From the NCBI GenBank assembly GCA_024686195.1, contig JAIBDO010000004.1, forward strand, positions 1-37,932: a stretch of DNA of 37,932 nucleotides, written 5' to 3'. Source of the DNA: Gammaproteobacteria bacterium (GTDB lineage Bacteria; Pseudomonadota; Gammaproteobacteria; GCA-001735895). A program made the position numbers and the translations under genes. The notes under the pieces were generated by a model. It ran no database searches. It had not been told where the DNA came from and saw only the letters and a program-made list of their open reading frames with translations. Shown piece after piece: positions 1 through 37,932 of the stretch (within the stretch, counting starts at the first letter, position 1; every line of letters starts with the position of its first letter).

Positions 1-529
1 CCAGGCCTCGACCGCGGAAGTCGGGATGGGTGCATATACCACTGACCTCGCGCAGCGTGCCCGCGTGCATGCGTTCACCGGCCATCGCCGCCAGGCTCCC
101 ATTTTCGAACCAGCCGAAGTATTCACCAAGCTCGATGGTTCTCGGCCCGAAAGGTCCGGGATTGGTCAGCTGTGCCAGCGCAAACGCCTCGGTCGCATGC
201 TGTGGGCCGAGCCTGATCGCGTCAGGAAACTCATCAACTTCGGGCATCGCTGCATCCCAGACCATCCTGAACATGACTTTCTCGACATGAATGCTCCAGC
301 CTGCAGGCGCTTCGCCTTTCCACTGTGGGCAATAAAGTTTTTCATCGGGCTGGCAATAGGTGGCCAGCGTGTCGAAGTCAGGACGCGCGGGATCGGCAAA
401 GCCGATGATGGGCGAAAAGCCGGTGGCGTAGCGTCGCGCATCCTTCGCACCGGAGGCGTACTGGGCATGCGGACCGGTGAGGGTGAACCAGGTGATGTTG
501 TCGAGCAATTGATTCATCGTCTGGTGCAT
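1..529 (-). CDS. GNAT-family acetyltransferase (FR47-like), 3' end truncated by window edge
   Basis: Minus-strand frame from ATG at 529 (AGGAGGT-like SD just upstream) reads MHQTMNQLLDNITWFTLTGPHAQYASGAKDARRYATGFSPIIGFADPARPDF...AGERMHAGTLREVSGICTHPDFRGRGL; the last stretch is a GNAT acetyl-CoA binding motif (H-P-x-x-R-G-R-G). Open to the window edge. Confidence 0.8.
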   Translation of the reverse strand, partial: MHQTMNQLLDNITWFTLTGPHAQYASGAKDARRYATGFSPIIGFADPARPDFDTLATYCQPDEKLYCPQWKGEAPAGWSIHVEKVMFRMVWDAAMPEVDEFPDAIRLGPQHATEAFALAQLTNPGPFGPRTIELGEYFGWFENGSLAAMAGERMHAGTLREVSGICTHPDFRGRGL

Positions 530-552
530 GCGAATACCTCCAATGTGAGCAC

Positions 553-680
553 ATTCGGGGACAGTATACCTAATCCAAATTTCTTATTAACGATTTACCA
601 GGCTGTGCTCGGGTCGCCAGTGCAGGAAGGCTGGCAACTGGAAGACTGTCATTCAACAGATAGACTGTCGCCCGAATTCC
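553..680. repeat. Palindromic element copy (ATTCGGGGACAGTATACC ... ATAGACTGTCGCCCGAAT)
   Basis: Complementary ends; the inner segment ccaggctg..c..gccagtgcaggaagg resembles the copy near 10157. Confidence 0.65.
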
Positions 681-774
681 CGAATTCCCGAACTACTCAT
701 GACTGAACAATTTAACAGCAATAGCGCGCTGACTGCTGTGTGCTCCGCAGCGATCTACCGATGGCGGTGGCCTG

Positions 775-1296
775 CTAGAAGGATTCGATCTTTGACTCGC
801 CGAAACCGTTAAACCAGGGTTCGATGTCAGCATCGGAGCTCGATACTTTCGATACATGCGCTTCAATGCACTGCATCGTGTCGACCGCGGAAATGATATG
901 GGTGTTGAGTAAAACCGCATTCTCAACTGGCAGGCCGTAAATTATCAGGAATGTTTTCTCATCCGCTCGACCAAGGAATAACTGATCGCGGGTAGCAGCG
1001 CTCTGGGTGACGACCATTTCCACGATGGCATTGGCGCAGGCCATGGGTGTTATTGCTTTATCGATTTTTGGGGTGATGACAGAAATGCTGGTGGTTCCTG
1101 CGTTGCCGCGTAATCGAAAGAAAGGTTCGTCTACATTCATGGGATGCACTTCCATATCGATCTCCGGCATGCCGGGAATCGTAATGCGAACCTTTGGGTC
1201 AGACAGTTCAATGCTCAGGGGAGGCGTAGTTTCGCTCGCATGAAGACAGGTTGTAAAAAAGACGCTCAGGGCTATGGAGGTAAGTAGTTTTTGCAA
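775..1296 (-). CDS. Hypothetical secreted protein
   Basis: 173 aa ORF with signal peptide-like N-terminus MQKLLTSIALSVFFTTCLHAS; apparent TTG start. Confidence 0.55.
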   Translation of the reverse strand: MQKLLTSIALSVFFTTCLHASETTPPLSIELSDPKVRITIPGMPEIDMEVHPMNVDEPFFRLRGNAGTTSISVITPKIDKAITPMACANAIVEMVVTQSAATRDQLFLGRADEKTFLIIYGLPVENAVLLNTHIISAVDTMQCIEAHVSKVSSSDADIEPWFNGFGESKIESF

Positions 1297-1389
1297 TTTG
1301 AGAATTCCCGCGCTGTAAATGATCGATTTCAGTCAGCCGTAAAGTATATATTAAAAGGCAATTATGGCGATATAAAACCTGCCTCTGTG

Positions 1390-1446
1390 GCAATGGAGCG
1401 GTGCCCGCTTGCGCTGGGCAATTAAGGATACTGTCCGCCGAATAGA
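1390..1446. repeat. Partial palindromic element (gcgctgggcaattaaggatactgtccgccgaatag)
   Basis: Right half of the same element family; compare gcgctggggaattaattaaactgtccctcgatt at 8928-8960. Confidence 0.5.
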
Positions 1447-1562
1447 TGAACCTCTGGCATTAGTTGTTGTCTAGATTCGGTGAACTGCTAGACTATTCGC
1501 TGGCAGCACTACTTGAATTTCCACTAAAAAAACAAGGAATCAAGCTCCAGAAAACGCACCCC

Positions 1563-1940
1563 ATGGATCGACGACACACAAAACTCATCTCGACGCTAAT
1601 GGCGTTGCTGATGTTTATCTCCCCGATCAGTAGCCTGGCGATGCAGTCGGCTATGCAATCGGCGATGGCAGGGGACCACTCCAGCCATTGCCAGGAATCA
1701 GGTGCCGATTCGCATGCTCATTCCATGATCGGCGAGAATATGGAGTCCATCCAGTGTCTGATGGAACATTGTGCTGATGTTTGTGCTTCTATGCAGCATT
1801 GCTCAAGCCAGGCACCCATTATTCTCTCTCAGACCGACCATCAGGGTTATCTTAAAGGGCAAAGGCTCGCGTTAGACCCGGTAAAAGATTCTCATCTCTC
1901 CGTACACCCCCCAGGCTTATACCGCCCACCCCGGGCCTGA
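1563..1940 (+). CDS. Small secreted His/Cys/Met-rich protein (CopL-like), head of metal efflux locus
   Basis: ORF 1464..1940; the internal ATG at 1563 gives MDRRHTKLISTLMALLMFISPISSLA (signal peptide) followed by HSSHCQESGADSHAHSMIGENMESIQCLMEHCADVCASMQHC. Confidence 0.6.
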   Translation: MDRRHTKLISTLMALLMFISPISSLAMQSAMQSAMAGDHSSHCQESGADSHAHSMIGENMESIQCLMEHCADVCASMQHCSSQAPIILSQTDHQGYLKGQRLALDPVKDSHLSVHPPGLYRPPRA

Positions 1941-2059
1941 TTCTCTCTCCTTTAGCCGGTATTCAATGACCTGACTACCGGTTCGATTCTGTTACGGGCC
2001 AGTCGCGACTGCGTCCGCTATACACCCGGGCATTACGCCCATGCTTTAACCCGAGAGAT

Positions 2060-3400
2060 ATGTCGATGAAGTTACTGTCGAATAGAGATTCAATCCGTTT
2101 TTGTTTCCCCAGCCTTCTTTTAATGCTGATGTTGGCTGGGTCGAATAGTCTGGCCGCGGAGGTGCTGACCTTGAAAAAGGCAGAATATCTCGCGCTGCAG
2201 AACGAGCCCGGAATACTGGGGCTGGACGCTAAAACGCAATCCATGATGCAAAAAAGCATCGCTGCCGGCGAGCTTATGGATCCGAAGCTGCAGTTTGGTG
2301 TTCTCAATCTGCCAACTGACAGCTTTGAATTCGATCAGGAGAATATGACCCAGTTCAAGGTGGGCTACATCCAGCAATTCCCGTCAGGCGATAGTCGCGA
2401 GCTAAAGCGTGACAAAGCCGTTAGCCAATCGCGCCAATTTCAACACCAGATCGAAGAGCGCAAGCGCCAGCTGTTGACCCGGGTGCGGCTCTCTTACCTT
2501 GAAACAATTTACTGGGAGCAGGCGCGTGAGACCGTGCAGCAAAACCGGCAACTGGTCAGCCAGTTATCAGAATATGTGCAATCTCTGTTCGCGGTTGGAC
2601 GCACCAACCAGTTTGAGTTCATTAGCGTTCAACAACGGCTGAGCAAGCTGGACGATCGCTTGACTCAAATCGAACAGAACATAAGCGATGAGCGCTACAG
2701 ATTGTCGGAATGGGTCGGCGAGAGGTTCACCGAATTACCGCTAAGCGCTGGTCTGCCGGTGCTTGGACAAATTCCCTGGGAGCAACTTGATCTCGAGCAA
2801 ATCAATCAGTTGATTGCCCAACATCCAAAAATCCAGGAAATCAATAATCAGATCGACGTCAGCCGCATGGATCTGGAGTTGATTCGCGAGAGCGAGAAAC
2901 CGGGCTGGGCTTTGAATGTCAGTTACGCCTATCGCGAAGACGCGCCCGACGGCACGGATCGAGCTGATTTCTTCTCGGCCATGGTAACCCTGGACCTGCC
3001 GCTGTTCACCGAAAACAGGCAGGAAAAGCAACAACAGGCTCAACACTACGAAGTCAAAGCAAGTCAGCTGCAGCGTGACGCGATGCTGCGAAAATTGCGT
3101 TCTGATGTTCTGCGCCTGAAGACCAACCTCGAGCTGTCGGAACAACGCGTTGAGTTATACCGCGAGACCCTGGTGCTGCAGGCCGAACAGCGCTCTCAGG
3201 CTGCCTTGCAAACCTACCGGTCGGGGAGCGGAAGTTTTGCCGACATCATGCAGGCCTACATGGATGCACTGAACATACAGCTGGAGCAGAAACGCATTCA
3301 GATCGACAGCCTGAAATCCCGGGCACGATTATTGTATTTCCTGCAGGCATCGTCTGACGCGGAAAACACTCCCGCATCCTCATCAAATTATTCGAACTAG
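2060..3400 (+). CDS. TolC-family outer membrane efflux protein (CusC/CzcC type)
   Basis: 446 aa, signal peptide, coiled-coil outer membrane efflux protein pattern; directly upstream of cusB- and cusA-like genes. Confidence 0.85.
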   Translation: MSMKLLSNRDSIRFCFPSLLLMLMLAGSNSLAAEVLTLKKAEYLALQNEPGILGLDAKTQSMMQKSIAAGELMDPKLQFGVLNLPTDSFEFDQENMTQFKVGYIQQFPSGDSRELKRDKAVSQSRQFQHQIEERKRQLLTRVRLSYLETIYWEQARETVQQNRQLVSQLSEYVQSLFAVGRTNQFEFISVQQRLSKLDDRLTQIEQNISDERYRLSEWVGERFTELPLSAGLPVLGQIPWEQLDLEQINQLIAQHPKIQEINNQIDVSRMDLELIRESEKPGWALNVSYAYREDAPDGTDRADFFSAMVTLDLPLFTENRQEKQQQAQHYEVKASQLQRDAMLRKLRSDVLRLKTNLELSEQRVELYRETLVLQAEQRSQAALQTYRSGSGSFADIMQAYMDALNIQLEQKRIQIDSLKSRARLLYFLQASSDAENTPASSSNYSN

Positions 3401-3409
3401 AGGCTCAAA

Positions 3410-5371
3410 ATGAATCGATTACTCATTGGTTTTATCTTTATCGTTCTGGGCATCACGATCGGCTATTCCGCGCAATCGCATATCCGCGAGATCCTCGTTA
3501 GCAGCGGGCTTTCAGATGCAAAAAGCATGGATGGCTCAGGCGCGTCGGAAAGAGAGGTTCTTTACTGGGTTGCGCCAATGGACGCGAACTATCAGCGCGA
3601 CCAACCCGGTAAATCGCCCATGGGCATGGACCTGGTGGCCGTCTACGCCGATGAAGCCAGCTCGGAAGCGGGCGTTGTCAAGATTAACCCGACGGTCGTC
3701 AACAATCTAGGTGTGCGCACCAGCAAGGCCACACTGGGCGTACTTAACCGTGATATCGATACCGTTGGCTATATCGGTTTTGACGAAGAGAAGATCTTCC
3801 ACGTGCATACACGTGTCGAGGGCTGGATCGAGCGCCTGCTGGTGAAGACCGAAGGGGAAAAAGTCAAAAAGGGTCAGAAACTTTTCGAGATCTATAGCCC
3901 GGAACTGGTCAACGCGCAGGAGGAGTATCTGTCTGCGCTGAACAGCAAGAATGAATTTTTGGTAAAGGCATCGGAAAAACGACTGCGTCTACTGGGGATC
4001 GGAAAGCAGCAAGTCAGGCGTTTGAAAGAATCTCGCAAAGTCCGCCAACGGATCGATTATTTCGCAGAACACACGGGGTTTTTAGATGTGCTGAATATCC
4101 GCGAAGGCATGTTTGTCAAACCAGCGACTGACATACTCTCGATCGGCCAGCTGGATACTGTCTGGGTTATTGCCGAGGTATTCGAGCAGCAGGCTAGCTG
4201 GATCAGTGCCGGGCAGGACGTCGACATGTCGGTGACAGCCCTTCCCGGACGCAGCTGGAGTGGGAAGGTGGATTACATCTATCCTGTGCTCGATGCCAGC
4301 ACCCGGACTTTAAGGGTCAGAGTGCGTTTCGATAACCCGGATTTCCTGTTAAAGCCTAATATGTATGTGCGCCTGCAGATTCATGCCGCCACCGATCAAC
4401 AAACCATTTACATCCCGCGTGAAGCGCTGATACGCAGCGGCAGGATGGACCGGGTCGTGCTTGCGTTGGGCGAGGGCAAATTCAAATCGGTGGTGGTCAA
4501 CGCCGGAATCGAAAGCGATTCGGATGTCGAAATCCTCGAGGGTCTACAACAAGACGATGTGGTGGTTACTTCCGCGCAGTTCCTGATTGATTCCGAATCC
4601 AGTTTGACCGCTGAATTCGGGCGTATGGAGGACGCCGAAATGGCTATGAGCAAGGATGCAAGCCCCGATGAGGCCTGGGTAGACGGCGAGGTAACTGCGG
4701 TAATGGCTGGCCACAACATGCTGACCGTGCAACACCAGCCGGTCGACAGTTGGGGCTGGCCGGAGATGGTCATGGACTTCACTGTCAACGAGTCCATTGC
4801 GCTCGACGATTTCAAGGCTGGATCGACTATCCGTATGCTTGTGCAAAAGCTGGCATCCGGTGGCCTCGAGGTGGTTGAGATTGAAGCTGCGGATATGAGC
4901 CCAGACATGGACGACACGATGGTGTGGGTAGACGGGGAGGTTACCGCGGTCATGCCGGGTCACAACATGCTGACCATTCAGCATCAGCCGGTAGACGCCT
5001 GGGGCTGGCCGGTGATGACGATGGATTTCAATGTCGACAATGACGTTCCCATCGCGCACATCAAGAACGGTGAAGCGATTCGCTTCCAGGTTAAAAAGCT
5101 GGACAGCGGCGGTATCCGCGTCGTCGCTATCGACGATGACCGGGTTGCCTGGGTTAAAGGCCGGGTAAACCAGGTTAAAACCGATCAGCGCAAGCTCAAC
5201 CTGGATCACCAGCCGGTCGATGCCTGGGACTGGCCGGTGATGACGATGGATTTTCCGCTCGCCGACGCGGTTGATATCAAGCAGTTCAAGGAAGACCAGA
5301 AAGTCCAGGTTCTGGTGATCAAGAAAGAATCCGGTGCCATCGAAATCATCGATGTAAAAAAGGAGATGTAA
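3410..5371 (+). CDS. cusB: Efflux RND transporter periplasmic adaptor (CusB-like) with heavy-metal-binding domain and three C-terminal CusF-like domains
   Basis: 653 aa; YWVAPMDANYQRDQPGKSPMGMDLVAVY heavy-metal-binding motif, HlyD/CusB core, then three repeats of the form (V/A)WVxGxV...HQPVDxWxWPxMxMDF. Confidence 0.88.
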   Translation: MNRLLIGFIFIVLGITIGYSAQSHIREILVSSGLSDAKSMDGSGASEREVLYWVAPMDANYQRDQPGKSPMGMDLVAVYADEASSEAGVVKINPTVVNNLGVRTSKATLGVLNRDIDTVGYIGFDEEKIFHVHTRVEGWIERLLVKTEGEKVKKGQKLFEIYSPELVNAQEEYLSALNSKNEFLVKASEKRLRLLGIGKQQVRRLKESRKVRQRIDYFAEHTGFLDVLNIREGMFVKPATDILSIGQLDTVWVIAEVFEQQASWISAGQDVDMSVTALPGRSWSGKVDYIYPVLDASTRTLRVRVRFDNPDFLLKPNMYVRLQIHAATDQQTIYIPREALIRSGRMDRVVLALGEGKFKSVVVNAGIESDSDVEILEGLQQDDVVVTSAQFLIDSESSLTAEFGRMEDAEMAMSKDASPDEAWVDGEVTAVMAGHNMLTVQHQPVDSWGWPEMVMDFTVNESIALDDFKAGSTIRMLVQKLASGGLEVVEIEAADMSPDMDDTMVWVDGEVTAVMPGHNMLTIQHQPVDAWGWPVMTMDFNVDNDVPIAHIKNGEAIRFQVKKLDSGGIRVVAIDDDRVAWVKGRVNQVKTDQRKLNLDHQPVDAWDWPVMTMDFPLADAVDIKQFKEDQKVQVLVIKKESGAIEIIDVKKEM

Positions 5372-5372
5372 C

Positions 5373-8300
5373 ATGATTGCCGCCATTATTCACTGGTCGA
5401 TACGCAATCGATTCTTCGTCATTTTATCGACCCTGATACTGTTGGGTGCGGGCGTTTACGCCGTCAAACAAACGCCCATCGATGCGATACCGGATTTGTC
5501 CGACGTGCAGGTCATCGTTAAAACCAGCTACCCCGGGCAGGCGCCGCAGGTGGTGGAGGACCAGGTCACCTACCCGTTGACCACCGCCATGCTTTCCGTG
5601 CCCAAGGCGGTCACCGTACGTGGCTTTTCGTTCTTCGGAGATTCCTATGTTTATGTCATTTTCGAGGAAGGCACCGATCTGTACTGGGCTCGCTCGCGGG
5701 TGCTGGAATACCTGAGTCAGGTCTCCGCCTCCCTGCCCGCTGCCGCCAAACCGCAACTCGGACCAGATGCGACCGGCGTCGGTTGGGTGTTCGGTTATGC
5801 GCTGGTCGATCGTAGCGGCAGACACGACATCAGCCAGTTGCGCAGCATGCAGGATTTCTTTCTCAAGTATGAACTGCAGACGGTGCCCGGTGTATCCGAG
5901 ATTGCCACCTTTGGCGGCATGGTCAAACAGTACCAGGTGGTGGTCGACCCTGATCGCCTGCGCGCCTACAACCTGCCGATCAGCGCGATCCAGATGGCCA
6001 TCAAGATGGGTAACCAGGAAGCCGGTGCGTCGGTGATCGAAATGGGAGAAGCCGAATACATGGTGACCGCCAGTGGCTATCTCGACGGCATCGAGAGCCT
6101 GAAACGTATTCCGCTAGGACTCAATCAAAACGGTGTACCGCTGCAACTCAAGGATGTCGCCGATGTCATTACCGGGCCGCAAATCCGCCGTGGTATCGCC
6201 GACCTGAACGGCGAGGGCGAGGTCGTCGGCGCTTATGTCGTCATGCGTTTTGGCGAAAATGCGCAGACCACGATCGACAGCATAAAGGAGAGGCTCCAGT
6301 CGCTGCAGAAAGGGCTTCCTGACGGTGTGGAAATCGTGACCACTTACGATCGTTCCAACCTGATTCAGCAGGCGGTTAAAAACCTGTACGAAAAGTTGCT
6401 GGAAGAGTTTATTGTCGTGGTGCTGATCTGTGCCCTTTTCCTGTTCCATTTTCGCTCTTCGCTGGTCATCATCATCAGCTTACCTATCGGCATCCTGGGT
6501 GCATTCGTGATCATGTATGCGCAGGGTTTGAATGCCAATATCATGTCTCTCGGCGGCATTGCCATCGCCATCGGCGCGATGGTCGATGGTGCTATCGTGA
6601 TGATCGAAAACGTGCACAAGCACATTGAAAGCAAGCCATTGACGCCGGAGAATCGTTGGCAGATTATCGGTGAAGCTTCGGTTGAAGTCGGGCCGCCACT
6701 TTTCTTCTCATTGCTCATCATCACCCTGAGCTTTCTGCCGGTATTCACGCTGGAGGCCCAGGAAGGAAAAATGTTTGCCCCGCTCGCCTATACCAAAACC
6801 TATGCGATGGCGGTTGCCGCCGGGTTGTCGATTACCCTGGTGCCGGTGTTAATGGGGTATTTCGTTCGCGGGAAAATAATTCCGGAGCATAAGAATCCGT
6901 TTAACCGTCTGGTTACCTGGATTTACCTGCCGGTTATTCGGGCAGTGCTGGATGGGCCTAAAACCATGATCCTCATCGCCATGATCGTGCTTGCCATCGG
7001 CCTGTGGCCCGCCACCAAAATCGGCAGTGAATTCATGCCGCCGCTGGACGAGGGCGATTTGATGTACATGCCGACGACCTATCCGGGCATTTCCATCGGC
7101 AAGGCGCGCGAGTTGCTGCAACAAACCGACAAGCTGATCAAGACGGTCCCGGAAGTGAAATCGGTGTTTGGCAAGATCGGCCGAGCCGACTCGGCCACCG
7201 ATCCGGCACCGTTGACGATGATCGAAACGCTGATACAGCTTAAGCCGAAATCGGAATGGCGCCCCGGCGTCACCACCGACTCGTTACGCGCCGAACTCGA
7301 CAGTCTGGTGAAGTTCCCGGGGTTGACCAACGCATGGGTCATGCCGATCAAAACCCGCATCGATATGCTGGCTACCGGAATCAAGACCCCGGTGGGCATC
7401 AAGGTGGCTGGGCCAAAACTGGATGTGATCGAAGCCATCGGCAAGCAGCTTGAACCACTGCTCAAGGACATTCGGGGCACCGCCTCCGTGTATTCCGAGC
7501 GCGTGGCGGGTGGTCGCTACATCAAGGTCGATATCGACCGTAACAAGGCGGCGCGTTATGGGCTCAACATAGCGGACGTACAAAGCGTTATTAAAATGGC
7601 GATAGGCGGAATGAGCGTTGCGCAAACCATCGAGGGACTGGAGCGCTATCCGATCAATATCCGCTATCCGCAGGCCTATCGAGACTCGGTCGAGAAAATA
7701 CGCTTGTTGCCATTGACCACAAAAAACGGTCAGCGCATTGCGCTCTCGGATGTGGCCGATGTGCGCATCGAGGACGGACCACCGGCGATTAAGAGCGAGA
7801 ATGCCCGCCTGAATGGCTGGACGCTGGTCGATATCGCCGATCGTGATCTTGGCTCCTATGTTGAAGAGGCCCAGCGTGTGGTGGCGGATAATCTCGAATT
7901 GCCCGCGGGTTACTCGATTGCCTGGTCGGGTCAGTACGAGTATATGGTGCGTGCCAGGGAACGCCTGTCCGTCGTAGTCCCGTTGACGCTGGCCATTATC
8001 ATGCTGCTGCTGTACATCAACTTTCGTAACGTGGTCGAAGTGCTGATCATCATGGGCACGCTGCCCTTTGCGCTCATCGGTGGCATCTGGCTGATTTATC
8101 TGTTGGGCTACGATATGTCGGTCGCCGTGGGCGTGGGCTTCATCGCCCTGGCCGGGGTGACCGTGGAAATCGGCGTGTTGATGCTGGTGTACCTGAACCT
8201 GGCATTTTCCCGGGTCAAGCTAAAGGCGATGAATGAAAATCGCGAACTGAACCGGGATGAAATACGCAGCGCAGTCGAGGAGGGTGCGGGCCGGCGCGTG

Positions 8301-8525
8301 CGCCCGATCATGATGACCGTTGCGGCTATAGTGGTTGGCCTGATTCCGATCATGTTCGGCGAAGGTACCGGATCGGAAGTCATGCAAAGGATCGCCGGGC
8401 CAATGATTGGCGGCATGATAAGTTCTCTGGTACTGACGTTGCTGGTGATTCCGGCGATTTACTTCCTGTGGAAGTCCAGTACCCGCCTGAAACCCCGTGC
8501 ACCAATATCGAAACAGGAGGCCTGA
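5373..8525 (+). CDS. cusA: Heavy-metal RND efflux permease (CusA/CzcA family)
   Basis: 1050 aa HME-RND permease; PIDAIPDLSDVQVIVKTSYPGQAPQVVEDQVTYPL and PPLDEGDLMYMPTTYPG motifs; APLTMIE and RIDMLATGIK resemble CusA. Confidence 0.92.
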   Translation: MIAAIIHWSIRNRFFVILSTLILLGAGVYAVKQTPIDAIPDLSDVQVIVKTSYPGQAPQVVEDQVTYPLTTAMLSVPKAVTVRGFSFFGDSYVYVIFEEGTDLYWARSRVLEYLSQVSASLPAAAKPQLGPDATGVGWVFGYALVDRSGRHDISQLRSMQDFFLKYELQTVPGVSEIATFGGMVKQYQVVVDPDRLRAYNLPISAIQMAIKMGNQEAGASVIEMGEAEYMVTASGYLDGIESLKRIPLGLNQNGVPLQLKDVADVITGPQIRRGIADLNGEGEVVGAYVVMRFGENAQTTIDSIKERLQSLQKGLPDGVEIVTTYDRSNLIQQAVKNLYEKLLEEFIVVVLICALFLFHFRSSLVIIISLPIGILGAFVIMYAQGLNANIMSLGGIAIAIGAMVDGAIVMIENVHKHIESKPLTPENRWQIIGEASVEVGPPLFFSLLIITLSFLPVFTLEAQEGKMFAPLAYTKTYAMAVAAGLSITLVPVLMGYFVRGKIIPEHKNPFNRLVTWIYLPVIRAVLDGPKTMILIAMIVLAIGLWPATKIGSEFMPPLDEGDLMYMPTTYPGISIGKARELLQQTDKLIKTVPEVKSVFGKIGRADSATDPAPLTMIETLIQLKPKSEWRPGVTTDSLRAELDSLVKFPGLTNAWVMPIKTRIDMLATGIKTPVGIKVAGPKLDVIEAIGKQLEPLLKDIRGTASVYSERVAGGRYIKVDIDRNKAARYGLNIADVQSVIKMAIGGMSVAQTIEGLERYPINIRYPQAYRDSVEKIRLLPLTTKNGQRIALSDVADVRIEDGPPAIKSENARLNGWTLVDIADRDLGSYVEEAQRVVADNLELPAGYSIAWSGQYEYMVRARERLSVVVPLTLAIIMLLLYINFRNVVEVLIIMGTLPFALIGGIWLIYLLGYDMSVAVGVGFIALAGVTVEIGVLMLVYLNLAFSRVKLKAMNENRELNRDEIRSAVEEGAGRRVRPIMMTVAAIVVGLIPIMFGEGTGSEVMQRIAGPMIGGMISSLVLTLLVIPAIYFLWKSSTRLKPRAPISKQEA

Positions 8526-8527
8526 TA

Positions 8528-8836
8528 ATGAAATACTGCAAAGTAGTGGCGATCATGAATGTCACGGACTACAACGTGCTGCATCTGCCCATTCAGCAGA
8601 TGGATGTCCCGGGCGTAACCGTCAGCATGGTTAAAGGGTTTGGCGACTGCGTTAATAACTTCAGCCCTTATGGATTCTCCAACAACATGAAAGTGGAAAT
8701 CTATACCTCCGCAGAACAGGCAGAAGTGATTGCCGTCGAGTTAGCTGCGCTGGGCGATCAATTGACAGAAGGTGGTGGTGTCGTTGCGATCGAACCAGTG
8801 CAGCAGTTGATGAATGTCAGAAAGCTCCAGAATTAG
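8528..8836 (+). CDS. PII-like protein (PII-NG type, associated with heavy-metal efflux)
   Basis: ATG at 8528, 3 nt after the cusA stop, SD AGGAGG inside the cusA end. VPGVTVSMVKGFGD and KVEIYTSAEQAEVIAVELAAL..GGGVVAIEPVQQLMNVR match the PII core pattern; canonical T-loop Tyr region absent. Confidence 0.75.
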   Translation: MKYCKVVAIMNVTDYNVLHLPIQQMDVPGVTVSMVKGFGDCVNNFSPYGFSNNMKVEIYTSAEQAEVIAVELAALGDQLTEGGGVVAIEPVQQLMNVRKLQN

Positions 8837-8864
8837 AGCAAAAGGAGGATAGAGTTACGCTTCT

Positions 8865-8969
8865 ATTCCGGGGGATAATTTCGCGGACAGTATACTTAAC
8901 TCTTTGGCGATAGCTCGACACAGGCTGGCGCTGGGGAATTAATTAAACTGTCCCTCGATTATCTCGATT
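8865..8969. repeat. Palindromic element copy between PII-like gene and cusA scar
   Basis: gcggacagtatacttaac ... aattaattaaactgtccctcgatt. Confidence 0.6.
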
Positions 8970-9140
8970 ATGCAAAGGATCACCGGGTCAATGATCGGCA
9001 GCATGATTAAGCCTCCTGGTATTGACGTTGCTGGTGATACTGGCGATTTACTTCCTGTGGAAATCCTGTATCCGCCTGAAGTCCTGTATAAAATTATCGA
9101 AAACGGAGACATGAAAATGAAATACTTGTCCAAAGTAGTA
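8970..9140 (+). pseudogene. Degenerate second copy of the cusA 3' end plus the start of the downstream gene
   Basis: atgcaaaggatcaccgggtcaatgatcggcagcatgatt...gcgatttacttcctgtggaaatcctgtatccgcctgaa...atgaaatac..aaagtagt aligns nearly end to end with 8382-8547; a 1-nt insertion shifts the cusA frame. Confidence 0.8.
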
Positions 9141-9587
9141 ATCTGCAGTCTGATTTCATCGGCTGCCCTCGCCAGTGGCACCCATAGCGACAGTCACGGC
9201 CATATGAAGTATAGCGTTGGTGAGCCTGGTGGAGGCACGCCCGATCGTGTTATCTCAGTTTCAATGCAGGACAGCATGCGATACGAATTTTCACCAGACC
9301 TGGTTTCACTCAAGGATGGTGAAACCATCGAATTTCTTGTCCGCAACGACGGTAAGCTTCAACACGAGTTTTCAATCGGTAACGCCGAGGATCAGGTCAA
9401 GCATGCGATCATGATGAAAAACATGCCCGACATGAAACACGATGATCCGAATACGGTTTCTCTGGCGCCTGGCGAATCAGCCAGACTTTCCTGGAAATTC
9501 ATGGGTCAGGACTCGGTTGTCTTTGCCTGCAATATTGCTGGTCATTTTGAAGCAGGGATGAAACACAGTCTGGCGATAGGCCACTAA
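9111..9587 (+). CDS. Secreted cupredoxin-domain copper-binding protein
   Basis: MKMKYLSKVVICSLISSAALASG signal peptide; LQHEFSIG...VFACNIAGHFEAGMKHSL gives His, Cys, His, Met type-1 copper ligands. Start moved in from ORF 8970, whose N-terminus is the cusA scar. Confidence 0.8.
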   Translation: MKMKYLSKVVICSLISSAALASGTHSDSHGHMKYSVGEPGGGTPDRVISVSMQDSMRYEFSPDLVSLKDGETIEFLVRNDGKLQHEFSIGNAEDQVKHAIMMKNMPDMKHDDPNTVSLAPGESARLSWKFMGQDSVVFACNIAGHFEAGMKHSLAIGH

Positions 9588-9627
9588 CCAGGCTCCTGGA
9601 GTTCCAGGGGCAGCTTACACAGGGAAT

Positions 9628-9684
9628 ACGGGGTCAGGTCTTTGATTTTGAATTCGGGTTTCAAAGTCAAAGGCCTGACCCCGT
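9628..9684. repeat. 24-bp imperfect inverted repeat (REP-like palindrome)
   Basis: ACGGGGTCAGGTCTTTGATTTTGA (9628-9651) versus TCAAAGTCAAAGGCCTGACCCCGT (9661-9684); 22/24 match, the two exceptions being G-U compatible; 9-nt loop. Confidence 0.85.
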
Positions 9685-9755
9685 TACTCGGGTGCATCAA
9701 CTGCAAGTCTTTAGCGCTGGCAGGCAGGCGATTTGATGCCCTGACAGGCGAGCGA

Positions 9756-10043
9756 TCAATCCTCGGATTTTTTGAAATCGACGATGCGGGTAGTTGCCCC
9801 TGAGTCGCTGTATACCGGCAAATCGGGATTCTTGTTGCCGCTCAGTTCGCGTTCGCGCGCCGAGATCAGGGCAAAACAGCCACGGATATCGTCGATGGTG
9901 CCGGGCGACAGTGGGCTTTGCATGCCGGGCGCTGGTGTGACGTCGCGCACCACGCTGGCCAGTACCTGGCGTACCTGTATCAGTATGCGGTGCTCGAGAG
10001 TCAGTTCACTGGAATTGTCGTCTTGCTCGGACATCTTGCTCAT
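9756..10043 (-). CDS. Hypothetical protein
   Basis: MSKMSEQDDNSSELTLEHRILIQVRQVLASVVRDVTP...; AGGA upstream of candidate ATG at 10043 (or 10034). Confidence 0.5.
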   Translation of the reverse strand: MSKMSEQDDNSSELTLEHRILIQVRQVLASVVRDVTPAPGMQSPLSPGTIDDIRGCFALISARERELSGNKNPDLPVYSDSGATTRIVDFKKSED

Positions 10044-10129
10044 CCATCCTGTCAAAGATTATCGGTTCTGCGCCCGGATTGCCGGTGCAGTTGCCTGCCA
10101 TCCTGCCTCATTAGCGGCCCAAAATATGT

Positions 10130-10236
10130 ATCCTCGAAGGTATAGGGTATTGATTCGCCAGGCTGCGCACAGATTTCCAGTGCAGGAAGTCAGGACTCCA
10201 ATTGACTGCCATTTAGCGGGTATACTATCCCCCGGA
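10130..10236. repeat. Degenerate palindromic element copy upstream of yghU
   Basis: Right end gcgggtatactatcccccgga; inner similarity to the 553-680 copy (ccagtgcaggaagt). Confidence 0.5.
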
Positions 10237-10370
10237 AATATCGAGTTACTATCTCGACATAACGAATGTGACAGTCGCAGCACGCTGGCCCGTGAGCGCC
10301 CGTTGCAATCTGCCAACGGCGACTGATTGTAATATTAATCAACGAAATTCTACTAACCGAGAGCCACGAA

Positions 10371-11153
10371 ATGAGCGACACCGAATACACTCCACCCAAA
10401 GTCTGGACCTGGGACAGCGCTAGCGGCGGCAAATGGGCCGGCGTCAATCGCCCGATTGCCGGGCCCACCCACGAGAAAGTGCTGCCAGTGGGTGATGCGC
10501 CCTTGCAACTCTACTCGTTGGGAACGCCCAATGGCATCAAGATTACGGTGATGCTGGAAGAACTGCTGGCCCTGGGAAAGACGGATGCCGCCTACGACCT
10601 GCACACCATCGATATTGGCGATGGCGAGCAATTCGGTTCTGATTTCGTCAAGCTCAATCCTAACTCGAAAATTCCGGTTCTGCTCGACCGCTCCAAATCA
10701 CCCGAGCAATCGGTGTTCGAATCCTGCGCGATTCTGATCTACCTGGCGGAGAAATATGGCGCCCTGGTGCCCACGGACGTGGTCAACCGCACGGAATGTC
10801 TTTCCTGGTTGTTTTGGCAGGAGAGCGGCGCGTCCTTCCTCGGTGGTGGCTTTGGCCATTTCTACCGCTACGCACCTTACCCGATGGAATATCCGATCAA
10901 CCGTTATGCTATGGAAAGTAAGCGCCAACTCGATGTACTGGACCGTCACCTGGCCGAGCGTGAGTACATGTGCGCCAGTGGCTATTCGATCGCCGATATT
11001 GCGATCTGGTCCTGGTACGGGCGCCTGGCGATGGGCGACGTTTACGATGCTGAGGAGTTTCTGGATACGGCTTCCTACACGCATGTCCTGCGTTGGGCGC
11101 GGGTGATCCTTGAAAGGGAAGCTGTGCAGCAGGGGTTGGCGGCTGCCCGCTAA
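10371..11153 (+). CDS. yghU: YghU-type glutathione S-transferase (disulfide-bond oxidoreductase family)
   Basis: VWTWDSASGGKWAGVNRPIAGPTHEKVLPVGDAPLQLYSLGTPNGIKITVMLEELLALG strongly resembles E. coli YghU. Confidence 0.9.
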   Translation: MSDTEYTPPKVWTWDSASGGKWAGVNRPIAGPTHEKVLPVGDAPLQLYSLGTPNGIKITVMLEELLALGKTDAAYDLHTIDIGDGEQFGSDFVKLNPNSKIPVLLDRSKSPEQSVFESCAILIYLAEKYGALVPTDVVNRTECLSWLFWQESGASFLGGGFGHFYRYAPYPMEYPINRYAMESKRQLDVLDRHLAEREYMCASGYSIADIAIWSWYGRLAMGDVYDAEEFLDTASYTHVLRWARVILEREAVQQGLAAAR

Positions 11154-11154
11154 T

Positions 11155-11237
11155 AATTCGGGGACAGTATACTGAATTTTCAGGCTTGCACGGCGCCAGC
11201 CCAGCGTCAAGGAGTCAAGTATACTGTCCCCCGAATT
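11155..11237. repeat. Best-preserved palindromic element copy
   Basis: AATTCGGGGACAGTATACT ... AGTATACTGTCCCCCGAATT, near-perfect terminal inverted repeats, 83 bp. Confidence 0.8.
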
Positions 11238-11317
11238 GAACGCTTTCCCGACTCGGCACTCACCGGCCCTTCCTGGTCACCTTTTCAAGATGGTGCCCGT
11301 GGCCTTTTCATTTGTCA

Positions 11318-11836
11318 TCAGGTGGCGTTTTCCGCTTGCAGGCCTGTGGCGGAGATCGACGAATCCTGCTGGGCATGAAACGAATCCGGGTGCTGCAGTG
11401 CGCCTTGCATGGTACGCGTGCACACCAGCACTTCGCCAAGGAATGCGCTGAAGGCGAGGCTCAGCATGAGCATGCAAACGATGAATAAAACACTCACCAG
11501 CAGCGCAACTTGCAACGCCAACAAGTGGCCCACAAACAAGGTTACCACCACGAGACATACGATGATGGCGCTGAACGTGGCCAGACTGATCGCGAAGTGA
11601 CTCAAGAACATACGGCGCAGCAAACGTGATTGTTCGCGCCTCACCATGACCAGGCTGGCCTCGTCGGGCGTTATCGTCTGGATCTTTTGCAACGCCCGGG
11701 AGCGATCGACAGTGCGGCCGTGACGCGCGATCAATACGGCCAGGAAACCGGCGATACCCACCAGCATGAAGACGGGTGTGACCGCGATCTCGATAACACT
11801 GGCGACGGTTGCAAGATTGATATCGAAGGATTCCAT
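11318..11836 (-). CDS. DUF2721-family membrane protein
   Basis: MESFDINLATVASVIEIAVTPVFMLVGIAGFLAVLIARHGRTVDRSRALQ; multiple TM segments; start 11836 has a GGAG upstream. Confidence 0.75.
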   Translation of the reverse strand: MESFDINLATVASVIEIAVTPVFMLVGIAGFLAVLIARHGRTVDRSRALQKIQTITPDEASLVMVRREQSRLLRRMFLSHFAISLATFSAIIVCLVVVTLFVGHLLALQVALLVSVLFIVCMLMLSLAFSAFLGEVLVCTRTMQGALQHPDSFHAQQDSSISATGLQAENAT

Positions 11837-12272
11837 GATTGGCCAAAGCTCCATTTGGTTGAATGTGAGCGGGATATTCAGGCCTTCAGATCCGCACTGC
11901 AACTTACTGTCAAAAGTGCACTGATTTGGTGGAAATCGATCGTTTATGCGGCTCCGTTGCACCAGGTGTGTGCATCCGATAAACCCGGATGGATTTCAGG
12001 CTTTTCTGATCTTGACGAATGACAGTTCCTGCCGAGGCCTTGCAGAAGTAACGTTGGTGGGAGAACGAATCCGTGTGCAGGGCAAGTTTGCTGTCGCCTG
12101 TGTAACTGGATTGTATAGGGTGTAAGCGAGCCTGGCTGCTCTCTCAGGATGTCGTTTTAACAGCTGGCGTTGTACGTCTGTGTCTGTGACAAAACGGTGC
12201 AGGCTGAGCAGAACCTGGGTTATGGACTATGCTTTATGCAGACGCCACTACACAGATATACCCACCGAACCG

Positions 12273-12938
12273 ATGAAACAACGCTGCTGCCATCAATTGT
12301 TAACGGGTTCCCTGATTCGGGGTTTGACCCTGTTGTTGCTGTGCATGTCCCTGTCTACGGGCTGGGCAAGCGGCTGGAACGACTTCAAGCTGGATATTGG
12401 AGATGGCTACAGCATATATAAATCGAGCAGCATGGATGTCTGCCTGAGCAAGCCCTATAGTCCAGCGGTATGCGGATCGAAAGAATCAGGGGTTGGGCCA
12501 GTGAACAAATACATCAATGCCCCTGGCTACATTCTCACCAGGAATCTGGGTCGCATTTCGATCATCGCCGACGATGGATACGAGCACGAGGAAATCGATA
12601 CTTCGAAGCAGTACTATTTCGTTGTCAACAAAACCACCGATGAAGTGAAAGGCCCGCTTTCCGAAAGCGAGTTTCTGGCGCGCCCGGAGGTTGTTGCGCT
12701 CGTGCCGCTTGACTGGCAACACCCGACCAACCCGAATGGTTTTCCCTGGCCAATTACATTGATGATCGTGTTGGTGGCTTTCGTGGCAGTGACAAGTGTG
12801 GCTCTGGTATTCGCGTCGCCGTTTATCGTGATTATCCTGTTGCTGGTCCGACGCTCGCGCAAGCGACGCCGAGCAAAGATCAATACCCACCCGGGCGGTG
12901 ACACTCACGCGCATCCTGCGCAGATGCTCAGCGAGTAG
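12273..12938 (+). CDS. Hypothetical membrane protein with N-terminal signal and C-terminal TM segment
   Basis: Internal ATG 12273: MKQRCCHQLLTGSLIRGLTLLLLCMSLSTGWASGW..., late TM helix PWPITLMIVLVAFVAVTSVALVFASPFIVIILLLVRRSRKRRR. Confidence 0.6.
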   Translation: MKQRCCHQLLTGSLIRGLTLLLLCMSLSTGWASGWNDFKLDIGDGYSIYKSSSMDVCLSKPYSPAVCGSKESGVGPVNKYINAPGYILTRNLGRISIIADDGYEHEEIDTSKQYYFVVNKTTDEVKGPLSESEFLARPEVVALVPLDWQHPTNPNGFPWPITLMIVLVAFVAVTSVALVFASPFIVIILLLVRRSRKRRRAKINTHPGGDTHAHPAQMLSE

Positions 12939-13019
12939 ACCAGGGCCACCCCTGAGTCATAATCCCGGCAACAGTTCACCAGTTCGTCTCGACTCCTGAT
13001 CCGCACAAGGGGCGCTCAC

Positions 13020-13068
13020 AAAAAAAGGGTCGGAGGCAATGCGACTGACCAGCATTTGCCACCGACCC
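13020..13068 (-). terminator. Intrinsic terminator of the flavin monooxygenase gene
   Basis: Hairpin gggtcggaggcaatgc...gcatttgccaccgaccc with a run of 7 A on + (U tract on -), 23 nt downstream of the stop. Confidence 0.85.
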
Positions 13069-13090
13069 GTTTAAAGCCTTACCGATCCGG

Positions 13091-14884
13091 TCAGCTCAAG
13101 TGGTGCACTTCCTGCTGGCCGTACACTTCGGTCGGAATCCCTTCCATGCGCGCTTTCAGCTGCAACGACAGATAGCTCGAGTAATGGCGCGATTGATGTA
13201 AATTGCCACCGTGAAACCAGAGGCCCGGTTGTTGGGTTGGCTTCCACATGTTGCGCAGCTCGCCCTCCCAGGGGCCGGGATCCTTTTTGGTGTCCGAACC
13301 CATCCCCCAGACCTTGCCGACTTTGTCTGCCATCTCCTGGCTGATGAGCTGCGCGACCCAGCCATTCATCGAGCTGTATCCGGTTGCGAGTACGATCAGA
13401 TCGGCCTCGATTTCACTGCCGTCGGCGAGGACTACCGAGTTTTCTGTAATGCTTTCAACCTGTCCGGTTTTGAGCTTGATGTCGCCATTGGCGATCAACT
13501 CGGAGGCACCAACGTCGATGTAATAGCCGGACCCGCGACGCAGGTACTTGCAGAACAGACCACTGCCGTCTTCACCGAAGTCGAGCATGAAACCAGCTTT
13601 CTCGAGCCGCTCATACAGGTCCTTGTCGCGTTCTTTCATCTCGGCATACACCGGCACCTGCAAGCCAGGCAGAATGCGATATGGCAGGGAGGCGAAAATC
13701 ATGTCGGCGGTGTGCGTGGTGATGCCATTCGCCACGGCCTGCTCGGAATAGAGTCCTCCCAGGGCGAGATCCATGAGAGTTTCTGATTTGGCGATGTGCG
13801 TGGAAGATCGTTGCACCATGGTGACATCGGCCCCATTTTCCCAAAGGTCGGCGCAGATATCGTGAGCCGAGTTGTTGGAGCCGATGACGACGGCTTTCTT
13901 GCCGGCATATTGATCCCCACCCGGATGCTTTGACGAATGGTGGATGTCGCCTTTGAAGCTGTCCATGCCGGGGAATTTCGGAACCATGGGGACGGCCGAC
14001 ATGCCGGTTGCCATCACCAGTTGTTTCGGCTTGAGGACGACTTCCTGACCATCGCGTTCCACGTGCACCGACCATTCTTTATTCGCTTCGTCGTACTCGG
14101 CTTTGTTGCAGACGGTCGAACTCCAGTAGTTAAGCTCCATGATCTTGGCGTACATTTCCAACCAGTCACCGATCTTGTCCTTCGGTGCGAAAACCGGCCA
14201 GTGGTCGGGGTAGGGCAGGTAGGGTAAATGGTCATACCAGACCGGGTCGTGCAAGCACAGCGACTTGTATCGATTGCGCCAGCTATCGCCCGCGCGTTCA
14301 TTTTTCTCGATGATGATGGTCGGCACGTTCAGGCGTCGCAAGCGGGCGCCGAGACCTATGCCGCCCTGACCACCGCCGATAATGACGCAGTAAGGTTGCT
14401 TCTTGTAGCCGAGCTCGGCTTCTTCCTGGAGTTTTTTCTCCAGCCAGTTTTTGTGTTTCCCACGAGCGCCATGTTCGACACCTTTTGGTCGTGTCGCTCC
14501 TTTGGCTTCTTCATGTCCTTTCAGCTCGTAAGCAGCGGTCAGAAACGTCCAGGCCTGCCCGTCGCTATTGAGACGCAGATGCCCCTCACCGCGTGCGCTG
14601 GCGGTTTCGAAGCGAACCCAGCCTTCGGTGATCCCATCGGCCTCGGAGGCATCGCCCTCCAGTGTCCAGTTCTCGGGCTGTACGGTGTCAAGGGTCGCGT
14701 CCAGCATGCTGGAGATTTCGGTGTGACCTTCGAGTGTTTTCAGATTCCAGGTGAAGGTGACGAAATCCCGCCAGTAGCTTTCTTCGGCAAACAGTTCGGC
14801 GGCCGCTTTTGAATCCCTGTTCTTTAATGCGCTATCCAGTTTGGATAGCCACTCGTTGATCTTATCGTTCGCAGATATAGCCAT
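13091..14884 (-). CDS. NAD(P)/FAD-dependent monooxygenase with N-terminal NTF2/SnoaL-like domain
   Basis: ATG 14884 with GAGGAGG SD; GGGQGGIGLGARL Rossmann motif, FMO-like second NAD(P) site VIGSNNSAHDICADL, ATGYSSMNGW. Confidence 0.85.
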   Translation of the reverse strand: MAISANDKINEWLSKLDSALKNRDSKAAAELFAEESYWRDFVTFTWNLKTLEGHTEISSMLDATLDTVQPENWTLEGDASEADGITEGWVRFETASARGEGHLRLNSDGQAWTFLTAAYELKGHEEAKGATRPKGVEHGARGKHKNWLEKKLQEEAELGYKKQPYCVIIGGGQGGIGLGARLRRLNVPTIIIEKNERAGDSWRNRYKSLCLHDPVWYDHLPYLPYPDHWPVFAPKDKIGDWLEMYAKIMELNYWSSTVCNKAEYDEANKEWSVHVERDGQEVVLKPKQLVMATGMSAVPMVPKFPGMDSFKGDIHHSSKHPGGDQYAGKKAVVIGSNNSAHDICADLWENGADVTMVQRSSTHIAKSETLMDLALGGLYSEQAVANGITTHTADMIFASLPYRILPGLQVPVYAEMKERDKDLYERLEKAGFMLDFGEDGSGLFCKYLRRGSGYYIDVGASELIANGDIKLKTGQVESITENSVVLADGSEIEADLIVLATGYSSMNGWVAQLISQEMADKVGKVWGMGSDTKKDPGPWEGELRNMWKPTQQPGLWFHGGNLHQSRHYSSYLSLQLKARMEGIPTEVYGQQEVHHLS

Positions 14885-15102
14885 GAAGATCCTCCTCATC
14901 GATGGCGGTGGTGTCGCCTGGTTTTGGCGCTGGTATGATTTTTGGGGCTTATTTGATGCGTTTTGTTGTTTTACCCCGGGGTTGATTGTACCGGCAAAGG
15001 CAATTCGACTTGATAGATTGAAGTTATGAGGCAATAACCGGAAGGTATCATTAATTGAGTCGAGTTCTAGCAGACGATCGCTTTCATAAACGTAACCGGG
15101 AA

Positions 15103-15180
15103 TAATTCCGGGAACAGTATACTTGAGCGTTTAAGCTTGCCTTGCGGGCGGCGCGTTTTTAGGCCAGGACTTACCAGTTT
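15103..15180. repeat. Left-half palindromic element (aattccgggaacagtatacttgag)
   Basis: Matches the left end of the family; no clear right end. Confidence 0.45.
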
Positions 15181-15181
15181 G

Positions 15182-15949
15182 TCACTCGCTAAGTAATGCG
15201 GCCGCCAGCTCCGCAAATCCGTATCCGCCAGGTTGAGCGGTCACGTACATTGGGGGTGAATCGAGCTCCTCGATATAAGGCAACACATTAGCGACGCCGA
15301 CGGTTTGGCGAAAACTGGAAAACATGGAGTCATCGTTAGGCGAGTCACCGCTGAAGATCGCGTCTTCACTATCGATGCCCTGTGCAGTCATCCACAGCTT
15401 GGCGGTTGACGCCTTGTTGTAGTCGCCGCACCAGACATTGATGTGTATTGAACTGACCCTGGCGACCATCCCCGCATCCCGGCAATATTGCGCGATGGTA
15501 AAAGCATCTTTTCGATCTATGCTGCGATCCTGGTTAATGTCAAAGGCGATGTCGGTTGTGCGAAACCTCTGATCGGCTGTTTGATAGGCAAAGGGGAATT
15601 TGTTTAACACCTCATCCTTCAGTTGTTGCAGACGTTGCCAATTGGCGGCTCGCACTGACTCTTCCAACGCATAGGTATAAGACAATCTGCCGTCTGTATT
15701 TCGGTCGATATAAAAAGAACCGTTCTCGCCAACAATGGAATCGATGGGCCAGGTACGAATCATACAATCGCACCATCCGGCACTGGCACCGGTGACGGGA
15801 ACCACGCGAATGCCTGCACGCTTTAAATTCGCCAGGGCGCTGAAGGTTTCTTCGGGCAGTCGTCCCTGCCAGGTTAAAGTTTCATCGACATCGGTGAAGA
15901 GGATTTTTGGCTGCCCGGGGAAAACTTTAGGTAATGGAACGGGTTTCAA
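15182..15949 (-). CDS. HAD-superfamily IIB phosphatase (MPGP/sucrose-phosphatase-like)
   Basis: LFTDVDETLTWQGRLP (DxDxT), VPVTGAS, GDSPNDDSMF motif; overlaps upstream EEP gene by 4 nt. Confidence 0.82.
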   Translation of the reverse strand: MKPVPLPKVFPGQPKILFTDVDETLTWQGRLPEETFSALANLKRAGIRVVPVTGASAGWCDCMIRTWPIDSIVGENGSFYIDRNTDGRLSYTYALEESVRAANWQRLQQLKDEVLNKFPFAYQTADQRFRTTDIAFDINQDRSIDRKDAFTIAQYCRDAGMVARVSSIHINVWCGDYNKASTAKLWMTAQGIDSEDAIFSGDSPNDDSMFSSFRQTVGVANVLPYIEELDSPPMYVTAQPGGYGFAELAAALLSE

Positions 15950-16797
15950 ATGGATATCTCGAGCATGACGGGCTGGTGGTCTGACAGGTCGCTGTGTGTG
16001 TCCACGCTGATGTCGAACTGCAGCGACTGGAGCTCGGGGCTAAACCAGAAAAAATCGCGGCAATGTTCACCCTGTGGCCATTGGGCCTTATCGAACAAAC
16101 CACAGGTGGGTGGGTGCGCTTCATCATTGTTGTTCAATTTCCAGGCATCCGCCCAGTTCATATCAAGCTGATACTGGTACTGCCGGGTATCGGGCGTGAA
16201 GTTGAAATCGCCACACAGAATTCGCGCCGCTGCCAGGGACCCTGCCTGGTAGGTTCCGCTACCGATTTGCTTTGGCTCGCGGTGATGGTCGATACGCTCC
16301 TGTTCCAGATGGCTTAGATACGCTACCTGCTGCTGATTTTCGGCATCATCATGAAAGGCGAGGTGGGTATTGAGAATGCTGACCGGCCCCATGGTTGAAT
16401 CGACCAGGGTTTCTACCGCGATCCGTTGCATCTGTTGTTTTCCGGGTGTCGCCGGTTGCGGTAACTGGTGAACTCTGAAATCGAGCAATCCGGATTTGAC
16501 CAGGCTGACATTGCCAAACTCCTGCCGGAGATCACCCATGCTGTCGCCATCACCATCCTTTGGGGGCCAGCTAAAGCCACTTCCCCAGACTGCCTGGTGT
16601 TCCCTGAAACACTGCCGGGTCATCAATAAATGATCGGCTTGATCAGGTCTGCAATACTCTGCCATGTTTCTGCCCAGCTCCTGCAGGCAGATGACGTCGA
16701 AATCACCGAGTGATTTTATGTGTTGCAGGATGCGCGCGAAATCTGCGCTGCCGTCACTCGATTTGCCGTATTGCACGTTCCACGAAAGGATGCGCAC
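15946..16797 (-). CDS. Endonuclease/exonuclease/phosphatase (EEP) family hydrolase, likely cytoplasmic phosphodiesterase
   Basis: MRILSWNVQYG...DVICLQELG...ILNTHLAF...CGDFNFTPD...SDHQPVMLEI EEP signature motifs; no signal peptide. Confidence 0.88.
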   Translation of the reverse strand: MRILSWNVQYGKSSDGSADFARILQHIKSLGDFDVICLQELGRNMAEYCRPDQADHLLMTRQCFREHQAVWGSGFSWPPKDGDGDSMGDLRQEFGNVSLVKSGLLDFRVHQLPQPATPGKQQMQRIAVETLVDSTMGPVSILNTHLAFHDDAENQQQVAYLSHLEQERIDHHREPKQIGSGTYQAGSLAAARILCGDFNFTPDTRQYQYQLDMNWADAWKLNNNDEAHPPTCGLFDKAQWPQGEHCRDFFWFSPELQSLQFDISVDTHSDLSDHQPVMLEISI

Positions 16798-17610
16798 TTA
16801 CTTGATGCCGGCATGCATGAATGACTGGATGAACTTGCGCTGGAAGATGAGGAACAATATCAGCAATGGGCCGATCGCAATCAAAGTGCCGGCCGATATC
16901 ACCGACCAGTCAACGCCCGATTCGGGTGCGCCAAATATCGCCATACCAACGGTTAACGGTCGGCTTGCTTCGGTGTTGGTAACGACCAGCGGCCACAGGA
17001 AATTGTTCCAGTGGTAGCTGACCGATACCAGGCTGAAGGCGAGGTAAGTCGGAAACGCGAGTGGTACAAATACCTTCCAGATAATACCCAGACCCGATAA
17101 TCCTTCCACGCGGGCGGCATCTTCCAGCTCCTGCGGCACAGTCATAAACGTCTGCCGTAACAAAAATATGCCAAAGGCACTGGCCAGATAGGGCAGGCCG
17201 ACACCCAGGTGGGTGTCCACCAGGCCGAGCCCGGTCAGCGTCTGGTAGTTTTCGACGATTAACACTTCCGGCATCACCATGAGCTGGGTGAGCACCAGCG
17301 CGAACGCGAAGCCGCGGCCGAGAAACTTTTCGCGGGCCAGTGCGTAGCCCGCCAGCGTGCACACTATCAACTGCGAGAACAGAATGATGGTGGTGATGAT
17401 GACGGTGTTGAGCATGTACCTGAAGAAGGGTGCCTGATCCCAGGCGGATACAAAATTCTCCATGGTTAACGGCGCAAACAAGGAAAACTTCGTCGCGAAT
17501 TCGGGCGGATGGAAGGCGGCCCAGAAGGCATAGAGCAGAGGCAGCACCCAGACGATCGCCAACAGGTAGGCTGAAAACTTCGAAAATCGCTGAAACCAGA
17601 TTGAATCCAT
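16798..17610 (-). CDS. Carbohydrate/glycerol-phosphate type ABC transporter permease (UgpE-like)
   Basis: 270 aa, 6 TM pattern, EAA motif ELEDAARVEGLSGLGIIWKVFVPLAFP. Confidence 0.88.
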   Translation of the reverse strand: MDSIWFQRFSKFSAYLLAIVWVLPLLYAFWAAFHPPEFATKFSLFAPLTMENFVSAWDQAPFFRYMLNTVIITTIILFSQLIVCTLAGYALAREKFLGRGFAFALVLTQLMVMPEVLIVENYQTLTGLGLVDTHLGVGLPYLASAFGIFLLRQTFMTVPQELEDAARVEGLSGLGIIWKVFVPLAFPTYLAFSLVSVSYHWNNFLWPLVVTNTEASRPLTVGMAIFGAPESGVDWSVISAGTLIAIGPLLILFLIFQRKFIQSFMHAGIK

Positions 17611-17615
17611 TAGCG

Positions 17616-18488
17616 TTACCGGTAGTGAATTTTGCGATCGATGAGCAACATCTGCACCAGCGCAGTAATGGCGAGTATCAGCAGCATGATGACGGTCAGC
17701 GTGGCCGCGTAGTAACTGTCGAGAAAGCTGAAGGCGGTTTCATAGATGTAATACAGCAACAGATTACTGGCATTGTTCGGCCCACCCTTGGTGAGAATGA
17801 ACAGGTGATCAACCAGTTTGAAGGCATTCAGCAGGGCATTGATGAGGACAAACAAGGTCGTCGGCATCAACAGCGGGAAGGTGATCTTGCGAAACATGCG
17901 CCAGGCACTGGCACCTTCGACTTTGGCCGCCTCGAATAATTCGGGGCTCAGGGTTTGCAAAGCGGCCAGGTAAAAGATCATGAAGAATCCAGCTTCCTTC
18001 CACACCGTCATGATCATCAGGCTCGACAACGCTATATCCGGATCACCAAGCCAGTTGGGGCCAGTGACTCCGATCATTGCGAGTAGTTGATTGAATAAGC
18101 CGATGTTCGGGCTGTAAAAGAATAACCAGATATTGGCCACCGTAATCATCGGCAGGATGGTCGGGGTAAAGAAAGCCAGCCGTAACAGGCCGGTAAAACG
18201 AATCTTGCTGTTTACCCATAGCGCCATCATGATCGCCAGCGCAATGGAGGTTGGCACTGTGCCGAGGGCATACCAGAAATTATTTTCCAGAACTTTCCAG
18301 AAGACGGGATCTTCCAGCAGGATTTCATAATTTTCAAGCCCGACAAACTTGGCGGGGGCGGCATCAGAACGCGCCCAGGTGACACTGCGCCAGAAAGATT
18401 TTATGGTTGGCCAGTGGGTAAAGGCGATCAACAATGAGAGCGCTGGCAGCAACAGCAGCCAGGCTTTCAGATTAAAACGCTTGAGCAT
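17616..18488 (-). CDS. ABC transporter permease (UgpA-like)
   Basis: 290 aa; EAA motif ELFEAAKVEGASAWRMFRKITFPLLMP. Confidence 0.88.
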   Translation of the reverse strand: MLKRFNLKAWLLLLPALSLLIAFTHWPTIKSFWRSVTWARSDAAPAKFVGLENYEILLEDPVFWKVLENNFWYALGTVPTSIALAIMMALWVNSKIRFTGLLRLAFFTPTILPMITVANIWLFFYSPNIGLFNQLLAMIGVTGPNWLGDPDIALSSLMIMTVWKEAGFFMIFYLAALQTLSPELFEAAKVEGASAWRMFRKITFPLLMPTTLFVLINALLNAFKLVDHLFILTKGGPNNASNLLLYYIYETAFSFLDSYYAATLTVIMLLILAITALVQMLLIDRKIHYR

Positions 18489-18502
18489 AATAAATCCTGT
18501 AA

Positions 18503-18529
18503 TTGGGGCCGGCTGAACACCGGCCCCAA
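18503..18529. promoter_or_regulatory. Perfect 10-bp stem-loop between binding-protein and permease genes
   Basis: TTGGGGCCGG (18503-18512) / CCGGCCCCAA (18520-18529), 7-nt loop, starting 4 nt after the binding-protein stop on the minus strand. Confidence 0.85.
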
Positions 18530-18533
18530 CGAT

Positions 18534-19820
18534 TTATTGGTAGCGACGCAGCGTTGATTTGGCCTGTTTTTGAGCATCCATCATCGCTTCTTTTGCGGAC
18601 ATCTGCCCCGTCAGGGCTGCCTGGATGGCATCATCGAGGAACTTGCGTACGCGACCTGCTTCGTGAGTCGATAACTCGGCGGTAGCATGTGTCAATTGAT
18701 CACGCGCGACAGCCGCGGGTGGAAATTCTTTGACATAGGCTTTCAAGGTATCCGTTTCATAGGCAGCCGGACCAACACCCATATAGCCGGTTGCTTTAGA
18801 CCAATGCGCAGCTTGCTCCGCTGATGTCATGAACTTAACCAGTTTCAACGCAGCAGCTTTTTCATCAGCAGACGATTTTTTGAAGATGTAGAAATTACCA
18901 CCACCGGTGGGCGACCCGAGCTCGGTGTTACCCGGCAATTTGGCGACGCCGAAATCAAAGCTGGCCTTGTTTTTGACCGTGGTCAGGTTACCGGTCGAAT
19001 GCCACATGATGGCCGTTTTGCCGTCCAGAAAGTTCTGTCGCAAGGTTCCCCACTCGATCACGCCGCTGGGCATGATGGCGTGCTTGTTACCGAGGTCCTG
19101 CCAGTACTCCAGCGCTTCTATCACGCCCGGCTTGTCAAAATAGGTTTCGGTGCCCGCCTGGTTCATCAGTACTTCGCTATTTTGTTTGGTCAATGCACCA
19201 AACATCCAGTAGGGATATCCCGTCGATGGAATCATCGCTCCCCATTGTTCGACATTGCCGCTGCTATCCTTCTTCACCAGCTTCTTGCCCATTTCGGCAA
19301 ATTCTGCCCAGGTTGTCGGTGGCTTTTCAGGGTCGAGCCCGGCCGCACGAAACATGTCCTTGTTGTAGTACATGACAATGGTCGAACGTTGGAAAGGGAC
19401 GCCCCAGGTTTTGCCATCAGCCTTGCCGTTTTCCATCAACGCAGGGTAAAAGCTGTCCAGCCATTTACGTTCCGCATCGGTGCTGACGACGTCGTCGAAG
19501 GCAACAATCGCATCCAGGTTGCGCAAGGCATGAATGTCGATTGAAAACATCACCGAAAGTTGAGCCGGTTGGCCACTTTGCAGTGCGGCCAGCGCTTTGA
19601 CGCGAGCGTCATTGTAGTTACCGGCATAAATGGCGTTGACGTTAATTCCTGAGTTCTGCGATTCGAACTTTTCGATCATGCCATCGACAATTTTGGTTAA
19701 GGAACCGCCGACCGCGACCGGATAGTACATGGTTAAATCGGTATCGGCACTGGCGACAGTGCTGATCCCGAGGATTGAAGCGATACCCGCGGTTGCCAGG
19801 TATTTGGAAAATTTGTTCAT
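18534..19820 (-). CDS. Extracellular solute-binding protein (UgpB-like)
   Basis: 428 aa, signal peptide; MYYNKDMFRAAGLDPEKPPTTWAEFAEMGKKL, NAIYAGNYNDARVKALAALQSG, SGNLTTVKNKASFDFGVAKLPG resemble UgpB. Confidence 0.88.
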   Translation of the reverse strand: MNKFSKYLATAGIASILGISTVASADTDLTMYYPVAVGGSLTKIVDGMIEKFESQNSGINVNAIYAGNYNDARVKALAALQSGQPAQLSVMFSIDIHALRNLDAIVAFDDVVSTDAERKWLDSFYPALMENGKADGKTWGVPFQRSTIVMYYNKDMFRAAGLDPEKPPTTWAEFAEMGKKLVKKDSSGNVEQWGAMIPSTGYPYWMFGALTKQNSEVLMNQAGTETYFDKPGVIEALEYWQDLGNKHAIMPSGVIEWGTLRQNFLDGKTAIMWHSTGNLTTVKNKASFDFGVAKLPGNTELGSPTGGGNFYIFKKSSADEKAAALKLVKFMTSAEQAAHWSKATGYMGVGPAAYETDTLKAYVKEFPPAAVARDQLTHATAELSTHEAGRVRKFLDDAIQAALTGQMSAKEAMMDAQKQAKSTLRRYQ

Positions 19821-19865
19821 GGTTTGTGACTCCTCATTAAGGTCTGTTTGTGGCTTCGATTGCCT

Positions 19866-20837
19866 TTATTGGTTAACTGGAAAGTGGTGTTCGTGTTCCG
19901 CACGCCAGTGAACCGATATTGATTGTTGGGCTGCAAACATGGCATGCCCGGGATAACGTATTTTGATGATTTCCGACTTGCCTTCGGGTTCGCCAATGTC
20001 TGCCAGCACCACGGTGTCGGCACCGTGATAGTCACAACTGACAACCCGTGCTGGCCTGCCTTGCTCGGCAATCTCGATGTGTTCCGGGCGTACACCCAGG
20101 CGCTCGTTGGTCGAATGCATAATATTCATCGGAGGGCTACCGATAAACTGGGCGGTAAACACGGTTTGTGGCTTGTTGTACAAGCCTTCGGGAACGTCAA
20201 TCTGTTCGATTTTGCCACCGTTCATGAGCACGATCCGGTCGGCCATGCTCATGGCCTCCACCTGATCATGCGTCACATAAATGACTGACATCCCGAGCCG
20301 TTGCTGCAGGCTACGGATCTCAGAGCGCATTTCGTTGCGCAGTTTGGCATCGAGGTTGGATAGAGGTTCGTCCATCAGGCAAAGCTTGGCTTCGGCGACG
20401 ACGGCTCTTGCCAGCGCGACGCGCTGACACTGTCCACCGGAAAGCTGCCCGGGTTTCTTTTGCAGGTGATCCTGCAACCCTACCAGTTCAACGACCGAAT
20501 CGAGGCGTCGCTTTTGTTCGTCTTTCGCTACTTTTCTGGCCTGCAGGCCGAACAGGATATTGTCGATCACCTTCAAGTGTGGAAACAGGGCATAGGACTG
20601 GAACACCATGGCGAGCTTGCGTTGCCCTGGTGTCAGATGTGTAATGTCTTTGCCTTCGAGTTCGATGCGGCCGGCATCCGGGGTTTCCAGACCGGCAATC
20701 ATTTTCAAGGAGGTTGATTTACCGCAACCTGAAGGACCGAGCAGGGCCACGAATTCGCCTTCGTCGACGTGAAAGCTTAAACCGTCAACCACCGTAATGT
20801 CACCATAGCGACGCGTAAGCCCTTCTACCTTTAACAT
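19866..20837 (-). CDS. ABC transporter ATP-binding protein (UgpC/MalK family)
   Basis: Walker A GPSGCGKST, signature LSGGQCQRVALARA, Walker B CLMDEPLSNLD, C-terminal LGVRPEHIEI. Confidence 0.92.
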   Translation of the reverse strand: MLKVEGLTRRYGDITVVDGLSFHVDEGEFVALLGPSGCGKSTSLKMIAGLETPDAGRIELEGKDITHLTPGQRKLAMVFQSYALFPHLKVIDNILFGLQARKVAKDEQKRRLDSVVELVGLQDHLQKKPGQLSGGQCQRVALARAVVAEAKLCLMDEPLSNLDAKLRNEMRSEIRSLQQRLGMSVIYVTHDQVEAMSMADRIVLMNGGKIEQIDVPEGLYNKPQTVFTAQFIGSPPMNIMHSTNERLGVRPEHIEIAEQGRPARVVSCDYHGADTVVLADIGEPEGKSEIIKIRYPGHAMFAAQQSISVHWRAEHEHHFPVNQ

Positions 20838-21616
20838 GCAATTAGCTCCGGTGTGGGTCCAACTTCAAACATTTCAATGTCCCGCTGCTGGCAGAGCTGT
20901 CTGATCGGCTCAGAAATATAATCCATCACCAGGAAATCGATATCCGCTAATTCGCCGGTGATTACCGGGGCATAGCGGTCGAACTTGGTGTGATCGACCA
21001 CGAGAACGCTTGCTTCGCTGTTCTCGATAATAATACGGGAGATGTTCGACTCTTCGGGCGTGAAGTCGAGCAGCTGGCCTTTGTGATTCATTCCGCCGAC
21101 GCCAAAAACACCATACTGGATATTGAACTTGCTCATGAATTCAGTGGTATCGAATCCCATCGTGTCCTGGTCATTAACCCGCACCCGGCCACCTGCGAGA
21201 TAGGTCTGGATGTTCGGGTTGTTACACAGCGTCAACGCGACATTGATGTTATTGGTCACGACCGTTAAGCCCGGATGATCAATCAGTGCCTGCGCAACCT
21301 GCTGCGGTGTGGTGCCGATGCCGAGGAATATGGTTGTGTTTTCCGGGAACAGTTCGACCGCCTTGCGCGCAATCCGCTGTTTCGAAGAGAGGTTCAGAAC
21401 GGTTCGGTTATCGAAAGACAGGTTATGGTTGTCGCTCGGCAGACGAATGCCGCCATGCACCCGGCGCACTAATCCCATATCGCTCAATTCATTGAGATCC
21501 TTGCGGATTGTTTGCACGGTAACGTTGAATACGGTCGTGATCTCGGCGCTCGACAGCACGCCGTTCGTCTCTTGAAGGCGCTCCATAATCTGTTTCTGAC
21601 GAGACGACAGGTTCAT
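20831..21616 (-). CDS. DeoR/GlpR-family transcriptional regulator
   Basis: N-terminal HTH (QKQIMERLQETNGVLSSAEITTVFNVTVQTIRKDLNELSDMGLVRRVHGG) and DeoR sugar-phosphate sensor domain; overlaps the ATPase gene by 7 nt. Confidence 0.9.
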   Translation of the reverse strand: MNLSSRQKQIMERLQETNGVLSSAEITTVFNVTVQTIRKDLNELSDMGLVRRVHGGIRLPSDNHNLSFDNRTVLNLSSKQRIARKAVELFPENTTIFLGIGTTPQQVAQALIDHPGLTVVTNNINVALTLCNNPNIQTYLAGGRVRVNDQDTMGFDTTEFMSKFNIQYGVFGVGGMNHKGQLLDFTPEESNISRIIIENSEASVLVVDHTKFDRYAPVITGELADIDFLVMDYISEPIRQLCQQRDIEMFEVGPTPELIAC

Positions 21617-21689
21617 TTTCGGCTACTCGAATTGCTTAATGAGTGAGTGCAACCGAACCAATATTTTTATTATTATTGGAGATTGAAGG

Positions 21690-21753
21690 TTCGTTAGAAA
21701 CCAATATACCTTTCGTAAGAACTAAATGTCTAGAAATATATTCGCTATACGAA
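21690..21753. promoter_or_regulatory. Candidate DeoR-type operator cluster upstream of the ABC operon
   Basis: TTCGTTAGAA (21690-21699), TTCGTAAGAA (21712-21721), TTCGCTATACGAA (21741-21753), all with TTCG/GAA half sites. Confidence 0.4.
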
Positions 21754-22013
21754 GATTTTTGGCGTGGACTGTATGGGTCAAACTTTCGTTGAATGGTGGT
21801 GACTTAACGTCACGGCGCCACTGGGTTTCACCGGGTAAATCTGTTCAATCAGGCGATTTTGTGTGTGATTGGTGCATAAGCGTTGAGCCTGACGCCTGAT
21901 ATCTGTATAAGTGCCTCCCTGACAGAGGCGCCCTGATAGAATCCAATTCGGAGAACCGCCTTTCAAACCAGTTTGTCGTCGAGACCGCCCGAGATACAGG
22001 GCTGAGGTTAGCA

Positions 22014-22730
22014 GTGAACAAAAGCTTTGTTACCAATCTGATTGCGGCGTTGATTACGCTGCTCGGCTATCTTAATTCTTCGATGCTGTTGCTGAGCATT
22101 GGCTTGTTTGCATTGTCCGGTGCCTTAACCAACTGGATTGCCATTCACATGCTGTTTGAAAAAATTCCGGGGTTTTATGGGTCCGGTGTGATTCCAGCGC
22201 GCTTTGAAGAATTCAAAGCCGCAATCCGGGTGTTGATGATGGAACAATTTTTCACCGCGGAAAATATCCAGCGTTTCCTTTCGTCAGACGGCAGTGGCGC
22301 AAAAACACTGGATCTGGAACCCGTTATCGATGCAACTGACCTGTCCCCGGCCTTTGATGGGTTGGTCGGTGTCATCGAGGGCTCCTCGTTTGGCAGTATG
22401 CTGACGATGGTCGGTGGTAGCGCCGCATTGCAGCCCTTGAAAGAGCCGTTTATGGCGCGTTTGAAAGAGTCCCTGACAGAAATTTCGTCGACGGATGAGT
22501 TTAATCAAATGCTGTCGCGAGCCACGGTCCACGCCGGCAATGATCCGGAAATCCGTGAAAAAATCGCCAGTGTTATCGAAAAACGACTGGATGAGCTTAC
22601 CCCGCAACTGGTCAAGGAAATCGTGCAGACCATGATCAAAAAACACCTGGGATGGCTGGTGGTCTGGGGCGGTGTTTTTGGCGGTCTGATTGGCCTGATC
22701 GCAGGATATTTGAATCCGCTGGGCATTTAG
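22014..22730 (+). CDS. DUF445-family membrane protein
   Basis: LFALSGALTNWIAIHMLFEKIPGFYGSGVIPARFEEFK pattern and C-terminal TM segment; GTG start. Confidence 0.82.
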   Translation: MNKSFVTNLIAALITLLGYLNSSMLLLSIGLFALSGALTNWIAIHMLFEKIPGFYGSGVIPARFEEFKAAIRVLMMEQFFTAENIQRFLSSDGSGAKTLDLEPVIDATDLSPAFDGLVGVIEGSSFGSMLTMVGGSAALQPLKEPFMARLKESLTEISSTDEFNQMLSRATVHAGNDPEIREKIASVIEKRLDELTPQLVKEIVQTMIKKHLGWLVVWGGVFGGLIGLIAGYLNPLGI

Positions 22731-22882
22731 CGACCATCGAGCTATCTGTATTCCTGGAATTGGCCCGGAGTTGCCCAGGGTGTGTGAGCTCCAATTGAAT
22801 CTAGCCTTAGCAGGTAAACAAGCCAGCGAAAATCAGAGGCGTAGCGGCGTGTGGCGAGTACGAGTGGGAATTATCTTTGCAG

Positions 22883-24199
22883 CTAGAGCCGCCTGCAGGT
22901 GCGGAATCCGCTGAAGATATTCCATCGATCGGCACCAAAAAAGTTGCGGTAACCTCCATGCATCATGCGCCCTCGAGTTGTCCAGGCGCCGCCACGCAAC
23001 ACTTTCGTGTTACCAAACAAGGTTGTCGAATACTCCGTGTAGGCGTCCGCCGAAAATTCGGGGAAGGGTTCAAAGCTGTCGCTGGTCCATTCCCAGACAT
23101 TACCTAACATTTGGCGGCAACCAAAGGCACTGTCGCCTGCGGCATAAGCGGCCACATCGACGCTACCAAGCGCATAACCGTCCAGATTCGCATGCTTGGC
23201 GGTGGGAGCGTCATTGCCCCAGGGGTAGCGTCGTTTGTTGGTGGACAGGTTGCCCTGATTATCCGCTTCACCCAGGGCGGCAACCTCCCATTCAAGCTCG
23301 GTTGGCAACCTTAGCCCAGCCCAGCGGCAATAAGCATCAGCCTCATACCAACTGACGTGAATCACCGGTTCATAATCAGCAAGCGGTAGTGTTTTATCGA
23401 AACGGCGCATCGTCCACTGCTGATTACCCTGTGGCGTCCAGTAGCCGGGATGTGTTATCTGCTTGCTCTGTATCCAGATCCATCCGTCTGGATCCCAGTA
23501 ATCCTCGTTCTGATAGCCCCCCGCCGCCACAAACTCTGCGTATTCGGCATTGGTGACCGCTGCGCGGGCAATGGCAAATGCAGAGACGTCGACTTCATGC
23601 GCATACTTTTCGTTGTCAAACATGAAAGCGGCATCTTTCTCTGCTCCGATGCGGAATTTACCGCCCGGGATATCAACATATCCGCAAAGACCACCCGCAT
23701 TTCGAAGGCGGGACGCATCGATTGCTGCGCTGAGGTTTGGTGTCGGGTAAGCCAATGTCTGGCGACCCCAGAGAAAAGCCTCGCAGTGCATATCTTCATG
23801 GAAGACACCGAACTGGTAGATAAAACTGTCCTGTTCGTTTGCTACCGTTCCTGGCAAGCGCTCGCATAGATTGTCCAGTACTGATTGCATGTAAGCTTTG
23901 GTTTGTTCAAGACCAGGCAGTGGTAAATCCCAACGGCTGTCGTGCGCCACCGCGATTGAATCATACAGACTATCCGCCCGTTGATTACCCAGAGTGCTTT
24001 CACGACCGTATAATTCGCGCAGGATAAAGTATTCGTAAAAATACGCGACATGACCAATTTCCCAACGTAGCGGATTGATCGTGCCATATTTTGGTCCCAG
24101 CAATTGATCCTCATCCAGGTCGGCAACCAGCTCATAGGTGCGGAGCCTGGCGTTTTCCAGCATGCCAATCAGATTTGTGTTACTAATATGGGCGGTCAT
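22883..24199 (-). CDS. senA: EgtB-like selenoneine synthase SenA
   Basis: 438 aa; DinB-like N-terminus with FHEDMHCE and WEIGHVAYFYEYF, C-terminal formylglycine-generating/C-lectin domain (GNVWEWTSDSF, LRGGAWTTRGRMMHGGYRNFF); adjacent to senB-like and selD genes. Confidence 0.82.
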   Translation of the reverse strand: MTAHISNTNLIGMLENARLRTYELVADLDEDQLLGPKYGTINPLRWEIGHVAYFYEYFILRELYGRESTLGNQRADSLYDSIAVAHDSRWDLPLPGLEQTKAYMQSVLDNLCERLPGTVANEQDSFIYQFGVFHEDMHCEAFLWGRQTLAYPTPNLSAAIDASRLRNAGGLCGYVDIPGGKFRIGAEKDAAFMFDNEKYAHEVDVSAFAIARAAVTNAEYAEFVAAGGYQNEDYWDPDGWIWIQSKQITHPGYWTPQGNQQWTMRRFDKTLPLADYEPVIHVSWYEADAYCRWAGLRLPTELEWEVAALGEADNQGNLSTNKRRYPWGNDAPTAKHANLDGYALGSVDVAAYAAGDSAFGCRQMLGNVWEWTSDSFEPFPEFSADAYTEYSTTLFGNTKVLRGGAWTTRGRMMHGGYRNFFGADRWNIFSGFRTCRRL

Positions 24200-24222
24200 A
24201 TCGTGCCGTGAACTCTGGATTC

Positions 24223-25176
24223 ATGAAAATTCACCTGGTTACACCCGCCAAAGAAAACTCGAGGAATGGCAACCGTACTTCGGCCACTCGCTGGGCAGGC
24301 CTGCTACGGAAAGTAGGCCACCGGGTAAATGTCGACACCGATTATAATGGAGAAACCACAGACCTGGTAATCGCTTTGCACGCCTGGCGCAGTGCAGCAG
24401 CGATTCGACGCTATCGCGAAGCAAGGCCTGATGGGCCACTGGTCGTAGCCCTGGGTGGGACCGACGTCAATACCTATCTGAAAACGGAGCCGGCAACAAC
24501 TTTAGCCTCGATGCAAATGGCAGACGCGCTGGTTTGTCTGCATGACCTGATCGCCGATGAGCTACCATTTGAATTTCGACAAAAGCTATCCGTGATTCGC
24601 CAGTCAGCGAAGCCATTGCCGCGACCGCGAAATCCATCAAAACGTTCTTTTGATATCTGTGTTATCGGCCATCTGCGAGAAGAGAAAGATCCCTTTCGAG
24701 TCGCCCTTGCTGCGCGCTTGCTACCACCGCAATCCAAGGTCCGGGTGTTGCACTATGGCAAGGCGCATAGCCCGAAATGGTCCTTGCGGGCAGAGGCGGA
24801 GATGCGCGTCAACCCACGATATCGATGGAAAGGTGAGGTATCTGCCGGGCGGATCCGCCAGGCTTTTATTCGCGCAAAGCTGATGGTGATTAGCTCATTA
24901 CAGGAAGGGGGTGCTAACGTGGTCTCCGAAGCCCTTGTCGCAGATGTGCCCATTATTGCCTCTGACATCAGTGGGAATATTGGATTGCTCGGTAGCGACT
25001 TTGGCGGTTACTTCCGGGTTGGCGATGAGGCGTCTCTGGCTGAGAGAATACGACAGGCCGAGGTCGACGAAAGGTTCATGGAATCACTGCAACAGCAGGG
25101 CAGGACCCTTGCACCGATGTTCACGCCAGAACAGGAACTGGCCGACTGGCAAAAGGTGCTGTCTGCTATTACCTGA
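24223..25176 (+). CDS. senB: GT4-type glycosyltransferase, selenosugar synthase SenB (TIGR04348-like)
   Basis: MKIHLVTPAKENSRNGNRTSATRWAGLLRKVGHRVNVDTDYNGETTDLVIALHAWRSAAAIRRYREARPDGPLVVALGGTDVN...; GT4 motif SSLQEGGANVVSEALVADVPIIASDISGN. Confidence 0.85.
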   Translation: MKIHLVTPAKENSRNGNRTSATRWAGLLRKVGHRVNVDTDYNGETTDLVIALHAWRSAAAIRRYREARPDGPLVVALGGTDVNTYLKTEPATTLASMQMADALVCLHDLIADELPFEFRQKLSVIRQSAKPLPRPRNPSKRSFDICVIGHLREEKDPFRVALAARLLPPQSKVRVLHYGKAHSPKWSLRAEAEMRVNPRYRWKGEVSAGRIRQAFIRAKLMVISSLQEGGANVVSEALVADVPIIASDISGNIGLLGSDFGGYFRVGDEASLAERIRQAEVDERFMESLQQQGRTLAPMFTPEQELADWQKVLSAIT

Positions 25177-27436
25177 TCAGTCGGACCGGTTCAATCTGTG
25201 TTCCCTGCGCCTTTACCCGGCCAACAACTGCGGCCTTGCTATATCCAAGTTTGATCAATTCATGCAAACAGGCATCGATATTTTCAGCTGGCAGGCTAGC
25301 CAATAGCCCGCCTGATGTTTGTGGATCAAAAACCAGTGGATACAAAGGGCTGCTGACGACTTCTTCCATATTGGCAATGGCTCGACGCAGGCGCAGGTTA
25401 GCCGGTTGTAGCGAGCTCAAAATGCCCATTTCAATGGTTTCCAGCGCTCCGTCGATGAGTGGCAACGCGGCCAGGTCTATTTCAACATCAACAGCGGACG
25501 GTTTAATCATCTCCACCAGATGTCCGAGTAGTCCGAAACCAGTGACATCGGTACAAGCCGTCGCACCGTGGGCATACAAGGCTTCAGCCGCCCGTCGATT
25601 GGACTGGATCATCGACTTCAGAGCATCCTCTATCCAACGACCCCGCGCCTTGTGCTGCATGTCTGCGGCAAACAGGGTGCCGGTACCCAGGGGTTTGGTC
25701 AGTACCAGTACATCACCTTCCTGCATGCCACCTTTACGCAGAATCTGCTCTCGGTCCGCGATGCCATTGACCGCGAAACCCAGCGCCAATTCAGCGCCCT
25801 CACTGGTGTGCCCACCAACCAGCGCTGCGTTGGCATCATTTAAGACCACCATGGCACCTGCCATGAGTTCTCTGAGTGTGTCTTCCACCTTGCTTTCAAT
25901 GGCAAACGGCACCGTCGCAATAGCGAGTGCCGATTGGGCTTCGGCACCCATCGCGAAAACGTCACTCAGGGCATGATTGGCGGCAACCTGTCCAAAGGTA
26001 AAGGGGTCATCGATAAAAGAGCGGAAATAATCAACCGTATGTACCATGACTTTTCCGGGTGGTACTTCGACTACCGCGGCGTCGTCAGGTTCGTGCAGCC
26101 CGATCAGAATATCGTCACGCGGTACCGGTTTCAGATCGGCAATGGCACGACTGAGCACATTGGCTCCGACCTTGGCGCCGCAACCACCACAGCGCATCGC
26201 TATCGCCGAGATTTCCTTGAAGGTATCCTGGTCGGCAAGTCTTCGATCAAGCCTGGATAATTCTTCATCAGGCATCGATGGCAGTTCCGTGTATTTCTGC
26301 ATCCAGCGACGATCGATCCAGTCTTTCCATGTCCACAGCAGGGCAGCTTCGAAGTGCCAGTTGGACTTGGTCGCGATTGCATACTGGTCGCCACTACTGA
26401 TCAACGCCAGCAGGGTTTTTTGCGGTTTGAAGGGTTTCAGCGACCGACTCAACAATCCCCTGCGTAGATTCTCCGCCAGGGGTTTGCCTTGGCGGACAGC
26501 ATAGACACCGGCTTTCGGCCGCGGATGATCAATGACGTTCACAATATCACCGGCCGCAAAAATGTCCTTGTGTGAGGTCGACTGCAAATAGTCATTAGCA
26601 TTGATGAAGCCACCAGCATCGACAGCAAGACCCGATTCGCGCAGCCAGGCGGGTGCACTTGCTCCGGTAACCCAGAGTATCTCGTCCAGTTCCAGCTTGT
26701 GCCCGTTGCTTAATTCAAGGTACTGCCCGGAGACGTTAATCGCTTCGGCGTGACGATGGACGTGGACCCCCCGTTGCTTGAGAATTCGCTCCAGTCGTTG
26801 TGCAACGCCAGCGGGAAAGGCGGGCATGATCTGCGCACTTTTGCTGACCAGGTGAAACTCCAGTTGTTCGTTTTGACGCTGATTTTGCGCCAGCAGGGTT
26901 TGCAGGCGGAACTGAATGGCGAGCAGTATTTCGACCCCGGCAGCACCCGAACCGACCACCGCGATGCGATGTGGCCCCGCTTGTTGCAATACGCGATCAA
27001 GCAATTGATGCCATTTATCGACGAAGCGATTGATCGGTTTGACCGGGGTCGTAAATTCAGCAGCACCGGGAACCGAATTGATCTCGGGCCGTGAACCAAT
27101 GTTGATCGATAACAAATCGTAACTGACGGGAGGTCGACCTTCACAGATGATCTGTTTACTGACGGTATCAATCCGCATAGCGGTGTCATGATAAAGCCGG
27201 GCAGATGCAAACTGACATAGAGGCCTCAGGTCGATATGGGCTTCATCGAAACTGTAATGGCCGGCCACGTATCCCGGTAACATACCGGAATAGGGTGTTT
27301 CTACATCCCGGGCGATTAAGGTCAATCGGACGCCGGGTATCGGCTTCATGCCGAAGTTTTTAAGCACGGCAACATGACTGTGGCCTCCCCCGATCAAAAC
27401 GAGGTCTTTTACGATAGTGTCCTGGCTGGATTTCAT
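25169..27436 (-). CDS. selD: Selenide, water dikinase SelD (SenC role) fused to N-terminal FAD/NAD(P) oxidoreductase domain
   Basis: N-terminus LVLIGGGHSHVAVLKNFG..., second site VVGSGAAGVEILLAI; C-terminal SelD: MRCGGCGAKVG...DDAAVVEVPPGKVMVHTVDYFRSFIDDPFTFGQVAANHALSDVFAMGA...LVGGHTSEGAE...ACTDVTGFGLLGHL. Confidence 0.93.
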   Translation of the reverse strand: MKSSQDTIVKDLVLIGGGHSHVAVLKNFGMKPIPGVRLTLIARDVETPYSGMLPGYVAGHYSFDEAHIDLRPLCQFASARLYHDTAMRIDTVSKQIICEGRPPVSYDLLSINIGSRPEINSVPGAAEFTTPVKPINRFVDKWHQLLDRVLQQAGPHRIAVVGSGAAGVEILLAIQFRLQTLLAQNQRQNEQLEFHLVSKSAQIMPAFPAGVAQRLERILKQRGVHVHRHAEAINVSGQYLELSNGHKLELDEILWVTGASAPAWLRESGLAVDAGGFINANDYLQSTSHKDIFAAGDIVNVIDHPRPKAGVYAVRQGKPLAENLRRGLLSRSLKPFKPQKTLLALISSGDQYAIATKSNWHFEAALLWTWKDWIDRRWMQKYTELPSMPDEELSRLDRRLADQDTFKEISAIAMRCGGCGAKVGANVLSRAIADLKPVPRDDILIGLHEPDDAAVVEVPPGKVMVHTVDYFRSFIDDPFTFGQVAANHALSDVFAMGAEAQSALAIATVPFAIESKVEDTLRELMAGAMVVLNDANAALVGGHTSEGAELALGFAVNGIADREQILRKGGMQEGDVLVLTKPLGTGTLFAADMQHKARGRWIEDALKSMIQSNRRAAEALYAHGATACTDVTGFGLLGHLVEMIKPSAVDVEIDLAALPLIDGALETIEMGILSSLQPANLRLRRAIANMEEVVSSPLYPLVFDPQTSGGLLASLPAENIDACLHELIKLGYSKAAVVGRVKAQGTQIEPVRLIR

Positions 27437-27461
27437 GGCTCTTGTTCAGGTTTATTCAGAT

Positions 27462-27685
27462 TTATTCGATACGACTGCTTAAGTTCAGCCGCGAACGAAT
27501 ATAGCGTGACAGGCTATCCACACCGATGTTCAGTATAGCGATGATAACAACCAACAACATCGCCCGCTCGAGTCGAATGTCTGCAGCCCGTTATCGACAT
27601 AAAAACCCGATGTCGCAATGCCAGGTATCCCCGGAATCGCGGTCTCTCGCATAATGACTTCCCGGCGATAAAAAAGATACGCCAG
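27462..27685 (-). pseudogene. C-terminal remnant of a PhnE-type (phosphonate/selenate-class) ABC permease
   Basis: Minus strand reads LAYLFYRREVIMRETAIPGIPGIATSGFYVDNGLQTFDS, then with a frame change ERAMLLVVIIAILNIGVDSLSRYIRSRLNLSSRIE-stop, a PhnE-like C-terminus. Confidence 0.65.
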
Positions 27686-27871
27686 GTATCGAGCAAAAAT
27701 CCGCGGTGCAATAAATAATCAAGCCGGTTTTCGCTGATTGCGGGATGCTTGAATCGGCTGGCCATTGAGTTACTCGTGAGATATCAGTAACGCCGGGGAT
27801 ATCCATTAGCCAGCCCCGGAATCGTCGAGCCCAAAAGCCGGGTTGAGGTAAACGCGGCCCGAAATCTCAGT

Positions 27872-29560
27872 TTACTGCTGTAGCGCTTTGCCGTTCAGGG
27901 TTAGTTGACCCTGCTGAAATTTCATGCTCGTTTTTAACTGACCTTGTTCATTGTTGATAAAACCCTGTTCGATAAAGCCAGGCGCAAAAGCAGCCAGGGG
28001 GCTATTCTCGATCAACCTGGCGGGAACGCTGAGGTTGCCGTCAGCCTGCATCGCCATCATTAAGAACACCGGGTTTTGCAGCGCTGCCGGATCGTCAACC
28101 TTGATCGTGGCTTCGAGATCAGCCTTCACTTTGCCGTGCTCGGTGGTTGCTTGCAGTGTGGTTAGTTTGAGCACGGGTCCGGCCGCTAAAATGGCGGCGG
28201 CTTCGTTCTGTATCAATGCGAAATCAGGGGGCTGAGCGGGATTTCCGCTTTGTATGGCACGCTTTTGATGCTCGCTCATTATCTCGGTGATGGCCTGCAG
28301 CGCTTTGGCTTGCAGGCGTTCTATAGCCAAGGTCAGTTTGAAGTCGCTGGCAACAGACTTGTTTTCTACGACGACATCCTTGACGGTTATGGTCGCATGA
28401 CCTTTGACGAGATTGCCGCTATCCACCTCGGAGTGAGCGAAGATCCCGAGCGCCTCAATCGCGCTGCTGGAGGGTACCTGGCTTGCAGGGTCTGCTAAAG
28501 GACCACTCACATTGATGCTCACCTTACTCAACTTGATGTCATCGTCACCAAGCCAAAGGCCTTCTGCCGAGAGCTGCTTTTGCGAGCGACCGCTAAGTTT
28601 CCCGACGACTATCTTCGCCGCTGCGGTATCCAGTTGCATGCCATTCCAGCTCATGTCTGCATCGGCGCGGGTGAACTGCTCTGAGAGCGTGACAGTTGTC
28701 GACATGGTTTCGAAATTAAGCTTGCCAGCGGGATCATTGTCTATGTTTTCAAGCGTAAATCCGGCGATAGACACTTCGGTCAGGGTTTTACCATCGAAGT
28801 CGATGTGGCTTTGAACCTGGATCGGGTTTTCGTTGCCTTTCCAGATCCTGGCCATGTCGGTCCTTTGTGCAGCGCTCAGTGGCATGTTGGTTTCAACGGC
28901 TGCCAAACCAAATTTACTCGGCCCATTCAGGAGCAACGGGCCATGACTGATATTGCTGTTGAGTTCAAGTATGATCGGATCACGTTCCGGTACTTCAAGG
29001 GTAATCGTGTTGACAACGGTTGAAGAGAGCCAGCCGCGTTGATAATCGACATCATTTTTGACCGTAAAAGCGCCTGATTGCTGCCTGGCAAAATCTTCTA
29101 AGATTGCCATGCCATCCAGGTACTTTTGCTCGGCCAGAATACCTGCAACGTAAGGCATTGCGGCGACAAGTGCAGCCACAGTCGCGACGGCTATACCTGA
29201 TATCGCCGCTATTTTCCTCGACCCCTGTTTGCTTGAGCTGGTTTTATTTTCAGGAGCTGTCGATGCGGCTGACGACGCTTTGTTAGCAGCCCGGTCGGCG
29301 GCGGGCGCAGATGACGTGGTGCCTGCGGGCATGAGGTTCAATTCGCATATCGCGCCCGCCCTGGTGAAGGCCATGCTGTACTTGTCTGCCGCCTCTGCAC
29401 TCAGGCCCTTTCGAACGACCACGCGCGTGCCCGAAAAAAGCTTTGCCATCGTGGCTTCGTCAGCCTTGAACATCTTCGCAATGCTGGCCTTGACGGCATC
29501 CAGCTCGGCACCTTCCTGAATTTGCCCGCAAAAGGCCACCTCATACAGTGGTTCATTCAT
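27872..29560 (-). CDS. DUF945 (YdgA-like) family protein with N-terminal cytosolic domain and TM segment
   Basis: Start ATG 29560 (MNEPLYEVAFCGQIQEG); TM IAAISGIAVATVAALVAAMPYVAGILAEQKY; C-terminal DUF945 pattern (QRGWLSSTVVNTITLE..., LSHG-like NISHGPLL). Confidence 0.78.
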   Translation of the reverse strand: MNEPLYEVAFCGQIQEGAELDAVKASIAKMFKADEATMAKLFSGTRVVVRKGLSAEAADKYSMAFTRAGAICELNLMPAGTTSSAPAADRAANKASSAASTAPENKTSSSKQGSRKIAAISGIAVATVAALVAAMPYVAGILAEQKYLDGMAILEDFARQQSGAFTVKNDVDYQRGWLSSTVVNTITLEVPERDPIILELNSNISHGPLLLNGPSKFGLAAVETNMPLSAAQRTDMARIWKGNENPIQVQSHIDFDGKTLTEVSIAGFTLENIDNDPAGKLNFETMSTTVTLSEQFTRADADMSWNGMQLDTAAAKIVVGKLSGRSQKQLSAEGLWLGDDDIKLSKVSINVSGPLADPASQVPSSSAIEALGIFAHSEVDSGNLVKGHATITVKDVVVENKSVASDFKLTLAIERLQAKALQAITEIMSEHQKRAIQSGNPAQPPDFALIQNEAAAILAAGPVLKLTTLQATTEHGKVKADLEATIKVDDPAALQNPVFLMMAMQADGNLSVPARLIENSPLAAFAPGFIEQGFINNEQGQLKTSMKFQQGQLTLNGKALQQ

Positions 29561-29659
29561 ATAATGGTCGCCCACGTTTCGTGTGTTTTTATACTTCTAG
29601 CCGTAAAAATAGAAATAAGCCAAGAAAATTCGCGCCATTGCCAGGTCTAAGATCGCAGG

Positions 29660-29787
29660 AATTCCGGGAGGAGCAGTATATCTGGCTGAATTTTCTCATT
29701 GGTGATTAGCTAAACTGCGCCCCGGCTTTCAGGGTGGGGTAGTAGTCAGCAAGTTGGCGGCAATTAATTCAGTATACTGCCCCCCTG
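29660..29787. repeat. Palindromic element copy upstream of SDR gene
   Basis: aattccgggaggagcagtatatc ... aattaattcagtatactgccccc. Confidence 0.6.
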
Positions 29788-29824
29788 ACTTTTCTTCTGT
29801 TAATACTTTGTTGGAGATAACGCT

Positions 29825-30601
29825 ATAAATACTATCAGTATTCTGGGCAGCGGCTGGCTCGGGTTTCCGTTGGCCAAGCGTTTCGGGTCGCAGGGTTACC
29901 GACTAAAAGTATCGACAACGTCGGTGGATCGCCTGGCAACGCTTACTGCATTGCCAGGCGAAGCCTGCATCGTTGATATCGGTAAACCACTGGACGATAT
30001 CGATGCGTTTCTGCAATCGGACACGCTGATCGTCAACATCACCTCCAAGGACATCGATGGATTCGAGCGCCTGGTGCGGAAAATTGAAGCCTCCGGGGTC
30101 GAGTCGGTGCTGTTCGTGAGTTCTACGTCGGTGTATCCGGTTAGCTGCAAAGTCGTTTCTGAAGCGGCGGGTGAGGAGTCACCGGACCATCCGCTGGTCA
30201 TCATCGAAAACCTGTTCCGGCAAAGCGCGCAGTTCCGCACGACCATCGTCCGCTTTGCCGGGCTGATCGGCGGCAGTCGTCACCCGGGCCGTTTCTTTCG
30301 GGGCGGCAAGACGGTCAAAAACCCGGATGCCAACGTCAACCTGATCCATCTCGACGACTGTATCAACATACTCGAGCGAATCGTCGCTAACGACCTCTGG
30401 GGTGAAGTCTTCAACGCCTGTGCCGATACACACCCGAGCAAGCGGGAATTCTATTCCCAGGCCGCAAAAATGGTGGGTGCGCCGTTACCGGATTTCGAGG
30501 ACAGCGATGAGCGCTCTTTCAAAATCATCGACAATCGGAAACTGAAGCGAGTGCTTGGCTATGAATTTCTGCATCCGGACTTGATGGCGGTTTTCAACTA
30601 A
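29825..30601 (+). CDS. NAD(P)-dependent epimerase/SDR (YeeZ-like); apparent ATA start
   Basis: Frame opens after TAA at 29801; INTISILGSGWLGFPLAKRFGSQGYRLKVSTTS contains the Rossmann motif GSGWLG upstream of the TTG at 29870 used by the ORF track; GGAG SD at 29813-29816. Confidence 0.75.
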   Translation: MNTISILGSGWLGFPLAKRFGSQGYRLKVSTTSVDRLATLTALPGEACIVDIGKPLDDIDAFLQSDTLIVNITSKDIDGFERLVRKIEASGVESVLFVSSTSVYPVSCKVVSEAAGEESPDHPLVIIENLFRQSAQFRTTIVRFAGLIGGSRHPGRFFRGGKTVKNPDANVNLIHLDDCINILERIVANDLWGEVFNACADTHPSKREFYSQAAKMVGAPLPDFEDSDERSFKIIDNRKLKRVLGYEFLHPDLMAVFN

Positions 30602-30724
30602 CCATCCCGATTTTACCGTCCATCATGGTCAGCAGTCGGTCTGGTGCTCGATCGCGATTCCAGTGCCGCTAATGCCGACCGCCAATTCCAGCTCTGCTAG
30701 AGACGGTAAGCAAAAGCCGGGGCG

Positions 30725-31042
30725 TCAGCCAAGAGCCGAGGCGACTCGGATATGCTCAGGTTTCTCGGGTGATTGCGGATTGTCCTTGCGCGCCAGGTAA
30801 ATGGTGCAGGCGGTGCGTAGGAAGGATGTGAAATTACGCACCTTACCGAAGTTCTGGTGTACCTCGGTATACAGTGTATTGATCAGTTCGGGCGTTGAGC
30901 ATTCCGCTGCAGCCGCCATTTCTTCCAGTATGCTCCAGAATTCCTTCTCCAGTTTGACACTGGTAACGCAACCCTGGATGCGCAATGAGCGCGCCTCACT
31001 ATCGTAACGAGCTGGTTCGGTGCTGGCATAGATTTGACACAT
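30725..31042 (-). CDS. Ribbon-helix-helix domain protein
   Basis: RSLRIQGCVTSVKLEKEFWSILEEMAAAAECSTPELINTLYTEV...NFTSFLRTACTIYL matches the RHH_4 pattern. Confidence 0.75.
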   Translation of the reverse strand: MCQIYASTEPARYDSEARSLRIQGCVTSVKLEKEFWSILEEMAAAAECSTPELINTLYTEVHQNFGKVRNFTSFLRTACTIYLARKDNPQSPEKPEHIRVASALG

Positions 31043-31279
31043 TGTTTATTCCCCCTCTGCCGCTGGGCAGGAATCAGCATAGCCCAGCCGTACAAGGGTA
31101 TTTTAATTACGCCCATTTATCAAATACACCGGTTGCTCCACCAAAGGTCACGAAGGTTCAGGGTCAATGCCTGTTGTCATTGCCTCTGGTCGGGTCGGCA
31201 GCGCGGTTGCGCCAGCCCGGATTCGACCGTTTTCAAGCGATTGCAGTCATAATCACACTCTTCGGGCTTACTCGGGGAT

Positions 31280-31297
31280 GTAGTAAGAGCTTACTAC
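31280..31297. promoter_or_regulatory. Palindrome upstream of glyoxalase I gene
   Basis: GTAGTAAG-AG-CTTACTAC, perfect 8+8 bp, 63 bp upstream of the gloA start. Confidence 0.45.
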
Positions 31298-31359
31298 CAC
31301 CCGTCGAATTGACCGGCCTATACTGATTTTTCGAAAAAAACCAAGTGGTCAAGATGTAG

Positions 31360-31755
31360 ATGGCAAAAATCATACACACCATGATAAGAGTACTGGATCT
31401 GGACCGTTCGCTCGCTTTCTACGAGCAGGCGTTTGGGCTCACCCCGTCACACCAACTCGATTTTGAAGATTTCGGCCTCGTTTATTTGCGCAATGCAGAA
31501 AACGATATGGAAATAGAGTTGACCCTCAACAAGGGCGAAACCGAGGCTTACACGCATGGCAGTGGCTACGGTCATGTCGCCGTCTGTGTCGATGATCTCG
31601 AATCGGAGTACCATAGGTTTAGTGAGCTCGGTTTCAAACCGACCGACATGGTCGAATTTGCGCCTGACAATAACCTGCTGGCGAAGTTTTTCTTCGTCAC
31701 CGATCCGGACGGTTATGAAATCGAAGTGCTGCAACGTCATGGCCACTATCAGTAA
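31360..31755 (+). CDS. gloA: Lactoylglutathione lyase (glyoxalase I, VOC family)
   Basis: IIHTMIRVLDLDRSLAFYEQAFGL...MEIELTLNKGETEAYTHGSGYGHVAVCVDDL...KFFFVTDPDGYEIEVLQR. Confidence 0.9.
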   Translation: MAKIIHTMIRVLDLDRSLAFYEQAFGLTPSHQLDFEDFGLVYLRNAENDMEIELTLNKGETEAYTHGSGYGHVAVCVDDLESEYHRFSELGFKPTDMVEFAPDNNLLAKFFFVTDPDGYEIEVLQRHGHYQ

Positions 31756-31812
31756 GGCCTACTGCGAGTGGCCAGATTATAAAAATATTGAGAGTTAATG
31801 AGGAGAATGAGG

Positions 31813-32394
31813 ATGAAACAGACACCAGTTGAAGTGAATGCCCCGGTGGCACTCACCCGGCGCCGCTTTCTGAAAACCGGTTCCGGAGTATTAATGGGTA
31901 CGCTAATGGCCACGGGTGGCACATTGGCGGCGCTCGCACCAAGCCGTACCTGGGCGTTAACCATGAGCGCGCTAACCGATGCCGAGGGCGATAAACTGCT
32001 CAAGGTGACGCGCGCCATATTTCCCCATGACACGCTGGACGATGCGGTTTATGCATTGGTGGTCAAGGACCTCGATGCCGCTGCTGCGAGCGATGCCAAT
32101 GTCGCTAAATTGTTGCGCGCAGGGCTACAGGACCTCGATCAACGCGCTAGCGGTGATTGGGCCAGTCTCGACTATCTGGCTCGCGAAAATATCGTGATCA
32201 AGATGGCGGGTACCGATTTTTTCGAAAAGATACGTGGCACCTCGGTAGTGTCGTTATACAACAATGAAATGGCCTGGGCGCATTTCGGATACGAAGGCGC
32301 TTCCTACGATAAGGGTGGTTATTTCGATCGCGGTTTCCAGGACCTGAACTGGTTGCCCGATCCGGACGCGAACGCCAGTCCTGCAAAAGCCTGA
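31813..32394 (+). CDS. Tat-exported gluconate 2-dehydrogenase subunit 3-like protein
   Basis: Twin-Arg signal LTRRRFLKTGSGVLMGTLMATGG; directly upstream of a GMC oxidoreductase gene. Confidence 0.75.
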   Translation: MKQTPVEVNAPVALTRRRFLKTGSGVLMGTLMATGGTLAALAPSRTWALTMSALTDAEGDKLLKVTRAIFPHDTLDDAVYALVVKDLDAAAASDANVAKLLRAGLQDLDQRASGDWASLDYLARENIVIKMAGTDFFEKIRGTSVVSLYNNEMAWAHFGYEGASYDKGGYFDRGFQDLNWLPDPDANASPAKA

Positions 32395-32412
32395 ACCTGA
32401 GGAGACGATAAC

Positions 32413-33981
32413 ATGGCAAATATAGCATTAGACGATGATACAGCCGTTGTGGTGATTGGCTCTGGCGCAGGTGGCGGTACGCTCGCCAATGAACTCTGTC
32501 AGAAAGGCATCAAGGTGGTTGTTCTAGAGGCAGGCGCCCGCGAATCGGCGCAGACTTTTCAGAATGACGAGTGGGGTTCGTTCGGTCAGTTATCCTGGCT
32601 GGACAAGCGCACTACCTCCGGTAGCTGGCGCGTTGCGCGCGACTTCTCCGGCCTGCCGGCGTGGATTTGCAAGACGGTTGGCGGCAGCACGACGCACTGG
32701 GCGGGCGCTAGTCTGCGGATCCAGGACCACGAATTCAAGGCATTGACGAATTACGGCAAGGTCGAGGGTGCGAACCTGCTCGACTGGCCGTTGACTTTGC
32801 AGGACCTGGAGCCTTACTACGACAAGGCGGAAAAGAAGATGGGTGTTACCCGTACCAACGGTATCCCGGGCCTGCCCGGCAACAACAACTTCAAGGTCAT
32901 GTATGACGGCGCGAAAAAGCTGGGTTACAAAGACTGCCATACCGGGCGCATGGCGATTAACAGTCGCAATCGCGACGGTCGAGGGCATTGCCGACAACTG
33001 GGTTTCTGTTTCCAGGGCTGCAAAATGGACGCCAAGTGGTCAACCATGAACAGCGAGATTCCAATGGCCGAGAAGACCGGTAATCTCGATTTGCGGCCAA
33101 AAGCACAAGTGGTGAAGATTGAGCACGACAAGTCGGGCAAGGTCAATGCGGTCGTCTACGCGGATGCCGATGGCAATCTGCAAAAACAGATGGCGCGAGT
33201 TGTCTGTGTGGCGGGTAACTCGATCGAGACTCCGCGTCTGTTGCTCAACTCGGAATCGAGCAAGCATCCAGACGGTCTGGCCAATTCCTCCGGCCAGGTA
33301 GGGCGTAACTACATGCGGCATATGACGGGATCAGTGTATGCAACCTTCGATGAACCGGTTCACATGTGGCGTGGTACTACCATGGCGGGAATCATCACCG
33401 ATGAATCCCGGCACGATCCCGCGCGTGGCTTCGTCGGCGGTTACGAAATGGAGACCCTGTCCCTCGGCTTGCCGTTTATGGCGGCGTTTCTCGATCCGGG
33501 TGGCTGGGGTCGTGATTTCTGTCGCGCCATGGACAACTACGCCAACATGGCCGGTATGTGGCTGGTGGGTGAGGACATGCCTCAGGAAAGCAATCGGATC
33601 ACGGCGCACGCCAGCGAGAAAGATCAGTTCGGCATGCCAGTGCCTAACGTACACTTCGATGACCACCCCAACGATATTGCGATGCGCGAGCATGCGTTCG
33701 GCCAGGGTCGGGCGATTTACGAAGCAGCCGGTGCCAATCATATCTATCCAGTGCCGCCGTATCCGTCGACGCACAATCTCGGTACCTGCCGGATGAGTGC
33801 AAAATCGGCAGATGGCGTGGTCAATGGAAATGGGCAGGCCCATGATATCGACAACCTGTTCATATCGGACGGCAGTCAGTTCACCACTGGCGCTTCGGAA
33901 AATCCAACGTTGACCATCGTCACTCTTGCCATTCGACAGGCGGACTATATTGCCAAACAAATGTCGATGAAGGCGATCTGA
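32413..33981 (+). CDS. GMC-family FAD oxidoreductase
   Basis: VVVIGSGAGGGTLANELCQKGIKVVVLEAG; GHCRQLGFCFQGCKMDAKWST; C-terminal HNLGTCRMS...DNLFISDGSQFTTGASENPTLTI. Confidence 0.9.
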   Translation: MANIALDDDTAVVVIGSGAGGGTLANELCQKGIKVVVLEAGARESAQTFQNDEWGSFGQLSWLDKRTTSGSWRVARDFSGLPAWICKTVGGSTTHWAGASLRIQDHEFKALTNYGKVEGANLLDWPLTLQDLEPYYDKAEKKMGVTRTNGIPGLPGNNNFKVMYDGAKKLGYKDCHTGRMAINSRNRDGRGHCRQLGFCFQGCKMDAKWSTMNSEIPMAEKTGNLDLRPKAQVVKIEHDKSGKVNAVVYADADGNLQKQMARVVCVAGNSIETPRLLLNSESSKHPDGLANSSGQVGRNYMRHMTGSVYATFDEPVHMWRGTTMAGIITDESRHDPARGFVGGYEMETLSLGLPFMAAFLDPGGWGRDFCRAMDNYANMAGMWLVGEDMPQESNRITAHASEKDQFGMPVPNVHFDDHPNDIAMREHAFGQGRAIYEAAGANHIYPVPPYPSTHNLGTCRMSAKSADGVVNGNGQAHDIDNLFISDGSQFTTGASENPTLTIVTLAIRQADYIAKQMSMKAI

Positions 33982-34017
33982 GGTCTCGAGACAGACCGTT
34001 GGCAGCGAAACGGGGAA

Positions 34018-34041
34018 GGGTCAGGCAAATTTGCCTGGCCC
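34018..34041. terminator. Hairpin downstream of GMC oxidoreductase gene, possible terminator
   Basis: GGGTCAGGCAAA/TTTGCCTGGCCC, one mismatch (G-U compatible), no clear U tract. Confidence 0.4.
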
Positions 34042-34163
34042 GGTGAATTCGACCACGGATTCGGCCAGGCGCATCGGAATTAATCCCGGGCAGGCAGCTG
34101 CAACGGGTGTTAAGGTGCCAAAAGATGTATAAATAGCATGTTGCAATTTAGCAGGAGAGAGAA

Positions 34164-34490
34164 ATGACCGTTTACATTATCGCTGATGTCGAGGTAACCG
34201 ACGAAGCCTGGATTCCCGAGTATGCTGAAAAGGTGCACGACATAGTGCACAGGCATGGAGGCAAGTATCTGTCGAGAAGTGCCAATATCGAGGTGCTCGA
34301 GGGCGAGCCGCTGTCAAACACCTTGATCGCGATAATTGAATTCCCCAACGCGGAAGCGGCAAAGGCGTTTGCAAGCGATCCCGATTATGCGCCATATGGC
34401 AGTGCTCGGCAGGCGGGCTCCAACAGCCGTTTTCAATTGATAGACGATACGGATGTTGCCGGAACCATTCCGTATCTTGGCAAAGGATAG
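34164..34490 (+). CDS. DUF1330-family protein
   Basis: MTVYIIADVEVTDEAWIPEYAEKVHDIVHRHGGKYLSRSANIEVLEGE...; SD AGGAGAGAG upstream. Confidence 0.85.
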   Translation: MTVYIIADVEVTDEAWIPEYAEKVHDIVHRHGGKYLSRSANIEVLEGEPLSNTLIAIIEFPNAEAAKAFASDPDYAPYGSARQAGSNSRFQLIDDTDVAGTIPYLGKG

Positions 34491-34636
34491 TCTTTGACGA
34501 AACAGGAGGGGTGTTTGTAATCCTTTCCTTTTTTGGAATGTAGGGCAGCCGAGTTGCGTTTTTATACCAGTAGCTTGCCGTCCACAGGCCCGGCAGGTCC
34601 GTATTCGAACTGTTCACCCTGATTCCCCTGGTATTT

Positions 34637-35458
34637 TCAGAGTTCAAAACGCTCGCGCAGGAAGCGGGCGATGCCTTCCTCGTCGTGATGGCCGATGACC
34701 GCCGTCGCCGCGGATTTGATGGCATCGTTGGCATTGGCCGGTGCGTAACCCTCGTCCGCAGCTTCAAACATGCTGAGGTCGTTATCGCTGTCGCCAAAAC
34801 AGATGACGCGTTCCAGACCGAGTAATTCCTTCAGCGTTTTGATAGCGCCACCCTTGCTAGCATCGCTATGGTGTATGTCCAGCCAGTGCCACTCGGCGCC
34901 CTCGCGGGCGAGACCGGAATAGGCTACCAGGTGCGCTTCATCTTCGACGCTGCGCACGACTGCCTGGACGGCATTGGGCGCACCGATCGAGTTAACATGG
35001 GTGACGGCAGCATCTGCGGGCAATTCGTCGAGCGCGCGCATCCTGACGTGACCATCGAGCCCGAGTACTCGAATGAGCTCGAAATCCGATTCCGTTTGCA
35101 ATGCCGGGTGATAAACCGTGCTTTCCTCGTCTTCATCCATGGTGAAGACGAAAGGCGTTAATCCCTGGTGGACGCAGGCATGGACAACGTTTTCGAGTTC
35201 AGCCGCGGTGAGCGTCGTGCTGCTGGAAAATTTCTGTTGCTGTGGATGCCAGATCATCACGCCGTTCTTGTAAGCCTGCGGCAGAGGGAAGCAATGGCCT
35301 TCCAGGATTGCCCGCGCTCCGTGAAGCGTGCGGCCTGTCGCCACGGTGTAGGCAATCTCGCGCTTCGACAATAGTTTCAGAGTCTCGCTGGTGTAATCCG
35401 ATATCGTCGACTGCCGGTTGAGAAGCGTTCCGTCGAGGTCAAAAACAATGAGTTCCAT
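34637..35458 (-). CDS. HAD-superfamily IIB hydrolase (Cof/YbiV-like)
   Basis: ATG 35458: MELIVFDLDGTLLNRQSTISDYTSETLKLLSKREIAYTVATGR...ICFGDSDNDLSMFEAA. Confidence 0.88.
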   Translation of the reverse strand: MELIVFDLDGTLLNRQSTISDYTSETLKLLSKREIAYTVATGRTLHGARAILEGHCFPLPQAYKNGVMIWHPQQQKFSSSTTLTAAELENVVHACVHQGLTPFVFTMDEDEESTVYHPALQTESDFELIRVLGLDGHVRMRALDELPADAAVTHVNSIGAPNAVQAVVRSVEDEAHLVAYSGLAREGAEWHWLDIHHSDASKGGAIKTLKELLGLERVICFGDSDNDLSMFEAADEGYAPANANDAIKSAATAVIGHHDEEGIARFLRERFEL

Positions 35459-35549
35459 TAGTAACAGGCCGTGGGGAATAGTAGGCGCTATTTTCGTTGC
35501 TGAGCCCGGAGGAAGCAACTGCTGTCGGGACTAAGGTTGTTTGCATAGG

Positions 35550-35628
35550 CAATTCTGGGGGCAGCAGTGATAAGGCCCCCGAATACCTTAACTAATTAGG
35601 TATACTATCCCCCCGAACATCCCCGAAT
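35550..35628. repeat. Palindromic element copy upstream of mltA
   Basis: attctgggggcagcagtgat ... ttaggtatactatccccccgaacatccccgaat. Confidence 0.55.
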
Positions 35629-35648
35629 ACTCAAGGTACAGATCCGTC

Positions 35649-36782
35649 ATGCGCAGTTCCCTGTCAATTTTCCTTTTGTGTGTCTTGATGCTGGGCGCTT
35701 GCACAACGACACGCCCGCCCGGCATTGGCAGCCCGGTCGAATGGTCCAGTCTCGAGAGCTGGGAGTCCGACAATCACGGTGACGCCTGGAATGGCTTTCT
35801 AAAGAGTTGCCAGAAACTCAGCAGTGAACAATGGCAGGAAGTATGCGATCTCGCAGGGATTAGTGGCGATCTGAGCGATTCCGAGGCGAGGGCATTCTTC
35901 GAGTCACATTTCGAGGTTCGCCCGGTCTACGCGAAAGACGGGGAAACGCAGGGATTGATTACGGGCTACTACGAACCGCTGTTGCAAGGCAGTTGGGAGC
36001 AGTCCGAAGAGTATCCATACCCGCTTTACGGTGTGCCCGAGGATTTACTGGTGGTTGATCTTGGTGCTGTTTACCCGCAGCTGAAGGGCATGCGCTTGCG
36101 TGGCAAGCTGGTGGGTAACAAAGTTGTTCCTTATCACGACCGCGCGCAGCTATATGATGACCAGGAACTGCTTCGGGGCGCGGAGATTTTGTGGGTGAAC
36201 AGTCCCGTGGATTTATTCTTTCTCCACGTCCAGGGCTCCGGGCTGGTAGAGCTCGCCGACGGTTCGATCGCAGCGGTGGGCTACGCCAACCAAAACGGTC
36301 ACCCCTATCAATCCATCGGCAAGCTGCTGATCGAGATGGGGGAGCTGCAAAAAGAAGACGTCACGCTGTTTACCATCAGGGACTGGTTAAAGTCGAACCC
36401 CGACCGCCTGAACGAGGTTCTGTCGAAGAATCCGAGTTATGTCTTTTTCGAATTGAGAGACGCCCGGGCTGATGGGCCAACCGGCTCTCTCAACGTGGCG
36501 TTGACGCCGCGGCGCAGTATCGCGGTGGATCGCAACGTGATTCCATTAGGCGCGCCCGTATGGTTGCAGACCACCCTGCCGAACGAAGTGCAGTCACCAC
36601 TGAACCAGCTTATGTTGGCACAGGATACCGGTGGCGCCATCAAGGGCTATGTGCGCGCCGATGTATTCTGGGGCCGGGGTAGCGAAGCGGAAAAAATGGC
36701 GGGTTTGATGAAGCAGCAGGGAGAACTTTTCGTTTTGTTACCCAGGGGCTTTTCGATCGACGGCAACGGAGCCTATCAATAG
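35649..36782 (+). CDS. mltA: Membrane-bound lytic murein transglycosylase A
   Basis: Lipobox LMLGACTTT; GLITGYYEPLLQGS, FLHVQGSGLVELADG, AQDTGGAIKGYVRADVFWGRG motifs of MltA/3D domain. Confidence 0.93.
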   Translation: MRSSLSIFLLCVLMLGACTTTRPPGIGSPVEWSSLESWESDNHGDAWNGFLKSCQKLSSEQWQEVCDLAGISGDLSDSEARAFFESHFEVRPVYAKDGETQGLITGYYEPLLQGSWEQSEEYPYPLYGVPEDLLVVDLGAVYPQLKGMRLRGKLVGNKVVPYHDRAQLYDDQELLRGAEILWVNSPVDLFFLHVQGSGLVELADGSIAAVGYANQNGHPYQSIGKLLIEMGELQKEDVTLFTIRDWLKSNPDRLNEVLSKNPSYVFFELRDARADGPTGSLNVALTPRRSIAVDRNVIPLGAPVWLQTTLPNEVQSPLNQLMLAQDTGGAIKGYVRADVFWGRGSEAEKMAGLMKQQGELFVLLPRGFSIDGNGAYQ

Positions 36783-36844
36783 GTAACCCCGAAGGCGTCT
36801 TTAACTATTGGTCTGATCCTCTCAATCTTCCAGTTGCGTAGATT

Positions 36845-36884
36845 GATACAGGCAAGGTTTACTCTAATAAACCTTGCCTGTATC
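36845..36884. terminator. Perfect 17-bp inverted repeat between convergent genes
   Basis: GATACAGGCAAGGTTTA (36845-36861) / TAAACCTTGCCTGTATC (36868-36884), 6-nt loop. Confidence 0.6.
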
Positions 36885-36908
36885 CATTGGCATTACAGCC
36901 AGCCGTAA

Positions 36909-37202
36909 TCAGAACGCAGTACAGGACCAGCTCAGGTCTTCAAGCTTTTCGGCCAGGCCATTGGCTTTCATGTCGCAATAAGAACCGTCAGCAGATGCTG
37001 TCCACAGCACACTGGACCCAAGTCCCTCGGCTTGCTTGTTGTAATTTACCGAGCAAGGTACCGCATTGGTCGTTTCGCGTTCGACGTTTATTTCACGTAT
37101 TAAAGTACCTTGCTCGCAAATCCACGATTCGGCATTGACGGCAGTGGGTAAAGTTAATACAGCCAGGATAATGATGGATCTAAAATGGTTCAGGTTTTGC
37201 AT
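36909..37202 (-). CDS. Small secreted protein, hypothetical
   Basis: 97 aa, signal peptide SIIILAVLTLPTAVNA, four Cys; GGAGTG SD upstream of ATG 37202. Confidence 0.65.
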   Translation of the reverse strand: MQNLNHFRSIIILAVLTLPTAVNAESWICEQGTLIREINVERETTNAVPCSVNYNKQAEGLGSSVLWTASADGSYCDMKANGLAEKLEDLSWSCTAF

Positions 37203-37485
37203 TGCTCTTTCACTCCCAATTTTGTTTGACGCCCAATCGGGCAGGTTGATGTTTCAAAATAAAGCATAGTAGCTAAAGGCGGGAACGGTAGCGCTTTTTT
37301 AGCCGCAGTGACCCGGTTGTTTGCAGTGCCGGTAAATAGTGCTGATCGTTACCAGAGAACGACAATTTCCAAATAATGAAAAATACTGATATTGCAGACC
37401 ATTCGCGGACGGGGTTGCTGTCAGGCTATTTTCGCGAAACCGAGGGTGGTCAGTTTCTTTGAAGTTAATCCAGGTCTGCCCCCAA

Positions 37486-37932
37486 TTAGCTGGGGCTGCG
37501 CAACAGGATTGCCGGACGTAATCGCAAGCGCCGCATGAGATAGTTGGCGCCAAGGCCCAGCGCCAGACTGCTGACGCCGATGGCAACCAGGGCCCCGAGC
37601 CACACCAGGTCCGCCGACGGCAGTTTCAGCCGCCATTGTAGCAACGGCAAGGCGATGGCAGAGCCGAGCAGTATCGCAAACAGCGAAGCCACCAGTGCCA
37701 GTAACAGATACTCCAGTTGCAGGCTTTGCCGGATCAACGCCAGCCTGACGCCGAGGCTGTGCAAAATGGTGGCATCGTAGATTTGGCGGCTGCGTCCGGC
37801 GGCCATCACGCTGATCAGCACCAACAGGCTTGCCAGCAGGCTGACCGCCGATACTACGGCAAGGCCGGCGCCGGCCTTGCCGAGAATCTGCCGGGCCACC
37901 TGCAGCATGGATTCGGTGCGCACGGATATCAC
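37486..37932 (-). CDS. FtsX-type ABC transporter permease C-terminus, truncated by window edge
   Basis: LLASLLVLISVMAAGRSRQIYDATILHSLGVRLALIRQSLQLEYLLLALVASLFAILLGSAIA resembles the YbbP/FtsX C-terminal domain. Confidence 0.8.
   Translation of the reverse strand: MISVRTESMLQVARQILGKAGAGLAVVSAVSLLASLLVLISVMAAGRSRQIYDATILHSLGVRLALIRQSLQLEYLLLALVASLFAILLGSAIALPLLQWRLKLPSADLVWLGALVAIGVSSLALGLGANYLMRRLRLRPAILLRSPS

Follow-up and report, generated by a model that had tools for sequence, protein, structure and literature searches.

Partial duplication of a gene, leaving a pseudogene fragment whose leader is captured by another gene at a microhomology, is a known kind of event. The locus described here, in a window of 37,932 nt (the whole stretch of DNA analysed), resembles such events: a truncated, frame-shifted duplicate lies 5′ of a foreign gene and the join falls in a short shared sequence. 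Unlike leader-capture events generally, the join lies on the start codon, so the copI-like gene behind it would inherit a ready ribosome-binding site.

CopI is the periplasmic green cupredoxin of Rubrivivax gelatinosus, Vibrio cholerae and Pseudomonas aeruginosa (NCBIfam NF047895), for which a type-1.5 cupredoxin copper ligand set, His-Cys-His-Met, has been described (PMC13308877). The product of the window gene shares these ligands (H83, C138, H143 and M148, invariant across eight homologs), a short His-containing N-terminus and a copper-gene neighbourhood. It also has an internal His/Met-rich segment, KHAIMMKNMPDMKHDD (MMxxMPxMxH), in which most Met and His positions are invariant and which compares with KAHAQEMRAMPDMQHAD of CopI (PMC13308877). 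Unlike CopI, the window gene is linked to cusCBA-PII rather than to copA or copAB, and it reached 119 bits against the CopI profile NF047895, under the curated cut-off of 200; we therefore call it CopI-like, not CopI.

PII-NG proteins are encoded beside CzcABC/CusCBA (Sant'Anna et al. 2009, cited in PMC7726332). The window likewise encodes a P-II domain protein (PF00543, above cut-off) in a heavy-metal RND operon, in the order cusC (OEP), cusB with three CusF-like repeats, cusA and the P-II-like gene. The adjacency of cusA and PII is conserved in five relatives, two of the same genus (G018, G028) and three of a sister genus (G032, G034, G035), which gives the gene a PII-NG type context. Unlike PII-NG of Geobacter sulfurreducens, the first gene of its operon, the window P-II gene follows cusA, and its context is presumably copper rather than cobalt. 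The C-terminus of CusB (4676-5253) holds three tandem CusF-like domains; a DNA identity of 81% persists between two of these repeats, which suggests internal duplication.

REPINs are REP doublets that form hairpins (PMC3116915). The window has short, hairpin-forming intergenic inverted pairs of REP type, several per genome and dispersed in it. Unlike REPINs, they are of low copy number in this genome (9 half-sites, counted with up to one mismatch).

Table 1. Features of the cusA-copI region (window coordinates).
Feature	Position	Strand	Evidence
cusA, CusA/CzcA heavy-metal efflux RND transporter, source of the tail	5373..8525	+	TIGR00914 E=0, 1223 bits; ACR_tran
Source copy: last 48 cusA codons, stop, Shine-Dalgarno, PII start ATGAAATAC	8382..8536	+	Alignment, repeat and genome search
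P-II-like gene (PII-NG type context), directly 3′ of cusA	8528..8836	+	PF00543 E=1.4e-6
REPIN-like imperfect inverted repeat GGACAGTATACTTAA...TTAATTAAACTGTCC, between PII and remnant	8885..8954	+	Family in 27/31 genus genomes, often as inverted pairs
Decayed duplicate of cusA 3′ end and cusA/PII leader (pseudogene fragment)	8970..9116	+	Indels and pseudogene-type changes; 81-89% identical to 8382-8527
Junction zone, microhomology (A)ATGAAATAC common to PII and copI starts	9117..9125	+	G006 copI AAATGAAATAT, window PII TAATGAAATAC
copI-like gene (predicted periplasmic cupredoxin), proposed ATG 9117 (MKYLSKVVICSLISSAALASGTHSDSHGH...)	9117..9587	+	NF047895 CopI E=1.8e-34, 119 bits
REPIN-like hairpin, second family, just 3′ of copI	9628..9684	.	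25-nt arms 92% complementary; -48.3 kcal/mol, z -9.0

The original prediction was that 8970-9140 aligns along its length with 8382-8547, at an identity judged by eye to be about three-quarters. The likeness is far above chance: local alignment of 8382-8547 with 8970-9139/9140 scored 183, whereas 1000 dinucleotide-shuffled pairs gave a mean of 17 and a maximum of 31, and the measured identity was slightly higher than the estimate (81% over 170 columns, BLAST). Ungapped blocks within the remnant reach 89% (38 nt, 8970-9007) and 83% (111 nt, 9016-9126). Its left edge is abrupt, at about cusA codon 1003, and from there it takes in the final 48 codons of cusA with the stop, followed by the Shine-Dalgarno and the start codon of PII. 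Similarity does stop within the first cupredoxin codons, as had been claimed, with true cusA/PII homology ending at ATGAAATAC (9117-9125), but the last ~14 nt of the proposed match, to 9139, align only with a 3-nt gap and are the cupredoxin gene's own. No third copy of the cusA tail was found in a search of the whole 2.84-Mb genome; only 8382-8547 and 8970-9139 matched.

The frame-shifting insertion predicted for the copy proved to be two 1-base insertions and one 1-base deletion, all before 9016, a net +1 that shifts the cusA frame. Past these indels the remnant is again open in the cusA frame (LVLTLLVILAIYFLWKSCIRLKSCIKLSKTET, then the retained TGA stop). Differences between the window's own cusA and the remnant fall at codon positions 1/2/3 as 13/6/8, in contrast to 9/4/20 between own cusA and G018 (Fisher p=0.02) and 11/6/23 between own cusA and G028 (p=0.045). 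When polarised by relatives, 18 changes lie on the remnant side, 6 on the own-cusA side and 3 are undecided; 15 of the 21 remnant changes not shown to be ancestral run from G/C to A/T (C>T 8, G>A 4, C>A 3). The remnant combines homology to an intact parent beyond chance with loss of frame and codon-position bias. Because the changes are mostly from C/G to T/A, are not concentrated at third positions and are accompanied by indels, it is a decaying pseudogene fragment and not a second cusA kept functional by selection. Alignment, indels and base changes agree here with the earlier description: the 3′ end of cusA, together with its junction to PII, was duplicated and the copy has decayed. As a candidate structured RNA the remnant was rejected, its fold being no better than shuffles (z -0.38).

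Over the full length of the remnant, poorly conserved tail included, identity is 81-82% to own cusA, 68% to G018, 61% to G028 and 69% to G032. Own cusA is also its nearest row by path (0.23) and identity (82%) in a 7-row tree, in which no fork is strongly supported. Some third positions of the remnant agree with other relatives and not with own cusA; given these and the weak tree placement, the duplication may be old, or derived from a sister copy.

It had been suggested that the first codons of the cupredoxin were captured from the PII gene. We reject this, since identical codons occur in the copI gene of G006, which lies behind copB, begins ATGAAATA..AAAGTAGTA and already carries ATGAAATATGCATTAAAAGTAGTA. 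This start is the same without cusA, and the PII-like first codons are therefore native to copI. The start regions read AAATGAAATATGCATTAAAAGTAGTA in G006 copI against AAATGAAATACTTGTCCAAAGTAGTA in window copI, and for PII TAATGAAATACTGCAAAGTAGT in the window and ATATGAAATATTGTAAAGTAGT in G018. Both PII and copI therefore carried (A)ATGAAATA at their starts independently. The switch from cusA/PII-like to copI-like sequence falls in the microhomology AATGAAATA(C), and the cusA/PII contribution is only the leader with its ribosome-binding site.

The spacing of the join is equal to that of its source: TGA-2nt-ATG and GGAG-8 nt-ATG occur both at the own cusA-PII junction (GGAGGCCTGATAATG) and at the remnant-copI junction (GGAGACATGAAAATG), so copI has taken the place of PII with base precision. 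GGAG at 9105-9108 sits 8 nt before ATG 9117; ATG 9111 follows it by 2 nt. Translation from 9117 yields an N-terminus, MKYLSKVVICSLISSAALASG, that is signal-peptide-like by eye and aligns with homologs, and because of this and the GGAG at 8 nt, 9117 is most likely the copI start. The claim that the automatic ORF beginning at 8970 has a false N-terminus was correct: it opens in pseudogene sequence, has no Shine-Dalgarno there (CTCGATTATG), and the homologs begin at the signal peptide.

Elsewhere in the genus, the closest copI homologs stand behind copB or a cytochrome/DsbC-like gene, and in two copB-linked cases a multicopper oxidase gene precedes and a P-type ATPase gene follows. The nearest by DNA is that of G006 (78.6% identity from 9115 on), with copB preceding it and neither cusA nor PII found nearby. 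The G006 gene (L008:6001-6469) carries a frameshift at about residue 75 that splits it, from pseudogene formation or an assembly error. No cusA was found beside copI in nine genomes (G001, G002, G005, G006, G014, G021, G023, G024, G026), and no cupredoxin followed cusA-PII in the stretches examined of the five relatives that share that pair. A Y1 transposase (IS200-like) gene, a candidate mobiliser of REPIN-like repeats, lies near the copI cluster of G024 (L085:12650-13354). Looking in other bacteria for a cusA directly followed by this cupredoxin gave a divided answer: the order exists in Hahella sp. HN01, G244 and G118, but their leaders are unlike the remnant, which best matches the window's own cusA-PII junction. 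Because cusA directly precedes a copI-like gene in these three, copI joining a cus operon appears to be a recurrent theme, with unrelated leaders.

Both sides of the copI module carry REPIN-like hairpins. The region 8860-8969 folds at -38.2 kcal/mol (z -4.35), and the hairpin at 9628-9684 (GGGGTCAGGTCTTTGA family) has further copies elsewhere in the genome. The genus-wide repeat with the GGACAGTATACTTAA half-site lies at 8885-8954, 559-573, 1422-1436, 11162-11229 and 15098-15124; of the 9 half-sites in the 2.84-Mb genome, 5 fall within this one contig of 38 kb, a pronounced clustering that G005 contig 131 and G021 contig 20 also show. Other palindromic hairpins occur at 36842-36887 and 37847-37891, and a weak direct repeat (72% over 85 bp) links 592-674 with 10152-10234. 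The REPIN-like repeats could have contributed to the rearrangement, or could have inserted only afterwards. No sigma-70-like promoter was found in 8500-9720, where 1.5 were expected in shuffles. The lack of a recognisable promoter between PII and copI fits read-through of copI from the cus operon, without proving it; the REPIN-like hairpin between the two genes could reduce such read-through.

We consider it probable that 8970-9116 derives from this lineage's own cusA, as a partial duplicate of its 3′ end and leader, and that copI was joined to this copy at the start codon via microhomology. The duplicated segment would have comprised the end of cusA and the intergenic leader between cusA and PII, and an independently evolved copI-like gene would have been fused to this leader, precisely at its start codon, via the AATGAAATA(C) that both genes carry naturally. 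copI would then replace PII behind a cusA stop codon and inherit the Shine-Dalgarno GGAG, while the cusA coding part, its coding role lost, would decay as a 5′ leader and copI would now be read through from the cus operon. The fast-evolving tail of the remnant, like its TGA-2nt-ATG spacing, matches the own cusA-PII junction. Recombination at the microhomology is our inferred cause of the join; partial duplication plus such a join, an ordinary mechanism, is most likely. The remnant-copI junction was absent from 57 relatives (query 8960-9130) and from 31 genus genomes (query 8837-9200), where only REP-like matches in the spacer were returned, and no intermediate genome showing the order of events was found among the relatives searched.

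A remainder of a second cusA-linked operon had been the alternative suggestion for the cupredoxin start region. The remnant might accordingly be the end of a complete second cus operon, a tandem duplicate or sister copy with copI in the place of PII, from which a deletion, perhaps via the REPIN-like repeats that flank the module, took away everything as far as codon 1003 of its cusA. Such an origin would accord with the cusA-copI order in Hahella sp. HN01, G244 and G118 and with the third positions that suggest an old split from own cusA. We nevertheless think it rather unlikely, as the window holds no other trace of a second cusC, cusB, cusA or PII, nor PII relics around copI, the genome holds no further cusA tail, and the leader matches own cusA-PII rather than the cusA-copI leaders of other bacteria.

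Two further explanations are very improbable. Were the remnant what is left of a more distant cusA, original to the lineage, that a cusCBA-PII operon gained by horizontal transfer had displaced, its 19% difference from own cusA and its 82% identity to G032 over 96 nt would be accommodated, but over its whole length it is nearer to own cusA than to any relative; these identities and the match to the own cusA-PII junction disfavour displacement. An assembly artefact joining two loci is similarly hard to credit: the fragmented genome counts 268 contigs at 91% completeness and repeats bracket the module, but the two copies differ at 19%, the joints share only ~10-15 nt, and the genome has no other cusA tail that could supply the piece.

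On the partial-duplicate reading, the parts are all of known kinds and the feature, though neat, is an ordinary scar in the genome. The copI start is corrected from 8970 to 9117, and the case cautions that automatic ORF calling can add 49 pseudogene residues to a predicted secreted protein, masking its signal peptide. The locus gives a base-level record of one route into an operon, in which a partial end-plus-leader duplicate is fused at a shared start-codon sequence and the newcomer gene thereby receives a ready ribosome-binding site. More tentatively, and less likely than not, the dead cusA tail may have been kept as a working 5′ leader, the start-to-start microhomology join having put copI under the transcription and ribosome-binding site of a copper efflux operon. 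If that is true, the locus would be a clean example of a foreign gene acquiring operon membership through a duplicated gene end.
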